Of a stretch of 64,000 nucleotides of DNA, positions 1 through 64,000 are shown in pieces. Every line of letters begins with the position of its first letter. The first letter of the stretch is position 1. Origin of the DNA: Chromatiales bacterium (ex Bugula neritina AB1) (GTDB lineage Bacteria; Pseudomonadota; Gammaproteobacteria; Granulosicoccales; Granulosicoccaceae); assembly GCA_001730015.1 (NCBI GenBank), contig MDLA01000087.1, forward strand, positions 10,270 through 74,269. Direction: 5' to 3'. The notes under the pieces are model-generated. The model did not search any database, had not been told where the DNA came from, and worked only from the letters and a program-made list of their open reading frames with translations. The position numbers were made by a program, and so were the translations under genes.

Positions 1-77
1 TGCTATAGAGGCGGCGCAGCGGTTCCGGGCTGGAATTTTATGCAACACAAGGGGCTAACTAAATGCCAGCTTGAGTG

Positions 78-431
78 TCACGCCCACTCATGATCCGGTA
101 AAGGAATCCACACCATTTTTCCGTATCGCCCACGAGCGCGTACGACCCATACTTTCACGTCCTGCAGATAGAAATGTTCAACCCCGATGACCGGCAACCC
201 GGCTACCGTTTCAGGGTCAGAGCTGCAGTCTGTACTAAACCAACCGGTTTGCGCCATGTACTTAGCACTGTCCAGCGATTCGCACCAAACGCCTCCGGCT
301 GGCAGTTTCGTCAGTGTTGCGGGTACGGGTGGTGCGGCGTATTCCCATTGTGCTGCAGAAGGAACGGCGCAGGCACACAAACTACAAGCGGTGAGAATGA
401 TTGTAATGGCGAGTACTTTTCCTGGTGTCAT
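78..431 (-). CDS. Small lipoprotein-like exported protein, unknown function
   Basis: I do not recognise the family. The N-terminus has a short charged start, a hydrophobic stretch (VLAITIIL) and a Cys-rich end (LTACSLCAC) that looks like a lipoprotein or cleavable signal. The remaining roughly 90 residues contain two further cysteines and end shortly after a VWIPLPDH motif. I chose the ATG at 431, which puts the signal at the very N-terminus; a start at 482 adds 17 residues and is equally open. It stands alone next to a repeat cluster, with no operon partner in the window. Confidence 0.55.
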   Translation of the reverse strand: MTPGKVLAITIILTACSLCACAVPSAAQWEYAAPPVPATLTKLPAGGVWCESLDSAKYMAQTGWFSTDCSSDPETVAGLPVIGVEHFYLQDVKVWVVRARGRYGKMVWIPLPDHEWA

Positions 432-583
432 GATAAATCCAGCTCTGAAGATCGAACGGGTGGTTGCCAGACTATACATCACCTGTCTTCTGGTATCATT
501 CTCTGAGTCCGGGTGGCTGGCTACAGGGTTGTTTGCTGATGTGGTAACGGCCGCTTAATCCGAACTGTGTTTTGACAATGAGG

Positions 584-737
584 GCATTCCATAAGCCGGG
601 GTGTAGCGAGGGTCATTCAGGTGCGTGAGATTTCATCTACCAGATTTTTGCGTGTACTTATTCCAAATAACTACATGTGGTCGGTAAAAGAGCGTGTGCT
701 TGTGTGGTCCGCAGTAGCTCTGGTTTATGGATGGGCA
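584..737. repeat. Dispersed palindrome-ended repeat, copy 1 (degenerate left end)
   Basis: About 154 bp closely matching the next repeat unit (746-902). It shares the core AAATAACTACATGTGGTCGG and the right end GGTTTATGGATGGGCA. The left end (ATTCCATAAGCCGGGG) is a diverged form of the other copy's left end. The unit carries no open frame of note. Confidence 0.8.
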
Positions 738-745
738 ATAACTAG

Positions 746-902
746 TGCCCATCCATAAACCGGGGCGTAGCGAGGGTCACTCAGGTGCGTGAGATTTCGC
801 CTGCCACATGTGGGCGTTTAGTCATTCTAAATAACTACATGTGGTCGGTGAAAGATCGCGTGTCCTGAGGGATCCGCAGTAGCGCTGGTTTATGGATGGG
901 CA
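746..902. repeat. Dispersed palindrome-ended repeat, copy 2 (intact ends)
   Basis: About 157 bp bounded by a perfect 16-bp inverted repeat: TGCCCATCCATAAACC at 746-761 and its complement at 887-902. It lies 8 bp from copy 1 and ends 4 bp before the stop codon of the SulP gene. It is too short to encode a transposase, so it is a MITE-like or REP-like unit. A third, 5'-truncated copy lies at 18237-18316. Confidence 0.8.
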
Positions 903-906
903 GTAG

Positions 907-3166
907 TCAATCCCGTCGTGCTGAATTCGCTTGTGTTAGTTTGCGACCGAGGGTGGTGGCAATCAGGCGATGGACCACTACCGCTAGCTCAGGATCTTTT
1001 GCATCCATTTGTCTAAGGCTGTCGGCTGACATGCTGTAGAGATGTGCGTCTGCCGAGACAACAACTGTGGCAGTAGCCGTGGCGCTATTGTAGATGCCGA
1101 TTTCCCCGAATACAGTTCCTGCGCCTTGCACCCGTAGTGTTTTAATTATGCCGTCGGCGAGAACGGTTTGTACAATGACCTGACCGGGTTCGATAAAATA
1201 AATGTAGTCAACCGGATCATTTTCCTGCAATAGCACTGCACCCGATTTGTATTTTTCAAGCTTCATAAACCTTTGCAGGCGCTGACTGATTTGTTCGTTT
1301 GTACCGGATTGTGATAACTCTGTCTGGAAGTGGCTTAACAGGGGGATTGCGGTAAAATTCTGCTGTTGTACATCTATCGCTTCAATGGCTCTGTTGTCGA
1401 ACCAGGTAACAGCTTGATCGAGATCATCAAACATCAGAACATCGTTGTTGCTATCGCTCAGACTTCGGCACAAATTCCCGCGTACTCGCTGGTTAGCGTT
1501 TGAGAATCCAACGGTAATTCCAGCCTGTCGGGTGATTTGGTATAAGCGCAAAAAGCTGTAGGAGGCAGAGGAATCAATGCCAGTAACCAGGTGGAAGTCA
1601 AGCAGTATAGTGCAGATACCGTATCGCGATCTGTCGTTAATCCGGACTTTGAGTTGTTCGAGTAACTGGTGCGCCATTCCAAAGAAGATAAACCCCTGCA
1701 GTTCTAATACATAGAGGCCATTTCCGCGCTCCTGGAGATACTTTTCAAGTCTTGGAGGATGCAGTGTGTAACCCTGATAATTATCACGTGTGAAGGACTT
1801 CCTGACTACATTGGTTCTCGTATAGGCAATCACAAAAAGTACCACGGCAACCAGCACGCCTACTATAACGCCCTCTAATATCCCCTGGGTCGCAATAGTG
1901 CCGAGAATCAGCCAGACTAGCAGGTAGTCTGTCCGGGATAGTTTAAACCATCCGTCATAGATCCATTCGAACAGAAATCCAAGCCCCATAAATATTAGAA
2001 ACCCGGCTGCGATCATTTTCGGAAAATTTGATAGTATGTCCGCGCCAAGGAAAAGGGTGATGGCAATTATCACAGCTACGGTTACACCGGCCAGTCGAGT
2101 TTTTGAACCAAGTCGATGCATAAGGCTGGATAGGCTAAGCATCTGAAAGCTTGCCGAACTGCCGACTACGCTACTGGCCATGTTGGCGCAGCCAATGCAT
2201 TTTAGCTCTCGATTGAGATCAACATCTGAATTGGTGACGATCTCCAATCCGCTGGCGTTAAGCATTAGCGAGACAACGCTGATTACAAAAATGGTGATCA
2301 TGGTGCCGGAGCTACTGAAGACCTGCACCCAGTTTGCATTTTGCAGTGCTTCCCGGGTTACCGGCTGCCATAGTTCTGCATCGGGCAGAGGTCCGAGAAG
2401 CCAGCCTGAGCCAAGTGCTTTCTCCAGCCCGTTTGCCATACCGCCGTTGGCAAGTGCGAGGGTGAGGTAGAACAGGAACAGGGTGGCCACGATAATCAAA
2501 GGGGAGAGCAAGGGGTTTGAGTAACGTCGGGTTGCTGCCAGCAATACAATGGCAAATAGTATTGCAGGCACCCACTGCAGTAGTGATTCAGTCAAGAGAA
2601 GTGCCGGGCTGAATGCTCCCTCAGTTACAACACCAAAACCGCCAGTAATCAAAAGCCATCCGGTTCCAGCCATGAACCCGCCGACCACGGGATACGGTAG
2701 AAAGCGAACCAGCCTGCCGAGGTTATAGTGACCAAACAGCCAAAGCAAAGTGCCGGTCAAAAAGGTTGACACAGCCATAACCACTACTACGGTTGCGAAA
2801 GTCTCTATAGATGCTGGTTGCGCAGATTCATTCGCTATAGTTGCCGCCATGATCGCCAGTATCGCGGCAGGTACATCTTGTGGAATACTGACCGAGATGG
2901 AAAATCCGCTGGCATAGGTTGCTACCAGCCCTGAGATCAGCGAGCCAAGCAATAAAATACCGATGCCAGCGCCAAAATACTGATTAAGTTCGCCAGCTAA
3001 AGATCAGCGCGGCCAGGGATATCTCGACAAACACAACAAGAATTCCGATAACCAGCCCGGCTGACAGATCGGCAGAAATAGAGGGCAGGGTTATTGTGCT
3101 GTGGTCAACTGCCTCCTTGTGATGGGGAAATTCCATTGCTTTCACTTTCGGGTACCCTTGAGACAA
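907..3166 (-). pseudogene. SulP-family anion transporter with STAS and cyclic-nucleotide-binding domains, frameshifted near its N-terminus
   Basis: The main frame (907-2952) encodes the multi-span SulP permease core (family motif SIPQDVPAAILA), then a STAS domain (GIDSSASYSF), then a C-terminal Crp-like cNMP-binding domain (GTVFGEIGIYN). The expected first segment lies in another frame just upstream (to 3166): ADLSAGLVIGILVV then SLAALIFS. Skipping one base at 2995 joins the two as LIFSGELNQYFGAGIG, matching the family. So the gene either carries a one-base insertion or the base is a sequence error. An internal start at 2952 would lose the first membrane segment. If intact, it would be an inner-membrane anion/bicarbonate transporter gated by a nucleotide-binding domain. 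Confidence 0.8.
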
Positions 3167-4135
3167 GTGGGAAAGTCGTTATGGTGATAATTGCTACGCG
3201 GCTTCGGGGCACTGAAAGTCCATTTTGCTTCAAAACCGGCTAGGATAGATATGATCTCTGGTGGAGATGAATATAGATTTCTTTGAAAAGCTACACAGTA
3301 GATAGTCTGTCTCATGTTACTAATCATACTGTTGGATCAGCCTGCAGATAACATTACGCGGATACAGCCTTGAATTGTGCGTTGAGTCCTGTTGCATGGA
3401 ACGCATTCTCTTGCGCACTGTTTTTTTATAGAATTTTGTATTCGCGAGACTCAACAATACGCCGCAGATTGGAAATGCCAATTTTTGTTCTTCTATTATT
3501 TAGTAAAAGTAACTGCAATACCGGACAGGAGTATAAAGACTAATTTTTCCGGTGTTATCCCGCTAAAGTGGGAATGAAAAAAGGTAAAATTACCTCTCTT
3601 TCAATTTGACATATCTGTCAAAATCAATCGACTGAAACGGTTTTCGTTAACGAAGCAGGGCTGCTATCCTATCCGCGGAGACATTGCAGATTAAAAAAAA
3701 GCGGCTCTGTTGCTCGCAGTTAAAATGATCGGTGCTAAACCGTAAAGTGGAGGTGGTAGCGCTTCACCCGTTGATTGGCTTCAAGCACGCAGAGTCAGCC
3801 ACTGTTGCCGGGTAGTAGCGACGGTGTGATCCGACGCTGCCAGTCTGCGCCATAAACTCTACCCTTATTCCTGTCGGCTCGCAAGGGCTTCCGTTTTGCA
3901 GATTCGTTCGCGCTGAAGGTGGTTAGTAAAGTGAATTGCCACGAAGTTGCACAGGCGGCGGAACTGAAATTCGTGGCTTCATGTCGGTTCGTCACTATCT
4001 GAATTAGCCGCAGGTTTTAATGGCAGATTTTGTCATCGGCTATTAATGTCATTCTGCCTTCAGCAAGTGACCGGATGGCTGGTATTGCGCGACGACTAGG
4101 GGTAATGTCTGTTTCTTTTTTCAGGAGACAGTGGT
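3167..4135. other. Long gene-free region
   Basis: Nearly 1 kb without a convincing gene. The few short open frames (about 60 residues at 3392-3577 on + and 3795-3995 on -) show no family motif, signal sequence or ribosome site. The notable content is a pair of palindromes at 3605-3654 and the ribosome-binding site of the next gene. It may hold the promoters of both flanking genes or the remains of a lost gene. Confidence 0.5.
3605..3654. promoter_or_regulatory. Two adjacent palindromes, candidate operators
   Basis: TTTGACA-TATC-TGTCAAA at 3605-3622 is a perfect 7-bp inverted repeat with a 4-bp spacer. Twenty bases on, TTCGTTAACGAA at 3643-3654 is a perfect 12-bp palindrome. Both lie about 500 bp before the Gfo/Idh gene. 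They have the size of dimeric regulator sites, but the regulator is unknown. Confidence 0.35.
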
Positions 4136-5170
4136 TTGAGCAAAATTAAGCTCGCACTTGTCGGGGCCGGGGTGATCGGTAAGCGTCATTTACGCGCCTT
4201 GGGCGATACAGAAAACGTTGAGCTGGTGGGAATTGCAGACCCCTATCCTGCAGCAAGGCAGACAGCAGATGAGTACCAGGTGCCCTGTTTCAGTACGACG
4301 CAGGAGATGCTTAAAGCGGTGCGTCCGGATGGAGTGATCGTCGCTACCCCCACTGAACATCACTGTGAGCCGACGCTGCAAGCGCTTGATGGTGGTGCCC
4401 ATCTTCTGGTGGAGAAGCCACTGATGGCGACACTTGAGGAATGTCAGCGAACCATCGCTAAGTCAGGGGCAACCGGCAAGCATGTTCTGGTGGGGCATCA
4501 TCGTCGCTATTATGATCTGGTCAATCAGGCCCGGCAGATCATTCGGCAGGGTGAGCTTGGTCAGCTTGTTTCGGTCAGCGGGCAGTGGAATGTTCGCAAA
4601 CCTGCGGACTATTATCAGGCCGACTGGCGCAGAAAATGGCAGGCAGGGCCGATCCTGACCAATCTGATTCACGAAATGGATTTACTGCGTTATATTGTTG
4701 GCGATGTTAAAAGCATTGCTGCAGAAACTTCAAACTCAGTGCAGAACTTCGAGAAAGAAGACGCTGCGGCGTTGATCATTCGGTTTGCCAATGGAGCTCT
4801 CGGTACCTTTATGCTATCTGATCAAGCGCATTCGCCCTGGAGCTGGGAGCAGGCGACCGGTGAAAACGTTGCTTTTCCCCGTACCGGTCAGAACGTCATT
4901 CAGTTTGCGGGAACTGAAGGCGCGCTGGAGTTTCCGAATCTCAAGTTGTGGAAATCGACAGGCGGTGAAAGTTGCTGGACCAATCCGCTGATTGCTGATC
5001 CGCTGGGCGGTGAACTGGAAGATGCCTACATTAATCAGTTAACGCACTTTGCCGCAGTTATCGACGGGCGAGAAGCGCCCCGCATCGACGCGCAGGATGC
5101 AACCGACACCCTGCGTGCAACCCTTGCCGTGTATGAAGCGGCCGCAAGCGGTAGTCGGGTGTTGTTATGA
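4136..5170 (+). CDS. Gfo/Idh/MocA-family NAD(P)-dependent oxidoreductase
   Basis: A cytosolic dehydrogenase of the Gfo/Idh/MocA family (344 aa, normal length). The N-terminal Rossmann fold shows GAGVIGKRH at about residues 11-19. The catalytic-lysine motif EKPL follows near residue 94, then a C-terminal alpha/beta substrate domain with an HEMDLLRY segment typical of sugar or inositol dehydrogenases. The start is TTG at 4136, preceded by AGGAG at 4123-4127. The stop overlaps the next gene by four bases (ATGA), so the two are translationally coupled. The substrate cannot be read from sequence; a polyol, sugar acid or related compound is the family expectation. Confidence 0.88.
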   Translation: MSKIKLALVGAGVIGKRHLRALGDTENVELVGIADPYPAARQTADEYQVPCFSTTQEMLKAVRPDGVIVATPTEHHCEPTLQALDGGAHLLVEKPLMATLEECQRTIAKSGATGKHVLVGHHRRYYDLVNQARQIIRQGELGQLVSVSGQWNVRKPADYYQADWRRKWQAGPILTNLIHEMDLLRYIVGDVKSIAAETSNSVQNFEKEDAAALIIRFANGALGTFMLSDQAHSPWSWEQATGENVAFPRTGQNVIQFAGTEGALEFPNLKLWKSTGGESCWTNPLIADPLGGELEDAYINQLTHFAAVIDGREAPRIDAQDATDTLRATLAVYEAAASGSRVLL

Positions 5171-5952
5171 GCAATGATCCGGTTTTAATCCGTACAGACA
5201 ATTCGGTGATGACAATAACACTGAATCGACCGGATGCACTGAACGCGCTCAGCCTCGAATCACATCATGCGCTGGACGCTGCATTTACTGCCTATGCAAA
5301 TGATGATCAATTAACCGTAGCTGTGATCACCGGTATGGGTAATAAGGCTTTTTGTGCAGGGTCTGATCTTAAAAATCTGGCGGGCAATAAAGGGCCGGTT
5401 AAACGCCACGACATGCCGGCGCACGGCTACGCCGGTCTGATCGAACGGTTCGATTTAATGAAACCCGTCGTCGCAGCGATTAACGGTCATGCGATCGGTG
5501 GCGGGCTGGAGATAGTTCTAAGCTGCGATATAGCGATTGCCGCAGATCATGCGAAGTTCGGTTTGCCGGAACCGAAAGTGGGTCTGGCCTCTTCCGGAGG
5601 TGTACACAGGCTTATTCGTTCAGTGGGGCAGAAAGATGCCATGAAAATTGCCCTCTGCAGTGAGTTGTTTGATGCGCAAACAGCCAGATCCTACGGGTTG
5701 ATCAATGAGGTAGTAGCGCCCGATCAGCTGGCTGAAGCAACGGAAAAAACGGTTAACGCGCTGCAGGCCTGTTCTCCGGCGGCACTTAAAGCAACAAAGC
5801 AGATGATGTTACAGGGGTACGATGCACCTGACTTGCAAGCAGCGCATTCACAGCAGTATTCGCTGTACGAAGCCATGTTGAGCGGCCCCGATGCGCAGGA
5901 AGGTATGGCGGCATTTGTTGAAAAGCGCAAGCCTGTCTGGCGGGGGAAGTAG
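5167..5952 (+). CDS. Enoyl-CoA hydratase/isomerase (crotonase) family protein
   Basis: A crotonase-fold enzyme of 261 aa, the usual length. The oxyanion-hole motifs are visible: AFCAGSDLKNLAG near residue 60 and AINGHAIGGGLE near residue 105. The acidic residue of GLPEPKVGL near residue 137 stands where hydratases carry a catalytic Glu. The C-terminal trimerisation helices end in FVEKRKPVW. It overlaps the preceding oxidoreductase by four bases, so the pair probably acts in one catabolic route on a CoA thioester. The exact reaction (hydratase, isomerase or hydrolase) is undetermined. Confidence 0.88.
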   Translation: MSNDPVLIRTDNSVMTITLNRPDALNALSLESHHALDAAFTAYANDDQLTVAVITGMGNKAFCAGSDLKNLAGNKGPVKRHDMPAHGYAGLIERFDLMKPVVAAINGHAIGGGLEIVLSCDIAIAADHAKFGLPEPKVGLASSGGVHRLIRSVGQKDAMKIALCSELFDAQTARSYGLINEVVAPDQLAEATEKTVNALQACSPAALKATKQMMLQGYDAPDLQAAHSQQYSLYEAMLSGPDAQEGMAAFVEKRKPVWRGK

Positions 5953-5960
5953 AGGTTAGC

Positions 5961-6839
5961 CTACGTGCTGTGAATAGTTTCTATGCGCAGATCAGTGCGA
6001 TACCGGTTCAGGTCTTCGACAGACGCGCCGGCAAAATTCACTGCAACAATGTTGCGTGATTCAGCCTGGTACTCCTCGTTCAGTCGAACCACTGTTTCCA
6101 TAGCAGTAGAACTGTCTCCCGCCACGGCTGTAACGCTTGTGTGTTGGTTGAGTTCGGGTACTCGATAGATATTGAGCAGCTCAGCGATAGCCACCTGACC
6201 CGGTGCTACGGCCTCGCCAAAACTCGCGTAGGTTATCGGTGCACCAAAAGCCGTAGTGAGAATACGGCTGCAGCTACCGCTCTCGCCCATGGCAAAGCCG
6301 ATTCGAACCACTTCTGCAGGCGTTGCTGAGTTTGACCAGCGAAGCATGCGTGCCGCGTCTGCAGTAGTGCTTGCAGTCGGTACTATTTTTATTGCTGTCG
6401 GCCTGGTCGCGCACATTTCTCCGGTGAGGGAGTTGAGTTGTGAGTCGTCCGGCATGCCGGTGAAATCATGATAGCTCAGCACCATGGGGACATTTTCCGC
6501 GAGCATGGCCGCCGAGGCATCAGTGTTCCATTCGAGGTCAATGATATCGGCGCCTGCCGACAGTGCCCGCCTGTTTATCGCAACGCGCTCGTCCTCGTTG
6601 CCACCAAACTTGCCACCGTGGGTGGGATGCCGCAGCGTGAACAAGGTCGCCAGATCTGCTGCTTTGGCTTTGCCAATCACGCTGAGCAGCTCGTTGAGGG
6701 CCATACCGCAATCGAGTAATAGATCTGCCCTGATTTCTACGCACTGAAGACCTTTAGCACTTGCAAGGTCGATCTCGTCGGGTGAATTGGCGACTACACC
6801 AATGACACCGCGAAGTGGGAAGGGGTTCTGGGGTTGCAC
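5961..6839 (-). CDS. aroD: Type I 3-dehydroquinate dehydratase with shikimate-dehydrogenase-like C-terminal tail
   Basis: Residues 1-225 form a type I dehydroquinase, which converts 3-dehydroquinate to 3-dehydroshikimate through a Schiff base. Visible residues are E35/R37 (VEIRAD), R70 (FTLRHPTHGGKF), H124 (SYHDF), the Schiff-base lysine K151 (AIKIV), R192 (GESGSCSRI) and Q215 (VAPGQ). The last 65 residues (HTSVTAVAGDSS..., then NIVAVNF) follow the layout of the first shikimate dehydrogenase strand and helix, as in bifunctional DHQ-SDH enzymes, but the rest of that enzyme is absent. Start is GTG at 6839. It is the last gene of a - strand run that follows the ABC importer, so a catabolic role (quinate/shikimate type) is as likely as aromatic amino acid synthesis. 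Confidence 0.82.
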   Translation of the reverse strand: MQPQNPFPLRGVIGVVANSPDEIDLASAKGLQCVEIRADLLLDCGMALNELLSVIGKAKAADLATLFTLRHPTHGGKFGGNEDERVAINRRALSAGADIIDLEWNTDASAAMLAENVPMVLSYHDFTGMPDDSQLNSLTGEMCATRPTAIKIVPTASTTADAARMLRWSNSATPAEVVRIGFAMGESGSCSRILTTAFGAPITYASFGEAVAPGQVAIAELLNIYRVPELNQHTSVTAVAGDSSTAMETVVRLNEEYQAESRNIVAVNFAGASVEDLNRYRTDLRIETIHST

Positions 6840-6936
6840 GTACCAATGCCCGATAGAGGAAATACCGGCATTCTATCACTGTTGTGAAAAATCACATGCT
6901 TTGTACATGACTGTGTGCTCTGTACTACAGGACCAT

Positions 6937-7968
6937 TTAAGTAACTGCGCTGTCGCGAGCCGCTTTGAGCCGACTGTGCAGTTCAGTGTGGTCTGGTGGC
7001 ACGCGGTACATTTCACAGCGGCTTATATCTTCGGATAGTGTATCCCACTGTATTGCATCAAGTTGCTGTCGGGTAAATTTCCTGAACACCGCAGGATCAG
7101 CCATTTGGGCTACCGGGTTCAGCGTATTCGCCGAGGTAGCAATGCGAACCGAGATTTCCGGCCGGGTAATAAATTCGAGAAAATCCGCAGCGTGCGCAGC
7201 CGTATTCGCGTGTTTCAGAACAGAGGTGATTTCCGCAAACACAATGGCTCCGTGCCCGTCTATACTTCCGCGTGCGGGTGTAACTGCACGTAAATTGTTG
7301 TGCCCTGCCAGCCGCGATTCAGACACGGTGTACACGCCACCACTGATATAGAAATCAATTTCTCCGCTCGCAAGTGCTCTATTTAGTAAGAGGTGATCAT
7401 CGCTGACGATCCGTGCGCGCGCAAACCAGTCATGCGCTGTTGTACTGAACAAATCCAGCGCATGGTGATCGAGTTCTGCCAACGGATTGAGTCCGGCCCC
7501 GATACAGATATGGAACAGATTAAAATCGTCATAGCGTAAAATGCCGAAACGACGGTTGCGGTCATTGGCCAGATCAAAGCCCTGATCTTCGGCTGAGCTC
7601 TGGTCAATGCGATCGGTATTGACGACAAAATTAAACGCACCGAATCGCTGGCATACACCGACAATATCGCCGGCGTCGTTATATGCCCAGTGCGCAAGAC
7701 GATCAAACTCGGGCAGTAAATTATCGAGTGTGTGACTGAAGCGATCCCGGTCCAGGGTTTGTATCAGCTGGTGTTGACATAGAAAATCACGAACCCACGG
7801 GTTATTAATATTCAGTACATCCCAATGCTCGTGCCCGCCATTGAGAAGTGAGTGTGCCGTTGCTGTGTCGCTGAGCAGCGTTTGCGCCGTAGACTGAATC
7901 TGATGCTGCCGCGAAAACTCACCGAGTATTGAGTCAGATTCGTACCCCTCCCAGCACAGTAGTTTCAT
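6937..7968 (-). CDS. PotD/PotF-like substrate-binding protein without signal peptide
   Basis: A 343-aa relative of spermidine/putrescine-type periplasmic binding proteins. The N-terminus MKLLCWEGYESDSILGEF corresponds to the first strand of the mature protein in that family, with no export signal before it. A good ribosome site (GGAG, about 11 bases upstream of 7968) supports this start, so the protein should be cytosolic unless it leaves by another route. It sits 41 bp downstream of the two permease genes of an ABC importer that already has its own exported binding protein (11042-12127). It may be an intracellular ligand sensor or accessory protein. Confidence 0.75.
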   Translation of the reverse strand: MKLLCWEGYESDSILGEFSRQHQIQSTAQTLLSDTATAHSLLNGGHEHWDVLNINNPWVRDFLCQHQLIQTLDRDRFSHTLDNLLPEFDRLAHWAYNDAGDIVGVCQRFGAFNFVVNTDRIDQSSAEDQGFDLANDRNRRFGILRYDDFNLFHICIGAGLNPLAELDHHALDLFSTTAHDWFARARIVSDDHLLLNRALASGEIDFYISGGVYTVSESRLAGHNNLRAVTPARGSIDGHGAIVFAEITSVLKHANTAAHAADFLEFITRPEISVRIATSANTLNPVAQMADPAVFRKFTRQQLDAIQWDTLSEDISRCEMYRVPPDHTELHSRLKAARDSAVT

Positions 7969-8009
7969 CAGGTGTGGTCTCCGGATTGGTAATTGTTTTT
8001 GTGTGGGGC

Positions 8010-8834
8010 CTAACCGGAAGACTTATCTCGTGTGCCAATGCGCTGGGTAATCAGCAACAGCAGGGTGGACACCAGCACCATGATAGTTGAGATAGCAGCG
8101 ATGGTCGGATCGATGAAATCCCGCAAGGCACTGAACATGTGCTTGGTGAGTGTGGCAGTGGTACCGCCAGATACAAAAATCGCCACAATGACTTCGTCAA
8201 ACGAGGTAAGAAAAGACAGCAGTGCAGAAGTGATAACCGAGAATTTAATTTGCGGCAGGGTGATAATAAAAAAGGCCTGCAATCGCGTGGCTCCCAGGCT
8301 GCGTGCAACACGCTCCTGATTGAGATCATAGGATCGCAGTGCAGCCGTGATAACAATCATAACGAGCGGCGTTGCCAGAGCGGTGTGGGCCAGCACCAGG
8401 CCGCTGATCGTATTGTTTAAACCCATGCGCCCGTATGCGTAGAAAGTACCTATAGCGATGAGTATCACCGGGACGATCATCGGTGTGATTAACAGTACAA
8501 ATACAGCCCGTGCGGCGCGATGTCTGGAGACGAACAAGGCGTAGGCTGCCATGGTGCCCAGCGGTGTTGCCACCAGCATGGTCAGCACCCCGATTTTCAA
8601 CGACACAACGGTTGCTCTCATCCACTTTTTTGAGCCGAAGTATTCTTCATACCAGCGTGTTGACCAGACTTCCGGCGGAAACTCAAGGTACTGCGAGTTA
8701 GAGAAAGACATCGGTATAACAATAAAAGTGGGAATCACCAGCAGCAACATAATGATTGCTGCAACTATATATAACCACAGTCGATTACCATGGGTGATCT
8801 GCGTGTCTGATGCTGCGGTGTTCAACCAGCCCAT
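8010..8834 (-). CDS. ABC transporter permease, PotC type
   Basis: Inner-membrane permease of a spermidine/putrescine-type importer (about 274 aa). It has six predicted membrane spans and the EAA-loop region ARSLGATRLQAFFIITLP, which contacts the ATPase. The start at 8834 (MGWLNTA) is chosen because the upstream permease stops at 8839 and an AAGGG-like site precedes it; an extended frame to 8966 would overlap that gene and encodes a non-permease-like N-terminus. Together with 8839-9735 it forms the translocation pore. Confidence 0.88.
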   Translation of the reverse strand: MGWLNTAASDTQITHGNRLWLYIVAAIIMLLLVIPTFIVIPMSFSNSQYLEFPPEVWSTRWYEEYFGSKKWMRATVVSLKIGVLTMLVATPLGTMAAYALFVSRHRAARAVFVLLITPMIVPVILIAIGTFYAYGRMGLNNTISGLVLAHTALATPLVMIVITAALRSYDLNQERVARSLGATRLQAFFIITLPQIKFSVITSALLSFLTSFDEVIVAIFVSGGTTATLTKHMFSALRDFIDPTIAAISTIMVLVSTLLLLITQRIGTRDKSSG

Positions 8835-8838
8835 AAGC

Positions 8839-9735
8839 TTACCCTTTTCCAAACAAGGCAGAATCGAGCTTGAACAGTCGCGCGGCGAGCACCAGCACCA
8901 GCACCGTGGCAACCAGTAGCACAACGCCGAGTGCGCTCGCGGCACCCCAGTCAAAGCGGTTTTCAAGAATTGCGGTTATCTGCGTTGCAACCATCGTAAC
9001 CCGACCACCCCCGAGTACAGCAGGGGTGACATAGAAGCCCAGGCAAAGTACAAATACAATTAGAGAACCTGCCACCATGCCAGGCAGAGAAAGAGGAAAA
9101 TACACTTGCCAGAACGCGACCGTCGGCGAGGCTCCCAGATTCGATGCGGCGTGCATGAGATCTCGGTCGATTTTTTTCATTGCGTTATATAGCGGTAAAA
9201 CCAGAAACGGCAACATGATATGCGCCATGCCAATGAGCGTGCCGGTCATGTTGTGAACCAGCTTTACCGGTGTTTCCCAGAGGCCGATCTGAATCGCGAA
9301 GTCGTTCAGGATCCCTTTGCGCTGAAGCAATACCAGCCAGGCATAGGTACGCACAAGTAGAGAAGTCCAGAATGGCAGTAGAACAGTAAGCATGAAAATA
9401 GCGGCCAGCCGGTTTGGCAATTGAGCTAGAAAATAGGCCAGCGGGTAGCCAATTAGAATGCAAATGCCTGTAGTCAGTATGCTGACCTGAAATGTAGTTA
9501 AAAAAGTACGCGCATACGATTTATATTTGACCATCTTCTCGTAGTGCTCGAGCGAGAACTGTCCGTCGCCACCCACAAACGAAAGATAAAAAAGCCAGCT
9601 TACTGGTATTAGAATAACCAGAATAACAACAACAACGGCGGGAAGAGCCAGACTCAATAGCGACCACTGCTCTCGGCGGTTTTGCTGTTTCAGCTCTTTG
9701 GCATTCAGCATGGGGCCGGTGCTTTGAGCAGGCAT
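8839..9735 (-). CDS. ABC transporter permease, PotB type
   Basis: Inner-membrane permease (298 aa) with an extended cytosolic N-terminus, a first span (LALPAVVVVILVILIPVSWL) and the EAA-loop segment AASNLGASPTVAFWQVYFPL. Its start codon overlaps the stop of the ATPase gene at 9735, and it is followed after 4 bp by the second permease. Together these form a classic potABC-like operon. Substrates of this group include polyamines, choline-like compounds and opines; the sequence does not decide. Confidence 0.88.
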   Translation of the reverse strand: MPAQSTGPMLNAKELKQQNRREQWSLLSLALPAVVVVILVILIPVSWLFYLSFVGGDGQFSLEHYEKMVKYKSYARTFLTTFQVSILTTGICILIGYPLAYFLAQLPNRLAAIFMLTVLLPFWTSLLVRTYAWLVLLQRKGILNDFAIQIGLWETPVKLVHNMTGTLIGMAHIMLPFLVLPLYNAMKKIDRDLMHAASNLGASPTVAFWQVYFPLSLPGMVAGSLIVFVLCLGFYVTPAVLGGGRVTMVATQITAILENRFDWGAASALGVVLLVATVLVLVLAARLFKLDSALFGKG

Positions 9736-10826
9736 TACGCTGCATCCTGTGCAATAACAATGATATCGTCCCGGTGCAGGCCGACCGAGATTTTCTCACC
9801 GGCGCTCAGCCTCGCCATTTTTGATACAGCACCGGTGCTGAATCGAACTGCGATCTCCGCCGAATTTTCAAGGTTGATCAATACAAACGCTGAATCACCC
9901 TGAAACACCGCTTCTTTTATCGTGCCGTTAAAGGTTACCGCTGGCGTCGTCTCTGATGAGCTATGGTCGAGCAGCAGTAAACGCTCAGGTCGGATAACCA
10001 GTGACCAGCTACCCTCGGTGCTGTTGTCGGGAGTGGTGGTGACCAGCTGATCCCCCACGTAGAGCTCGTTACCGTTGCTGCGCTCCAGTGGCAGCACGGT
10101 AGATTCGCCAATGAAATCGGCTACGAATGCGTTGACGGGTTGGTTGTAGATTGTCGTCGGGGTGTCGACCTGCGCCAGTCGTCCGTGGTTGATTACCGCA
10201 ATCCGGTCAGACATGGTCAATGCCTCGCGCTGATCGTGTGTCACATAGACTGTGGTGACTCCCAGTTGCCGATGCAGCTGTTTGAGCTCTATCTGCATGC
10301 GTTCCCTGAGTTTTTTATCGAGTGCAGACAGTGGCTCATCCATCAGCAGAATTCTAGGGCGGAAAACAAACGCTCTCGCCAGAGCCACGCGCTGGCGCTG
10401 GCCTCCTGAAAGTTGATCTATATTACGTGAACCAAGCCCCTCCAGCTGCACGGTCTGAAGCGCTTCTTCGACCCGGCGGTTTCGTTCAGCGGCAGCTACG
10501 CGCCGGAGTTTCAGGGGGAAGGCGATATTCTCTGCGACGGTCATGTGCGGGAACAAGGCGTAGCTCTGGAACACCATGCCCACTTCTCTGCGATGTGGCG
10601 GTGTCAGAATCATCTCTTCGCTGGCGAATTTTATGCTACCGGCATCGGGTCGATTAAAGCCTGCAATTGCCATTAGCAGGGTTGTTTTACCCGAGCCGGA
10701 CGGGCCCAGCAGGGTCAGAAATTCACCGCTTTTTATATCGAGATCAACACGGTCCAGCGCGTATAGATCACCGTATTGCTTGGTCAGACCGGAAATATGT
10801 ATAGGAAGTGCGTTGTCTGTAGACAT
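9735..10826 (-). CDS. ABC transporter ATP-binding protein, PotA type
   Basis: ATPase subunit of the importer (363 aa). Walker A is GPSGSGKTT near residue 41, the signature LSGGQRQRVALARA near residue 139, Walker B ILLMDEPLSAL near residue 160 and the switch histidine is in YVTHDQ. A C-terminal TOBE-type domain (residues about 240-363) is typical of the PotA/MalK branch. It lies between the binding-protein gene (11042-12127), across a structured 215-bp gap, and the overlapping permease gene. Confidence 0.92.
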   Translation of the reverse strand: MSTDNALPIHISGLTKQYGDLYALDRVDLDIKSGEFLTLLGPSGSGKTTLLMAIAGFNRPDAGSIKFASEEMILTPPHRREVGMVFQSYALFPHMTVAENIAFPLKLRRVAAAERNRRVEEALQTVQLEGLGSRNIDQLSGGQRQRVALARAFVFRPRILLMDEPLSALDKKLRERMQIELKQLHRQLGVTTVYVTHDQREALTMSDRIAVINHGRLAQVDTPTTIYNQPVNAFVADFIGESTVLPLERSNGNELYVGDQLVTTTPDNSTEGSWSLVIRPERLLLLDHSSSETTPAVTFNGTIKEAVFQGDSAFVLINLENSAEIAVRFSTGAVSKMARLSAGEKISVGLHRDDIIVIAQDAA

Positions 10827-10933
10827 GGAGCCAGCCTGGGAAATTGAACAAGTCGCCAGAAATTAACTGCAGCATCACTGACGATAACTGAAGCGTTCTA
10901 CCGGGGTTCGGCTGTTCCGGTTAACGCCGGGTT

Positions 10934-11014
10934 GCGGGAGCTCTGCGGTTTGTCCTGATACGGCAATATTGAACCGTGAATGCAAAGCTCCCGCTGGCAA
11001 ACCCGGGCGGGAGC
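10934..11014 (-). promoter_or_regulatory. Mutually exclusive hairpins between binding-protein and ATPase genes
   Basis: Three related blocks occur in this gap: GCGGGAGCT at 10934-10942, its complement AGCTCCCGC at 10986-10994, and GCGGGAGC at 11007-11014. The middle block can pair with either neighbour, so transcripts can fold two ways. In this position, hairpins often protect the upstream binding-protein message or reduce expression of the downstream genes. Confidence 0.45.
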
Positions 11015-11041
11015 AGATTCAGCAGAACCCTGTGGAGTGTT

Positions 11042-12127
11042 TTACTCGCTCAGCAGTTCCATATAGAGCTCTAGAGCTTCATCGCGATGCTCTGTGTACC
11101 AGGCGAGCTGCACCGGCAACATCATCGGTACATTTGACGGATGAGACGGCAATGATTCGATTAGCTCTTTAGGTGCGGTGGTTACTTCATAGGCCTTTTT
11201 GTTTGTCGGGCCATAGGTAATATGAAACGGCAGGTTGGCCTGATACTCAGCCTTCGAGACTTCTGCCAGAAATTTCATTGCAACGTCTTTATTCGGCGCG
11301 CCTTTGGGCATGGCAAAGCAATCGTAGTCGAGCAGTGCCTGTTTCAGTGTGTAGCCAACAGTTGCGCCATCTTTTTTCGCGTTGTCGAAGCGACCATTCC
11401 AGCCGGTTGTCATATCGACTTCAGCGTCTTTCATCAGCTGCGCCTGTTGTGCGCCTGAGCCCCAGAATACTGCGATATGCGGCTTCAATTCACGTATTTT
11501 ATTGATTGCCCGTTCCATGCCTTCGCGAGTGGAGAGCACTTCGTATACTTCTTCGGGTGGAACACCGTCTGCCATCAGTGCAGGCTCCAGAGCGCCATCG
11601 ACGTTGTTGGCGCGGTAGGCACGAGTGCCGGGGAATTTCTCGACATCAAAAAAGTCGGCCCAGCTTTGCGGTGCCCCTTCGCTGCCGGGTTCACCGTATT
11701 TTTCAGTGTTCCAGGCCATTACCGTGGCGAACACATCGGAACCGACGCAGTAGTCTGTGTACAGGTTGGGATAAAAATCGCTGACATCAACTACGCTGTA
11801 GTCAATTTTTTCGAGACAGCCTTTAGCAGCTGCATTGGCGGCACCGCCGGAACCGGTAACCACCAGATCCCAGGTGACGGACTTGGACTCAACCTGCAGG
11901 CAGGTTTTCGACATGCTGGCACCGGATTCCCGAATTATTTCGATGCCGGTATTTTTTGAAGCATCGTTAAAGAGTGCGTTGTCCTGAGCCGCCCCGTAGC
12001 TGCCACCCCACGATACCACAGTAACCGGACCTGCAGCGGTTGATACGCCGGATACAAGTAGCGCAGCACTGGCAGCGACGATAGCGTGCGTAATTTTGCG
12101 CCGTGAAAATTTATTGCTCAAACTCAT
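11042..12127 (-). CDS. Periplasmic substrate-binding protein of Pot-type ABC importer
   Basis: Exported binding protein (361 aa). The signal peptide has a basic start (NKFSRRK), a hydrophobic core (AIVAASAALLVSGV) and cleavage near STAAG. The mature part begins VTVVSWGGSYGAAQ, typical of PotD-like proteins (SBP_bac family). A GGAGAG ribosome site lies before 12127. It is the first gene of the - strand importer operon, ahead of the ATPase and two permeases, and should set its substrate specificity. Confidence 0.88.
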   Translation of the reverse strand: MSLSNKFSRRKITHAIVAASAALLVSGVSTAAGPVTVVSWGGSYGAAQDNALFNDASKNTGIEIIRESGASMSKTCLQVESKSVTWDLVVTGSGGAANAAAKGCLEKIDYSVVDVSDFYPNLYTDYCVGSDVFATVMAWNTEKYGEPGSEGAPQSWADFFDVEKFPGTRAYRANNVDGALEPALMADGVPPEEVYEVLSTREGMERAINKIRELKPHIAVFWGSGAQQAQLMKDAEVDMTTGWNGRFDNAKKDGATVGYTLKQALLDYDCFAMPKGAPNKDVAMKFLAEVSKAEYQANLPFHITYGPTNKKAYEVTTAPKELIESLPSHPSNVPMMLPVQLAWYTEHRDEALELYMELLSE

Positions 12128-12419
12128 TTTTTGGTCTCTCCGTTAGATTACCCGGAATATGCCGGGCACTGTTATTTGCGTTCGCCTGGCATGGCGAGTC
12201 GGTGTGGTTCGGCAGGTGTGCTGATTTATGCAGACCTGCCTGTATAGTGCGCCGCAGCAGACAGCCATGCTCTGTGGGTAAAGTGTTCCAGCTGTTATCC
12301 TCGCGGTTTATAGTTAGCCTTGGGCCAGACAGGTTGGTTACTGACAGCTTTACCATACCAATGATTGGCACGATAGCCAAGAATTTGCCGCCGGACTAAA
12401 GCAGCACTGCCTGGGGGCA

Positions 12420-13733
12420 CTAACCAACCACACTCGGCAGCCAGGTGGCAATCGGCGGAAAGGCGATGATCAGGCCTATCCCGAGTAGAAACAACAAAAC
12501 AAATGGCCAGGTTGATCTATAAACGTCGCTGATCGTCATACCCGGGACCACGGCCTTGAATGCAAATAGCGTATAACCGAACGGAGGGGTGATTGCCCCC
12601 AGCGTAATATTTACCAGAAACAACAGCCAGAACCAGACGGGATCAAAACCCAGGCTGGTAACTACTGGCTGGTAGATCGGTATGGTCAGCAGGATCACTG
12701 CGATAGTGTCGATGAACATACATAACAAAAATGGTACGCCCAGCATGATCAGTAACATGATAGTCGGGCTGAAGTTCAGGTTCGCCACCAGCTGAACCAG
12801 TTCGCCGGTTGCCCCGGTAAAGGCGAGTAACTGGGTAAACATTTTAGACATAGCCATAATAGCTAGTATCATTGCTGATACAGTGATGCTTGCCATAACT
12901 GAATCCCAGATCATCTTCACGCTGAGGTTCCGATAGATTGCAGCGGTAATCAATGCGCCAACCACACCGGTGGCAGCTGACTCGGAAGGGGTCGCAATAC
13001 CGAGCATGATAAAACCCATTACCGAGAAAATCACAATCAGAAAAGGCAGCGTTCGCAGTACCGCCATACATTGCTCAGCTACAGTGATCTCACCACGTTC
13101 GGAAGAGACATTGCCGGGCGCCAGTGATTGATTCAGGGCGATACGCACGAAAACATAAATCAGAAAAATACCCCCCAGCAGCAAACCGGGTATCACACCC
13201 GCGATCAGTAACTTGGCAATAGATACGTCGGCGATAGAGCCGACTATAATCGCCAGCAGGCTGGGCGGAATAATCGGTGCGAGACTGGCGCCGCCTATAA
13301 TCAGCCCGGCGGCAATGTTGCGATCGTAACCGCGGGCCTGCATACCCGGCATTATGGCGCGGCCGAGCATTGCAGCAACAGCCATGGCCACGCCCGATAA
13401 AGCGCCGAATACTGCGGACAAGGCAACAACCAGTACGTATTGCCTGCCGCGAATTCGACCAACCAGTTTGTCTATGGAGTCGAACAGTACATCCATTGTT
13501 CCAGAGCGAAAAAGAATTTCTCCCATTAAAATAAACAGGGGAATAGAGGCCAGCGATGTTATGGATACCGTATCGAGAATGCTGTTCGCAAACATCGGAA
13601 AGCCGGCAGGACCAATAATAAAATAGACCCCGAGCAGGATCGCGAAAAGAAAAGCGAGAAAAATGGGAGCGCCCGACAGAAACAGGGCGAACAGAATTCC
13701 CATACCTGTAAATAAGATGGAATACCACGACAT
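12420..13733 (-). CDS. dctM: TRAP transporter large permease (DctM type)
   Basis: The 437-aa large membrane subunit of a tripartite ATP-independent periplasmic transporter, which uses a sodium or proton gradient. It has about a dozen hydrophobic spans and family motifs such as PIFLAFLFAILLG near the start, SLAPIIPPSLLAI near residue 155 and GAITPPFGYTLF near residue 390. It is the last gene of the LacI regulator - SBP - small subunit - large subunit run. Confidence 0.92.
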   Translation of the reverse strand: MSWYSILFTGMGILFALFLSGAPIFLAFLFAILLGVYFIIGPAGFPMFANSILDTVSITSLASIPLFILMGEILFRSGTMDVLFDSIDKLVGRIRGRQYVLVVALSAVFGALSGVAMAVAAMLGRAIMPGMQARGYDRNIAAGLIIGGASLAPIIPPSLLAIIVGSIADVSIAKLLIAGVIPGLLLGGIFLIYVFVRIALNQSLAPGNVSSERGEITVAEQCMAVLRTLPFLIVIFSVMGFIMLGIATPSESAATGVVGALITAAIYRNLSVKMIWDSVMASITVSAMILAIMAMSKMFTQLLAFTGATGELVQLVANLNFSPTIMLLIMLGVPFLLCMFIDTIAVILLTIPIYQPVVTSLGFDPVWFWLLFLVNITLGAITPPFGYTLFAFKAVVPGMTISDVYRSTWPFVLLFLLGIGLIIAFPPIATWLPSVVG

Positions 13734-13791
13734 TAGCTGGAGCCTGCCAGATGTGGCGTTCTATAAAGACGCACCGGTTTGCGAGTATCCA

Positions 13792-14361
13792 CTATTCTGG
13801 ATTCTCCGTTGAGGCATCCACAAGCGCGTTGGCGACTTGCCGTTGTGAGGGGTGTGCGTAGCGCAACATATAGAGTGCGCTAAATGCCAGCCCGAAGGTG
13901 ATAAAGCTTGAAATCCACCATTGAGGTACAGCCACAATGGCGAGAGTTTCAATATTTTTGCTTAACTGCCTTAAATTCTCGCCATAACTGACGTAGGCAG
14001 CAAAGCCAAGGCATAGAAAACCGATCAGGCTGATTATGGTGTGGATAATACCGGCGATACCGGCCGGTAGAATATCAACCAGTATGGTGACCGCAACGTG
14101 CCCGCGATCCCGGGTTACTTTTGGCAGCGCCAGAAAAACCGAGATACACAACAGGTAGGAGACAAAGTCACTGACCCAGGCAGTAGGTGAATCGAATAGA
14201 TAGCGGGTAACTACTTCATAGACATAAAACGTAACAATCAGAATAAGTCCGATAGCCGCCAGGGCGGCAGCGGCGGTGGTTACCCGGTCATGGGCTGCAC
14301 AGAGCCGGTTAAACAGTTTTTTCATGCCTGTCTGTTCGTTTTGCATCTGCTTTTTCTGCAT
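13792..14361 (-). CDS. dctQ: TRAP transporter small permease (DctQ type)
   Basis: The 189-aa small membrane subunit, with four hydrophobic spans and the conserved region around YVYEVVTRYLFDSPTAWV. It pairs with the large subunit 58 bp downstream. The start at 14361 gives a polar 12-residue leader; the in-frame ATG at 14325 (MKKLFNRL) is an equally plausible start. Confidence 0.88.
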   Translation of the reverse strand: MQKKQMQNEQTGMKKLFNRLCAAHDRVTTAAAALAAIGLILIVTFYVYEVVTRYLFDSPTAWVSDFVSYLLCISVFLALPKVTRDRGHVAVTILVDILPAGIAGIIHTIISLIGFLCLGFAAYVSYGENLRQLSKNIETLAIVAVPQWWISSFITFGLAFSALYMLRYAHPSQRQVANALVDASTENPE

Positions 14362-14463
14362 CTGATCGTTGCGGGCTGATTGTTCAGATGCACTGACTCA
14401 CATTTAAAAAATGAAAATCGGGAAAAATAAAAATCGGGGCTCGTGGAACTCAAGCGCTGGTCA

Positions 14464-14490
14464 CCGCCCGCATCGCGTGTGTGAGGGCGG
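14464..14490 (-). promoter_or_regulatory. GC-rich hairpin after the TRAP binding-protein gene
   Basis: CCGCCC at 14464-14469 pairs with GGGCGG at 14485-14490, just downstream of the binding-protein stop. No clear U-run follows, so it is more likely a message-stabilising or partial-termination structure than a full terminator. Confidence 0.35.
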
Positions 14491-14504
14491 CAACCGCAAC
14501 GGCT

Positions 14505-15476
14505 CTAGAGGCCTTTAGACATCACAAAGTCACGGAAAGCTTCACCGGTTGCACCGGATTTCTCTACGGCAACTTCCATCGCACGATCAGCGAACAATTT
14601 GTTGGCTTCTTCGAGTGAGTAACCAATAGAAGTTTTCTTCGCACCGGCATCCATCATTGCTGAATTTTCTTCATCTAGCAGCTTGTTGAATATGCCGACT
14701 GTATTCTGCTCAAGCTTGTGGCCTGCTTCAAGCATGGCTGTCCTGGTCGCTTCGTCCAGACCATTCCATTTATCGAGGTTCATCATGATCAGATACGAGA
14801 CCGTACCGAAAGCCGGTTCTGCCAGGTAGGGTGTCACCTCGTGGAATTTGAACCCGACTGCGCCCACACTTGGCCAGACCAGTCCGTCTATAACGCCTTT
14901 TTCCGCTGCAGAGTATAACTCGCCGAACGGGATCACAACGGCAGTAGCGCCAAGTGATCCGACAATCTTGTTATAGGACGGAAGCGCACGGATCTTCTTG
15001 CCTTCCAGTTTTTTATCGGCGTCCATTTCGTCTTTCAGAAAAAAGCGAAAACCGGTTGTGGCAGTCGGGATAGACAGAACTTTTAGATTCTGGGTTTCCT
15101 GGTAGTGCTTGTCTACCCATTCCCATACACCACTGGAACGACGCAGTTCGATATCGCCGTTGACGGCATCAATAGCAGCGCCAATGCCGGTGGTACCCGT
15201 GTGATATAGACCATGTGTGTAGATGAGGTCGAAAACACCGGCGCTAATAGGCTGTAGTTGCTTGCCGGCGGGCACCACTTCTGGTCCGCTTGGTTTGATT
15301 GTGACATCGCCACTGGTTGCCTCTTTCACCAGATCGATATAGCCATAGGCCATATTGGCCGTGCCTGAGTGATTTGCTCCCCAGGCGGTGAGCATTTTCA
15401 TCTCGGCAGCCGAGACAGAAAAGCATAAGCTACTGCCGACACCAGTTGCGATCAGGGCTTTTAGAAACTTGTTCAT
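14505..15476 (-). CDS. dctP: TRAP transporter periplasmic binding protein (DctP type)
   Basis: Exported solute receptor of the TRAP system (323 aa from this start). The signal peptide is MNKFLKALIATGVGSSL with cleavage after VSA. The mature protein has the usual DctP layout, including KIRALPSYNKI and a GVIDGLVWPS motif near residue 200. The start at 15476 is supported by GGAGG about 9 bases upstream; a longer frame to 15506 would place ten residues before the signal. The LacI regulator lies just upstream on the same strand and a HisD-family dehydrogenase diverges beyond it, suggesting a small hydroxylated acid or sulfonate as ligand. Confidence 0.9.
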   Translation of the reverse strand: MNKFLKALIATGVGSSLCFSVSAAEMKMLTAWGANHSGTANMAYGYIDLVKEATSGDVTIKPSGPEVVPAGKQLQPISAGVFDLIYTHGLYHTGTTGIGAAIDAVNGDIELRRSSGVWEWVDKHYQETQNLKVLSIPTATTGFRFFLKDEMDADKKLEGKKIRALPSYNKIVGSLGATAVVIPFGELYSAAEKGVIDGLVWPSVGAVGFKFHEVTPYLAEPAFGTVSYLIMMNLDKWNGLDEATRTAMLEAGHKLEQNTVGIFNKLLDEENSAMMDAGAKKTSIGYSLEEANKLFADRAMEVAVEKSGATGEAFRDFVMSKGL

Positions 15477-15710
15477 TCGATTCCTCCGGATAGTTAGCAC
15501 CTGCACGACGAAAATTGTCAGGGAGGTGATATTGTCTTAGCGTTCCGCGATCTGCAAAAGCATGGGCGAATTGACGGCGAATCACGTAGCTGGCAAAAAT
15601 TATGGAGTATACTGCGCAATATGTCCACAGTGCGCTGAATCGAGGTCTCGAATGCGATAACGCTGGATTCCCGCGGGTGCAGACGTGTATCGGAAAGCCG
15701 CCGGGTCGAA

Positions 15711-16730
15711 TTACTGCACAGGCGGTGCAAGCGACTCGCGACGTATTAAATCTGCCTCAAATTCAATGCTGTGAAGATTCTGCTCGCCATTGATTTTCGC
15801 CAGCAGTAGTGTGGCTGCGGCACAGCCCATTTGCTTTTGTGGTACTCGCATGGTTGTCAGAGCCGGTCGGACCACTGTCGCTAGATTGATATCGTCAAAG
15901 CCCGTAATTGATATGTCGTCCGGCACACGAACCCCCAGTTGCTGAGCACGTACTATGGCTCCGGCCGCAAGTACATCGTTGCCACAAATGATCGCAGTAG
16001 GGGGCGGAGTCGCTGAAATCAGCCGTTCGAAGGCATCGCCACCGGCTGCAAGGGTGTAGTCGGTTTCAATAATAACGGAAAGCGCGGCTTCGCTATTTGC
16101 CGTTGTTATCGCCCGCTTTACACCTTCTATCCGGCTGCTGGCGCGGTCGTTTCCTTCTGTTTGCCCGCTGATCACTGCAAGGCGTTTGTGCCCGATTCGA
16201 AGAACTTCAAGCGTCATCTGCTCAGCGGCTTTGCTGTTGTCGAATCCTGCGAAAAGTCGGCTGGAATCTCTTTTGTATTGCCACGAAATTACATAGGGAA
16301 TCCGACGCAGGTTGAGAAAATCGACCGTAGCTTCAGGGCGAGTTGCACCGATTAGCAGCAAACCATCAGCCCCGCGCGCAATCAGGGTTCTAATCTGATC
16401 CAGCTCGTTCGCTGTGTCATAACCTGCACTTGCAACCAGCAGGGTGTTGCCGGCTTTAGACAGTGTTTCCTGAAATGCCTGAAGGCCATTGGCAAAAAGC
16501 GCGTTGGCCATAGTGGGAATGACCGCACCAATGGTGTTAGTCCGCTTCGAGGCTAATGCACGGCCGCCGAAATTGGGTGTATAGCCCAGCTGCTTGATCG
16601 ACTCCTCAATGCGCTCGCGGGTTTTTGCTGCAACTTTGTGTGGTTCATTGATACAGCGCGATATCGTTGCAGTTGAAACGCCAGCCGTGAGAGCAACGTC
16701 TTCAAGGGTTGGTGAAGCAGAATTAACCAT
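15711..16730 (-). CDS. LacI-family transcriptional regulator
   Basis: A DNA-binding regulator of 339 aa. The N-terminal LacI helix-turn-helix reads LEDVALTAGVSTATISRCI, followed by the hinge helix (GRALASKRTN) and a periplasmic-binding-protein-like effector domain (NTIGAVIP to about residue 330). It lies upstream of, and is probably cotranscribed with, the TRAP genes, and diverges from the HisD-family gene. The large palindrome at 16786-16817 in the shared promoter region is its likely target, so it probably represses both directions until a substrate appears. Confidence 0.92.
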   Translation of the reverse strand: MVNSASPTLEDVALTAGVSTATISRCINEPHKVAAKTRERIEESIKQLGYTPNFGGRALASKRTNTIGAVIPTMANALFANGLQAFQETLSKAGNTLLVASAGYDTANELDQIRTLIARGADGLLLIGATRPEATVDFLNLRRIPYVISWQYKRDSSRLFAGFDNSKAAEQMTLEVLRIGHKRLAVISGQTEGNDRASSRIEGVKRAITTANSEAALSVIIETDYTLAAGGDAFERLISATPPPTAIICGNDVLAAGAIVRAQQLGVRVPDDISITGFDDINLATVVRPALTTMRVPQKQMGCAAATLLLAKINGEQNLHSIEFEADLIRRESLAPPVQ

Positions 16731-16785
16731 AGACGAAGGTTTTGCGCTCGTAGGTGACTAGGTGGCGGAAAAGTGGTTATGAATG

Positions 16786-16817
16786 TAAGCGCTTGCATAA
16801 AGATATGCAAGCGCTTA
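16786..16817. promoter_or_regulatory. Double LacI-type operator in a divergent promoter region
   Basis: A perfect inverted repeat with 14-bp arms, TAAGCGCTTGCATA and its complement, separated by 4 bp. Each arm contains the palindromic core AAGCGCTT, the core type seen in LacI/GalR operators. It lies 56 bp from the LacI-family start and about 105 bp from the dehydrogenase start, so one site pair can control both. Confidence 0.75.
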
Positions 16818-16922
16818 AAGTGCGCGCTATAGCGGTGATCACCTGCTGCGTTTATAAAACTCGAATCGTTTCTACTTCAGCGAGCCGATGTCATTCGGCT
16901 GGCAATACGGACTTCAAAAATT

Positions 16923-18224
16923 ATGGCCAGAAATTACCTCAAACGGGCGATTAAAACCGCCACCACTGATGCCGGTGATGTGCGTGAAACCGTGCAGACT
17001 ATACTTGATGAAATAGAGTCCGGTGGTGATGAAGCGGCGTTGCGCTACGCCGAAAAGTTTGATCGCTACAGCGGTAATATATTACTCACCGATGAAGAAA
17101 TAGCCGCAGCAGAAGCGCAGGTACCACAACGCCTCAAAGACGACATAGCGTTCGCACACGATAACGTCCGCCGCTTTGCTGAAGTACAAAAGCAAACCAT
17201 GCACGCGGTTGATCTTGAGGTGATTCCAGGTTTTACCCTGGGGCAGAAAACCATTCCGTGCCAGTCGGTAGGCTGCTATATCCCGGGTGGGCGCTACAGC
17301 CATATCGCCAGTGCCATTATGACTGTAACCACAGCGAAAGTGGCTGGCTGCAACCATATTGTCGCGTGCTCCCCTCCGGCTGAAGACGTCGGCATAGCGC
17401 CTGCTATTATCCATGCGGCGAAGTTGTGTGGTGCCGATAAAATTATGGCGATGGGCGGTGTACAGGGTGTTGCGGCTATGACTTTTGGTCTGTTTGGCTT
17501 GCCAGCCGCTGATATTCTTGTCGGGCCGGGCAATCAGTTTGTCGCAGAGGCGAAGCGCATTTTATACGGTCGTGTCGGTATAGACATGATCGCCGGTCCC
17601 ACCGACAGCCTGATACTGGCCGATGCCACCGCCGATGCGTTTATCGTTGCAACGGATCTGGTCGGCCAGGCAGAACACGGTTACAACTCTCCGGTCTGGC
17701 TGGTCACATCTGATGAAGCACTGGCAAATAAAGTGATCGAACTGGTGCCTGGTTTAATTGCTGACCTGCCCGAGGTTAATCGCCTGAGTGCGGAGGCCGC
17801 GTGGCGTGACTACGCAGAAGTAATTCTGTGTGACGACCGTGAAGAAATGGCTGCTACCTCAGATGAATACGCGCCAGAGCATCTGACGGTCCAGGCCGAT
17901 GATCTCGACTGGTGGCTGGATCGCCTGCAATGCTACGGCTCGCTGTTTCTGGGAGAAGAAACCACCGTGGCGTTTGGCGATAAAGCCTCAGGCACCAATC
18001 ACGTTCTTCCGACGTCCAGATCCGCCAAGTACACCGGTGGTTTGTCTGTGCACAAATACATGAAAATAGTCACCTGGCAGCGCTCAAGCCGTGAAGCGTC
18101 GAAGTCGGTTGCTGAGGCCACAGCAAGAATTTCCCGACTCGAAGGTATGGAGGGCCACGCACGTACTGCCGACGCCCGTTTGAAGAAGTACTTTCCGGAT
18201 GAAACGTTTGAATTGAAAATCTAA
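16923..18224 (+). CDS. HisD-family dehydrogenase (histidinol dehydrogenase-like; candidate sulfopropanediol dehydrogenase HpsN)
   Basis: A zinc-dependent NAD alcohol/aldehyde dehydrogenase of the histidinol dehydrogenase fold (433 aa). The zinc and catalytic residues of HisD are present: Q249 and H252 (GQAEHG), E319-H320 (PEHL), D353 (FGDKASG) and H412 (EGHARTAD). The N-terminus MARNYLKRA, the segment CYGSLFLGEETTVAFGDK and the end RTADARLKKYFPD resemble HpsN, which oxidises 2,3-dihydroxypropane-1-sulfonate to sulfolactate. No other histidine-biosynthesis gene is near; instead a LacI regulator and TRAP importer diverge from it, as in DHPS catabolic loci. HpsN identity is likely but unproved, since several HisD-like paralogues exist. 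Confidence 0.85.
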   Translation: MARNYLKRAIKTATTDAGDVRETVQTILDEIESGGDEAALRYAEKFDRYSGNILLTDEEIAAAEAQVPQRLKDDIAFAHDNVRRFAEVQKQTMHAVDLEVIPGFTLGQKTIPCQSVGCYIPGGRYSHIASAIMTVTTAKVAGCNHIVACSPPAEDVGIAPAIIHAAKLCGADKIMAMGGVQGVAAMTFGLFGLPAADILVGPGNQFVAEAKRILYGRVGIDMIAGPTDSLILADATADAFIVATDLVGQAEHGYNSPVWLVTSDEALANKVIELVPGLIADLPEVNRLSAEAAWRDYAEVILCDDREEMAATSDEYAPEHLTVQADDLDWWLDRLQCYGSLFLGEETTVAFGDKASGTNHVLPTSRSAKYTGGLSVHKYMKIVTWQRSSREASKSVAEATARISRLEGMEGHARTADARLKKYFPDETFELKI

Positions 18225-18236
18225 AAAATTTAAGAT

Positions 18237-18316
18237 TCATTCTAAATAACTACATGTGGTCGGTGAAAAATTGCGTGTCCTGAGGGGCCACAGTAGTGTT
18301 AATTTATAGATGGGCA
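18237..18316. repeat. Truncated third copy of the dispersed palindrome-ended repeat
   Basis: About 80 bp matching the right half of the units at 584-737 and 746-902. It shares TCATTCTAAATAACTACATG, TGTGGTCGGTGAAA and TGCGTGTCCTGAGG, and ends GATGGGCA. The left half is missing and it begins about a dozen bases after the stop of the HisD-family gene. Confidence 0.8.
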
Positions 18317-18383
18317 CTCACTATAGTCAGTTGTTTCACACATAGACAAGTAAGCCAGCGGGCACTGCTCCGGTGCCTGCTCG

Positions 18384-20102
18384 CTATTCACCAGCGGGCA
18401 CCGGGTACCAGTAGCTTGCTTCCGGTTGCCTGCGTTTGATCAGCAAAAAGTTGTTGGCAAAAGCTCTATAGCTGGCGCTCCATTGTCCATCCGGCCAGCG
18501 AACCCGCACCGTAGCGCGCTCTGCAACGCCGAGCCCTATATGTATAAAGCCGGAGGCACCTGAGGCGTGGCCGCCACCGACCTCAATGGTTCGAGTGCGC
18601 GTGGTGTTGCCGGACTTTACATTGATCGTGGCGCCAATCGCATTGCGGTTGATGCTGTCTTGCTGCAATTCTATTTGCAGCCAGTTGCCCGATGGTCGGG
18701 TACGGTCCAGGTAGCGTGCACCCCGATTGCGGAACAAGCTGATATTGGAGCTGCGATTGACCACCACTATATCCAGCTGGCCATCGTGATTGAGGTCTGC
18801 AACAGCCCCCCCTCTGCCGCGAGTTGGCAAAGCGATGCCGGAGACATCGCCCGCTTCATGAAAGCCGCCGCTATGTTTGCCGAGCAGCAGGTTATCCGGA
18901 TCGGTACTGGCGAAATCAGGCATCTGTTCCACATTGCCTTTGGTAATAAATAAATCCAGCAGACCGTCGTTGTTGAGGTCGTCGAATTCTGCATGCCAGC
19001 CGGTAGAGGGTTTTAGATCGTCGCCGGTATAGGGGCGGTGTGCGGTTGCGCCGTTTTCATAGGCCATATCACGATACTGTGGCCAGCCGGACTCTTCGAA
19101 TGCATCGAACTCCAGATGTTGCAGTTTGGTGTCGCCCATTGAGGTCAGTGCGTATTCGGGATAACCATCTGCGTTGAGATCGGCACTGGCTATTCCCATG
19201 CCCCAGATAACCAGTTTTTTCCAGCCTTCATTGCGTGTATAGAGTCGGGGTTGAGCGCCCTCGTTGAAATGCCAGAGCTGCTCTTCACCACCGCGATGAT
19301 ACTGTCGATCATTGGTTACTCGCAGCGATGCCCTGCCTGAGCGATTCCAATCGGTAAAGAGCATTGAGAGCGTGCAATAACCGGGTGAGAGCGATAGAGA
19401 ATCGGGATAAATAGCGTTGCTTTTATTGCCGCGAACCGGGCGATATAGCTGGTGATCTGCACAGGTTCCCCAGGGCGAGCCCGGTGCTCGTCGATTGACG
19501 TAGTTGCCGAACACCAGCGTCGGGTAGGGCAGGCCGGGTTCAAATGTGGCACTGAAAGCGGTGGTCCATTGGTTTTGCGCTGCTGGCAGCTTTAGTTCTT
19601 CGCTGGCGTGATCGAATTTACAGTCGCCGAGGCCGCGCAGCAGCCGGTTGCGCCCGACACGCAATAGCGCCAGATCCATTAGGCCATCGTTATCTATATC
19701 GAGCGGATAAGCACCGGTAACGGATTTTTGCACTGCGTTTGAATACCCCGGATTCTCTGTGAACTTCAGCTCACCACCGGTGTCACTTTGATTAATATAG
19801 AGTTTAGCCGGGCTCTCACCACCGGCGAAAAAAAGATCCGGTTTGCGATCACCGTTGCAGTCCAGTACCGCTACACCACCACCGACAAAGTACTCCCACG
19901 GCCCGTCGTAGGAGTGGATAATTCCAGCTTCAAGTGCTTGCTCGGTGAATACAGGTATATCTCCGCTAAACGGAGTAGTGCCAGCCGCATTGCTGTTGCA
20001 GCACGTTATTATTGCGGCAAAAACCACCGTGAATTTTTGCACATGTGCTGGAAAATTCTGCGTCAAAGGGGATGTTTGTCGACGGTGGTACTGTCTGCTC
20101 AT
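18384..20102 (-). CDS. Exported FG-GAP/VCBS repeat protein with C-terminal ASPIC/UnbV domain (CRTAC1-like)
   Basis: A 572-aa secreted protein. After a signal-like stretch (FTVVFAAIITCCNSNAAG), several FG-GAP-type calcium loops follow: DCNGDRKPDL, DIDNDGLMDL, DLNADGYPEY, DLNNDGLLDL and DLNHDGQLDI. These form a beta-propeller. The C-terminal domain (about residues 470-560; EVGGGHASGASGFIHIGLG then VRVRWPDG) is ASPIC/UnbV. The start ATG overlaps the stop of the di-haem cytochrome gene by four bases. CRTAC1-like proteins are often paired with redox proteins; the ligand is unknown. Confidence 0.85.
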   Translation of the reverse strand: MSRQYHRRQTSPLTQNFPAHVQKFTVVFAAIITCCNSNAAGTTPFSGDIPVFTEQALEAGIIHSYDGPWEYFVGGGVAVLDCNGDRKPDLFFAGGESPAKLYINQSDTGGELKFTENPGYSNAVQKSVTGAYPLDIDNDGLMDLALLRVGRNRLLRGLGDCKFDHASEELKLPAAQNQWTTAFSATFEPGLPYPTLVFGNYVNRRAPGSPWGTCADHQLYRPVRGNKSNAIYPDSLSLSPGYCTLSMLFTDWNRSGRASLRVTNDRQYHRGGEEQLWHFNEGAQPRLYTRNEGWKKLVIWGMGIASADLNADGYPEYALTSMGDTKLQHLEFDAFEESGWPQYRDMAYENGATAHRPYTGDDLKPSTGWHAEFDDLNNDGLLDLFITKGNVEQMPDFASTDPDNLLLGKHSGGFHEAGDVSGIALPTRGRGGAVADLNHDGQLDIVVVNRSSNISLFRNRGARYLDRTRPSGNWLQIELQQDSINRNAIGATINVKSGNTTRTRTIEVGGGHASGASGFIHIGLGVAERATVRVRWPDGQWSASYRAFANNFLLIKRRQPEASYWYPVPAGE

Positions 20103-21694
20103 TGGCGTACCGCTTTCTGATCAGTCACATTGTGCGGCTGCGTGACTGGCTTGGTATCGTCCAGTGTGAGCGTTGCCAGAAACGCCAGAAGTTGCTGTTG
20201 CTCAGATTCTGGTAGTTCTATATACCGGTCTCTGGCCGGGCGTGCTGTACCTCCATGCGCACGGATTACTTCGTCAATTGTAGACAAATCACCACGGTGG
20301 CCGTAAGGGGCAGTTGAGGCAATGCCCCAGAGTTCAGCGGTCATAAATACATCGCGCTCAACGAAGCGCTGTGACAATAGCTCATTGCCTAGTGTTGCAA
20401 CTTCCTGATCAGCAATTTTATGCCGCTTGAGATCACCGAACAGTGGAACCAGAATATGCCCGTCACTGTTGCGCGGGAGAGACTGTGCCCACTGAAGTTG
20501 TGCAAGGTTATAACTGATAGCGTAGTTATCATCATCTTGTCGCCGGGTGCCCGCAGCGTCGTAAGGCCCGGGATCACTGAAAACAGCCGACTTAAGCGGC
20601 AGTGCCGGTCGATGGCATTGCGCGCAGCCGATAGAATTGAAGCGCACGTTGCCGGCAGCTGCGGCAGACTGCCATTGTTCATTTTCCGGTTGCAGCTGAA
20701 GCGGTGAGCGCAACGTGGCCTGCCAGGCAACAAGCGCACTGACATCGCCGTCTGTAATTTCGTTATTAATACCGTCTTCATCGAAGTCTATTGCGCCTGT
20801 CCACCGCGCACCATAGCGCTCGGTGGCCAGCATGCCATGATGATGGTTCAGGGCGTTGATTGTGAATTGCCGCAGTGACGTAATTACGCCTTTCTGGCTG
20901 AATGGCCGAATAACCAGATCGGGGTCGATACCTTCTATATCGCTGTGATCGACATGGCCGTCCGGATACGCGTGAAGCAGGCCGAACAGCACCCCTTTGC
21001 TCGAAAGCTCAGCTGTGTTTTTTACACCGCTTTTACGCGCGCTTGCCAGAGCCTGGCGACGCTGTAGCTGCAAATCGGCAGTCATCTCGCGTGCCAGCAG
21101 TTCTATAAGACCGGCACCGAATAGATGGTTAGTATTGCGCTCGTTCGAAAACTGCGGATCGGTGTTGTCGAAATCGGTATTCTGGAAGCCTTCAGAGACA
21201 AACACATTGACGGAGAAATCACCAGCGCCACCTACCACCGGACTGTTGTGGCAACTGGAACAGGCGTTCGCATCCAGCCCTGCGGTACGGGAAAACTGAT
21301 GACGAGCGGGTCGCTTGCGTTTGGTTGGTATTATCGCCTGTGTGGACATCGGTCTGCCGACGCCGTCGTCCCGGGTAAAGCGCGCACTGAACAATGATTC
21401 GCCAGCGCTTATCAATGGTGCCAGTTGTTCTGTGGTGAGTAATCCCGAAAAGGCTTTCTGCTCGACATGTTCCGCAATACCGCGAGCACTCCACGGATAG
21501 GCTGTAGGTTGCCCGCTTGTTTCTGCCGCGCGCAACTGCGAGGAGCCAGCGCAGGTGAGTCCAGCGCAGGTTAGCAATACAAACAGAAAAAAAAGCGTTA
21601 ATCTGAAGGTGCTAATGGCGGGCGCAACAGAGGCGGTAGTGAACATGCTGAAGTCGCTCTGGCAATTATTATAGAAAGCAGAATAGCTCAGCAT
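20099..21694 (-). CDS. Di-haem cytochrome c, thiol oxidoreductase / peroxidase-like (DUF1111 type)
   Basis: An exported c-type cytochrome (531 aa) with two haem motifs, CSSCH at residues 145-149 and CAQCH near residue 352. The C-terminal AELWGIASTAPYGHRG with the following STIDEVIRAHGG is typical of di-haem peroxidase-like oxidoreductases. The hydrophobic signal is RLTLFFLFVLLTCAG. The ATG at 21694 overlaps the stop of the ROK gene (ATGCTGA) and suggests coupling; a start at 21646 would give a more standard signal peptide. It shares an operon with the FG-GAP/ASPIC protein, and the electron donor and substrate are unknown. Confidence 0.85.
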   Translation of the reverse strand: MLSYSAFYNNCQSDFSMFTTASVAPAISTFRLTLFFLFVLLTCAGLTCAGSSQLRAAETSGQPTAYPWSARGIAEHVEQKAFSGLLTTEQLAPLISAGESLFSARFTRDDGVGRPMSTQAIIPTKRKRPARHQFSRTAGLDANACSSCHNSPVVGGAGDFSVNVFVSEGFQNTDFDNTDPQFSNERNTNHLFGAGLIELLAREMTADLQLQRRQALASARKSGVKNTAELSSKGVLFGLLHAYPDGHVDHSDIEGIDPDLVIRPFSQKGVITSLRQFTINALNHHHGMLATERYGARWTGAIDFDEDGINNEITDGDVSALVAWQATLRSPLQLQPENEQWQSAAAAGNVRFNSIGCAQCHRPALPLKSAVFSDPGPYDAAGTRRQDDDNYAISYNLAQLQWAQSLPRNSDGHILVPLFGDLKRHKIADQEVATLGNELLSQRFVERDVFMTAELWGIASTAPYGHRGDLSTIDEVIRAHGGTARPARDRYIELPESEQQQLLAFLATLTLDDTKPVTQPHNVTDQKAVRQ

Positions 21695-22983
21695 AATCTT
21701 TCACCAAAGCCGAATATTTCCTGATCAATATAAGATAACGCCTGCAAAGAAGCGCCGGTTCGAATCAGGCTGCCTTCGCTTTTTTCGTTATAGACTGACA
21801 CATAGCTACTGCTGTCCCCCGTGCCGTAGTGACGCGAATTTCTGGTCAGTGATTCTTCCATGAGTGTAAATGCCAGTGCGGTAGTGCCGACCAGCACGGT
21901 GGGGAAAGGATCAAAGATAGCAAATAGATTAGTCAGCCCTTGTCCGATGGCGGCTCCCGCCTCGGCAAAAGCCTCTCGTTCGGGACCCGGTGATCGCTTT
22001 GCAGTCTCAATTAACCCGGTGAACTCTTCTTCTGAAATAATATCTGCCGGAATAGTATCGCTCGGTAGATTTTTGGCCTTGCGCCAGATGGCATAGTCCG
22101 ATGCGTAGGCTTCGATGCAGCCGTATCGACCACAGCGGCAAAGCGCGCCGTCTGCTTTGTAAAGCATATGGCCGAATTCGGTGCCGGAGGAGTGTGATCC
22201 GGTGAGAATTGAACCCTGATGAAAAAAACCCAGCCCGATACCGTAAGACAACAAAATAGTTGCAAAATTATTCGCTGAGTCAGGTGGAGTTGTGAACGAT
22301 GATTGAGCTTGACCCGGTTGCTGCTGGCGCTCCTGGTACAGAGCTCTTGCAATCATGTTGCAATCATTGGATACGGTAACACCAACGCTATAGCGCGATC
22401 GCAGCTCACGACTTAAATCAAAGTTGCGTACCGCCGTAATGGGCGACCACAGCAGCGCGCTGCTGTCGTGAGTGACGGTACCCTGGCAGACCAGCGCAAT
22501 ATGCTTCAGCGCCGATCGATAGTGTTTATCTGCGGCCAGTGTGGCGTCTATGGCGGCAAACAGACTTTGCTTCAGAGTTTCCGCTGAAAGCGTGGCGGTA
22601 ACCAGCGGGGTGTCAGCCCGGTGCAAGCGGTTGCCGGCGTAGTCGTACAGGGTGATCCCCACCTGATTGAGCAGGAACGTCACCACTGCCGTTGATGCAG
22701 CACCGGGATTCAATTCAAGAATCACCTGAGGGCGACCTCGACGTGTGTGGAAGTTGCTGGTCGGCGAGGGGGTTGAGGTGGAATCGACTTGTCTGATTAC
22801 GCCATCGTCGATGAGCTCTGCGGTGACCAGCGTAACGGTTGCGCCGCTTAAACCGGTAATTTCAGCAATGCTGGTGCGAGACAGCATCCCGTTACCACGC
22901 AGGCAGGTAAGTATGCGGCTTCGATTGGCCAGACGCAGTTCATCAGATTTAGTAATAGTTGCCATAGAAAAATAACTTGACAC
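21688..22983 (-). CDS. ROK-family transcriptional regulator (XylR/NagC type)
   Basis: A 431-aa regulator with an N-terminal winged helix-turn-helix (LSRTSIAEITGLSGATVTLV, residues about 34-53) and a C-terminal ROK sugar-kinase-like domain. The zinc motif CRCGRYGCIEAY is intact. It diverges from xylF across 181 bp and so is the natural xylose-responsive regulator of the xylFHG-xylA genes. It also heads a coupled run with the di-haem cytochrome and ASPIC genes. The start is GTG at 22983 or ATG at 22965; neither has a strong ribosome site. Confidence 0.88.
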   Translation of the reverse strand: MSSYFSMATITKSDELRLANRSRILTCLRGNGMLSRTSIAEITGLSGATVTLVTAELIDDGVIRQVDSTSTPSPTSNFHTRRGRPQVILELNPGAASTAVVTFLLNQVGITLYDYAGNRLHRADTPLVTATLSAETLKQSLFAAIDATLAADKHYRSALKHIALVCQGTVTHDSSALLWSPITAVRNFDLSRELRSRYSVGVTVSNDCNMIARALYQERQQQPGQAQSSFTTPPDSANNFATILLSYGIGLGFFHQGSILTGSHSSGTEFGHMLYKADGALCRCGRYGCIEAYASDYAIWRKAKNLPSDTIPADIISEEEFTGLIETAKRSPGPEREAFAEAGAAIGQGLTNLFAIFDPFPTVLVGTTALAFTLMEESLTRNSRHYGTGDSSSYVSVYNEKSEGSLIRTGASLQALSYIDQEIFGFGERLC

Positions 22984-23164
22984 ATCTTGACGAAAGAATC
23001 ACTATTTTTTTCGAGCCTAAAAATTAATTGGTGCATTTGCGCTGTCATACTGGCAGAATTGCTCTGTGTCTGGCTTTTCAACGAATCGGCAACACCTGCG
23101 CTGATCGAAACACTGGTTCACTGCAAATTACAACATACGTATTTTAAACCGAGGAATTTCACGA

Positions 23165-24202
23165 ATGAAAAGAACTCTGATGGCATTGGCAACAACAGCG
23201 TTTGTTGCAACTCTGGCCGGTCCGGTTATGGCGAAAGACAAAATAGTCGGCGTCTCCTGGAAGGTGTTTCAGGAAGAGCGCTGGAAGCGCGATGAAGCGG
23301 TTATCAAGGAAATTGTTGAAGCCAATGGCGACAAATATATTTCTGCCGACGCACAGGGTTCTGCTGCCAAGCAGCTGACTGACGTCGAGTCACTGATCGC
23401 CCAGGGTGCGGACGTACTTATGATTGTCCCGTTTGACTCCGAAGCGATTCTGCCAGCGGTCGAGCAGGCATCCGCCGAAGGTATCCCGATGATCGCCTAT
23501 GATGTACAGATCGAGCATCCGGATTCGCTCTATATCACTTTCGACAACGTTGGCGTAGGCCGAATGATGGCGCAAACCATGTTGGACAGTGGTCAGACTG
23601 AAGGCAACTTTGCATTCATCAAAGGTGATCAGGGTGATCCGAACGCCACATTCCTGTTTGAAGGTATTATGGAAATTCTCCAGCCGAATATAGATGCCGG
23701 CAAGATCAAAAACGTCTGTGAAACCTTCACCGATGGCTGGAAGCCTGAAAATGCCCAGAAAAATATGGAGCAATGCCTGACTTCACAGAACAACAACATC
23801 GATGCCGTGATCTCTGAAAACGATGGTATGGCAGGTGGTGTAGTAGCGGCTCTGGAAGCGCAAGGCATGGCGGGCAATGTACCGGTTACGGGTCAGGACG
23901 GCGATCTCGCTGCGATTAACCGCGTAGCACGTGGAACTCAGCTGGTTTCTGTATGGAAAGACTCTCGTGCACTGGGTAAAGTCGCCGCTGAAGCCGCGCT
24001 GATGCTGGCTGATGGCAAGTCAATGACTGACGTACCGAATACAGCGCCTTTCTCTGGCGGTAAGCGTGGTGTAGAAGTAGTTTCTATTCTGCTGCCGCCT
24101 ACGCCAATCACAACCAGCAATGTCGGTGCAGTCATCGATGCTGGCTGGATCGACAAAGCAAAAGCCTGTGAAGGTGCAATGGACGGTGTCAACGGCTGCT
24201 GA
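23165..24202 (+). CDS. xylF: Xylose ABC transporter periplasmic binding protein
   Basis: Exported sugar-binding protein of 345 aa. The signal peptide MKRTLMALATTAFVATLA is cleaved near VMAKD. The mature protein begins IVGVSWKVFQEERWKRDE and has the XylF layout (IAQGADVLMIVPFDSEA, AVISENDGMAGG, VTGQDGDLAAINR). It is the first gene of xylF-H-G-A, read away from the ROK regulator, and a hairpin follows it. It captures D-xylose or a related pentose in the periplasm. Confidence 0.9.
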   Translation: MKRTLMALATTAFVATLAGPVMAKDKIVGVSWKVFQEERWKRDEAVIKEIVEANGDKYISADAQGSAAKQLTDVESLIAQGADVLMIVPFDSEAILPAVEQASAEGIPMIAYDVQIEHPDSLYITFDNVGVGRMMAQTMLDSGQTEGNFAFIKGDQGDPNATFLFEGIMEILQPNIDAGKIKNVCETFTDGWKPENAQKNMEQCLTSQNNNIDAVISENDGMAGGVVAALEAQGMAGNVPVTGQDGDLAAINRVARGTQLVSVWKDSRALGKVAAEAALMLADGKSMTDVPNTAPFSGGKRGVEVVSILLPPTPITTSNVGAVIDAGWIDKAKACEGAMDGVNGC

Positions 24203-24311
24203 TCTGTCGCGTTGGTTCTATACCGGTAAAAGACTTTTTTTGTCGGTAAAATCAGGGCTATGTCGCAATGCATAGCTCTGGCAGATTGATAAATACCCTG
24301 TCAGCAGTAAC

Positions 24312-24341
24312 ACCGGTCACAGCGTATTGGCTGTGGCCGGT
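24312..24341 (+). promoter_or_regulatory. Hairpin between xylF and xylH
   Basis: ACCGGTCACAGC (24312-24323) pairs with GCTGTGGCCGGT (24330-24341), 12 bp with one G-U pair and a 6-base loop. No U-run follows. This position commonly carries a structure that keeps binding-protein message in excess over permease and ATPase message. Confidence 0.55.
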
Positions 24342-24450
24342 TTATCACCTTGCGAGAGTGAATTTACCGGTTCTATAATCTCTCGGTCGAATGTCATCGA
24401 AGCGGCATCACTTAAGTGTAATGCCACCAAAATACGGGAGCATACACAGC

Positions 24451-25752
24451 GTGTCTGAGCAGAAGGACTACAAAGAAAGCGCATTAGTTCGCTTCCTTCG
24501 TGCAACCGAAGTCGACACCCGCTTGCTCGGCATGATCGGCGCACTCATGCTGATCTGGATCGGGTTTCATTTATATGGTCATTTTGTCAATGGCTACGGT
24601 GCCTTTTTAACCCCGCGAAATCTGTGGAATCTCTCTGTGCAGACTTCGTCAATCGCGGTGATGGCGACCGGCATGGTGCTGGTTATTGTAACTCGGCATA
24701 TAGATCTTTCAGTTGGCTCCCTGCTTGGTTTCACCGCCATGATTATGGGCGTAATGCAAGTGTGGGTTCTGCCGAAATTCCTGGGGCTGGGTCACCCGAT
24801 GATCTGGGTAATAACCGTGATTGTCGGCATCGCTTTCGGTACCCTGGTCGGTGCCTTCCAGGGATTTTTGATTGCCTATCTCAATATTCCCGCATTTATC
24901 GTAACACTGGGCGGCCTGCTGATCTGGCGCGGCGCGTCGTATCTGGTTGCACGTGGAGAAACGATTGCACCCGTAGATCAAACATTTTCGTTAATCGGGG
25001 GCGGCCCGTATGGAACAATAGGGGCTACCGGTTCCTGGATTCTCGGTGTCCTGGTGTGTCTGGGAATTATTTTATTGTTGCTGAGCGGCAGACGGCAACG
25101 AGTGCGCTTTGGTTTTCCAACCCGGCCGCTGTGGGCGGAAGGCCTTATTGGCGGTGTCGGGTGTGCTGTGGTAATTGGCGCGGTGATGGTAATGAATGCC
25201 TACCCCTGGCCCAAAGGAATTATCAAACGTTATGCCGCGGCCAACAATATAGAAATTCCGGAAGGCGGCATATTTATTTCGCACGGGTTCGCGATCCCGA
25301 TCCTGGTTGCCATTGCGGTCGGTATCGCAATGACTTTCCTCGCAACCCGCACGCGCTTTGGTCGCTATGTATTTGCCATTGGCGGAAACCCTGAAGCGGC
25401 AGAGCTTGCCGGTATTAATACAAAAAAAATGACCATGCTCATTTTTGCTCTGATGGGCGCGCTAACAGGCGTGGCCGCGGTCATTGCCAGTGCCCGACTG
25501 AAATCGGCCACACTGGCGCTCGGTCAGTTCGACGAACTCTATGTGATCGCCGCGGCAGTGATAGGCGGAACCTCTTTTGCCGGCGGAATCGGTACAATCT
25601 ACGGTGCAATTCTGGGGGCGCTGGTCATGCAGTCGCTGCAGTCCGGAATGGTACTGATCGGTTTCGATGCGGCAATACAGCAGATGGTTGTGGGCGGGGT
25701 GCTGGTTATGGCCGTATATCTCGATAATTTATATCGCCGGAATTCAGCGTAA
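24451..25752 (+). CDS. xylH: Xylose ABC transporter permease
   Basis: Inner-membrane permease of the ribose/xylose branch (about 433 aa), longer than RbsC-type permeases, as is usual for XylH. About ten or more hydrophobic segments are visible, with family motifs SVGSLLGFTAMIMG, FIVTLGGLLIWRG, GNPEAAELAGIN and AAAVIGGTSFAGGIGT. I chose GTG at 24451 (VSEQKDYKES) because GGGAG lies about 10 bases upstream; in-frame ATGs at 24391 and 24421 are alternatives. The ATPase gene follows after 15 bp. Confidence 0.9.
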   Translation: MSEQKDYKESALVRFLRATEVDTRLLGMIGALMLIWIGFHLYGHFVNGYGAFLTPRNLWNLSVQTSSIAVMATGMVLVIVTRHIDLSVGSLLGFTAMIMGVMQVWVLPKFLGLGHPMIWVITVIVGIAFGTLVGAFQGFLIAYLNIPAFIVTLGGLLIWRGASYLVARGETIAPVDQTFSLIGGGPYGTIGATGSWILGVLVCLGIILLLLSGRRQRVRFGFPTRPLWAEGLIGGVGCAVVIGAVMVMNAYPWPKGIIKRYAAANNIEIPEGGIFISHGFAIPILVAIAVGIAMTFLATRTRFGRYVFAIGGNPEAAELAGINTKKMTMLIFALMGALTGVAAVIASARLKSATLALGQFDELYVIAAAVIGGTSFAGGIGTIYGAILGALVMQSLQSGMVLIGFDAAIQQMVVGGVLVMAVYLDNLYRRNSA

Positions 25753-25767
25753 CGGAGCTAGAAGACT

Positions 25768-26592
25768 ATGGCTACTACAGATGCTGCAACGTCGGCCAAT
25801 GCAGATAAAACACGGGCAGATAAAACACCTTTAGTACAGCTTGAGGAAATCTCAATCTCGTTTGGCGGGATTCATGCGGTTGACAAAGCCTCCTGCGAAT
25901 TGCATCAGGGGGAGGTGGTTGGTCTGCTCGGGCACAATGGTGCCGGTAAATCCACGTTAATAAAAATACTCTCCGGCGCCTATACCCGTGACAGCGGCAG
26001 AATATTTGTCGATGGAAAAGAGGCAACCATTACCAATCCGCGCCATGCAAAAGACTATGGTATCGAAACAATCTATCAGACACTGGCGCTGGCAGATAAT
26101 GTCGATGCAGCAGCTAATCTATACCTGGGGCGTGAATTATTAACCCGTTGGGGTACGCTGGACGATGCTGCCATGGAATCGGAAACCCGCAAGGTCATGA
26201 ACCGCCTCAATCCGAATTTCACCCGCTTTAAAGATCCGGTCAAGCAGTTGTCAGGCGGACAGCGGCAATCCGTTGCGATCGCCAGAGCCATTCACTTCAA
26301 TGCCCGTATCCTGATTATGGATGAACCAACAGCAGCACTTGGTCCCGCTGAGACCGAGCAGGTCGGGCAATTGATTCATCAGTTGAAGAATGATGGAATC
26401 GGTATTTTTCTGATCAGCCACGATATACACGACGTCTTCGATCTGGCGGACCGCGTCGTTGTTATGAAGAACGGCACGGTGGTCGGTGAAGCCCGTACTA
26501 CAGATGTGACAAAAGATGAAGTATTAGGCATGATCATTCTTGGTAAATGCCCGCCTGGCGCGACACCGGGGCCCGGCGCGTCGGCAGATTAG
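25768..26592 (+). CDS. xylG: Xylose ABC transporter ATP-binding protein, single-domain
   Basis: The importer's ATPase. Walker A is GHNGAGKST near residue 55, the signature [14 protein letters not shown] near residue 159, Walker [12 protein letters not shown] near residue 180 and switch histidine in LISHDIHD. At 274 aa it has only one nucleotide-binding domain, whereas E. coli XylG has two fused domains; single-domain forms occur in other bacteria. The last residues are Gly/Pro/Ala-rich. It sits between xylH and xylA. Confidence 0.88.
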
Positions 26593-26844
26593 GCAGCTGT
26601 TTGAAAAACTAAACTGCTGCGGATGCGATCTATCGCTTAGGCACAGCGTTCGATAAAGTTGGATTTGAATAACTTTTTTCGTCGTAGTCGATCGCAATGT
26701 CTGACTCAAAGTCTTACATCCCGGGTACGCCCCCACTCCCGGACTGGTTCCGGGTTCGGGTCTGGATCATGGTGCGCAAGCCATGGAGTACCCTGTTGTA
26801 CGATGAACCCGCGTGACGGCTAAAGACAATATAGAGAGGATAAA

Positions 26845-28173
26845 ATGAGTACGGGATTTTTCGGTGACATTGATCGCATCCCCTACGAGGGGCCGGACAG
26901 CCAGAACCCGCTGGCCTTCCGCTACTACCAGCCCGATGAAATAGTCGCCGGCAAGCGCATGGAAGATCACCTTCGTTTTGCCGTTTGCTACTGGCACACA
27001 TTCACGTGGCCGGGCTCTGACCCTTTCGGTGGCCAGACTTTTGAACGCCCCTGGTTTGATGGCGGCGGCCATTCAAATGATCCCATGACAAATGCAAAAC
27101 TTAAGGCAGACGTGGCATTTGAAATGTTCAGTGCCCTCGGTGTGCCGTATTTCTGCTTTCACGATGCAGACGTACGACCTGAAGGGCGTAACTTTGCGGA
27201 AAATACGCAAAATCTAAATGAGATCGTCGACTACTTTGAGAAGAAAATGTCCGATACCGGTCTGAAACTGTTGTGGGGTACAGCTAACCTGTTTTCTCAT
27301 CGACGATTTATGGCCGGCGCTGCAACCAACCCCAACCCCGAGGTGTTTGCGTTTTCAGCAGCAACAGTTAAAACCTGCATCGATGCCACTCATCGGCTGG
27401 GTGGTGAAAACTACGTGCTCTGGGGAGGCCGCGAAGGCTATGAAACACTGCTCAATACCCGAATGGATAAAGAGCTGGATCAACTGGGCCGGTTTCTGAA
27501 TATGGTTGTTGAATACAAGCATAAAATCGGTTTTACCGGAACGATTCTGGTCGAGCCCAAGCCGCAGGAGCCCACCAAGCATCAGTATGATTACGACGTC
27601 GCGACCGTCTACGGATTCCTGAAACGGCACGGTCTGGAAAACGAAGTAAAAATGAATATAGAGCAGGGTCATGCGATTCTGGCCGGCCACACATTTGAAC
27701 ATGAACTGGCACTTGCCAATGCATTGGGAATTTTCGGTTCTATAGATATGAACCGCAATGACTATCAATCCGGCTGGGATACCGATCAGTTCCCGAATAA
27801 TGTGCCGGAGATGGCGCTCGCCTATTATCAGATTCTGCAGGCAGGCGGGTTTACCACCGGTGGCACCAATTTCGACGCCAAGCTGCGGCGCCAGTCGATA
27901 GATCCAGATGATCTGCTAATGGCTCATATAGGCGGTATGGATTGCTGTGCCAGAGGGCTGAAAGCCGCTGCCGCACTGATTGCAGATGGCACCGTTGACG
28001 GGTTTATAGAAGACAGATACAGCGGTTGGAATACTCCTGAGAATCAAGAGATTCTCGCTGGCAAGGTATCGCTTGACGAGCTGGCAGCGCGGGTAGAGCA
28101 GCAGGATATCAATCCGCAGCCCGTATCAGGGCGGCAGGAATACTTGGAAAATCAGATTAATCGATTTGTCTAG
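26845..28173 (+). CDS. xylA: Xylose isomerase
   Basis: Converts D-xylose to D-xylulose in the cytosol, with two divalent metal ions (442 aa, class II length). Characteristic motifs are [23 protein letters not shown] (catalytic His-Asp pair), [30 protein letters not shown] (metal ligand Glu), [14 protein letters not shown] and [12 protein letters not shown] ribosome site (GAGAGGAT) precedes the ATG. It follows xylFHG after about 250 bp. No xylulokinase gene is present in the window, so the next step must be encoded elsewhere. Confidence 0.95.
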
Positions 28174-28200
28174 TGGCCAGGTAACAGTTGGATTTTGGCT

Positions 28201-28480
28201 TTGAGGTAAAAACCAGATTGATGAAGCCTGCCGCATACCCCGTAGCGTGTGGTGAGTGGTGCGAACCGCACGATCAGAGCTCGGCGGACATTGGTGCGGT
28301 TCGTATTTGCCTCACCACACCCTACGGTCCTCGGGCGTTGAGGTAACAGGCAGGTTGATGGGCGCAGAGGCTACGGCATAGTTGGTAGCGTGTGGTGAGT
28401 GGTGCGAACCGCGCGATCAGAGCGCGGCAGACATTGGTGCGGTTCGTATTCGCCTCACCACACCCTACGGCACTCAGGCT
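28201..28480. repeat. Tandem duplication of a long hairpin unit downstream of xylA
   Basis: Two direct copies of about 138-142 bp (28201-28338 and 28339-28480), each beginning TTGAGGTAA. Within each is a hairpin of about 88 nt, at 28240-28327 and 28384-28470. The outer arms are CCGTAGCGTGTGGTGAG and CTCACCACACCCTACGG in the first copy (one mismatch in 17), and inner arms GCGAACCGCAC and GTGCGGTTCG also pair. Sequence differences inside the stem are partly compensated. It may act as a bidirectional terminator or be a mobile palindromic repeat. Confidence 0.8.
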
Positions 28481-28561
28481 TCTAGCTGCAAACAAGAAAC
28501 TATAGCGGGGTCGTTCGGTGTATCATCAGTGTGGTACGTCGTTAGATACCGGAGAAAAGCG

Positions 28562-28900
28562 TTGATCGTTGATCACAGAACCTACACCGTTAAACCGGGC
28601 AGTATTGGCCAGTTTCTGGCTCTGTATAAAAAGGCTGGCTTGCCGCTGCAGAAAAAACACCTTGGCCACTGCGTTGGCTGGTATATCAGCATGGATATCG
28701 GGGAGCTTAATCAGGTTGTGCATATGTGGGCTTACAAAGATCTGAACGATCGGGCTGCACGGCGCGCTGAGCTTATGAAAGAGCAGGGCTGGCTTGATTA
28801 TTTAGCCGAAGCAATGCCTCTGCTGCAGACGATGGAAAACAAAATTGTGACGGCGGCGGACTGGTTCGATCTTGATGCGGCTGTAAGTTCGCAAGACTGA
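28562..28900 (+). CDS. NIPSNAP-family protein
   Basis: A small (112 aa) ferredoxin-fold protein of the NIPSNAP group. Typical segments are DHRTYTVKPGSIGQFL at the start, GWYISMDIGELNQVVHMW in the middle and ADWFDL near the end. The start is TTG at 28562 with GGAG at 28551-28554; a longer frame back to 28382 would run through the hairpin repeat and is not credible. Members are often found beside catabolic genes but their function is unclear. Confidence 0.8.
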   Translation: MIVDHRTYTVKPGSIGQFLALYKKAGLPLQKKHLGHCVGWYISMDIGELNQVVHMWAYKDLNDRAARRAELMKEQGWLDYLAEAMPLLQTMENKIVTAADWFDLDAAVSSQD

Positions 28901-28974
28901 ACTCCAGCATACTGCGCCGGTTGTCTGGTTCCGTAAGCTATAAGCACTCAGATATAAGCACTCAGTTTAAGCAC

Positions 28975-29373
28975 TCAGGTAAATAAAATTGCGCCAATCG
29001 CGATAGCCGCAGGTACTGCCTGCATAAACAGTATTTTCTTTTCGACTGTTATTGCACCGTAAATGCCGGCAACAAGTACACAGCCGCTCAGGTAAAGGGC
29101 GATCCGCTGTTGCCAGAGTTCGTCGCTGATAAAATAAGTGAGTACCAGCGCCACTCCAAGAAACGCGTTATACAGGCCCTGATTGGCGGCAAGTGCTTTT
29201 GTGTCCTTGAAAAACTCTGCAGTGAAACCTGAAAATACCTTGGGTCCGCGGGTTTCCCATCGGAACATTTCGAAAATCCAGATATAAATATGGATCAGTC
29301 CGATCACTAGTACGATGATGCTGGCTATGGTGGAAATGGCTGGTCTCCCGGATAGTGTTGAAAATAAATTCAA
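28975..29373 (-). CDS. DUF1304-family membrane protein
   Basis: A 132-aa integral membrane protein with four hydrophobic spans. The first is IASIIVLVIGLIHIYIWIFEM; a conserved block TKALAANQGLYNAFLG follows near residue 60. This pattern (His/Glu in the first span, ANQGLYN block) is that of the DUF1304 family. It lies 22 bp downstream of the P450 gene on the same strand and may share its transcript. Function unknown. Confidence 0.8.
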   Translation of the reverse strand: MNLFSTLSGRPAISTIASIIVLVIGLIHIYIWIFEMFRWETRGPKVFSGFTAEFFKDTKALAANQGLYNAFLGVALVLTYFISDELWQQRIALYLSGCVLVAGIYGAITVEKKILFMQAVPAAIAIGAILFT

Positions 29374-29394
29374 ATTTCGAATTGAAGCGATATG

Positions 29395-30651
29395 CTAGCT
29401 CGGTGGTATGTCAAAGCCGATTATAAATGATTCGGGGAACGGTTTGTCTTTTGGATCTATACCTCTGACCAGGCGAATTCCCGGTAACTTCAGCAGTCGC
29501 TTTGTGATCTCGGGCAACTGCACACGGCTGACCTGATCGCCCAGACAGGTGTGCATGCCATAGCCCATATGCATGTAGTGGTAGGCCGGACGGTCGATGC
29601 AGAAGTCACCGGCGGCAGGGAGTTCGCGGCTGTCTCTCATGGCGGATCGGGTACTGACTAGTACGGTTTTTCCTGCTTTGATCTTCGCTCTGCGGAAGGT
29701 GCCACTGGCGATTTTGTAGTCCTGCACGCAGTTGCGCACAACAAACGGGTTGATCGGATCAAAGCGTAGTGCTTCCCAGCAATATCGGTATAGAAGATCG
29801 TCATCGTCTGCTTTGGCTGCGGCTATCGCTCCTTCAAGATGTTCAGGCCGTTTGAACAGCTGCTCGAGAATTTGTACTAACGCCTGGGAGGTGGTTTCGC
29901 CGCCGCCCACCAGTGTGCCCATGATGTTGGTGGCAATGCGCTGCTCATCGAATTCTATTTCGTCGGGAAAATTTGATTTTAGTAACCTGCAGAGTATATC
30001 GTCGCCGTCGGGGTTGGCGTGGAGCCTGTCCCGACACTGTGGTATCCAGTCAGCGAGGTACTGCTTCATTTCTGCCCCGGCTTCTATATTCGCCTGGTGA
30101 ATATCGGGATCGCGATCACCGTTGTGGAACATGTCGAGTTGCGTTGCCTTTGACCAGCGCAGCATAGTTTCCAGATCGGGGCCGGGGAAGCCGAAGTATT
30201 CACCGGTAAGGCGCATCGGCACGTTTCGGGAAATGGTAGCGACAACATCTATTTCGCGTTTGTCGAGCTGTGGCGCGACTGCTTCTTCGGTCAGACGGGC
30301 CACTATCTTTCGAACGTCCTGCATATCCTTGCGCTGGATCAGCGATAGCATGATGCCTTTGTCGCGCTGATTGAGTACCGTGTCGTCGCGACTGAGCATA
30401 AATGGTCCGACGGACGGATCCATCATGGGGCCATAGGGTACGTTGAATATTTCCGGCCGCTGCAGGGCTTCCTGCACATCGCGAAAGCGCGTAATAAAGA
30501 CAGGGCCATCACCGGGCATAACCAGATTAGGGCGAGTATTTCTTATAATGGCGAATAGAAGATCGGGCTTGTTGTCGATCATCCAGCGCAGCGCTTTGGC
30601 GACGAAACCTTTTTCGGTTTTTTCTCCGGTTACTGATTTTTCCGCAGACAT
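29395..30651 (-). CDS. Cytochrome P450
   Basis: A soluble bacterial P450 monooxygenase of 418 aa. Key elements are the I-helix GGGETTS (249-255), the ExxR pair E293/R296 (EALRFDP) and the haem-binding loop GYGMHTCLGD with the thiolate Cys369. The first gene downstream is a DUF1304 membrane protein, and the gene upstream on the same strand, 39 bp away, encodes a RoxA-like di-haem cytochrome. No ferredoxin or reductase gene is adjacent. The substrate is unknown; a hydrophobic compound is likely. Confidence 0.92.
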   Translation of the reverse strand: MSAEKSVTGEKTEKGFVAKALRWMIDNKPDLLFAIIRNTRPNLVMPGDGPVFITRFRDVQEALQRPEIFNVPYGPMMDPSVGPFMLSRDDTVLNQRDKGIMLSLIQRKDMQDVRKIVARLTEEAVAPQLDKREIDVVATISRNVPMRLTGEYFGFPGPDLETMLRWSKATQLDMFHNGDRDPDIHQANIEAGAEMKQYLADWIPQCRDRLHANPDGDDILCRLLKSNFPDEIEFDEQRIATNIMGTLVGGGETTSQALVQILEQLFKRPEHLEGAIAAAKADDDDLLYRYCWEALRFDPINPFVVRNCVQDYKIASGTFRRAKIKAGKTVLVSTRSAMRDSRELPAAGDFCIDRPAYHYMHMGYGMHTCLGDQVSRVQLPEITKRLLKLPGIRLVRGIDPKDKPFPESFIIGFDIPPS

Positions 30652-30690
30652 GGTATTACTAGCTCCTTTATGGCTGACGAATCTGGATTG

Positions 30691-32862
30691 CTATTGCGTT
30701 TTTAGAAATTCGATAATCGCTGCGCGATCTGCGGGTTTAAGTTCCGGGCCGATAACGCCTTGCACCTGCTTACTCCAGTGCGCATCTTCATCCCACTCAT
30801 CTGAAAATACATGTCCGGCATTACTGTTTCCAGCCAATTCTGTATTCAATATAAAATAGCCGTCAATGTAGCGGGCGTCGGGGTTTTGCTCTGCTTTTTT
30901 GTATAGATCGTCGTCCTGGTAGACGCCCATCTTTTCGGCATCGAAACGTGTTGTTCCCAATTGTACAAATCTGGACCGGTCTTCGGGTTTGCCGAGCAGC
31001 TCATCAACCGTGGCGATTGAGCCATTGTGCAGATACGGTGCTGTTGCCCAGATACCATTCAGCGGTCGTGCTTTATACCCCTTACCGGATCTCAGGCAAT
31101 TGGGCCGATCATCCTCGTATTCCTTTTGATGTTCTTCCGGAATAAAGTTGTTCTCAAACCACTGATCATTTACCTCCTGTACCAGTGCGCCCAGAGCGGT
31201 TGCAAAAGGAACGTTTGGTCCATCTGAAATGGGCACCTCGACCAGTTTCGCGTATGGGTAGTCTTTTCCCTGATCATAATCTTTGTTTTCAGCATAACCG
31301 GTTGTTGCAACAGATTCCGGTTCATATTGGTTGGGTGATTTAAATTTCTTCGGTTCTTCAACGCATACCGTGGTATCGAGACCCATGCCCCACGTCGACT
31401 CATTGAGAGGACCATCGTTGTTGCCGGCGGTATTGACACGGCGCTTCATCAGCACTCTGGCCTGTGCCGGATCCGTTCCGATCTGACTCAGTGGCACCAT
31501 CGTTACCGTTAGCAGCTTGTCTTTTAGTTTCTTCGGTGATTTTTCTGTGCCGTAGTATTCAATCTCTTTAAACTGTTCCCAGAATTCAGGCTCGTCCATC
31601 GGGGGTAAGTGGCAGTCCTTGCAGAGCGCTTTATATAGAGCTCTGCCATCATCGGCGAGTTTTTTATCAATCGCGGGAAAATCGTCCGGCCATTTTGGGC
31701 CCTGTAGTCCATAGACCTTAACGTAGTTGCTGTCGTCTGTGGCTTCAGCCTGATACTCGGGCGGCTTTTCTCCGCTTAATACATCTTCAATCCAGATCAG
31801 GTTTTTAATATCGACCGATGATGAGAACTTCCCTTCGGTTTTTGGTGCGCTCATATTCACATAGGCGCTCACACCCAGTGCCTCACCGGCATTGCGTATC
31901 AGTGGAGCCATAATGGAACCGTCGTACTGTACCCAGTCGAACCACGGTGCAGTCCAGATGTGCGGGTAATTCACCGGAGCATTTGGCGCAACATAGTTTT
32001 CATACCGCTCGTAGTCGATAGCGAAAGTCTGGTTGCCGATACGGTTCAGTGCATCCAGTCGGGTAAACCCTTCAACTACGTTGACGTCCGACGGTAGACC
32101 GGCCAGGTGTTTGACCAGCGATTGTAGCTCCTGCTTCAGTTCCAGTTTGCGTTTGTACGAGTAATTATCCCCGAGCACGCCTTCGGCAAAGCGATCGAAG
32201 CGACCGTTGAGAATTGGCAGTTTCGACGAGACAAATGTCTGCCCCAGTGCAGCTGCAAGCGCCTTGGTGAGGTTGCCCAGGTCTGTCACTGCCGGGCCAC
32301 CTTCAATCAGGTAGTGTTTTGGCGGCTTGTTGCCATCGGGGAGTGTCAGGTGTGAGGTATGGCAGGCAGCACAGGTGAAACCTACCGCGTCTTCTATATC
32401 ACGGATTCCAGGTAATTTTTGTTCCGGGGTAACGGCGAAACCTAATGGCAGCCCATAGGGGTTGTAGCGGTTATCCGGGCCGCCCTCACTTTTAATAAAA
32501 CCGAATCGAAGGATGTAGTCGTCGTCGAGAAATTTGCCTGTGCTACCGAAAAACAGGGCGAAAGGGTTGCTTCGAGGGGCTTCCAGCGCACGTAACCAGG
32601 AAAGTGGCACCGGTAAGGTGCGGGTGCCCTGACTGATTGAGTGATATTTATCGCTGATATCAGGCGTCCACCCCTGGTCCAGTCTTGCCGGTGCAGTGAC
32701 GATATCAGCGGGCCGCATGTAGGGGGGAGTCAGTGCTTCGATTTTTGAGCGGAAGAATGTTCCAGTGAGGAACAGAATTAACGCGATAACTAAAGTAAAA
32801 ACAAACATTTTGAAAAGCCGGCGGAGGATATTCCACCGTTGGGCTTGCGCTACTGTCGTCAT
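30691..32862 (-). CDS. Di-haem c-type cytochrome, RoxA-like / cytochrome c peroxidase-like
   Basis: A 723-aa exported or membrane-anchored cytochrome. The N-terminus has a basic region then a hydrophobic span (MFVFTLVIALILFLTGTFF, residues 19-37). Haem motifs are CAACH at 164-168 and CKDCH near residue 420. The C-terminal GIWATAPYLHNGSIATVDELL is characteristic of large di-haem peroxidase-like proteins, including the rubber oxygenases RoxA/RoxB. Whether this is a dioxygenase or peroxidase cannot be told. It probably shares a transcript with the P450 and DUF1304 genes. Confidence 0.85.
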   Translation of the reverse strand: MTTVAQAQRWNILRRLFKMFVFTLVIALILFLTGTFFRSKIEALTPPYMRPADIVTAPARLDQGWTPDISDKYHSISQGTRTLPVPLSWLRALEAPRSNPFALFFGSTGKFLDDDYILRFGFIKSEGGPDNRYNPYGLPLGFAVTPEQKLPGIRDIEDAVGFTCAACHTSHLTLPDGNKPPKHYLIEGGPAVTDLGNLTKALAAALGQTFVSSKLPILNGRFDRFAEGVLGDNYSYKRKLELKQELQSLVKHLAGLPSDVNVVEGFTRLDALNRIGNQTFAIDYERYENYVAPNAPVNYPHIWTAPWFDWVQYDGSIMAPLIRNAGEALGVSAYVNMSAPKTEGKFSSSVDIKNLIWIEDVLSGEKPPEYQAEATDDSNYVKVYGLQGPKWPDDFPAIDKKLADDGRALYKALCKDCHLPPMDEPEFWEQFKEIEYYGTEKSPKKLKDKLLTVTMVPLSQIGTDPAQARVLMKRRVNTAGNNDGPLNESTWGMGLDTTVCVEEPKKFKSPNQYEPESVATTGYAENKDYDQGKDYPYAKLVEVPISDGPNVPFATALGALVQEVNDQWFENNFIPEEHQKEYEDDRPNCLRSGKGYKARPLNGIWATAPYLHNGSIATVDELLGKPEDRSRFVQLGTTRFDAEKMGVYQDDDLYKKAEQNPDARYIDGYFILNTELAGNSNAGHVFSDEWDEDAHWSKQVQGVIGPELKPADRAAIIEFLKTQ

Positions 32863-33136
32863 AACTTCCTCCCGAATTCCCGTTTCTTTTAGAAATGTAG
32901 CTTATTTATGCTCTCGTTGACATGACACTATTAGGGGATAATTTACAGTATTTTCAGTGTGATGGCGTTCTCGAATAGACACAAGGTGAGCGGGCGGAAC
33001 GGCTATATCAGCTTACATTACTGTCTTATAACGCTTCCACTGTAATCCATTTTTCATCCCGGTCGTTATTAATCATCAGGTATTAAAAACCGTAACCGCA
33101 GGCAGATCAGGTTTGTGTGTATTGCCGGGGAATTAT

Positions 33137-34675
33137 ATGTCGAAAATTAAATGTGAAGCAGGCACGTGCAACCGAGTTCTGGTTAAAAGACTCGCCGCTG
33201 GAGCTGCCTTGCTGATCGGCCTGCTGTCCGCTCCTCTTGGTGCACAGCAGATTTCTGCCTGCAGCAGCACCGCCTCGGATGCCGACGGTGATGGCTGGGG
33301 CTGGGAAAACAACCGATCCTGCCGCATAGAGGTTGCCACCATACAGAGCCCGGTTACCACAGGCGGCATCTGCAAGGGCAGTAATGCCGATCCTGATGGC
33401 GACGGCTGGGGCTGGGAAAACAATAACTCGTGTCGCGTTGCTGCCGGCATTACTGAAACGCTGGGAGCCAGTAAAAAACAGGCAGCCGCAGACATACTCG
33501 CCGGCGGTTATCCGGTGTGCAAGTCGGCTTTTTCGGATCAGGATGGAGATGGCTTCGGGTGGGAAAACGACCAGAGTTGCCGTGTCGGTGCTGTTTCAGC
33601 TGAAAAAGTCATCATTATTCCACAGCAGTCGACATCCGCCCGGCAGGACCCCCAGTTTCCGGCGTGTGCGTCACAGCTGTCTGATACAGATGGCGACGGC
33701 TATGGATGGGAGAACGGCGCGAGCTGCGTGGTGATAACGTCAAAGTCAACTGCTCCGGCACCGTCGGCGAATACCAACCTCGGCGCTGCACCACCGCCGG
33801 TAGCTGCTGCCACAGCAGGGCAGCTTAACGGCCACCCCGTGTGCATAACAGATAGCAGCGATACCGGCAATACCGGGTTCGGCTACGAAAACAACCGCAC
33901 TTGTGTTATTGCAAACAGCCTCACGGCTACCCCGGATAACCCGTTGCTGAACCAGCGCAGCTGCATACCGTGGCTGGAGATTGGCTACGGCAACTACCGC
34001 CTGCAAAACAACACCTGGAATGATGGTGCCGTGTATTCGGACAACTGGTCCCAATGTATCGAGCTACAGGGCAGTGCCGGTAACTACGTTGCTAAGTGGG
34101 ATTACAACTGGCTCGGCCGCCACCAGGGCGACGAGTACGCCGTGAAGTCGTATCCACAGGTGTATTACGGCCGTAAAACCCGCTACAACGTTTCCGGTTC
34201 GGTGGCCGAGACCGGTCTGCCGGTCAATATAAATAATATGCCGCAGTTTATGGTCGATTACGACTACGCCGAAACCGGTATCGTTGAGCGCAATGTTGCA
34301 CTGGAATCGTTTTTTCACACCAGCTGTGATGCCGAAGAATACAACAAGCAGTTCGAAATGATGATCTGGGTCGGCGTGCCGTCGATCAGAACACCAGGCG
34401 TGCAGCTTACCAGCGTCAGCCTCAGCGGCGAAGAGTGGGATGTTTACACCAACCCGACTTTGGGCTGGGCCTATGTCGCGTTTGTAGCGAAAAAGCCGAG
34501 TAATAAAGGCACGCTCGACTGGAATGCGTTCGTGAACTGGTCACGGTATGAAGGCCCGGCTTATGGTGTACCGGCAATGGGCGGGAACACCTGCATGGGG
34601 GCTATAGAGATAGGTAGTGAAACCTTCTGGGGCAGCGGCACGTTTACACTTAACCGCTTCCAGGTTCGACACTAA
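33137..34675 (+). CDS. Secreted GH12-like endoglucanase with five Asp/Gly/Trp-rich repeats
   Basis: An exported protein of about 512 aa with signal region VKRLAAGAALLIGLLSAPLGAQQ. Five repeats of about 23 residues follow, each of the form C...SD.DGDGWGWENN.SC, starting near residues 42, 79, 127, 172 and 230; the fifth is diverged (DTGNTGFGYENN). Each has a Cys pair and a calcium-loop-like Asp cluster. The C-terminal domain (about residues 270-512) matches glycoside hydrolase family 12: NNTWN near the start, WDYNWLG, VKSYPQVYYG, the nucleophile segment FEMMIWVG and the acid/base segment IGSETFWGSGTF. It probably cleaves beta-1,4-glucan or xyloglucan outside the cell. I chose ATG 33137 after GGGG. 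Confidence 0.8.
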   Translation: MSKIKCEAGTCNRVLVKRLAAGAALLIGLLSAPLGAQQISACSSTASDADGDGWGWENNRSCRIEVATIQSPVTTGGICKGSNADPDGDGWGWENNNSCRVAAGITETLGASKKQAAADILAGGYPVCKSAFSDQDGDGFGWENDQSCRVGAVSAEKVIIIPQQSTSARQDPQFPACASQLSDTDGDGYGWENGASCVVITSKSTAPAPSANTNLGAAPPPVAAATAGQLNGHPVCITDSSDTGNTGFGYENNRTCVIANSLTATPDNPLLNQRSCIPWLEIGYGNYRLQNNTWNDGAVYSDNWSQCIELQGSAGNYVAKWDYNWLGRHQGDEYAVKSYPQVYYGRKTRYNVSGSVAETGLPVNINNMPQFMVDYDYAETGIVERNVALESFFHTSCDAEEYNKQFEMMIWVGVPSIRTPGVQLTSVSLSGEEWDVYTNPTLGWAYVAFVAKKPSNKGTLDWNAFVNWSRYEGPAYGVPAMGGNTCMGAIEIGSETFWGSGTFTLNRFQVRH

Positions 34676-34865
34676 CCGGGCTTTATTGAATAGCTCTTGG
34701 CTCGTTGATAGCTGTATCCCCGGCGCTAAAGGCCAAACGGTTTATGTCACAGATTTGATCGGGTCGATGTTCTAATCCGTGAAAAATTCGGGTTAACGAT
34801 GCGCTTTGTTGTATCGTTGCGGGTAGATTCGAAGGCGACTTGAACCGTAAACCGGGGGGATATCC

Positions 34866-36482
34866 GTGGCCGAAAACTATGATTATATAATTGTTGGCAG
34901 TGGCGCTGCCGGTTCTGTACTGGCCGCACGGCTGGCAGCAGCAAACCACAGCGTGTGTGTGGTTGAGGCGGGCGGCAACGACAACAGCCCAATGATCCGA
35001 ATACCCGCAGGCTTTGTAAAAAATCTGACAAAGCCCGATCACATGTGGCAGTTTAACAGTGTCCCCGGAGAAAACACCGGCAATCGCAGCGTGTCTCTGC
35101 CGCAGGGAAAAGTGCTCGGCGGCTCAACCTCAATTAACGGCTTAATCTATAATCGCGGCCAGGCCTACGATTACGACCATTGGTCAGCACTCGGCAATGC
35201 CGGCTGGTCTTACAGTGAGGTGCTGCCGTACTTTCGAAAGTCGGAAACAAGGCTTGCAGAAGAGTCACAGTACCGTGGCAGTCACGGCCCCCTGCGAATC
35301 AGCGATCCGGACCAAAGCCACCCGCTGTGTGATGCTTTTATAGAATCCGTTGCAAAACTCACCGGTGCGCCAACCGATAACGACTACAACGGCGCTACTC
35401 AGCGTGGAGTCGGCTATTACCAGCGCTTTATCCATGAAGGCAGCCGTGAGACAACCGCCGGAGCGTTCCTCAAACCAGCCGTTGAAAATTACAATATCAG
35501 TTTGCGGCTGCAAACAAGAGCGCTGCGGGTTGTTGTCGAAAAAAATAAAGCGACCGGTCTTGAAGTTGAACACAACGGCAAGCGTGAAACGTTGCAGGCA
35601 AAAAAGGAACTGCTGCTGTGTGCGGGAACGGTGAATACCGCCAGACTGTTGCAGCACTCCGGAATCGGCGACGGAGAGCATTTGCGATCACTGGACATTC
35701 CCGTAGTACATCACTTGCCCGGCGTCGGCGAAAACCTGCAGGATCATTACTTCGTCCGGCTGGCAGCACGTTTAAAACGTGGCGTTTCCACTTTGAACAG
35801 TCAGGCCAGAGGCTGGAGACTGGGGCTGCAGATTGCGCGTTGGTATATGGGTAAGCCGAGTATTCTAGGCTGGAGCCCGTCTATCGCCTATGCCTTTTTG
35901 AATTCACAAGACCAAAGCAGTGAAACTGAATTGCCGGATCTGCAATTTGTATTCAGCCACGGCAGCTATCGCCCCGGCAGAGTTTATGAGCTGGATACTT
36001 TTCCGGCAGTAACGTGCGGGCTAACCCAGCAACGCCCGGAAAGCAAAGGTTATGTTCGAATAACCTCAGCGGATCCCTATAAATCACCCGATGTGCAGCC
36101 CAATTATCTAAAAGAGGAAATTGACCAGCGCGTCACCGTGCGCGGAATTAAAATGGCGCGCAGCATCCTGCAGGGGGAGTCATTCAGTCAGTGGTTTGAG
36201 CGCGAGGAAGTACCGGGTGAGAATATAGTCAGTGATCAGGAACTCCTGGAGCATGCACGCAATACCGGCAACACCGGCTATCATTTAGTCGGTTCGTGCA
36301 AGATGGGACCGGCAGTCGATCCGATGGCCGTAGTCGATCCCAAGTTGCGAGTGCACGGTTTGCAGCAGTTACGGGTAATTGATGCCTCAGTAATGCCGCG
36401 AGTGACTTCATCCAATACCTGCGCGCCGACGATCATGATAGCGGAGAAGGGAGCTGATCTGGTGCTGGGGTCGTTGGTATAG
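34866..36482 (+). CDS. GMC-family FAD-dependent oxidoreductase (choline/alcohol dehydrogenase-like)
   Basis: A flavoprotein of 538 aa. The N-terminal FAD-binding motif is YIIVGSGAAGSVLAARLA, followed by VVEAGG and the GMC signature PQGKVLGGSTSINGLIYNRG. The C-terminal segment TGYHLVGSCKMGP contains the active-site His and RVIDASVMPRV precedes the final FAD contact. Start is GTG at 34866 with a GGGGGGAT ribosome site. It stands alone. The substrate is a primary alcohol, with no way to choose between choline, PEG-type or others. Confidence 0.92.
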   Translation: MAENYDYIIVGSGAAGSVLAARLAAANHSVCVVEAGGNDNSPMIRIPAGFVKNLTKPDHMWQFNSVPGENTGNRSVSLPQGKVLGGSTSINGLIYNRGQAYDYDHWSALGNAGWSYSEVLPYFRKSETRLAEESQYRGSHGPLRISDPDQSHPLCDAFIESVAKLTGAPTDNDYNGATQRGVGYYQRFIHEGSRETTAGAFLKPAVENYNISLRLQTRALRVVVEKNKATGLEVEHNGKRETLQAKKELLLCAGTVNTARLLQHSGIGDGEHLRSLDIPVVHHLPGVGENLQDHYFVRLAARLKRGVSTLNSQARGWRLGLQIARWYMGKPSILGWSPSIAYAFLNSQDQSSETELPDLQFVFSHGSYRPGRVYELDTFPAVTCGLTQQRPESKGYVRITSADPYKSPDVQPNYLKEEIDQRVTVRGIKMARSILQGESFSQWFEREEVPGENIVSDQELLEHARNTGNTGYHLVGSCKMGPAVDPMAVVDPKLRVHGLQQLRVIDASVMPRVTSSNTCAPTIMIAEKGADLVLGSLV

Positions 36483-36816
36483 GGTTATTGGTAAGTTGTG
36501 GTTGCCCGGCTTTGATGTGGTCCGTGTGTAACCTTCGAGGGTTATTTATAGGGAATGAACCTATATGTTTTTTCGACATTGAGCGTCTCTTGGGAGTGGC
36601 GATCTATTCTACAGCCTAAACGGCTAGCACCTCTGCAACGAAGTGCGCGGCTAGGCTGAAATGGATTATTGACGTTTCAACTGCCCAAATTAACATTAAC
36701 GAATATTTGCTACTGGCAAAAACGGGTGTGTATATCGTAAGTTATTGATTTTATTGGCAGGGTCGATATTGACCTCTATAAGCTCCCGGGCACGAAATTT
36801 TAAGCAACACCAGCGA
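36483..36816. other. Gene-free region with one imperfect hairpin
   Basis: No gene is seen. CAGCCTA at 36612-36618 pairs with TAGGCTG at 36652-36658, and inside it GCAC pairs with GTGC, forming an imperfect stem that could end transcription between the convergent GMC gene and the membrane-protein gene at 36817. Confidence 0.4.
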
Positions 36817-37452
36817 TTATTTAAAAGGTTTTAGGCGGGTCTTACCTTTTTGCCGGCGAATGAAATATATAATTACCGGTGTCAAAAATATACTGGGTAG
36901 TATCCAGGCGACGAATGCGGGGTTGGTATCCACATTTACAACAAAAACCGCAGTCAACGTTGCTATGCTGCCGCCCCCCATGCGCGTCAGGTGCAGTACG
37001 ATGCGATCCTTGCCTTTGGGCCATGCGTTGCGCTTCCAGTCGAGCCACGCTGGAATACCGCCAATTGCTGCAAATATAATCAATACTGTGCCGAGATTTT
37101 TTCCGGTTGACAACATCCACAGGCCAGTTGCTGCCATAACAACTGATGTCAGAAGCATGGCGGCGGAAGCTGCGCGATCGACAGTGGCTGTAACGCCATT
37201 TCTTACATTGGCTGATCTCCAGCCGGTGTATATCTGGTAGCCACTGAACAAGCCGATGAGTAGCAGAAATATATTGCTGGTAACTACTGACATAACCGTT
37301 GCCATCACCAGGGCTACGGCCATTGTATATACATACATTTTTCCACCGCGGCGATGCCATTTCTGACCTTTGGCGCTGAGCCAGGCTATTAGCAGGCCGA
37401 TCACCGCCAGGCTGCCAGCAGCAAGATGAAACCACAACAGTATGTCTTTCAT
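36817..37452 (-). CDS. Multi-pass membrane protein (DUF2306-like), unknown function
   Basis: A 211-aa protein with about six hydrophobic segments, beginning MKDILLWFHLAAGSLAVIGL. A positive loop KGQKWHRRGGKMYVYTM follows the first span, a feature of DUF2306-like proteins. The C-terminus is strongly basic (RRQKGKTRLKPFK). Another open frame of similar length overlaps on the same strand, but only this one has coherent membrane segments. It has no operon partner. Confidence 0.65.
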   Translation of the reverse strand: MKDILLWFHLAAGSLAVIGLLIAWLSAKGQKWHRRGGKMYVYTMAVALVMATVMSVVTSNIFLLLIGLFSGYQIYTGWRSANVRNGVTATVDRAASAAMLLTSVVMAATGLWMLSTGKNLGTVLIIFAAIGGIPAWLDWKRNAWPKGKDRIVLHLTRMGGGSIATLTAVFVVNVDTNPAFVAWILPSIFLTPVIIYFIRRQKGKTRLKPFK

Positions 37453-37643
37453 TTTGTCCCCGGTGGAATTTTAGACATAATACCATGCTCGGAAATTCAG
37501 GTTGATCAAAATGTAAACCGCGATACCTGAAAGCGACTACGTTTTCCCCCGGACTGCAGATCGGATCGGCTTAGCGATTCAACTGAAATACCCGGACTGG
37601 ATCAGGTGATTCGTGTATTGTGATTTTCAAAGTATACGAATGA

Positions 37644-38441
37644 GTGTTTGCCGTTTGGTTTACAACAAGGCGTAGCTCTCAGGGAATGATTCTTACCGGA
37701 TTAACTTTGCAGGGAATTGCGCAGGGGGCGAAGATTCTGTAACTGTAGAGAGAATTTCGGTTCCGTGGTCTGGCGGATATTAATCTCGATACCACAAGTT
37801 TGTTTGGAAATGAGGCCAAGCAAACAATCACCGTGCGGGCGTCTATATCAACGGTCACGTTGTGGCAGGCCTCTTTGCTTCCTGCCTTTATTGAAGCTTA
37901 TCCGGGTATTAACGTTCGATTAGTCTCTACAATTTGGGGTAACTCAATTGCAGAGGAAGATGTGGACATTGACTTGCGAATTGGTTACGGAGACTGGCCG
38001 GGAATGCAGGCGGAGAAGATATCGACCGAAACCGTAGTTCCGGTTAGTGCCCTGGATGGCAATCAATCCATTGGGAGCTCAACTGATCTTTTGCAGCAAC
38101 CCCATATTTATATTCTGGGACATGAAGACAGCTGGGAAACTTACCTTTCAACTCATGGTCTGGTAGCCGAAAGCTCTCATATTCGATATATGGTTGATAC
38201 CACGGCAACGGCGCTGGCGTTAGCGGCAGCGGGCGGTGGCATTGCTATAATCATTACCCGGTTTGTGGACGCTGCAATCCATTCTGGCTGCGCTGTATCG
38301 GTTGTCGGTGATCCAGTAGAATTTCCACAGTCGCACTACTTTGTAAATCCAGTGAATCAAAGCGCTCCCAGGCCAGAGGTCAGATTATTGAAGAGCTGGA
38401 TTAGATCAGTTTTTGACGAATCGGTAGGAGGTTTGCGCTAG
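37644..38441 (+). pseudogene. Degraded LysR-family regulator, DNA-binding domain missing
   Basis: The frame from 37800 encodes a LysR substrate-binding domain (TITVRASISTVTLWQASLL then DIDLRIGYGDWPG, GcvA/AmpR-like). Reading back in the same frame gives the usual linker, with FTTRRSSQGMILTGLTLQG followed by GIAQGAKIL, but it is broken by stops at 37740 (TAA) and 37746 (TAG). Before 37641 a further stop closes the frame and no helix-turn-helix can be found. The regulator should therefore be non-functional. Confidence 0.8.
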
Positions 38442-38454
38442 TACACGCGGGGTA

Positions 38455-39366
38455 CTATGCTGTTATAGAATTTTCGTACGCGACTACACGGTTGCGCCCG
38501 GAAATTTTGGCGGTGTACAGCGCTTGATCTGCTGCCGCTACAATAGTTTGCTCTGTAGTGCCCTTGCCTGGAGTGAGTGTGGCAACGCCAATGCTGGCGG
38601 TGATTAGAGTTTCCTCTAGTTCAATTTGCGCGATCTGCTGATGCAGGCGAGTAGCAATCTGCAAGGCTTTATCTGCTGTGGTGTTGCCTAGTACCAGGAT
38701 AAACTCGTCACCACCAAAACGTGCGGCAAGGTCTCCCGGCCGTTTGGCGAAAGTCTGAATTACCCTACTGGTTTTCCTCAGGCATTCATCACCGATCAGG
38801 TGGCCGAAAGAGTCATTTATAGTTTTGAAACGATCAATATCAAGCATAATAATTGATAGAGGAGTACCTAGTCTCATGTCGCGTCGCCATTCACTACTTA
38901 GTTTTTCGTCTAGGTGACGTCTGTTCGAAAGGCCGGTGAGACTGTCGGTACGTGATAGTATTTCCAGTGTCTTGTTGGCAAGCCTGCCGCTTGTAATGTT
39001 GTGGTGTGATATCAGGTAGTGCTGATCGTCGTCGGTGTCTACTGGTTTCATGGTTACGGAAAACCACTGTTCGCCATCGGTAAACAGGCAACGGTACTCG
39101 TGCTGGAATGAGCCAACTTCCCCGCTTACTAGTGAGCGAAGCCCATTGGCGGAGATTCTGGAGAATTGGCAACCGGATTCGGTCGCTCTGTCGCACACCG
39201 CCAGATAGTTGATCTGCTCCCAGTTTTTTATACTACAGCCATGCTTAGATGCCGAGTCAACCCATGCGCGATTAACACATTTTATAGCGCCGTCCCGAGC
39301 AACAATAGCTATTTGCTCGGGGATAGCGTCAAAAGCGCTGCGATAATAACCAGAAGATATTGACAT
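38455..39366 (-). CDS. PAS-GGDEF diguanylate cyclase
   Basis: A cytosolic signalling enzyme of about 303 aa. Residues 10-130 look like a PAS sensor (AFDAIPEQIAIVARDG). The GGDEF domain follows, starting at SRTDSLTGLSNRRHLD, with the active-site motif RFGGDEF intact and the end AADQALYTAKISGRNRV. It should make cyclic di-GMP from GTP. No membrane span or phosphodiesterase domain is present. I chose ATG 39366; an upstream GTG at 39390 adds eight residues. Confidence 0.92.
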   Translation of the reverse strand: MSISSGYYRSAFDAIPEQIAIVARDGAIKCVNRAWVDSASKHGCSIKNWEQINYLAVCDRATESGCQFSRISANGLRSLVSGEVGSFQHEYRCLFTDGEQWFSVTMKPVDTDDDQHYLISHHNITSGRLANKTLEILSRTDSLTGLSNRRHLDEKLSSEWRRDMRLGTPLSIIMLDIDRFKTINDSFGHLIGDECLRKTSRVIQTFAKRPGDLAARFGGDEFILVLGNTTADKALQIATRLHQQIAQIELEETLITASIGVATLTPGKGTTEQTIVAAADQALYTAKISGRNRVVAYENSITA

Positions 39367-39575
39367 TGGTAGAAAGCACTCCGCTAGCACATATTTTCTA
39401 CTAAATAAGGTGCTGGTATTGTTCCTATACCAGGGAATATTTCATAGATCACTACCGCTGCATTGTATTACTTTGTGAATAGTAGCCAATGTTGTTCCGG
39501 GGGGCAATAGCAGCCTGTGTGTGGAGTGGGAAATCACGGAGGTTGCGCAATGTCAGATAACTCCGATAATTCATC

Positions 39576-40712
39576 TCAGGTATGAGTAAGGCCGGCCTCT
39601 AGTCGTGCGCGGGCAGCTCCGGATTTTATTGCACTTCTAGCGCGGTCAGCGGCGTCAGCCAGAGTCTTTTCAGCGCCTGTATGCCACATGATCAGTGCGC
39701 TGCCCAGTACTGCGGCATCCTGCACCGCACCGGATTCGCCTTCCAGTGCTCGAATACCGGCTTCTGCACACAGTGTAGCCAGGGCATCTATATCCCACTT
39801 CATACCGATACGCTCCGGGTGAAACGGTGCAGCCGGTGTGTTTTCCGGTATATCCTGTGCGCGGTAGTTTCGGTCCAGGCCGATTTCTTTAAGTATTACG
39901 TCGTGTTCAGTTGCTATGTCATCTTCGTGATAGCGAACAAAGTGCGCTTTGGCTTTAAACGATGGAATAATACCGCCTTCAGTGCCACGTATCAGCAGCA
40001 GGGAGTCGTGCTTTATATGGCGCCCGAGCATGGCATAGGTTTCTCTATAGGGCTTGTGAACATAGCCTGTTACCAGGTGGGTTTTCTGCACGCCTTTGAT
40101 CGGCGCCAGCATTACTTCGGTTGTGCTCAGTACCGGGCGTTTCACTATTTGCGTGCGTAGTTTGTTCAGACTATATAGGGCCGGGTTAAAAATGCTCTGA
40201 TCGGCATAGCCCCAGCCTATTGCCGGATCCGCAAGCCGTTGCGCCAGTTGCTGCATCGATTGCAGCGGATCTCCACCCAGCGCGCGCAGGATAGTGTGGT
40301 GTGTAACGCCGTTTTTAGGACCGCACAATTCCACGCCGTGCGAGTAGGCATTCACGCCGCATGCGGCCAGTACCGGCAATACAAACAATGATCCCTGCAG
40401 TGTTCGATTAAAGCCATTATAGGGATCAGCAATAACAACTGCTTCAGGGATATCTGATGTTAAATTGCTGGTGCGATCAATCAGGGCATCCTGCACACCT
40501 TTGAGCTCTTCATCCGTTTCACGTTTCATGCGCAAACCAATCAGGAACACGGCAGCTTGTACCGGATCTGCGGATCCGTCCAGCAGCGCGTGCATCACCG
40601 CTTTAGCTTCGCTATAACTTATGTTTTTACTGAGTTCAGGGCCTGTTGCGACGCGTTGAATTACGGAGCGCATCAGTTCCGCATCGGCGGTATCGAATGT
40701 GTTTGAATTCAT
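39576..40712 (-). CDS. Anthranilate phosphoribosyltransferase-like protein (TrpD2 type)
   Basis: A 378-aa member of the glycosyltransferase family 3 fold. The N-terminal helical domain has the family's SYSEAKAVMHALLDG and QAAVFLIGLRMKRET. In place of the TrpD GTGGD phosphoribosyl loop it has ADPYNGFNRT, as in TrpD2/YbiB-like proteins that bind nucleic acid rather than make tryptophan. It lies 50 bp downstream of the Rieske gene on the same strand. No other trp gene is nearby, so a role in tryptophan synthesis is unlikely. Confidence 0.75.
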   Translation of the reverse strand: MNSNTFDTADAELMRSVIQRVATGPELSKNISYSEAKAVMHALLDGSADPVQAAVFLIGLRMKRETDEELKGVQDALIDRTSNLTSDIPEAVVIADPYNGFNRTLQGSLFVLPVLAACGVNAYSHGVELCGPKNGVTHHTILRALGGDPLQSMQQLAQRLADPAIGWGYADQSIFNPALYSLNKLRTQIVKRPVLSTTEVMLAPIKGVQKTHLVTGYVHKPYRETYAMLGRHIKHDSLLLIRGTEGGIIPSFKAKAHFVRYHEDDIATEHDVILKEIGLDRNYRAQDIPENTPAAPFHPERIGMKWDIDALATLCAEAGIRALEGESGAVQDAAVLGSALIMWHTGAEKTLADAADRARSAIKSGAARARLEAGLTHT

Positions 40713-40762
40713 GGGAATCAGTAGTCGCCGGGGTGTTTGGTTACAGGGTTGAAATATAGCGT

Positions 40763-41092
40763 TTACAGACTCTGGTCTGTAGGATTCAGGTGTATAAAAA
40801 TGGTGTCGTTCTCGATGGTGACCGGGTAGATCACCAGATCATCTTCTGCCGGGTCATCCAGAACTTTGCCGGTGGTCAGATCAAATCGACTGCCGTGCAG
40901 CGGGCATTTGATCAGGGTGCCATTCAGATTACCGTCGCACAGTCTTGCGTCTTCATGGGTGCACATTTCATCGGCGACATAGACGCCGCTGTCGGTGTGT
41001 GCCACCACGACGTTTCTATCGGCCAGCGATACGCAGCGCATGTCGCGTATCGGGATGTCGCTAAGGTGACAAACGCGGTGTTTGGTTTGCAT
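40763..41092 (-). CDS. Rieske [2Fe-2S] ferredoxin-like protein
   Basis: A 109-aa soluble Rieske protein. The cluster ligands are in CTHEDARLCDG (Cys44, His46) and CPLHGSRFD (Cys63, His66), with the typical spacing. It resembles Rieske ferredoxins of oxygenase systems or NirD-like subunits. The TrpD2-like gene follows. It could supply electrons to the 2OG- or P450-type oxygenases of this window, but none is directly adjacent. Confidence 0.88.
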   Translation of the reverse strand: MQTKHRVCHLSDIPIRDMRCVSLADRNVVVAHTDSGVYVADEMCTHEDARLCDGNLNGTLIKCPLHGSRFDLTTGKVLDDPAEDDLVIYPVTIENDTIFIHLNPTDQSL

Positions 41093-41266
41093 GGTAATAT
41101 CGATTCGCGGTTGAGGTAACGGGCGGTTGCGCCATTATATAACGCGTTAACACGGCAACGTTAAGGAATCACCGTTATTTCCCTCGAAAATTGCCGCAGT
41201 GGTATATACCGGGTTTTAATGCCAGTGGTAATTGCCGAACTAATTTCTCTGTGCCGGAACAAGTAA

Positions 41267-41719
41267 ATGACCGAATCAATCAGTGAAGACGACATGCTGC
41301 TTGCCAGCGGCATTGCCGCGTTTGAGGCCAAAGAGTTCAGGCGCGCCTGGCAATTGCTGCAGCCGTTGTCTGACCGGAGCAGTGCCGATGCTCAATACCG
41401 TTGCGCTATTATGCTGCAAAATGGCCTTGGTGTTGTAGCCGACGCAGAAGCAGCGGCGGCGCTGATGTCGGCGGCCGCTGTTCAGGGTTCTGGTCTGGCG
41501 CAGCATTCTCTGGGCATAATGAACCTGTTTGGTGAAGGGGTGGCGCAGAATACTCCAGAGGCAATCCGCTTACTTGAGCTTGCCGGAGAGAGCGGGCTTG
41601 CCGGAGCGTGGTCCACGCTGGGGATGATATACAACGAGGGTCAGGGTATAGAGCCGGATAAAGCACTCGCCAGAAAGTACTACACCAAAGCGGGCTTTGA
41701 TCCCGATGAGTTTGTTTGA
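41267..41719 (+). CDS. Sel1-like repeat protein
   Basis: A small (150 aa) cytosolic protein of about three Sel1 helical repeats: ADAQYRCAIMLQNGLGVVAD, AQHSLGIMNLFGEGVAQN and AWSTLGMIYNEGQGIEPD. Such repeats mediate protein-protein contacts. No enzymatic motif is seen. It is divergent from the Rieske gene and lies between two - strand blocks. Confidence 0.88.
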   Translation: MTESISEDDMLLASGIAAFEAKEFRRAWQLLQPLSDRSSADAQYRCAIMLQNGLGVVADAEAAAALMSAAAVQGSGLAQHSLGIMNLFGEGVAQNTPEAIRLLELAGESGLAGAWSTLGMIYNEGQGIEPDKALARKYYTKAGFDPDEFV

Positions 41720-42021
41720 ATCTTCTGTTTTTCAATGCGTTTTTGTGGCTGTGCAGGGTGCTTGTGTCGTGTTACTGGAACAGGAGTTCGCGCGTTACTA
41801 CAAGGGCATTTGAGCACGAGCGACATCCGTCAGGCGCCTGTCTGAGAATGAGAGTCGTCGCGAGGATGTGAGGTTTTGAGTCAGATATTGCGATCGATTG
41901 AGGCGAATAGTTATTCATATTCAACAAAATCGATCGTAATAGCTGGCCAAAGGATCGCGTCCGCAGTAGATCATTCATTCTTGGAGAGGCTCCTCTGCCG
42001 CCGCAGATGTACTCGGTTTAG
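41720..42021. other. Gene-free gap between Sel1 and Cas6-like genes
   Basis: About 300 bases between two convergent genes. Short open frames here lack motifs or ribosome sites. I see no strong hairpin and no repeats suggestive of a CRISPR array. Confidence 0.4.
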
Positions 42022-42714
42022 TCACACGGCGCCGGTGTCTTTGTGCGGTATAAGTATGCCGCAGCCCATGGATCGCAATTCGCCGAGACCGGTGTCCTGA
42101 AGTACCAGTGATAGATTCGGTGGTACCTCTGCCAGAAGAACGCTGCGCGTCGTTACCGGGCCATCGGGTGATTTAATCTGATTGACCCGGCCGCACAGCA
42201 GCTTGGTCGGTTTGTAACCCAGTGCGGCACAGGCGTTAACAATAGCGCTGGTGAAGTGCGCTTCGTTATCTGTTGCTGAAGCTGATGTGTCGAAGACGGT
42301 GTAACGTGAATAAAGTGTAGAGCTTGCGAAGATTGGTCGGAGTTTACCAGAGACTATAGTAAGCGGGTGTCCGGCTATCGTGTGTCTGGTTTCGCGCAGG
42401 CTGGTAATCAAATCAGCGGCAGTGTTTTTATTTACACGTATTTTCAGGCGTGTCCGGCGTGACAGCATCAGCGCCTCGTTGCTGTTTGCCGATGGGCGTT
42501 CCCAGCCGTTCTGCGAGCCGGCGAGGTGAATCGGGTGTACCGCCAGATCCGTACGGGCAATTGATAATCTATTACTAAGAAAGTTTATCAGTGCTGCCGA
42601 TAAATCTGCAGCGTGATCAACCGGTAGCTGCTTACACTCTATAGAAAACACCACATCGGTCATTGCAGCAGCTGGAGCGGCTGTACTGCCTTCATTTTCC
42701 TGCCACAGGGTCAT
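42022..42714 (-). CDS. Orphan Cas6/Cmx6-like RAMP protein
   Basis: A 230-aa protein resembling the Cas6/Cmx6 group (type I-MYXAN) of CRISPR RNA-processing RAMPs. It starts MTDVVFSIECKQLPVDHAADL (counting from the second Met) and has the middle segment LSRRTRLKIRV and ASSTLYSRYTVF. It ends with a glycine-rich RAMP loop, GLGELRSMGCG, near residue 212. There is no cas gene or CRISPR repeat in the window. It is the last gene of a tight four-gene - strand operon that diverges from dsrA, so its present role may be RNA processing unrelated to CRISPR. The start could be 42714 or 42663. Confidence 0.72.
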   Translation of the reverse strand: MTLWQENEGSTAAPAAAMTDVVFSIECKQLPVDHAADLSAALINFLSNRLSIARTDLAVHPIHLAGSQNGWERPSANSNEALMLSRRTRLKIRVNKNTAADLITSLRETRHTIAGHPLTIVSGKLRPIFASSTLYSRYTVFDTSASATDNEAHFTSAIVNACAALGYKPTKLLCGRVNQIKSPDGPVTTRSVLLAEVPPNLSLVLQDTGLGELRSMGCGILIPHKDTGAV

Positions 42715-42763
42715 CGCTTATAGCTTCTGTGCACAATAAATTTTCTATAGCTTTGGCTGCTCA

Positions 42764-43477
42764 CTACGCCGGCAGCTCATTCGTTAGGGCCTGCCGATCA
42801 AACCACCAGTCGTCCTGTACCATAACGTCCACCACGTTGCGCAGCCGAATCAGAAATTTGTCCGGTACATCGAGCTCCAGCCGTTCAACCCATAGTTCAA
42901 ACATCTGCTGGTTATCTATATTGCTGTGGCGTCGCGCAACTCTGGCGAGCATGGCGCCGGTAAACAGCCGGAGTTTTTCGTGTTCATTGCCTTCAGCGCG
43001 GATATCCACAACGTAGTGCGCTGCTGCAGCGGCAACTGCAGCGCCATCGGAGTTGTCGGGTGTTTCGTCAATTATATGATCAAGAATGGCAACTGTTAGA
43101 TTGGGATCGACCGGATAGGTAACTGCCAGCCACGCAGCCTGACCGATAGCGGCGATGGAATCGTCGCGCTCACAGAGGTAGATATACTGGCATGCCAGCG
43201 CGGCAAGTTCGAACTGCATGTGTTCGATACACGGTTGAATTGTCTGACGTGCGCGCTCGTAGGCCTGTGTTTTCAGGTCGAGGTCAAGTTCAAGGGCGGC
43301 GATGTCCAGGTGCAGTTTGATTAGTTCAACTGCGCCGAGCGGATGTATGCCGCTGTCGTTGAAATGCAGTTGGTCCAGCAGTGCTTCCAGTTGCGATTGC
43401 CGGTCTGCAACTGGTGTGGTGTCGAGGCGCTGCTGCTGCTCGCGTGAGAGCTTGAGGTTGTCTGGATCGGTTGCCAT
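42764..43477 (-). CDS. Conserved-looking helical protein of unknown function in the dsr-divergent operon
   Basis: I do not recognise this 237-aa protein. It has no signal peptide or membrane span. It is acidic and largely alpha-helical, with repeated Ala/Leu-rich segments (IKLHLDIAALELDLDLKTQ, FELAALACQYIYLCERDD) that suggest a TPR-like or helical-repeat fold. The end (WVERLELDVPDKFLIRLRNV) is less regular. It starts 2 bp after the stop of the 63-aa gene and is followed after 49 bp by the Cas6-like gene, so it is part of the same operon. Confidence 0.75.
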   Translation of the reverse strand: MATDPDNLKLSREQQQRLDTTPVADRQSQLEALLDQLHFNDSGIHPLGAVELIKLHLDIAALELDLDLKTQAYERARQTIQPCIEHMQFELAALACQYIYLCERDDSIAAIGQAAWLAVTYPVDPNLTVAILDHIIDETPDNSDGAAVAAAAAHYVVDIRAEGNEHEKLRLFTGAMLARVARRHSNIDNQQMFELWVERLELDVPDKFLIRLRNVVDVMVQDDWWFDRQALTNELPA

Positions 43478-43479
43478 TT

Positions 43480-43671
43480 TCAGGATTCACTGGCGCTGCT
43501 GAACGCTGCTTCGAGTACCATTTCCCAGTTATCAGGGGTGTCAGGGTAGGGTGGTTTGAGATCCATGCGAAAAAACATTTCGCTGCGGGATCGCTGCTTC
43601 ACAATAGCAACCAGCTCGGCAAATGTGCTGACTTCCCGATGCTGCAGCAGCAGTTCGCTAACGTGTAACAT
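43480..43671 (-). CDS. 63-aa protein of unknown function overlapping the dioxygenase gene
   Basis: A short acidic protein with no cysteines. It has a helical start (HVSELLLQHREVSTFAELVAIV) and a proline-bearing second half (RMDLKPPYPDTPDNWEM). Its first 14 bases overlap the end of the dioxygenase gene, and the following gene begins 2 bp after its stop, so it is placed as a real, coupled gene. I cannot assign a family. Confidence 0.65.
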   Translation of the reverse strand: MLHVSELLLQHREVSTFAELVAIVKQRSRSEMFFRMDLKPPYPDTPDNWEMVLEAAFSSASES

Positions 43672-44764
43672 GGTTCGTTGCCCTGGTAATTTCTGCTTCG
43701 GATGCCGTTATGTTACCCGCGTCTGCTGTCACAGAAAATGCCTGCGGATTTAATTGTGCCAGCTGATGGTAGCGGCCGCGAAGCATCTGCCGCCCGCTGC
43801 TGCTGCTGCTGTTTTCAATGCGGCTTTGATCGAGGTTTACATGACCGCGTGTGCTGCCGTATCGAGTGTTGTTGCTGTTGCTATTTTCGCGGGACTTCGG
43901 CGGGTCGGTGAAAGCACGGCGTGCATGCAGAATATTGCGCGTCACAATGCCCTGAAAACGAGTGAGCCTGATGCAGTGATGGCAGTCGGCTGATAGATCT
44001 ATACACTCTTTTGCCGTTGCAGCGGCCTGGCGCGTGGCCTCGTCTCGCCACTCGATATGTCTGCTGCGGGTGGTGAAATTGGTGCCGAGCGTACCGTCGT
44101 CGTGGGTAAAAAACAAAGGGGCGGTCCGATCCGGCCGATGGTGGCCCAGTTTGTCGCTGTTGCCGGGCAGGGTCATCGCCTGCGGGTGCCACAACAATGC
44201 GACTATCCCGGGGTTTAAGTCGTACAGGCGTATCAGCAAGAGGCCGGTGTCCATTAACATTAACTCACCACCACTCTGCGCCGGTTGCACGCAATGCAGG
44301 GTAAAGCAGCGAACCGATTGCTCGCGCGTATTGTAGTAGCCGTCGGTGTGCCAGTTCATTGCTCGGGAGGTATAAGGAATGAACCGGCCTTGTTCCGTCC
44401 CTTCGAGGTCTTGCAGCACTGAAAGGGCATTAGCGTCGGTTATAACTCCGTTGTCTGTGACTGTCAGCCCGAGGCAATGATTTAATCTGTTGATACTGTC
44501 ACTCAGGTTATCGGGTGTGTCTGTCCATTGGTAGTGGCAAAAGCCGTAATCCCTCACCGTGTTGCACAGGGTAGCCAGTGCGTGGCGGTCTTCTGATGTA
44601 TTGATCGCCGGTGTTAGCCGGATTCCATGCTGCAACGGCGCAGGGCGGACTTGCTCCAGAGTGAGTCTGTGATCACGCCAGTGGTGATACTCTGTAGAAC
44701 TGCCATCATAGCGTGGCGGTATGGCGTGGGTAGCGGCATGGTTTTGTGTATTGTTTGCCGTCAT
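43658..44764 (-). CDS. TauD/TfdA-like Fe(II)/2-oxoglutarate dioxygenase with low-complexity insertion
   Basis: A 368-aa non-haem iron dioxygenase. The iron-binding facial triad is visible as NWHTDGYYN (His and Asp, near residue 139) and the distal His in NILHARRAF near residue 284. In relatives, the 2-oxoglutarate-binding Arg follows soon after; here about 38 residues rich in Ser and Asn (positions about 293-330) intervene before RQMLRGRYHQL. It heads the four-gene operon divergent from dsrA. The target is unknown; a sulfonate or a protein/RNA substrate are both conceivable. Confidence 0.82.
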   Translation of the reverse strand: MTANNTQNHAATHAIPPRYDGSSTEYHHWRDHRLTLEQVRPAPLQHGIRLTPAINTSEDRHALATLCNTVRDYGFCHYQWTDTPDNLSDSINRLNHCLGLTVTDNGVITDANALSVLQDLEGTEQGRFIPYTSRAMNWHTDGYYNTREQSVRCFTLHCVQPAQSGGELMLMDTGLLLIRLYDLNPGIVALLWHPQAMTLPGNSDKLGHHRPDRTAPLFFTHDDGTLGTNFTTRSRHIEWRDEATRQAAATAKECIDLSADCHHCIRLTRFQGIVTRNILHARRAFTDPPKSRENSNSNNTRYGSTRGHVNLDQSRIENSSSSSGRQMLRGRYHQLAQLNPQAFSVTADAGNITASEAEITRATNHVTR

Positions 44765-45075
44765 GGGAGACCGGTTGAGCTATTTAATGAGGCGATAACC
44801 GCGCGTTTGCCAGTGGTAACATTGCAGTATAGCGATGAATTCAGTTTGCGAGGGTACAGGCAAAGTCAACGGATGTCGCGGGTTTGCCGCTGCAAAAACC
44901 GCATGTATTCCTTAGGGTATACACTGACCGCAGAGCTTGTGCACAAAGAGTTATTGGCGCTGACCCGACCACTATCTACAATAAGGCTGTGTGGAGTTTG
45001 TCCGCAATTTTGTTGTGTGTGTACCGCGGGTCTCAACAGTAATTGTATTCGTGTATGCACTGGAGGCATTGAAAA
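44765..45075. promoter_or_regulatory. Divergent promoter region between the dioxygenase operon and dsrA
   Basis: About 310 bases that must hold the promoters of both operons. I could not find a convincing NarL heptamer pair or FNR site by eye. A GGAGG ribosome site for dsrA lies at 45062-45066. No other gene is seen. Confidence 0.5.
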
Positions 45076-46401
45076 ATGAAAGACACTGATTCTGATACCA
45101 GCGGGGACGATAGCCCGGAAAACGGCAAGTCGCATGTGACGCCAATGCTGGACCACCTGGAGTCCGGGCCGTGGCCAAGTTTTGTCTCGGGTATTAAGCG
45201 CTTGCGTGATGACCACCCTAGCGACCGCGTCAACGGCATGGCCAATGATCTGCTGGGCCAGCTGGAGCATTCCTACCAGACCCGCAAGGGCTACTGGAAG
45301 GGCGGTACGGTCAGTGTCTATGGTTACGGCGGCGGCATTATTCCGCGGTTTTCAGAAGTGGGCGATATGTTCCCGAAATCGCGCGAGTTCCACACGCTGA
45401 GGGTGCAGCCTCCGGCAGGTAATCATTACTCCACCGATATTCTGCGAAATCTGGCAGACAGCTGGGAAAAGCACGGTTCCGGGCTGGTAACGTTTCACGG
45501 GCAAACTGGCAATATCATGTTCATTGGTGCCACCACTGATAACACCCAGCACTTTTTTGATGAGATCAACGACTACGGCTTTGACCTCGGAGGTGCTGGC
45601 CCCTGCGTACGCACGGCGATGTCCTGTGTCGGCAGCGCTCGTTGTGAGATGTCATGCGCCAACGAGCACAAGGTTCACCGAAGTCTGGTGAATAACTTCA
45701 CCGATGATATCCATCGACCAGCGCTGCCCTATAAATTTAAATTCAAGGTGTCCGGCTGCCCCAACGATTGCATGAATTCCATCGAACGGGCCGATTTTGC
45801 CGTTATTGGCACCTGGCGCGATGACATGAAAGTTGATCAGCAGGCATTTAAAGATTACGTAGGCCGCAAAGGCCGCCAGCACACTATAGACAATATTATT
45901 ACGCGCTGCCCGACCAACGCGCTGTCACTGAAAGACGATGATTCAGTAGAAGTTGATAACCGCAATTGCGTGCGCTGCATGCATTGCCTGAATGTAGTGC
46001 CTTCGGCGTTTTCGCCAGGTGATGACAAAGGCATTAGTATATTGATCGGTGGAAAACGCACACTGAAAATCGGTGATCTGTTCGGAACCGTGATCGTACC
46101 GTTCATGCGGCTGGAAACAGAAGAAGATTACGAACGCCTGGTCGAAATTGCCGAAGAGACCATAGATTTCTTCGCCGAAAATGCGCTGGAGCACGAGCGC
46201 ACCGGTGAAATGATCGAGCGCATTGGTCTGGTGAATTTTCTCGAAGGTATCGGCGTGGATGTCGACCCCAACATGATTGCCCACCCGCGTGAAAGCTCTT
46301 ACGTGCGAATGGATGCCTGGGATGATGAAGCCGCCAAGTGGTTCGAGAGGCGTGCAAGTGGCGACACCTCTGTGCAGGCGCAGGACAGGAGTGCCGTCTA
46401 A
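45076..46401 (+). CDS. dsrA: Reverse dissimilatory sulfite reductase subunit alpha
   Basis: Catalytic subunit (441 aa) of the cytosolic DsrAB complex, which here probably oxidises sulfur carried by DsrC to sulfite. The sirohaem-[4Fe-4S] cysteines appear in CVRTAMSCVGSARCEMSC near residue 177 and in SGCPNDCMN near residue 228. A ferredoxin-type cluster motif CVRCMHC is inserted near residue 298, as in all DsrA. Length and motif spacing are normal. It opens the dsr operon, with GGAGG nine bases before its ATG, and overlaps dsrB by one base (TAATG). Confidence 0.97.
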   Translation: MKDTDSDTSGDDSPENGKSHVTPMLDHLESGPWPSFVSGIKRLRDDHPSDRVNGMANDLLGQLEHSYQTRKGYWKGGTVSVYGYGGGIIPRFSEVGDMFPKSREFHTLRVQPPAGNHYSTDILRNLADSWEKHGSGLVTFHGQTGNIMFIGATTDNTQHFFDEINDYGFDLGGAGPCVRTAMSCVGSARCEMSCANEHKVHRSLVNNFTDDIHRPALPYKFKFKVSGCPNDCMNSIERADFAVIGTWRDDMKVDQQAFKDYVGRKGRQHTIDNIITRCPTNALSLKDDDSVEVDNRNCVRCMHCLNVVPSAFSPGDDKGISILIGGKRTLKIGDLFGTVIVPFMRLETEEDYERLVEIAEETIDFFAENALEHERTGEMIERIGLVNFLEGIGVDVDPNMIAHPRESSYVRMDAWDDEAAKWFERRASGDTSVQAQDRSAV

Positions 46402-47498
46402 TGGCTGCGCAACCTGAGAAAAAACAGAAGAAGCAAATGCGGCCAGCCATCGAAAGTGGCTGTCCGGACGGTATGCAGTATCTGCATCCGGTGATGCTCA
46501 GAAACTTCGGCCAGTGGGTTGATCACAAGCATCCCAGGCCCGGTGTTTTATGTCACATTGCCCAAAGCGGTGAAATGATCTGGACAGTCCGTGCCGGTAC
46601 CCAGCGTATTCTTGATGTATTCACCCTGCGCAAACTGTGTGACATTGGCGATGAATTTGGCGATGGCTTCGTGCGCTTCACTATTCGATCAAATATTGAG
46701 TATATGGTCGACAGCGAATCAAAAGTGGAGCCGTTAATTAATGCGCTGACCGAAGCCGGTTTCATTGTGGGTGGAACGCAAAACACCGTTGCAATGATTT
46801 CCCACACGCAGGGCTGGCTGCATTGTGACATCCCCGGTACCGATGCCTCCGGTATAGTAAAATCGATGATGGATGAACTGATTCATGAGTTCACCAACGC
46901 GGAAATGCCTAATCGCGTACATATAACTACTTCTTGCTGCCAGATAAATTGCGGCGGCCAGGGGGATATCGCTATTAATATTCAGCACACCAAACCGCCG
47001 AAAATCAACCATGATCTGGTGGCCAATGTGTGTGAGCGCCCGTCGGTGGTGGCGCGTTGTCCGGTGGCGGCAATCCGGCCGGCAATGGTCAACGGCAAGC
47101 CGTCGCTTGAGGTTGATGAGAAAAAGTGCATTTGCTGCGGTGCGTGTTATCCGCCTTGCCCGCCAATGCAGATCAACGACCCGGAGCATTCAAAGCTTGC
47201 GGTATGGGTAGGCGGCAACCATTCGAATGCACGCAGTAAACCATCGTTTCAAAAGCTGGTTGCCGCTGGTATTCCGAATAACCCGCCGCGCTGGCCTGAA
47301 GCCACAGCCGTGGTGAAAAAAATACTGGCAGCCTATAAAGAAGATGCAAAAGACTGGGAGCGAATTAATGACTGGATTGATCGCATCGGCTGGCCGCGCT
47401 TTTTTGAAATTACCGATCTGCCCTTTACCAAGTTTCACATAGACAACTGGCGAGGCTCGCGCAAGAGCCTGAACTCATCGAGTCACATCCGTTTTTGA
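46401..47498 (+). CDS. dsrB: Reverse dissimilatory sulfite reductase subunit beta
   Basis: Second subunit of DsrAB (365 aa). Near residue 170 the motif TTSCCQINCGG supplies cluster cysteines and the later CICCGACYPPCPP is the ferredoxin-like insertion. The start ATG at 46401 overlaps the dsrA stop; a longer open frame to 46338 lies inside dsrA and is not needed. The start MAAQPEKKQKKQ is very basic. Subunit order and coupling match known oxidative dsr loci. Confidence 0.96.
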   Translation: MAAQPEKKQKKQMRPAIESGCPDGMQYLHPVMLRNFGQWVDHKHPRPGVLCHIAQSGEMIWTVRAGTQRILDVFTLRKLCDIGDEFGDGFVRFTIRSNIEYMVDSESKVEPLINALTEAGFIVGGTQNTVAMISHTQGWLHCDIPGTDASGIVKSMMDELIHEFTNAEMPNRVHITTSCCQINCGGQGDIAINIQHTKPPKINHDLVANVCERPSVVARCPVAAIRPAMVNGKPSLEVDEKKCICCGACYPPCPPMQINDPEHSKLAVWVGGNHSNARSKPSFQKLVAAGIPNNPPRWPEATAVVKKILAAYKEDAKDWERINDWIDRIGWPRFFEITDLPFTKFHIDNWRGSRKSLNSSSHIRF

Positions 47499-47547
47499 TC
47501 TGCTGCGATTCTGACTCTATATCGTTTTCTATAACACGGGTACGACA

Positions 47548-47940
47548 GTGAAAATAGCCGTATTGGTCAATGAAGGGCCTTATCAGCATCAGGCCTCCGA
47601 CAGTGCTTTTCAGTTTGTTACGGCAGCGCTTGATGCGGGCCATGAAGTTAACCGGGTGTTTTTCTATCACGATGGAGTGAACAACGGCTCGCGCCTGATG
47701 ACACCACCGCAGGACGACCGACACATACAGAAGCGCTGGTCTGCACTGGCTGCCGAAAAGTCGGTTGATCTGGTGTTGTGTGTAGCTGCCTGCCAGCGAC
47801 GCGGTCTGGTTGATGAGGGCGAGCAGGAACGTCACGGTAAAGATGCGAGTAATATCGCGGACGGGTTTCGGATCTCTGGTCTCGGGCAGTTGCTGGAAGC
47901 CGGTATTGAAGCGGATCGAGTGGTGACTTTCGGTGACTGA
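47548..47940 (+). CDS. dsrE: Sulfur carrier complex DsrEFH, subunit DsrE
   Basis: A 130-aa cytosolic protein of the TusD/DsrE fold. The sulfur-binding cysteine lies in LCVAACQRRG near residue 78, as expected for the active-site Cys of DsrE. It uses GTG at 47548. With DsrF and DsrH it forms a hexamer that passes persulfide sulfur to DsrC. DsrE with this cysteine is the marker of oxidative rather than reductive pathways. Confidence 0.95.
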   Translation: MKIAVLVNEGPYQHQASDSAFQFVTAALDAGHEVNRVFFYHDGVNNGSRLMTPPQDDRHIQKRWSALAAEKSVDLVLCVAACQRRGLVDEGEQERHGKDASNIADGFRISGLGQLLEAGIEADRVVTFGD

Positions 47941-47979
47941 ATTAGCTAATACGCACATAAACGGCAACGGGTAGGCTCT

Positions 47980-48363
47980 GTGGAAGAAGAATACGAAGGC
48001 GGTGTGGTTAAAAAGTTTCTGTATGTGAACCGGCGTGCACCGCACGGAACCGTGTATGCGCTTGAATCCCTTGAAACTGTTTTAATTGGTGCGGCGTTTG
48101 ATCAGGACGTCAGCGTGTTGTTTATTGATGACGGTGTCTATCAGTTGAAAAAGCAGCAACAGCCCGATTGCCTCGAGATGAGAAATTTCTCGAAAACGTT
48201 TCGTGCGCTTGAAATGTACGATGTCGAAAAATTGTTCGTTGAATCAGAATCACTGTCTGAACGCGGCCTGGTACAGGACGATCTGCTCGTCGATGTGGAG
48301 CTGGTCAGCCGGCACGCAGTGCATGAACTTATAGATCAGCAAGATGTAATACTGAGCTTCTAA
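47980..48363 (+). CDS. dsrF: Sulfur carrier complex DsrEFH, subunit DsrF
   Basis: A 127-aa TusC/DsrF-fold protein with GTG start at 47980 (MEEEYEGGVVKKFL). The family core FLYVNRRAPHGTVYALE and FIDDGVYQL is intact. DsrF in this family has no essential cysteine; it provides the structural partner of DsrE. It is followed after 4 bp by dsrH. Confidence 0.95.
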   Translation: MEEEYEGGVVKKFLYVNRRAPHGTVYALESLETVLIGAAFDQDVSVLFIDDGVYQLKKQQQPDCLEMRNFSKTFRALEMYDVEKLFVESESLSERGLVQDDLLVDVELVSRHAVHELIDQQDVILSF

Positions 48364-48367
48364 ATCA

Positions 48368-48670
48368 ATGGCTACCCTGAATATTGTTAATAAATCACCA
48401 TTTGAGAAGCGCACGCTGGAACAGTGCCTGTCGCGTATTGCTGATGACGACAGCGTGCTGCTTATTGAAGATGCATCAGTGGTTGCTGTATCCGGAACCG
48501 CCTATGCTGATCAGCTTCAGGGCAGCAAGCAGAAGGTATATGTTTTATCGCCCGATCTGGCGGCCAGAGGCCTGGCTGAAAGCTCTTTACTCGATGGTCT
48601 GACGGCAGTGGATTACAGCGGCTTTGTTGAGCTTGTAACCACGCATGATCGGGTCCATTCCTGGCTATAG
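48368..48670 (+). CDS. dsrH: Sulfur carrier complex DsrEFH, subunit DsrH
   Basis: A 100-aa TusB/DsrH-fold protein. The conserved cysteine is Cys20 in RTLEQCLSRI, the residue implicated in DsrE interaction. The gene starts 4 bp after dsrF. Its end is separated from dsrC by about 170 bases holding a strong hairpin. Confidence 0.94.
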   Translation: MATLNIVNKSPFEKRTLEQCLSRIADDDSVLLIEDASVVAVSGTAYADQLQGSKQKVYVLSPDLAARGLAESSLLDGLTAVDYSGFVELVTTHDRVHSWL

Positions 48671-48753
48671 GGCAGATGAGGGTGTGGTTGGCAACAGCGA
48701 AAAATTGAGCAGGCTACACAAACATAATACACGTGAATCAGACTGAACCCGAT

Positions 48754-48801
48754 CGCCGCGTTACGGTTATAATCCGGTTTGATATCCACCGTAACCCGGC
48801 G
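48754..48801 (+). promoter_or_regulatory. Long hairpin upstream of dsrC
   Basis: CGCCGCGTTACGGT at 48754-48767 pairs with ACCGTAACCCGGCG at 48788-48801 (14-bp arms, one mismatch) around a 20-base loop that contains a TATAAT. No U-run follows. It could stabilise dsrC message, be a partial terminator after dsrH, or be an operator around a dsrC promoter. DsrC is needed in larger amounts than its neighbours, which fits any of these. Confidence 0.65.
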
Positions 48802-48838
48802 CGGAAATAACAGCCCGGAATAACACTCGGAGAGTGAC

Positions 48839-49171
48839 ATGGCAATAGAAGTAGATGGCAAATCGTACGAAACTGACGAGGAAGGCTACCTCGAGAATTT
48901 ATCTGACTGGGATCCCGCTGTTGCAGCCGTTATGGCAGAGCTTGACGACTGCGAGCTTTCAGATAATCACTGGGAGGTTATTAACTTTCTGCGTGAATAC
49001 TATGAAGAATATCAAATTGCGCCGGCTGTGCGGGTGCTGACCAAAGCTATCGGCAAAAAGCTGGGTAAAGACAAAGGCAACAGCAAGTATCTGTACGAGC
49101 TGTACCCCTACGGTCCGGCCAAGCAGGCGTGTAAATACGCCGGTTTGCCCAAGCCTACCGGCTGCGTCTAG
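48839..49171 (+). CDS. dsrC: Sulfur carrier protein DsrC
   Basis: A small (110 aa) cytosolic sulfur carrier. The flexible C-terminal arm ends CKYAGLPKPTGCV, containing both conserved cysteines (the penultimate one and the one 11 residues before), which form the trisulfide handled by DsrAB. The helix-rich body with INFLREYYEEYQIAPAVRVL is typical. A GGAGAG site precedes the ATG. The presence of both Cys residues marks a true DsrC rather than a TusE-like paralogue. Confidence 0.96.
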   Translation: MAIEVDGKSYETDEEGYLENLSDWDPAVAAVMAELDDCELSDNHWEVINFLREYYEEYQIAPAVRVLTKAIGKKLGKDKGNSKYLYELYPYGPAKQACKYAGLPKPTGCV

Positions 49172-49272
49172 ACATCTGTTATCATGTTCACGCCAGCCTG
49201 TCGGGGGTCCGCCAGTCGAACGCTGAATCATGCTGGTAGGCGACGCGAGCCAATGTCTGTGGTAACTGCACC

Positions 49273-50001
49273 ATGGGGATAGTGATCTCGCTGTTGTTTT
49301 ATTTTGCGGTGGCGGTATTTTTTATCGGTGTCGGGCGCAAGGTATATCGCTATGCGTCTACTCCCGCGCCACTGAAAATTCCTACAACCCCGGCACCGGT
49401 AACGCGCTTTGGTGTGGTATTGCGCATGGCGCGCGAAGTGGTATTTTTTGAAAGCCTGTTCAAGGCGTCCCTTTGGACCTGGGTGTTTGGCTGGCTGTTT
49501 CACGCCGGTTTGTTTGTTGCACTGCTTGCCCACCTGAGGTATTTCGTGCAGCCGGTCTGGGGGTGGGTGGCGATCATTGCGCCGTTGAGTCCGTATGCCG
49601 GGCTGGCGATGATTATCGGGCTCAGTGGCCTGCTGGTTCGCCGATTGTGCGTTGATCGTGTTCGTTATATATCGGCCCCGTCAGACTATTTAATGCTGCT
49701 GTTTCTGCTGGCTATCGGCTTGTCCGGTCTTGGCATGCGTTATTATTTTCATATCGATATTGTTTCACTAAAGCAATTTGCCACCGGCCTGCTGGCGTTT
49801 GAATTCAGAGCATTGCCCGGCGGGCTGCTGTTGCTGCTGCACCTGCTGTTGATTAGTGTATTGCTGCTTATTTTTCCTTTCTCTAAATTGCTTCATGCGC
49901 CCGGTGTGTTTTTCAGCCCGTCGCGTTATCAGGTAGATAACCCGCGGGAAAAACGCCACTCACCAGCAGCTGGTCGCCCGGCAGGTGGTAATAATGGCTA
50001 A
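49273..50001 (+). CDS. dsrM: DsrM, haem b membrane subunit of the DsrMKJOP complex
   Basis: A 242-aa inner-membrane protein related to the nitrate reductase gamma subunit. Five hydrophobic spans are visible, with histidines in WLFHAGLFVALLAHLRYF and LLLLLHLLLISVLLLIFP suited to ligate haem b. It passes electrons between quinone and DsrK. Its end overlaps the start of dsrK by a few bases. Confidence 0.92.
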   Translation: MGIVISLLFYFAVAVFFIGVGRKVYRYASTPAPLKIPTTPAPVTRFGVVLRMAREVVFFESLFKASLWTWVFGWLFHAGLFVALLAHLRYFVQPVWGWVAIIAPLSPYAGLAMIIGLSGLLVRRLCVDRVRYISAPSDYLMLLFLLAIGLSGLGMRYYFHIDIVSLKQFATGLLAFEFRALPGGLLLLLHLLLISVLLLIFPFSKLLHAPGVFFSPSRYQVDNPREKRHSPAAGRPAGGNNG

Positions 50002-51514
50002 GCCGAAAGATTTTACTACACCCGAACTCGGTGACTATTTGCGCGTACCAGCGGTCACTCCCGATTCTATGGTGCATAGCCAGCCGTTTGTAGCAAAGCC
50101 GGTTCACCAGGAAAATCTCGGTTATCCCGGAGAGCTGGTTGATAACTGGCAAGAGGTAGCGGTTGCTAAACTGGGCGAGCTGGTTAACGGTTCGCGCGGG
50201 CTGCAGGTCTACCTCGACTCCTGCGTGAAGTGTGGTGCCTGCACAGATAAATGCCACTACTTTCTAGGTACCGGTGATCCTAAAAACATGCCGGTCGGCC
50301 GGCAGGATCTACTGCGCAAAGTCTATCGGCGCTACTACACCCTCGCGGGCAGGTATCTGCCGAAGCTGGTTGGCGCTGAAGATCTGACAGAAGAAGTTCT
50401 CGATGACTGGTATCGCTATTTTCATCAGTGCTCGCAGTGTCGCCGCTGCTCGGTGTATTGCCCCTATGGAATCGATACCGCAGAAGTTTCTATGGCCGCG
50501 CGGGAAATTATGGATTCCGTCGGCAAGGGCCAGAAATACTGCAATGAAATCATCGGCAAGGTGCATAAACTCGGTAATAACCTCGGCTTGCCCGAGCCGG
50601 CACTGGCCGATACCCTGGAAGGGCTGGAGGAAGATGTCGAAGAAGAAACAGGCATTGATGTCAGGTTTCCACTCGATGTGAAAGGCGCTGATATTTTGCT
50701 GGTTACACCATCGGCGGACTTTTTCGCCGAACCTCATATAGACGGCCTGATTGGCTATGCCAAGGTATTTCATCAGGCGGGACTGAGCTGGACTATCTCT
50801 TCACACGCCTCGGAAGCGGCCAATTTCGGTCTGTTTATCGGCAGCCACGACAACATGCAGAAAGTTGCTGTGCGAATTCGCGAAGCAGCTCTGGAACTGG
50901 GTGTTAAGCGCATTGTATTTGGCGAGTGCGGCCATGCCTGGCGTGTGGGCTATAGTTTTCTAAATACACTGGCTGGCCCGTTCGACTTTCTCGATAGCAA
51001 CTACCCCGTACCGCAGCATATTGTTGAAGTAACACACGATCTACTGCAGCAGGGGTGTCTGAAAATAGACCCGCAAGCCAACGACGACAAACGCGTCACC
51101 TTTCACGATTCCTGCAATGTGGCGCGTGCCTCGCGAATGGGGGATTCTCCGGGTGGTCAGTTCACCTTACCCAGAGACGTGATCAAGGCCAGCTGCAATC
51201 ATTTTTTTGATATGCCGTCGAATACAATCGGTGAGGCGACATTCTGCTGTGGCGGTGGCGGTGGCCTGCTAACCGACGATCTGGTCGAATTGCGGGTCAA
51301 GGGAGCGTTGCCAAGGATGCAGGCACTGAAGGAAGTGAATGATCAGCATCAGATTACGCATATGGCAGCGATCTGCGCTATATGCAAAAGTCAGTTTTCC
51401 AAGGTATTCCCGTATTACGGGTTCCAGATGGATCAGATTGTCAGTGTTCACCAGCTGGTGGGCGATGCGCTGGTCTTTAACAGCGATCCAGGCAACGGGA
51501 GAATTTCTCAATGA
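49994..51514 (+). CDS. dsrK: DsrK, HdrD-like iron-sulfur subunit of DsrMKJOP
   Basis: A cytosolic Fe-S protein of about 506 aa. Two [4Fe-4S] ferredoxin motifs come first (CVKCGACTDKCHYF and CSQCRRCSVYCPYG). Two CCG-type domains follow, with CCGGGGGL near residue 415 and VAAICAICK-like cysteines after it; these hold the special cluster that acts on DsrC disulfide/trisulfide. The ATG at 49994 gives MAKPKDF; an upstream GTG at 49985 is also in frame. Its stop overlaps dsrL by four bases (ATGA). Confidence 0.95.
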   Translation: MAKPKDFTTPELGDYLRVPAVTPDSMVHSQPFVAKPVHQENLGYPGELVDNWQEVAVAKLGELVNGSRGLQVYLDSCVKCGACTDKCHYFLGTGDPKNMPVGRQDLLRKVYRRYYTLAGRYLPKLVGAEDLTEEVLDDWYRYFHQCSQCRRCSVYCPYGIDTAEVSMAAREIMDSVGKGQKYCNEIIGKVHKLGNNLGLPEPALADTLEGLEEDVEEETGIDVRFPLDVKGADILLVTPSADFFAEPHIDGLIGYAKVFHQAGLSWTISSHASEAANFGLFIGSHDNMQKVAVRIREAALELGVKRIVFGECGHAWRVGYSFLNTLAGPFDFLDSNYPVPQHIVEVTHDLLQQGCLKIDPQANDDKRVTFHDSCNVARASRMGDSPGGQFTLPRDVIKASCNHFFDMPSNTIGEATFCCGGGGGLLTDDLVELRVKGALPRMQALKEVNDQHQITHMAAICAICKSQFSKVFPYYGFQMDQIVSVHQLVGDALVFNSDPGNGRISQ

Positions 51515-53475
51515 CCACACCATGGAGTAAAACACACAAGGTAAATGTCGAAGAACAGACTATTCGAAAATACCGTGACGGTGACAACAAATGGCGCAAG
51601 TGGACTGAACAGATTTTTACCGCCGATGAATCGCACAAGTGCCCGACCTACGTTAATCGAACCCCGCCGTGTCAGGGCAGCTGCCCGTCCGGTGAAGACA
51701 TTCGCGGCTGGTTGCAGATTGTTCGCGGTATAGAAAAACCGACGGGTGATATGAGCTGGCAGGAATACGCGTTCCGCCGCTCTACAGCATCGAACCCGTT
51801 CCCGTCGCAGATGGGGCGCGTGTGTCCGGCGCCCTGCGAAGCGGGCTGTAATCGCAACGAGGTGGATGATTTTGTCGGCATTAATGCGGTTGAGCAATAC
51901 ATTGGTGATACCGCTACCAAGGAGGGTTTTGCGTTCGACAGCCCGCCACTTACCAGCGACAAACGGGTGGCCATAATCGGTGGTGGTCCGGCAGGAATGG
52001 CTGCAGCCTATCAGCTTCGCCTTAAAGGCTATGCATCAACAGTGTTCGACGACCACGAAGAACTCGGCGGCATGATGCGTTACGGCATTCCGGCCTATCG
52101 CACGCCACGCGAGCACCTCGACGCCGAGATAAACCGTATTCTGGCGATGGGTGATATCGACGTCCGGCTGGGGGTCAGGGTTGGTGAACAGATCAGCATT
52201 AAGCAGCTGCAGAACGAGTTTGATGCTGTGTTGTGGGCATTGGGCTGTCAGTCCGGCCGGGCATTGCCGGTGGAAGGTGGCGATGCACCGAATTGTGTTT
52301 CCGGGGTAAAATTTCTGGAGGCGTTTAATACCGGCCGGTTGCAGGTAGCAAGCGATAACGTAGTGTGCATTGGCGGGGGCGATACTTCTATAGATGTTGT
52401 CTCAGTTGCACGCAGGCTCGGCAGAATCAACAAGCAGAATGCACAGGAAAGGCCTGAGCTGGTAGTGCACGGGTATGTGGCACACGATTCCATCATGGCC
52501 GCCTCTCGCAGTGGTGCAAAAGTGACGCTGACTTCACTCCTGCCGCGTACCGCTATGACAGCTGCCGAGCATGAGGTACACGATGCACTGACTGAAGGTG
52601 TTTCTATTATTAACAACGTGATGCCGGTGCGCATCAATAAAGATGAATCCGGGCGGGCGGTGAGTATTGTACTGGCGGAATGCACGCTGGAAAAAGATGG
52701 CAGGCCGGTACCGGTAGAGGGAACCGAGCGGGAAATAAAAGCCGATCTGATTGTTTCAGCTATAGGCCAGGGTGGAAACCTTGATGGATTGAATGAACTG
52801 GATAATGGCCGTGGATTGATTGATTCAGATGCCTATTATCAGGTTCCCGATCGGCCGGGGCACTTCGTTGCAGGCGATATCATCCGCCCGCACTTACTGA
52901 CAACCGCCATCGGTCAGGCATCGGTTGCGGCCAATTCTATAGATTTGTACCTGCAGGGAGTAACCCAGAGTAAGCGTCCCAAGGTTGATGTGCATCATTT
53001 TAATCTTATGGAAAAGCTGAATGAATCCAGTCTGTCGGTGGCTGAGTATCAATCATCGCAGGAGTGGGGTACGGATACTGCCGATTATGCGGTCCACAAC
53101 TATGAAGACCGTTCAGCTAACGAAATTGCTGCAGCAGACGAATTGTTTCTGGGCCACTGGAAACAGGAAGAGCGCAACAAGCGCAAAGAGCAGGTGCCAC
53201 AGGGTGAAGAAGTGCTCGGCCATTTTGGTGAGCGCATGGAGCTTTTAACCGAAGAAGAGGCGATAGCCGAAGCCGGGCGTTGCATGAGCTGCGGTATGTG
53301 TTTTGAATGCGATAACTGCGTGATCTATTGTCCGCAGGATGCGGTCTTCAGAGTCAAAAAAGATAAGCGTACAACCGGTCGCTATGTTGATACGGACTAT
53401 ACCAAGTGCATTGGCTGCCATGTATGCGCAGATGTATGTCCGTCCGGCTATATCGATATGGGGATGGGGCACTAG
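51511..53475 (+). CDS. dsrL: DsrL, NAD(P)H-linked iron-sulfur flavoprotein
   Basis: A 654-aa glutamate-synthase-small-subunit-like oxidoreductase, known to couple DsrAB to NAD(P). The N-terminal Fe-S region holds CPAPCEAGCNRNEVDDF; then FAD binding at AIIGGGPAGMAAAYQL (near residue 155) and NAD(P) binding at CIGGGDTSIDV (near residue 287). The C-terminus carries two ferredoxin motifs, CMSCGMCFECDNC and CIGCHVCADVCPSG. It is the electron outlet of sulfite formation. Confidence 0.95.
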   Translation: MTTPWSKTHKVNVEEQTIRKYRDGDNKWRKWTEQIFTADESHKCPTYVNRTPPCQGSCPSGEDIRGWLQIVRGIEKPTGDMSWQEYAFRRSTASNPFPSQMGRVCPAPCEAGCNRNEVDDFVGINAVEQYIGDTATKEGFAFDSPPLTSDKRVAIIGGGPAGMAAAYQLRLKGYASTVFDDHEELGGMMRYGIPAYRTPREHLDAEINRILAMGDIDVRLGVRVGEQISIKQLQNEFDAVLWALGCQSGRALPVEGGDAPNCVSGVKFLEAFNTGRLQVASDNVVCIGGGDTSIDVVSVARRLGRINKQNAQERPELVVHGYVAHDSIMAASRSGAKVTLTSLLPRTAMTAAEHEVHDALTEGVSIINNVMPVRINKDESGRAVSIVLAECTLEKDGRPVPVEGTEREIKADLIVSAIGQGGNLDGLNELDNGRGLIDSDAYYQVPDRPGHFVAGDIIRPHLLTTAIGQASVAANSIDLYLQGVTQSKRPKVDVHHFNLMEKLNESSLSVAEYQSSQEWGTDTADYAVHNYEDRSANEIAAADELFLGHWKQEERNKRKEQVPQGEEVLGHFGERMELLTEEEAIAEAGRCMSCGMCFECDNCVIYCPQDAVFRVKKDKRTTGRYVDTDYTKCIGCHVCADVCPSGYIDMGMGH

Positions 53476-53479
53476 CGTT

Positions 53480-54070
53480 TTGCTTAACCATCTCGCCTCC
53501 AGATCAGCCATGGTGACGACATCGGTATTGATTGGTGCGGTACTGCTTGTGAGTCCGGGTGTCAGCGTGGCGGATGACGGGCCGGTGATTCCACGCGGCA
53601 AAGGTGATCAATGCGTAGCTGATACCGATACCATGCGGCGTAATCACATGGATCTGATCGTGCATCAGCGCGATGAAACAGTTATCAAAGGGCTGCGGGA
53701 TGAACCATTCAGTCTGGTTGAATGCGTCGAATGCCACGCGCAAACCGATGTCAGCGGTCAGCCGCTTCGCATAGATGCAGAAGGGCAATTCTGTGAGAGC
53801 TGCCATGCCTATGCAGCCGTATCGATAGACTGCTTTAGCTGCCATGCGGCGAAACCTGAACTGCCGGAAAGCGCATCTTTGCTGTTACCGCTATCAACTC
53901 CGGTTGCAAAGGCGCCGGATACAAACGCGCCGGATACAAACGCATATGAGCAATTCTATAGTCTCCCGGCTGCTATATCGATGATACAACACCCCCGGCG
54001 AGATCTGATTGCCGTTATACCTGTCCGGGGTGACGCTATGGCAAAGAGTGATCATGCAAGTGAAAACTGA
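53480..54070 (+). CDS. dsrJ: DsrJ, triheme cytochrome c of DsrMKJOP
   Basis: A periplasmic, membrane-anchored triheme cytochrome. Haem motifs are CVECH, CESCH and CFSCH; a fourth conserved cysteine (DQCVADTD) lies before them, in line with the unusual His/Cys-ligated haem known for DsrJ. The signal anchor reads MVTTSVLIGAVLLVSPGVSVA. I prefer TTG at 53480 because it gives a basic lead and a GGGATGGGG site; ATG at 53510 is the shorter alternative. A 15-bp tandem duplication repeats APDTN in the tail (53912-53941). Confidence 0.88.
   Translation: MLNHLASRSAMVTTSVLIGAVLLVSPGVSVADDGPVIPRGKGDQCVADTDTMRRNHMDLIVHQRDETVIKGLRDEPFSLVECVECHAQTDVSGQPLRIDAEGQFCESCHAYAAVSIDCFSCHAAKPELPESASLLLPLSTPVAKAPDTNAPDTNAYEQFYSLPAAISMIQHPRRDLIAVIPVRGDAMAKSDHASEN
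53912..53941. repeat. 15-bp in-frame tandem duplication inside dsrJ
   Basis: GCGCCGGATACAAAC is repeated exactly twice in a row, giving APDTN twice in the linker after the last haem. The copies are identical, so the event is recent and lies outside the haem core. Confidence 0.9.
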
Positions 54071-54821
54071 TTATTCCAACCAGGCGCGGCGGCGCTTTTT
54101 AAGAAACCTGGGCTTGCTTGGGGCTGTGTCCCTGGTGTCGACGCATACACTGATAGAAGTTTCTGCCAGTGCTCAGTCAAATGGTGTTGAGTCTGGCGGC
54201 GCCAGCTCCGGAAAGCGCTGGGGTTTATTGATTGATACCGCCAAATGCAGCGCTGGTTGCGATGCCTGCGTCAGCGGCTGCAATGATGAACATGGTCTGG
54301 ATTCCACAGGTAACGATGAAACCAGAGCGCAGTGGATCCGCAAAATAGACCTCAAAGATAATCTCACCGGCAATGCGTCATCGTTGCCGGTAATGTGCCA
54401 GCACTGTGATAGCGCACCCTGCGTTGATGTATGTCCGACCGGGGCTTCGTTTAAACGCGACGATGGCATTGTGCTGGTGAACAAGCATACCTGTATCGGC
54501 TGCAGATACTGTGTAATGGCTTGCCCGTATAAGGCGCGCTCGTTTATCCACGAAGCACTCACCGGACAAAAACCTGAAGCGCCACGTGGAAAAGGGACGG
54601 TGGAAAGTTGTACCTTGTGCGTGCACCGGGTTGACGCTACGGCAGGTTCTCAGCAACCGGCCTGTGCCGAGGCTTGCAGCAAAGACGCCCACGATGCCAT
54701 TGTATTTGGTGATCTCAATGATCCCGATAGTGCAATATCTAAAGCTCTTGCCGCCAGTAACGCTACGGCCATTCGCTCTGATCTAGACCTGAACACCGGA
54801 GTGCGTTACACAAGCATATGA
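54054..54821 (+). CDS. dsrO: DsrO, periplasmic iron-sulfur protein of DsrMKJOP
   Basis: A 255-aa exported ferredoxin-like protein. The twin-arginine signal is NQARRRFLRNLGLLGAVSL, so it leaves folded with its clusters. Four cluster motifs follow: CSAGCDACVSGCN, CQHCDSAPCVDVCP, CIGCRYCVMACP and CTLCVHRV with a later CAEACSKDA. It bridges DsrJ and DsrP on the outer face of the membrane. The ATG at 54054 overlaps the dsrJ end by 17 bases, and its stop overlaps the dsrP start. Confidence 0.94.
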   Translation: MQVKTDYSNQARRRFLRNLGLLGAVSLVSTHTLIEVSASAQSNGVESGGASSGKRWGLLIDTAKCSAGCDACVSGCNDEHGLDSTGNDETRAQWIRKIDLKDNLTGNASSLPVMCQHCDSAPCVDVCPTGASFKRDDGIVLVNKHTCIGCRYCVMACPYKARSFIHEALTGQKPEAPRGKGTVESCTLCVHRVDATAGSQQPACAEACSKDAHDAIVFGDLNDPDSAISKALAASNATAIRSDLDLNTGVRYTSI

Positions 54822-56092
54822 CTGTGGCCACTATCAATTATCAGAGCGTAAAGCCACGCACAGCAGGGTACTTGATTCTGCTGCTGGCACTGGCATCTAT
54901 AGCAGCCTTTGGTTTGTATAGCGCCTACATCATGGAGCACGCCGGGCATCATATCACCGGAATGACCAATCGGGTTGTCTGGGGGCTTCCACATGTATTT
55001 GCAGTATCGCTAATTGTTGCCGCATCGGGTGCGCTCAACGGCGCGTCGCTGGCCTCGGTGTTTAATAATGATCTCTATAAACCGTATGCCAGGTGCTCTG
55101 TGGCGCTGGCCGTTTCGCTGCTTATTGGCGGGCTACTGGTTCTGGTGCTTGATCTCGGTCGTCCGGATCGGTTGGTCATAGCCGTTACCCACTTTAATTT
55201 CCGCTCGATATTTTCGTGGAATGTATTTCTCTATACCGGTTTTATAGCGATAGGCATAGTGTATCTGTGGTTTCTATGCGAGCGTCGGTATCGCCACCGG
55301 ATCAAGCAAATAGCGATTATCGCGCTGATCTGGCGCATAATGCTGACGACCGGAACCGGCTGCATCTTCGGTTTTCTGGTCGGACGTGACTCTCTCGATA
55401 CCGCCTTGCTCGCGCCTATGTTCATTGCGTTGTCGCTGGTAACCGGTACAGCAGTATTTGCTTTGTGTTTGCATGCAATTGCACGGGTGCAACGAAACCC
55501 GATAACCTGTGACACCATTCGATCACTGTCGAAACTGCTGATCTGGTTTATGCTGGCACTCGGGTATTTTGCGCTGGTGCATCATCTGACTAACCTCTAT
55601 GTGGCCGAGCATGCGCTAACCGAGCAACTGGCACTGACCGGCCCGAATGCCGGTATCTTCTGGTTTGGTTTTGTTGTGGCTGGTCTGATATTGCCGACAG
55701 CGCTATTGCTGAAAAACAGCTTGCAGAAAAGTACAATCGTATCTGCTGACAACACAGAATCTAACCGCGAGCCAGGTGAAGCTCAGAGTCCGAACCGGGA
55801 GGCAGCGACCTCGGTCTGTAACACCAGTAAAAACCGTTTAGTGGCTGCCTGCGTTGCAGCATTAGCGGGCAGTGCCTGTCTGGTGTATGTTGTTATTATC
55901 GGCTCGCAAACAGCACCACAGAAGCTGTTTCCCGGTAAAACTGTCGTCGCAAGCAGCTTTGGTGATAAGGGGGTTGCCAGTTACCAGCCATCGATCTGGG
56001 AGTGGGGGCTTGGAGCGGGCGGTATTGCGATAGCCTTGCTGATATTTATTGTTTTGCTGCGGTTATTTCCGTTTACTGCTGTGCGCCGGTGA
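54818..56092 (+). CDS. dsrP: DsrP, NrfD-like membrane subunit of DsrMKJOP
   Basis: A 424-aa inner-membrane protein of the NrfD/PsrC family with about ten hydrophobic spans, beginning TAGYLILLLALASIAAFGLY. The conserved LVLDLGRPDR lies near residue 110. A hydrophilic Ser/Asn/Glu-rich segment of about 40 residues interrupts the region between spans eight and nine (near residues 305-345). It exchanges electrons with quinone in the membrane and with DsrO outside. The stop overlaps the dsrN start (GTGA). Confidence 0.93.
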   Translation: MTVATINYQSVKPRTAGYLILLLALASIAAFGLYSAYIMEHAGHHITGMTNRVVWGLPHVFAVSLIVAASGALNGASLASVFNNDLYKPYARCSVALAVSLLIGGLLVLVLDLGRPDRLVIAVTHFNFRSIFSWNVFLYTGFIAIGIVYLWFLCERRYRHRIKQIAIIALIWRIMLTTGTGCIFGFLVGRDSLDTALLAPMFIALSLVTGTAVFALCLHAIARVQRNPITCDTIRSLSKLLIWFMLALGYFALVHHLTNLYVAEHALTEQLALTGPNAGIFWFGFVVAGLILPTALLLKNSLQKSTIVSADNTESNREPGEAQSPNREAATSVCNTSKNRLVAACVAALAGSACLVYVVIIGSQTAPQKLFPGKTVVASSFGDKGVASYQPSIWEWGLGAGGIAIALLIFIVLLRLFPFTAVRR

Positions 56093-57534
56093 ACGTGGCT
56101 GAGTTACAAGGCAGGCCTGTCGAAGTGCCCGGAATCATGGTATCAGCACCGTGGCGTTCCAGTGGAAAAACCACAGTGAGTATGGGGTTGATTCGTGCAG
56201 CCTGTCGTCGACAGCTGGCGCTGCAGCCGTTTAAGAAAGGCCCGGACTACATTGATCCGTTGTGGCTCGGTGCAGCAGGTAAGCTGCCGTGTTATAACCT
56301 TGATCCCTATATTCAGTCAACCGATGAGGTAATAGATACCTACAGCAGCAACGTGTCGGGCAATTCTCTCGCTCTGGTTGAAGGCACAATGGGTTTGCAC
56401 GACGGTCTGGCGAGCGATGGTACCGACAGCAATGCCGCTATAGCAGCGCTTCTGGGGCTTTCAGTCGTGCTGGTTGTTGACTGCCGTGGTATGCATCGAA
56501 CAATTGCCGCTTTGATTAACGGAATTCAGCACTTTGATCCCGACGTACCATTCGCCGGCGTTATTTTAAACCGCATCCGCTCCGACAGGCACAGACAAAA
56601 AATTGCCACGGCTATGGCCGATCACAGCGATATGCGCGTTCTTGGTTGCCTGCCGGATAGTAGCGAAATTGAAGTAATCGAGCGCGAGCTCGGCCTGACC
56701 CCGGCGCCTGATTGCGATCATGCCGATACCTCTATTGATGCCGTCGCTGACGCACTGGAGCAACACTGTGATCTGCACTTACTGTTTGATCATTGCGTAC
56801 CGCAGCCAGCAAAGGCGAGTAACGCGCAGCTGGTATCATCCGCAGTAGCGTATCCGCAGCCCTGTCGAATTGGCTTGTGCAGAGATGCCGCCTTTCACTT
56901 TACCTACCAGGATGACCGCGATGAACTGCACCGGCGTGGTGTAGAAGTAGTCGAGCTGTCTCCACTGGCCGACGAATTTCCTGATAATCTGCACGGGCTG
57001 ATTATTGGTGGCGGCTTTCCCGAGCGGCACGCGAAAACCCTCGCGGCGAACAGCCGGTTCCGCCGGCGGCTGAAAACTGCCATCGCCAACGGCCTGGTAG
57101 TACACGCGGAGTGCGCTGGCCTGATGTACTTGTGCCGTTCCATTCACGATGGTGCAGTGCGCTACCCGATGGTGTCTGCAATCGAGGCGGACGTAACACT
57201 GCAGAAGAAACCGGTTGGGCGGGGTTATGTGCGTTTAGCGGAGCAAGTTGGGGGTGCCAGCCAGGTTTCTTTGCCGGCGCATGAGTTTCACCATTCGAAA
57301 ATCACTTTCGACAATCCGCCGGAGTACCAGTACAGTGTAAAACGCGGATACGGGGTCGATGGTGAACATGACGGTGTGCGCTTTGCCAACGTTATTGCAA
57401 GCTATGCGCACTTTCGCCACACCCGGCGAACACCGTGGATTGACTGGTTTCTGGCAAGGGTAACAGCGGCCGAAGCGGCGTCCCGGGCGGGCGTTGATCA
57501 GCACGCCAATCAGGGCAGGGTATATAATGGTTAA
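56089..57534 (+). CDS. dsrN: DsrN, cobyrinate a,c-diamide synthase-like amidase
   Basis: A 481-aa glutamine-dependent amidase of the CobB/CbiA family, thought to amidate sirohaem for DsrAB. The ATP-binding P-loop-type region is SAPWRSSGKTTVSMG, followed by KKGPDYIDP. The C-terminal class I glutaminase carries the Cys in VHAECAGLMYLCRS (near residue 348). GTG at 56089 overlaps the dsrP stop. The usual cobalamin partners are not near, which supports the dsr role. Confidence 0.92.
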   Translation: MNVAELQGRPVEVPGIMVSAPWRSSGKTTVSMGLIRAACRRQLALQPFKKGPDYIDPLWLGAAGKLPCYNLDPYIQSTDEVIDTYSSNVSGNSLALVEGTMGLHDGLASDGTDSNAAIAALLGLSVVLVVDCRGMHRTIAALINGIQHFDPDVPFAGVILNRIRSDRHRQKIATAMADHSDMRVLGCLPDSSEIEVIERELGLTPAPDCDHADTSIDAVADALEQHCDLHLLFDHCVPQPAKASNAQLVSSAVAYPQPCRIGLCRDAAFHFTYQDDRDELHRRGVEVVELSPLADEFPDNLHGLIIGGGFPERHAKTLAANSRFRRRLKTAIANGLVVHAECAGLMYLCRSIHDGAVRYPMVSAIEADVTLQKKPVGRGYVRLAEQVGGASQVSLPAHEFHHSKITFDNPPEYQYSVKRGYGVDGEHDGVRFANVIASYAHFRHTRRTPWIDWFLARVTAAEAASRAGVDQHANQGRVYNG

Positions 57535-57556
57535 AGCAATTAAGGTTTACAGTGCC

Positions 57557-57588
57557 CATGTTTAAGGTAAGCCATGTTTAAGGTAAGC
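57557..57588 (+). repeat. 16-bp tandem duplication of the dsrR start, creating an overlapping leader frame
   Basis: CATGTTTAAGGTAAGC occurs twice in a row (57557-57572, 57573-57588). The first ATG at 57558 opens a seven-codon frame (MFKVSHV) that stops at 57579-57581, six bases into dsrR. The second ATG (57574) is the true start. Ribosomes ending the leader could restart on dsrR. Confidence 0.8.
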
Positions 57589-57918
57589 AAGGCAGCAGCG
57601 GTTGAGCTCAAGCGCAGCATGGCACATCACGACTTTGATGATATGCCCATCCGTATTGCCGCGCAGAAAAGCGCAGATGGTTCTATAGAGTACCAGATGG
57701 GTTTCGATGAAGCCGGACCGGGCGATACCATGGTTGCCAGCAGCGGAATAGATGTGGTGATCGCCAATGATCACAAGCCGTTGCTGGCAGGAACTGAACT
57801 GAACTATGTCACCACCGATGATGGCGAGAAGAATTTCATATTCCTGAACCCCAACGATCCGACCTTTGTACAACCTTCACAAAGTGATCCACCGGCTTCA
57901 TCCAGCGAAACAGATTGA
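57574..57918 (+). CDS. dsrR: DsrR, A-type-scaffold-like protein without cysteines
   Basis: A 114-aa protein of the IscA/HesB fold. The A-type core (VELKRSMAHHDFDDMPIRI to TELNYVTTDDGEKNFIFLNP) is present, but the cluster-binding cysteines of IscA are absent, as in characterised DsrR. It is thought to support post-transcriptional or maturation steps of the Dsr proteins. It is followed directly by the kinase gene (TGATG overlap). Confidence 0.88.
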   Translation: MFKVSKAAAVELKRSMAHHDFDDMPIRIAAQKSADGSIEYQMGFDEAGPGDTMVASSGIDVVIANDHKPLLAGTELNYVTTDDGEKNFIFLNPNDPTFVQPSQSDPPASSSETD

Positions 57919-59510
57919 TGGAAGAGAGCCTGGAATTGCAGGATTTCACTAGTCGTCGCGGCGAGTTGTCGGCCTATGGTCGTGCGGTAAATTCTGCGGC
58001 CACGTTGCGCTGGATAATAATTGCTGTCGCATTAGTTGTAACCCTGCTGTTGTTGGCTTTGTTCTTCCTCGAAAGCGCCAGCGCATCGGTAAAAATAGTT
58101 GTTTTTATAGCGCTCGTCTGTCTGTTAGCTGGCCTTTATAGCATTTGGCGTTACACGAATCAGCACTTTATTGAACCGGATCTGGCGTTTCGCAAGTGGT
58201 TGCAGCAAGTTTGTGATGGCGAGCTTTCATCTTATATAGATTTGCCGCCATCGCATCGGCATTTCAAGGAGCTGAATTTCCATACCCACAATCTGGCCAA
58301 TGCGCTGCGTAAACTCTCCACCGATATGGAATCTCTGGTCGAATCGCAAACACGAAGGTTGGAATATCAAAACCGGGTGCTGGAATTACTGTATCGACTA
58401 ACGGCCGATTTATCGAGTGAAACAGAACAGCAGGCCGTGCTAAATACTGTTTGCAACTATCTTGCAGACTGGTTCGGTGATGCCACCGTGGCAGCTTATA
58501 TGAAAAAGTCCGATCATCTTCGGCGTACCGCTCTGGGTCAGTCGAGCGTGCTGGGTGATTCTTCAGAAACGTTGTTCTCGGGCGTTCTAAAGTCAACCGG
58601 TGTTTTTTCGTTTAGTGATCAGATGGCCTGTAGCGAACTTGTCGATGACATTCAGCACGTTAAGCCTGCCAGTGCCGGGGATCGCCATCTGATTCGGGTG
58701 CCGGTGTTTAGAGGGGAACAGGTCGTCGGGGTGATCATTCTAGAGGTGGGGAATTTCGATGCCAGCACCAAAGGTCAGTCTGACCGGGTACTGACTACCG
58801 TATCTGAGCAAATCAGTCTGTTTGTAACCAAAAACTCGGCACTGGAACATGTACAGGAAGCGCGATTAATGCAGGCACGCAATAATCTGGGGGCTGAAAT
58901 TCACGACTCTCTGGCGCAGACTCTGCTGGCGACGCGTTATCATGTCACCATGCTGCGTGAGGCTGCAATAGGCAAAACAGATCAGCATTTATTCGATGAT
59001 ATCGTTCGTATAGAAGGTATGATCGGAGAGGCCAATGAAGAAGTGCGGGGGCTGATTCAGGAATACCGCAAGCCCTTGTCTTCTCACCGTGGCACCGATT
59101 CACTGCAGACAACCATTGATCAGTTTCGAAAAAGCAGTGGTATGCAGGTGTTTTTTCAGAGCGATAGCGCGCCGATCAAATTTACCCCGCGTGAAGATAG
59201 CGTGATACAACGTATCGTTGGTGAGGCACTGATCAATGCGCAAAAATACTCAAATGCCGGAATGATCCGCGTTTATCTTCGATGCCAGCCGTCCGGAGTG
59301 CGCTGCTTGCTAATTGAAGACGACGGTGTTGGGTTTGCTCCAGAGCCTGCCGGAGAGTCTCTTTCCAGCAGCACAGCAGACCATATCGGATTATCGATCA
59401 TGCACGAGCGTGCATTGAGTATTGGAGCTGTGGTTGCAATAGATTCTGAACCGGGGGAGGGCACGCGAGTGTCGCTGGAGCTGCCACCGTTGATACCGGG
59501 AGAAGAATAG
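57918..59510 (+). CDS. NarX-type sensor histidine kinase linked to the dsr operon
   Basis: A 530-aa membrane-bound kinase. Two hydrophobic spans at about residues 30-50 and 57-77 have almost nothing between them, so there is no periplasmic sensor domain. A linker/coiled region and a GAF-like domain (about 150-315) follow. The dimerisation box GAEIHDSLAQTLLATRYHVTM carries the phosphorylated His in NarX-like (HisKA_3) form. The ATPase domain shows the N-box EALINAQKYS and IEDDGVGF. It starts inside the dsrR stop and precedes a NarL-type regulator by 2 bp; a redox or sulfur signal in the cytosol is the likely input. Confidence 0.9.
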   Translation: MEESLELQDFTSRRGELSAYGRAVNSAATLRWIIIAVALVVTLLLLALFFLESASASVKIVVFIALVCLLAGLYSIWRYTNQHFIEPDLAFRKWLQQVCDGELSSYIDLPPSHRHFKELNFHTHNLANALRKLSTDMESLVESQTRRLEYQNRVLELLYRLTADLSSETEQQAVLNTVCNYLADWFGDATVAAYMKKSDHLRRTALGQSSVLGDSSETLFSGVLKSTGVFSFSDQMACSELVDDIQHVKPASAGDRHLIRVPVFRGEQVVGVIILEVGNFDASTKGQSDRVLTTVSEQISLFVTKNSALEHVQEARLMQARNNLGAEIHDSLAQTLLATRYHVTMLREAAIGKTDQHLFDDIVRIEGMIGEANEEVRGLIQEYRKPLSSHRGTDSLQTTIDQFRKSSGMQVFFQSDSAPIKFTPREDSVIQRIVGEALINAQKYSNAGMIRVYLRCQPSGVRCLLIEDDGVGFAPEPAGESLSSSTADHIGLSIMHERALSIGAVVAIDSEPGEGTRVSLELPPLIPGEE

Positions 59511-59512
59511 CT

Positions 59513-60184
59513 ATGGATACAATCAGCCTAGTTATTATAGACGATCACACCCTTTTTCGTACCGGCCTGAACGAGCTGCTCGCCCGCCGTAATCTAAATG
59601 TGTTGGGTATGACAGGCAGACCCGATGAAGCGTTGGCGCTAGTAGCCGAAAAGCAGCCTGATATAGTATTGCTGGATTTGCGTATGGGAGAGGTAGGCGG
59701 GCTTGATGTACTGAGTGATATACGAGCTCAATGGCCGCAGCAATGCGTCGTTATTCTAACAACCAGTATCGAGGAGTCGGATCTCCTGAACGCGCTGAAA
59801 CTTGGGGCAAACGGATATTTACTCAAAGATATAGAGCCCGATAGCTTTGTTGAATTGCTGGTTCGAGCCAAAGCCGGTGAAACGGTAGTAGCGCCGGAGC
59901 TTACGGGTTTGCTTGCTCGTGCTGCTATTTCGTCAGAGAGCCCGGTTAAAAGGGTTCGAAGCGAGAACTATAACCTGACCCCCAGAGAAATGGATATACT
60001 CCGCCATATTGCTAAAGGTGAAAGTAATAAGCATATCGCCAGTGCGTTGGGAATTGTAGATGGCACGGTAAAACTGCATGTTCGGGCGGTCTTAAAAAAG
60101 CTTGGTGTGCAATCCCGGGTACAGGCTGCGGTGTTGGCAGTGTCTGAGAAACTATGCGAAGAAAAGCCTGAATCGAACACCTGA
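59513..60184 (+). CDS. NarL/FixJ-type response regulator linked to the dsr operon
   Basis: A 223-aa regulator. The receiver domain has the acidic pocket (IIDDHTLFRTGL) and phospho-Asp in DIVLLDLRMGEVGG, with Lys in GYLLKDIEP. The LuxR-type DNA-binding domain at the C-terminus reads LTPREMDILRHIAKGESNKH then VKLHVRAVLKKLGVQSR. It begins 2 bp after the kinase gene, so they are a cognate pair. Likely targets are the dsr promoter, the divergent dioxygenase operon, or both. Confidence 0.92.
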   Translation: MDTISLVIIDDHTLFRTGLNELLARRNLNVLGMTGRPDEALALVAEKQPDIVLLDLRMGEVGGLDVLSDIRAQWPQQCVVILTTSIEESDLLNALKLGANGYLLKDIEPDSFVELLVRAKAGETVVAPELTGLLARAAISSESPVKRVRSENYNLTPREMDILRHIAKGESNKHIASALGIVDGTVKLHVRAVLKKLGVQSRVQAAVLAVSEKLCEEKPESNT

Positions 60185-60208
60185 CAGGTGGTTATTAAAG
60201 TATATTAG

Positions 60209-60367
60209 CCCGCATTATTCACGGGGTGGCGAGGATATCGCGCAGAGATTTGATATCACAGTGGATTTTCTTCTCGCGTTGAATACTTACTGATATTTAC
60301 AAGAGAAAAAATTCTCTGTGGAATCAAAGATCAAGTGAGATACCGTCAATCCCGTGAATAATGCGGG
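60209..60367. mobile_element. Non-autonomous transposon (MITE) with 17-bp perfect inverted ends and TTAG target duplication
   Basis: A 159-bp element. The left end CCCGCATTATTCACGGG (60209-60225) is repeated exactly inverted at 60351-60367. It is flanked on both sides by TTAG (60205-60208, 60368-60371), the mark of a 4-bp target duplication. No transposase frame fits inside. The right TTAG includes the stop codon of lepB, so the gene's end was preserved. Element ends of this kind with 4-bp duplications suggest an IS-related family, possibly IS1380-like, but that is inference. Confidence 0.85.
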
Positions 60368-60985
60368 TTAGTCCTGTTCAGTACTTTCCGTTTCGCTGGA
60401 AAATTTAAACATGAGTTTCCCAACTAGATTTTCCTCTGGCACAGAGCCCCAATAGCGACTGTCATTTGAGTTATAACGGTTGTCTCCGAGTACGAAGTAA
60501 CTGTTGGGCCGTACGGTGACTTTGAAGTTGGAGCCTCTAGCTTTATGCTCGTGAATATGAGCTATTTGATAGTTATTTCCATCTATCGATTCGTTAAGGT
60601 ATGTGATTCCATTTTCGACTTTTGTAACTGAGGCGGGTACTTTACTATCATTGATAAAAATATCTCCGTCGGAAGCTTTGATTTGATCTCCTGGAAGCCC
60701 TATCACGCGTTTGATGTAACTTAATCCTGGGTTTGCTGGAAAATCAAATACTATTACATCACCACGCCTCACAGTGGCATAGAGTTCGGTATTGAGAATA
60801 TCGAAATTGAATAAATCGTAGTTACCGTAGCCGAGCTTATACACTACGATATCGTCGCCCGGCTTTAGCGTGGGATACATAGAATTCGCAGGTATATGAA
60901 ATGGCTCGGCAATGAACGTACGAAAACTAAAAAAAATGATTAACGGTATAATTTCCACGGAATCTCCCGAGCCTGTTTTTCGCAA
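60368..60985 (-). CDS. lepB: Signal peptidase I
   Basis: A membrane serine protease that cleaves signal peptides (205 aa, short form). The single N-terminal span is IIPLIIFFSFRTFIAEPF. The catalytic Ser lies in PANSMYPTLKPGD near residue 35 and the catalytic Lys in YIKRVIGLPGD near residue 92. FVLGDNRYNSNDSR is the conserved box near the end. The large insertion of E. coli LepB is absent. Its stop codon lies at the boundary of the small transposon described at 60209. Confidence 0.92.
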   Translation of the reverse strand: MRKTGSGDSVEIIPLIIFFSFRTFIAEPFHIPANSMYPTLKPGDDIVVYKLGYGNYDLFNFDILNTELYATVRRGDVIVFDFPANPGLSYIKRVIGLPGDQIKASDGDIFINDSKVPASVTKVENGITYLNESIDGNNYQIAHIHEHKARGSNFKVTVRPNSYFVLGDNRYNSNDSRYWGSVPEENLVGKLMFKFSSETESTEQD

Positions 60986-61067
60986 TTCGCCAGATACCGA
61001 TATTATACAACGTCAACAGTCCCTAGTGTATTTAAGTGTACTAGGTCTATCAGTTACAAGTACGTAG

Positions 61068-61589
61068 CTAGAGTCTCATAGCTTCCAGATCACACCACAT
61101 GTGAATTTTTGACACATAACCGTCCTGCACTCGTACAGCCAGGGGCTCTACACCAAATTTCCTGAAACCTGCTTTAACGTATAGCTTCTCAGCAGATTCA
61201 TTTCCTTCGGTAACCGTCAGTTGGACAACTCGGATGGATGATCGACTCTGGGCCTGTTCTAGGAGTTTGTTCAAGAGCATGCTGCCGGTACCAGTCCCTC
61301 GGACTTGTGGATCGACATACATACCGAATATTGTCGCTTTGTGGCAGACCTTCTCTCGCGTTTCAAAAGAGATTCCGGCGACACCAACGAGCAAACTATC
61401 GGTAAGTGTGCCAAAGACAACTTGATTGGCGGTCGGTGAGGGGCTGAGCCTCGATTGCCACCAGTCTGGTGGTTTTGCCGCTCGTTCCACGACACTGGAA
61501 GTAAATGCATCAGGGTGTTGTTCGTATGCTCTAAGCATAATCGCTCGATACTGGTGTGTGTCCGAAGGCCCCAGCCGGCGTGTTAGCAT
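61068..61589 (-). CDS. GNAT-family N-acetyltransferase
   Basis: A 173-aa acetyl-CoA-dependent transferase. The A-motif for acetyl-CoA is MYVDPQVRGTGTGSMLLNKLL, close to the Q/RxxGxG/A pattern. The core strand VVQLTVTEGNESAEKLYVKAGFRKFG is typical of the family. The N-terminus begins MLTRRLGPSDTHQYRAIM. The substrate cannot be assigned. It stands alone, 82 bp upstream of lepB on the same strand. Confidence 0.9.
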   Translation of the reverse strand: MLTRRLGPSDTHQYRAIMLRAYEQHPDAFTSSVVERAAKPPDWWQSRLSPSPTANQVVFGTLTDSLLVGVAGISFETREKVCHKATIFGMYVDPQVRGTGTGSMLLNKLLEQAQSRSSIRVVQLTVTEGNESAEKLYVKAGFRKFGVEPLAVRVQDGYVSKIHMWCDLEAMRL

Positions 61590-61719
61590 TTTAATTCCTT
61601 CAATTTTCGAGTGTCAGTCGTTTTTAATTTCAATTAGTATCACTTTAACATTAATCTAAATATCAAAAGAGATTTGACTCTACAAACCTGTCGCGAGCAG
61701 GGAAAATCGGATATAGACT

Positions 61720-62124
61720 ATGAACGATTTTGAAATTCTCGAAAACCAGGCAAGGGATCTTTTTAAATCACTTCCAGAGCTGGAATTTAAAACGATCGCT
61801 GTGTTCACTCTTATTATTGGCTGGCTACTCACTGCTGAGCAGGCACAAAACTTTATTCGTGATAATTCCGGAATCTCGATATCGGGGACAGTGCTTATGC
61901 TGGCGTTACTGGCAATCTTTCAATCACTATTTCTGAAAGCGCATTATAAAAGACTAACGGCGGTACGGATTGCATTGGAAGAATTAGCTGAGGCGAATGG
62001 TCGCTCAGTCGAAATCGCCAGAACATACGAGTTGAATTGTTTCCTGCCAATTGCATACGCTTGTATAAACGTATTATTTTGTATTGCTATTGTAGCTTTG
62101 GTGGTTCTGATTGGTAATGGCTGA
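61720..62124 (+). CDS. Small membrane protein, unknown function
   Basis: A 134-aa protein with three hydrophobic spans (TIAVFTLIIGWLLTA, SGTVLMLALLAIFQSLFL, FLPIAYACINVLFCIAIVALV). The first 25 residues are acidic and hydrophilic, and a charged loop (HYKRLTAVRIALEELAEANG) joins spans two and three. I do not recognise a family. The gene stands alone; no strong ribosome site is seen. Confidence 0.6.
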   Translation: MNDFEILENQARDLFKSLPELEFKTIAVFTLIIGWLLTAEQAQNFIRDNSGISISGTVLMLALLAIFQSLFLKAHYKRLTAVRIALEELAEANGRSVEIARTYELNCFLPIAYACINVLFCIAIVALVVLIGNG

Positions 62125-62662
62125 TGTGCATAGCCCCAGTATAATTGCACTCAATGCAATTGTAGATTATACGCTCTTATCGTCCCTTCATTTTGAATAA
62201 TCCTGCCAGGCGGCCTATTAAAAAGCAGGTCGAAAACGTGACCCAGGCACTAACCTCGAACTATTAGCGGTTCTGTTGTGTAACCAACTGTGTTGGTTCA
62301 ACGTCACTAGTCAGGCCTTTTATTCGATAGCTCCAATTGGTGTCGCTTAGGTTGTTCGATTCTCGTCGGTTGGCAATCGTCGGGAAAGAACAGATGTGCT
62401 AGCCGGCATCGCAGTGAAGTTGTCTATAGCGTAGAATTTCAGATCTTTCCTTTGCCGGGGTTAATGGTGCCAACTCTATCAAGCTATTTTCAATGGGTAA
62501 AATGAAAGCGTGATCAATTCAACATTCAAACACACCGTTGGCTTCCTTGCCTTTATGATTTTCGCCGGAATCCGTTAAAACAACTGTTAAACTTGAAAGG
62601 AGTCAGGTGCGATGGCAAGGACGTAAAGGATGTAAAAACAAAAATAATAAAGGATTAATCAT
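62125..62662. other. Gene-free region with two short hairpins
   Basis: AATTGCA/TGCAATT at 62143-62161 (5-base loop) lies about 20 bp after the previous stop and may be a weak terminator. AACCAAC/GTTGGTT at 62282-62298 is a perfect 7-bp stem with a 3-base loop. No known riboswitch or tRNA is recognised. The ribosome site AAAGGA of the next gene lies at the end. Confidence 0.45.
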
Positions 62663-64000
62663 ATGATTAGTATTCGTAACGCATCAGCACTCCTGCTCAC
62701 AAGTACCCTGGCGTTGAGCGCTTGTGGCGGCAATTCCTCGCAAAATTCATCTCAGACAAACAACCCGGCGGCTGCGGCGGCAGAAGCCCGGCAAAAGGAA
62801 GTATCATTCGATCTTGATCTCAGTGCAGTGCTGGAAAAAGAGCTGACTCCGGGTGCTTTTGCAGACCCGTCATCAGTGGCCAATCTTTTACAGGGTTCGA
62901 TGATGGTGACTGATCTGGCCAGCGGTGGAGTTGAGTTTTATCCCTGGACTGTCAATATCGACGAAAGCGATCTGACAAACGTACAATCGTTTCAGACAAT
63001 GGTACTTGAACCCGGTGACTACGCCTTTGAACTGGCGGTGAGCAAGGCCGGCCACTCTTACTCAGGGTCTACTGTCTATAACCTGAACGATGGTGATCAG
63101 GGGTTGGTAGCAATGACAATAAGACCCGTGATCGGTGATACACTGGTTGATGTCAATACGGCAGAAGAACTGATTGATTTTAGATTCAGTTACTCAGCCA
63201 CAGAGATCAATTCCGCTGGCCTTACCAACCCTTCTATGGGTATTACTATTAATGGTAATGCGGAACAGATTTTTGCTCTGAACCCGGCTACGGGTATATC
63301 AGAACATATGCTGCTTAACCTGCAGCCGGGGCAGTACGATATCTCTTTACGCCTTCTGGATAGTGGCATACAGGTTGGAAAATCCATTCAGGCACAGGAG
63401 TCCAATATATCCGTTGCACAGGGGCTTGATGTGACTATGGATATCGTTCCATTGCATGGTGAAATCGCCTTCGGTCTCACTGCAGAGGGAGCAGATGCGA
63501 CTATTAATTTACAAGTGCCAACAGAGGTAGTCGAAGAAGTTGGCAGCGTGGCGAACCTGCAGACAATTTTCAGTGTCAGTGGCGCAAACTATCCCCTGCA
63601 TGAGCAAACCGTACCCCTGTTTTCAGATGCAAGTGGTTACATAGGTACCGTTGTACTGCCAGACGTTTTCTATGGTGATATGTCGTTTGAGCTGACCTTC
63701 ACAGACAACTCAGATGGTGAAGAAATCGGCTACTGTGTTACCAGCACTGTATTGACTAACGCTAGTGACTCAATCAACTGTGAACTTACACTGAGAAGGC
63801 GTCAAATTGTTTCAGGCAACCTGATGTCTGCACTTGGAATTAACGTGCGCGACGTAAATGGCGTGGCGACACCGGGTGCGGTTATCAGTATCGGTGACGA
63901 TGAAGTGGCGATCACCAACAGTGCTGCCTTTTCTACAGCTGGCTATAGCAAGGTGTATGTAGCTTCCGGAACTCATACTATACGAGCCCAGCAAGGTGCT
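62663..64000 (+). CDS. Large surface lipoprotein, partial (runs off the window)
   Basis: The frame is open from ATG 62663 (AAAGGA about 9 bases before) to the window end, 446 codons so far. The lipoprotein signal is LLLTSTLALSACGG, with the acylated Cys in LSAC at residue 21; GNSSQNSSQTNNP follows as a low-complexity linker. The rest consists of beta-rich repeats, for example TLVDVNTAEELIDFRFSYS and LNLQPGQYDISLRL. The last 60 residues (VRDVNGVATPGAVISIGDDE) look like a carboxypeptidase-regulatory-type or Ig-like domain. Probably an outer-membrane adhesion or surface protein; the function is unknown. Confidence 0.85.
   Translation, partial: MISIRNASALLLTSTLALSACGGNSSQNSSQTNNPAAAAAEARQKEVSFDLDLSAVLEKELTPGAFADPSSVANLLQGSMMVTDLASGGVEFYPWTVNIDESDLTNVQSFQTMVLEPGDYAFELAVSKAGHSYSGSTVYNLNDGDQGLVAMTIRPVIGDTLVDVNTAEELIDFRFSYSATEINSAGLTNPSMGITINGNAEQIFALNPATGISEHMLLNLQPGQYDISLRLLDSGIQVGKSIQAQESNISVAQGLDVTMDIVPLHGEIAFGLTAEGADATINLQVPTEVVEEVGSVANLQTIFSVSGANYPLHEQTVPLFSDASGYIGTVVLPDVFYGDMSFELTFTDNSDGEEIGYCVTSTVLTNASDSINCELTLRRRQIVSGNLMSALGINVRDVNGVATPGAVISIGDDEVAITNSAAFSTAGYSKVYVASGTHTIRAQQGA

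Follow-up and report, generated by a model that had tools for sequence, protein, structure and literature searches.

A Cas6-like protein encoded beside the dsr genes of gammaproteobacteria and probably recruited to sulfur metabolism

A relative of Cas6, the RNA-cutting protein of bacterial CRISPR immunity, is encoded with uncharacterised partners beside the main sulfur-oxidation genes in many gammaproteobacteria, also in genomes where Cas1 was not found, and sulfur metabolism has therefore probably recruited it. In the window (the whole stretch of 64,000 nucleotides that was analysed), its gene closes a four-gene operon that diverges from dsrA (Table 1). The reading we favour, with close to an even chance of being right, is that these genes serve the reverse dissimilatory sulfite reductase (rDsr) pathway as a dedicated module, centred on a Cas6 that was exapted from CRISPR and most likely acts as a regulator by binding or cutting RNA.

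Table 1. Features of the operon and of its divergent dsr neighbour in the window
Feature	Position	Strand	Details
Fe(II)/2-oxoglutarate (2OG) oxygenase, TauD-type	43658..44764	-	368 aa; first gene of the operon; PF02668
x63, conserved protein of a family without a name	43480..43671	-	63 aa
y237, all-helical protein of a family without a name	42764..43477	-	237 aa
Cas6-like protein, dsr type	42022..42714	-	230 aa; PF09559
dsrA	45076..46401	+	TIGR02064, 608.3 bits, above cut-off
dsrB	46338..47498	+	TIGR02066, 538.4 bits, above cut-off
Inverted repeat TGTATTCCTTAGGGTATACA	44904..44923	.	Promoter region common to the operon and dsrA

Results

The earlier note had described four nearly touching minus-strand ORFs divergent from dsrA, and their coordinates are borne out, with an intergenic gap of 311 bp between the 2OG gene and the start of dsrA. 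The 2OG and x63 genes overlap by 14 bp, x63 and y237 are 2 bp apart, and 49 bp separate y237 from the Cas6-like gene. A recognisable fold had been granted to the first and last genes only; both do match Pfam families (PF02668 and PF09559, respectively), but y237 can also be modelled confidently as an all-helical protein.

Judged from sequence profiles and a predicted structure, the product of the fourth gene is a Cas6 homolog with a Cas6 fold. It matched PF09559 with 161.8 bits (cut-off 26.7), well inside the Cas6 family, and structure prediction (pLDDT 89.4) gave a model with the expected Cas6 fold, resembling the Cas6 of type I-B CAST (Foldseek match 8fcu_B, E 4.2e-16, TM 0.71). The window protein, described earlier as a Cas6/Cmx6-like RAMP, scored 73.6 bits against TIGR02807 (cas6_cmx6), under the equivalog cut-off of 98.85. 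All 44 aligned members of the family matched this model with a best E of 7.9e-38, these being E-values and not scores against the cut-off.

The C-terminal glycine loop is retained, with G211, G217 and G219 in all 111 rows and G209 in 110 of them, and H34 is present in every row of every group (dsr-type, distant dsr and other PF09559 proteins). H60 occurs in 110/111 dsr rows and in 2/8 other PF09559 rows, and was dropped as the catalytic histidine because most of the latter are without it; both H34 and H60 are at most candidates for that role. Invariant in the 111 dsr-type rows and absent from other PF09559 rows are R137, R190, W71, R73 and P74; R87 is common to the dsr-type and distant dsr rows only. 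W71, R73 and P74 belong to an invariant insertion that most Cas6-like rows have and other PF09559 proteins do not, and its absence from three distant dsr proteins is a point against the favoured reading. In the tree, the dsr-type proteins form a branch separate from the eight other PF09559 proteins (100/99). Also against that reading, the Cas6-like protein is less conserved than DsrA, with a median identity over 63 loci of 51.6% as compared with 86.3%.

A sulfur-oxidation accessory module tied to dsr had been suggested, and both co-occurrence and linkage across genomes support it. In a class-wide sample of 369 gammaproteobacterial genomes, the Cas6-like gene was found in 118, dsrA in 119 and both in 111 (counts that ignore kinship), so that few genomes have either gene alone. 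Contig ends or incomplete genomes account for 12 of the 15 mismatches. The gene lies ≤7 kb from dsrA in 82 of the 111 genomes having both and is mostly divergent from it in the gammaproteobacteria sampled, and two single-contig genomes (G159 and G375) retain it unlinked to dsrA. The linkage of the module to dsr is well supported.

Relatives do carry the gene set next to dsr, and the refutation that the note had named, its absence there, did not occur. Not all four genes of the set first proposed are always present: the Cas6-like gene and x63 are the more constant, whereas y237 and the 2OG gene are often absent or located elsewhere. The most constant parts of the module across genomes are the Cas6-like protein, x63 and a DsrC paralog devoid of C-terminal cysteines, which is usually encoded by the gene next to the Cas6-like one in relatives. 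A GGY tail ends 107/108 of these adjacent paralogs, the remaining one being truncated at a contig end, and only 2/108 have a cysteine anywhere in the last 20 residues, so no cysteine is conserved there; 73/77 other DsrC-family ORFs from the same loci have a penultimate cysteine. The DsrC-family profile (PF04358) was matched by L166:8504-8851 with 111.1 bits (vs. 24.9), placing it in that family. In the window no DsrC paralog lies beside the Cas6-like gene, and the search of its genome gave none with a GGY tail.

Searches at E 1 placed neither x63 nor y237 of the window in any family of Pfam or NCBIfam. x63 is present in 73/81 loci (one of these, L043, with merely a short partial match) and in 106/369 genomes, 101 of them having dsrA. 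None of 31 members searched had a match, and another search returned one weak match for one member. In three distant loci a DUF6967 small protein takes the place of x63 as the neighbour of the Cas6-like gene, and in one distant dsr locus such a protein is fused to a Cas6 domain. That x63 is itself a form of DUF6967 is unsupported (hhalign probability 0.85%), though the two resemble each other over a short stretch.

y237 was found in 76/81 loci and in 93/369 genomes, of which 87 have dsrA. Its all-helical model is of high confidence (pLDDT 94), and the weak top Foldseek matches are TPR-type proteins, none being significant (best E 0.039). Weak matches to DUF1177 (1/39 members, E 0.0024), and to a choline-sulfatase model (5/39) and HyoA (2/39; best E 0.0017), were judged to be chance. 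Twelve loci have y237 apart from the Cas6-like gene, and these have no further neighbour in common that could be trusted, apart from x63 in two of them. Two additional three-locus groups were also seen.

The 2OG oxygenase scored 42.2 bits against PF02668 (TauD; cut-off 27) and has the HxD...H iron ligands H139, D141 and H280 in all 48 aligned rows, these being the matches, out of 73, that were long and strong enough to align. It is weakly similar to trimethyllysine and butyrobetaine dioxygenases, and is present in only 32/81 loci, counting three where it is partial or lies at another place on the contig.

With Cas1 as the sole CRISPR marker searched, 39/80 carriers of the Cas6-like gene had no Cas1 match, nor did 10/50 in a second set, and the Cas1-negative carriers include genomes of 1.0–1.1 Mb. 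It had been noted that no cas gene or array is present; this holds for the stretch, which has no cas gene of another type and no array, but not for the genome, which has CRISPR-Cas loci of type I-C on contig C45 and of type I-G, with about 32 repeats, on contig C149. The Cas6-like gene adjoins dsr genes and not these cas genes and arrays, which lie on other contigs. The two CRISPR systems carry Cas5c and a Cas5-6 fusion, which process the RNA of their own systems. In 50/58 Cas1-positive carriers tested, the Cas6-like protein is the only PF09559 match in the genome. That it persists independently of CRISPR is fairly supported with Cas1 as the marker, other cas genes or arrays being possible in the Cas1-negative genomes.

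In the shared promoter, TGTATTCCTTAGGGTATACA was found by a pattern written from the window and aligns, with four mismatches, with the palindrome CTATCCC-N4-GGGATAG of relatives, of which it is possibly a diverged form. The palindrome looks like a DNA operator. It was set aside as a Cas6 hairpin because most of its mispairs (39 or 44) cannot pair at all and few (11 or 6) are G-U; two-sided changes numbered two. Rfam returned nothing at E 1 for positions 40500–48500 of the window. In a hairpin scan of long loci, the best z was < -3 in 53% of 57 dsrA–dsrB gaps and in 71% of 56 dsrC–dsrM gaps, values that are overstated since each is the best of several windows against 25 mononucleotide shuffles. 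The gap hairpins vary in sequence between loci and therefore no RNA target can be named; neither they nor Rfam yielded one.

A mobile or viral origin of the module was rejected. Forty stretches of viral contigs fit a search pattern, of which tblastn found none to be a relative; no relative was found in plasmids, and none of the four operon proteins had a PHROG match.

Discussion

As we read it, the exapted Cas6 most likely regulates by binding or cutting RNA. The Cas6-like protein would bind, and perhaps cut, one particular RNA of the cell, a dsr transcript being the likeliest candidate, with x63 and y237 as its partners or scaffold. The cysteine-less DsrC would compete with DsrC for partners and so report the sulfur state, and we propose that dsr output would therefore be adjusted post-transcriptionally. 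In its boldest form, which is offered only tentatively, a Cas6-derived RNA switch would be an overlooked core component of sulfur oxidation in bacteria: together, the Cas6-like protein and x63 would bind a dsr transcript, and the GGY-tailed cysteine-less mimic of DsrC would sense the loading of the sulfur carrier and gate the RNA step. If true, a CRISPR enzyme would have become a metabolic regulator before the gammaproteobacterial rDsr sulfur oxidisers spread.

It is possible, if doubtful, that the Cas6 fold has no role in RNA now and serves as a protein- or ligand-binding part of Dsr, such as an assembly or docking factor working with the cysteine-less DsrC on DsrAB, DsrEFH or DsrMKJOP. The residues invariant in the dsr type (R137, R190, W71, R73 and P74, and R87) could then be a new conserved site, the constant neighbour is of the DsrC family and the searches gave no RNA target; however, the Cas6 glycine loop is retained, and the new conserved residues include many basic ones, which would suit RNA equally well. 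A metabolic module, in which oxidation of a small sulfur or amine compound by the 2OG oxygenase supplies Dsr with sulfur and the other genes are accessory, is unlikely. The invariant iron ligands, the weak likeness to trimethyllysine and butyrobetaine dioxygenases and the place of this gene at the head of the operon in the window are consistent with it, but most loci do without the oxygenase and retain the Cas6-like gene.

We regard it as quite improbable that the Cas6-like protein acts on tRNA together with the DsrC paralog, the two branching off a Tus-like sulfur relay, in which TusE, a DsrC homolog, partners MnmA. One source (PMC3397948) gives TusBCD and TusE of tRNA thiolation as homologs of DsrEFH and DsrC; the paralog, however, is without the cysteines that a sulfur relay requires, and no feature here indicates tRNA. 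Least of all do we expect an ordinary crRNA-processing Cas6 that serves arrays elsewhere and sits beside dsr by chance, which would be very surprising. The two CRISPR-Cas loci in the genome of the window and the lack of a second PF09559 protein in most Cas1-positive carriers would fit, but the carriers without Cas1 in both sets are hard to reconcile with it, both systems of that genome have their own RNA-processing proteins, and the Cas6-like proteins form a separate branch that tracks dsrA.

No Cas6 family is known to us to act outside CRISPR, and no description of a dsr-linked Cas6 module was found in the literature search. Because of the Cas6 homology, databases likely label the dsr-type protein as CRISPR-associated. 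The rDsr pathway is central to the oxidation of sulfur in the environment, and the module tracks dsrA across the class sampled. It offers a handle on the tuning of dsr output and on the role of cysteine-less DsrC paralogs. It is testable in cultured purple sulfur bacteria; strains of Thiocystis, Thiocapsa, Thiorhodococcus and Allochromatium are among the sources of the loci analysed.

The dsr-type protein is like CRISPR Cas6 (PF09559; TIGR02807 Cas6/Cmx6 of type I-MYXAN; type I-B CAST, PDB 8fcj and 8fcu) in profile, fold, glycine loop and H34, and differs in its place beside dsr and not cas, its persistence without Cas1, its own branch, its insertion and, for the window protein, a score under the TIGR02807 cut-off. 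The rDsr gene cluster is dsrABEFHCMKLJOPNRS, to which the module is the divergent neighbour in most loci; in the parts of the rDsr literature available, this neighbour was found named nowhere. The paralog agrees with DsrC/TusE (PF04358) in profile and in its position at the dsr locus, and departs from them in having a GGY tail in place of a C-terminal cysteine pair.

Gene content of the operon and its conservation beside dsr

The four tightly packed open reading frames (ORFs) described in the earlier note were confirmed at their positions on the minus strand of the window; the gap to the divergent dsrA is 311 bp. Profile matches bore out the note's assignment of the first to the 2OG oxygenases, placing it in the TauD type, and also the lack of a recognisable family for the second and third (x63 and y237, of 63 and 237 aa), neither of which had a match at E 1. 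The fourth, which had been named Cas6/Cmx6-like, is a Cas6 homolog above the Pfam cut-off but falls below the curated Cmx6 cut-off. On the other side, dsrA and dsrB were confirmed by profile match, followed by DsrE/F-type, DsrH, DsrC and DsrM-like genes.

Scanning genome contigs with the Cas6-like protein yielded 103 relatives, and the best 80 of these 103 loci were compared together with the window, using profiles grown from the window proteins. The gene set was looked for beside dsr and found in most of the 81 loci, with dsrA in 69, y237 in 76 and x63 in 73 (one match, in L043, being partial). The commonest layout has dsrAB-EFH-C-M-K in one direction and (2OG)-x63-y237-Cas6 in the opposite one. 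Taxa named among the best 80 loci are Granulosicoccaceae, Chromatiaceae genera, Sedimenticola, Thiosymbion, Solemya symbionts and unplaced gammaproteobacteria. Eight of the 12 loci lacking dsrA reach the contig end on that side. Neither dsrA, x63 nor y237 was found around the Cas6-like gene of L038, L039, L049 and L061, so that the gene stands apart in these four loci.

When 299 genomes of the phylum were searched, the matches listed all came from the same class and included, besides the window's own, three weaker Cas6-like ones. Each of these distant genes is divergent from dsrAB and has a DsrC-family gene after it and an oxygenase-like gene nearby. A DUF6967 protein precedes Cas6 in all three, at the place of x63, and in one locus shares a single open frame with the Cas6 domain, an arrangement suggesting that the small protein may be in contact with Cas6.

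In 108 of 137 loci, a set in which genomes are partly repeated, the Cas6-like gene has a second DsrC-family gene next to it in the same orientation. This paralog lacks the C-terminal cysteine pair, and it ends in GGY in 107 of the 108, the last being truncated by the contig end. Among the other DsrC-family ORFs of these loci (n = 77), 73 have the penultimate cysteine and three more have the GGY tail. Only two DsrC-family places were found in the window's genome, and the GGY-tailed paralog is not among them; the first is dsrC itself, and the ORF at the second place has an extra C-terminal part, which we take to be a CBS pair. For Thiodictyon syntrophicum, the genome paper lists THSYN_22565 as a DsrC-like gene, which is a few locus tags away from the dsr cluster (THSYN_22480, 22490–22545) (PMC5944118). 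From the layouts of the loci studied here, rather than from that genome, we infer that THSYN_22565 is probably a paralog of the GGY type.

Co-occurrence with dsrA

The module is real, widespread in the sampled class and linked to dsr. Of 369 genomes of the class, taken as a single sample, 118 matched the Cas6-like profile and 119 had dsrA at E 1e-30 or better (112 above the curated cut-off). The two occurred together in 111 genomes (odds ratio 482, Fisher p 7e-75, with no correction for descent). The co-occurrence, which the earlier note had proposed to check, extends to y237, with dsrA in 87 of its 93 genomes, and to x63, whose 106 genomes include 101 with dsrA and 105 that have the Cas6-like protein. 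In 82 of the 111 genomes the Cas6-like gene and dsrA are no more than 7 kb apart; in 27 they are on different contigs, and in two they share a contig but lie far apart. The other three sampled genomes of the window's family had neither a Cas6-like match nor dsrA above the cut-off. Across 63 loci with both proteins, the distances between pairs of Cas6-like proteins correlate with those between the DsrA proteins (r 0.725, with no control gene), and the Cas6-like protein is far less conserved, at a median identity of 51.6% versus 86.3%.

Seven genomes have the Cas6-like gene and no strong dsrA. In six (G117, G143, G177, G236, G367 and G368) the operon runs off the contig on the dsr side, with a dsrA fragment kept in G368; G349, which has a different arrangement, is the only one left without explanation. 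Eight genomes have dsrA and no Cas6-like gene: dsrA is at or near a contig end in G257, G160 and G120, and a fragment of it is at one in G129, x63 and the oxygenase are followed by the contig end in G173, and G288 is 55% complete. That leaves G261 and G405 as exceptions, whether true or unclear. G159 and G375 are single-contig genomes in which 42 and 518 kb separate the Cas6-like gene from dsrA; both keep the Cas6-like protein, x63, y237 and the GGY-tailed DsrC, with x63 and y237 paired elsewhere. Such retention in the absence of linkage speaks for a functional bond and against hitch-hiking.

The Cas6-like protein and its relation to CRISPR

The Cas6-like protein is itself a member of a known protein family. 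Its predicted structure has a pLDDT of 89.4, with residues 67–71 uncertain. Among solved structures, the best match of the protein is Cas6 of a type I-B CAST, both by sequence (3e-21) and by fold. An unrooted tree was built from 48 sequences, comprising 37 of 110 of the type found beside dsr (36 random plus the window's), the three distant ones and eight other PF09559 proteins, a ninth being omitted as too short. The 40 dsr-linked sequences split from the eight others at 100/99, and the 37 grouped at 99/97; as the root is unplaced, a single origin is allowed rather than proved.

An alignment of 127 sequences, less two short ones, held 111 dsr-type, six distant (three genomes, each twice, some dsr-type genomes being likewise doubled) and eight other proteins. 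H34 is present in every sequence, and H60 in 110 of 111 dsr-type, four of six distant and two of eight others. Residues S67, N69, G70, W71, R73, P74, R87, R137 and R190 do not vary among the 111 dsr-type sequences. All distant and other sequences have gaps from W71 to P74, R87 is common to dsr-type and distant sequences only, and R137 and R190 are absent from the distant ones, with R137 in one of the eight others.

The earlier note had reported no cas gene or array, which holds for the window but not for the genome, where type I-C genes and a type I-G locus with an array lie on other contigs. As to INDEPENDENCE from CRISPR, judged by Cas1 only and in drafts that can miss loci, 10 of 50 carriers of the Cas6-like gene, and 39 of 80 tested in a second set (80 out of 118), had no Cas1 match at E 0.001; the remaining 40 and 41 had one, some weak only. 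Cas1-negative carriers include the Solemya velum and S. elarraichensis symbionts, and five Cas1-negative genomes of 1.0–1.1 Mb keep 2OG-x63-Cas6-DsrC(GGY) beside dsrAB. The dsr-linked module is able to do without Cas1. All 58 Cas1-positive carriers had a PF09559 match and eight had more than one; three of the eight extra loci adjoin arrays, and the other five had none in the fetched stretch.

The shared promoter region

In a comparison of 67 dsrA-upstream regions (not counting two of 3 kb), the palindrome CTATCCC-N4-GGGATAG was found with up to two mismatches in 59 and exactly in 25, the motif having been derived from the same sequences in which it was counted. The median distance from its end to the downstream dsrA is 237 bp in the 59 regions. 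Among 20 genomes, most of them chosen for an exact copy at dsr, the dsr copy is the single exact one genome-wide in 16; G049 has two exact copies elsewhere and one mismatch at dsr, G000, G001 and G013 have no exact copy genome-wide, and a reversed control pattern gave zero matches in the 20. No copy with three or fewer mismatches occurs at the site in the window. Mispairs in the palindrome do not favour G-U, and we therefore take it for a DNA operator acting mainly on dsr, a candidate with what would be a very small regulon. The DsrC of A. vinosum binds DNA upstream of dsr, according to a paper that relays the result from another (PMC5944118); linking the palindrome to this binding would be a guess.

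Upstream of dsrA in L001–L080, approximately TATATTAG-N5-GTTGA is conserved on both sides of the palindrome (strict form in 15 of 67 regions), and a second block, about CCCAAT-n-GTGGAAT, is conserved near it; these two further blocks are alignment columns 715–760 and 955–1090. Stable hairpins recur in the dsrA-dsrB and dsrC-dsrM gaps of long loci, with sequences that differ between loci.

Possible function and novelty

Conservation, linkage, fold and loss of cysteines have been demonstrated, and mechanism goes beyond these. The Cas6-like protein may act as an RNA regulator, a tentative reading to which we give slightly less than an even chance, with the Cas6 fold and its glycine loop as the basis for the step to RNA. 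The same fold might serve a role without RNA, which we consider unlikely. A metabolic role centred on the oxygenase, which was matched in 32 of the 81 loci (partially in L011 and L012, and elsewhere on the contig in L075) and was not seen in the fetched stretches of G159 and G375, is improbable. Slightly more improbable still is tRNA as the target. That the protein processes crRNA seems highly improbable.

No description of the module was found in open-licence PMC full texts, a scope that covers few subscription papers, so an earlier mention is possible. The divergent module is not named in the available parts of PMC5944118, PMC5728499, PMC3397948 and PMC11267869. In our judgement, the system as a whole is new in kind.

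Other features of the loci

A comparison of x63 with DUF6967 as possible kin gave no support. ORFs of about 300–345 aa, each with two weak partial Cas1 (PF01867) matches, occur in many sulfur-oxidiser genomes, and three are included in the table.

Table. Locations of individual features in the window and in other loci
Location	Feature	Remarks
Window 44904-44923	Different inverted repeat	At the palindrome site
L180:273-1067 (G000:C54)	264-aa DsrC-family ORF, second place in the window's genome	PF04358, 70 bits; further C-terminal part; tail not GGY
L156:7196-8062	Rhodanese-domain gene	Directly after the DsrC-family gene of a distant dsr locus
G034:C2:385879-386523	Two-part weak Cas1-like ORF	
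G025:C10:79180-79518	Two-part weak Cas1-like ORF	Sole Cas1-like match of the genome
G018:C25:1367-1993	Two-part weak Cas1-like ORF	Sole Cas1-like match of the genome
Window 57915-60184	Histidine kinase and LuxR-type response regulator genes	dsr strand, downstream
Window 39576-41719	Sel1-repeat, Rieske and TrpD-like genes	Adjoin the operon; each present in 7 of 81 loci
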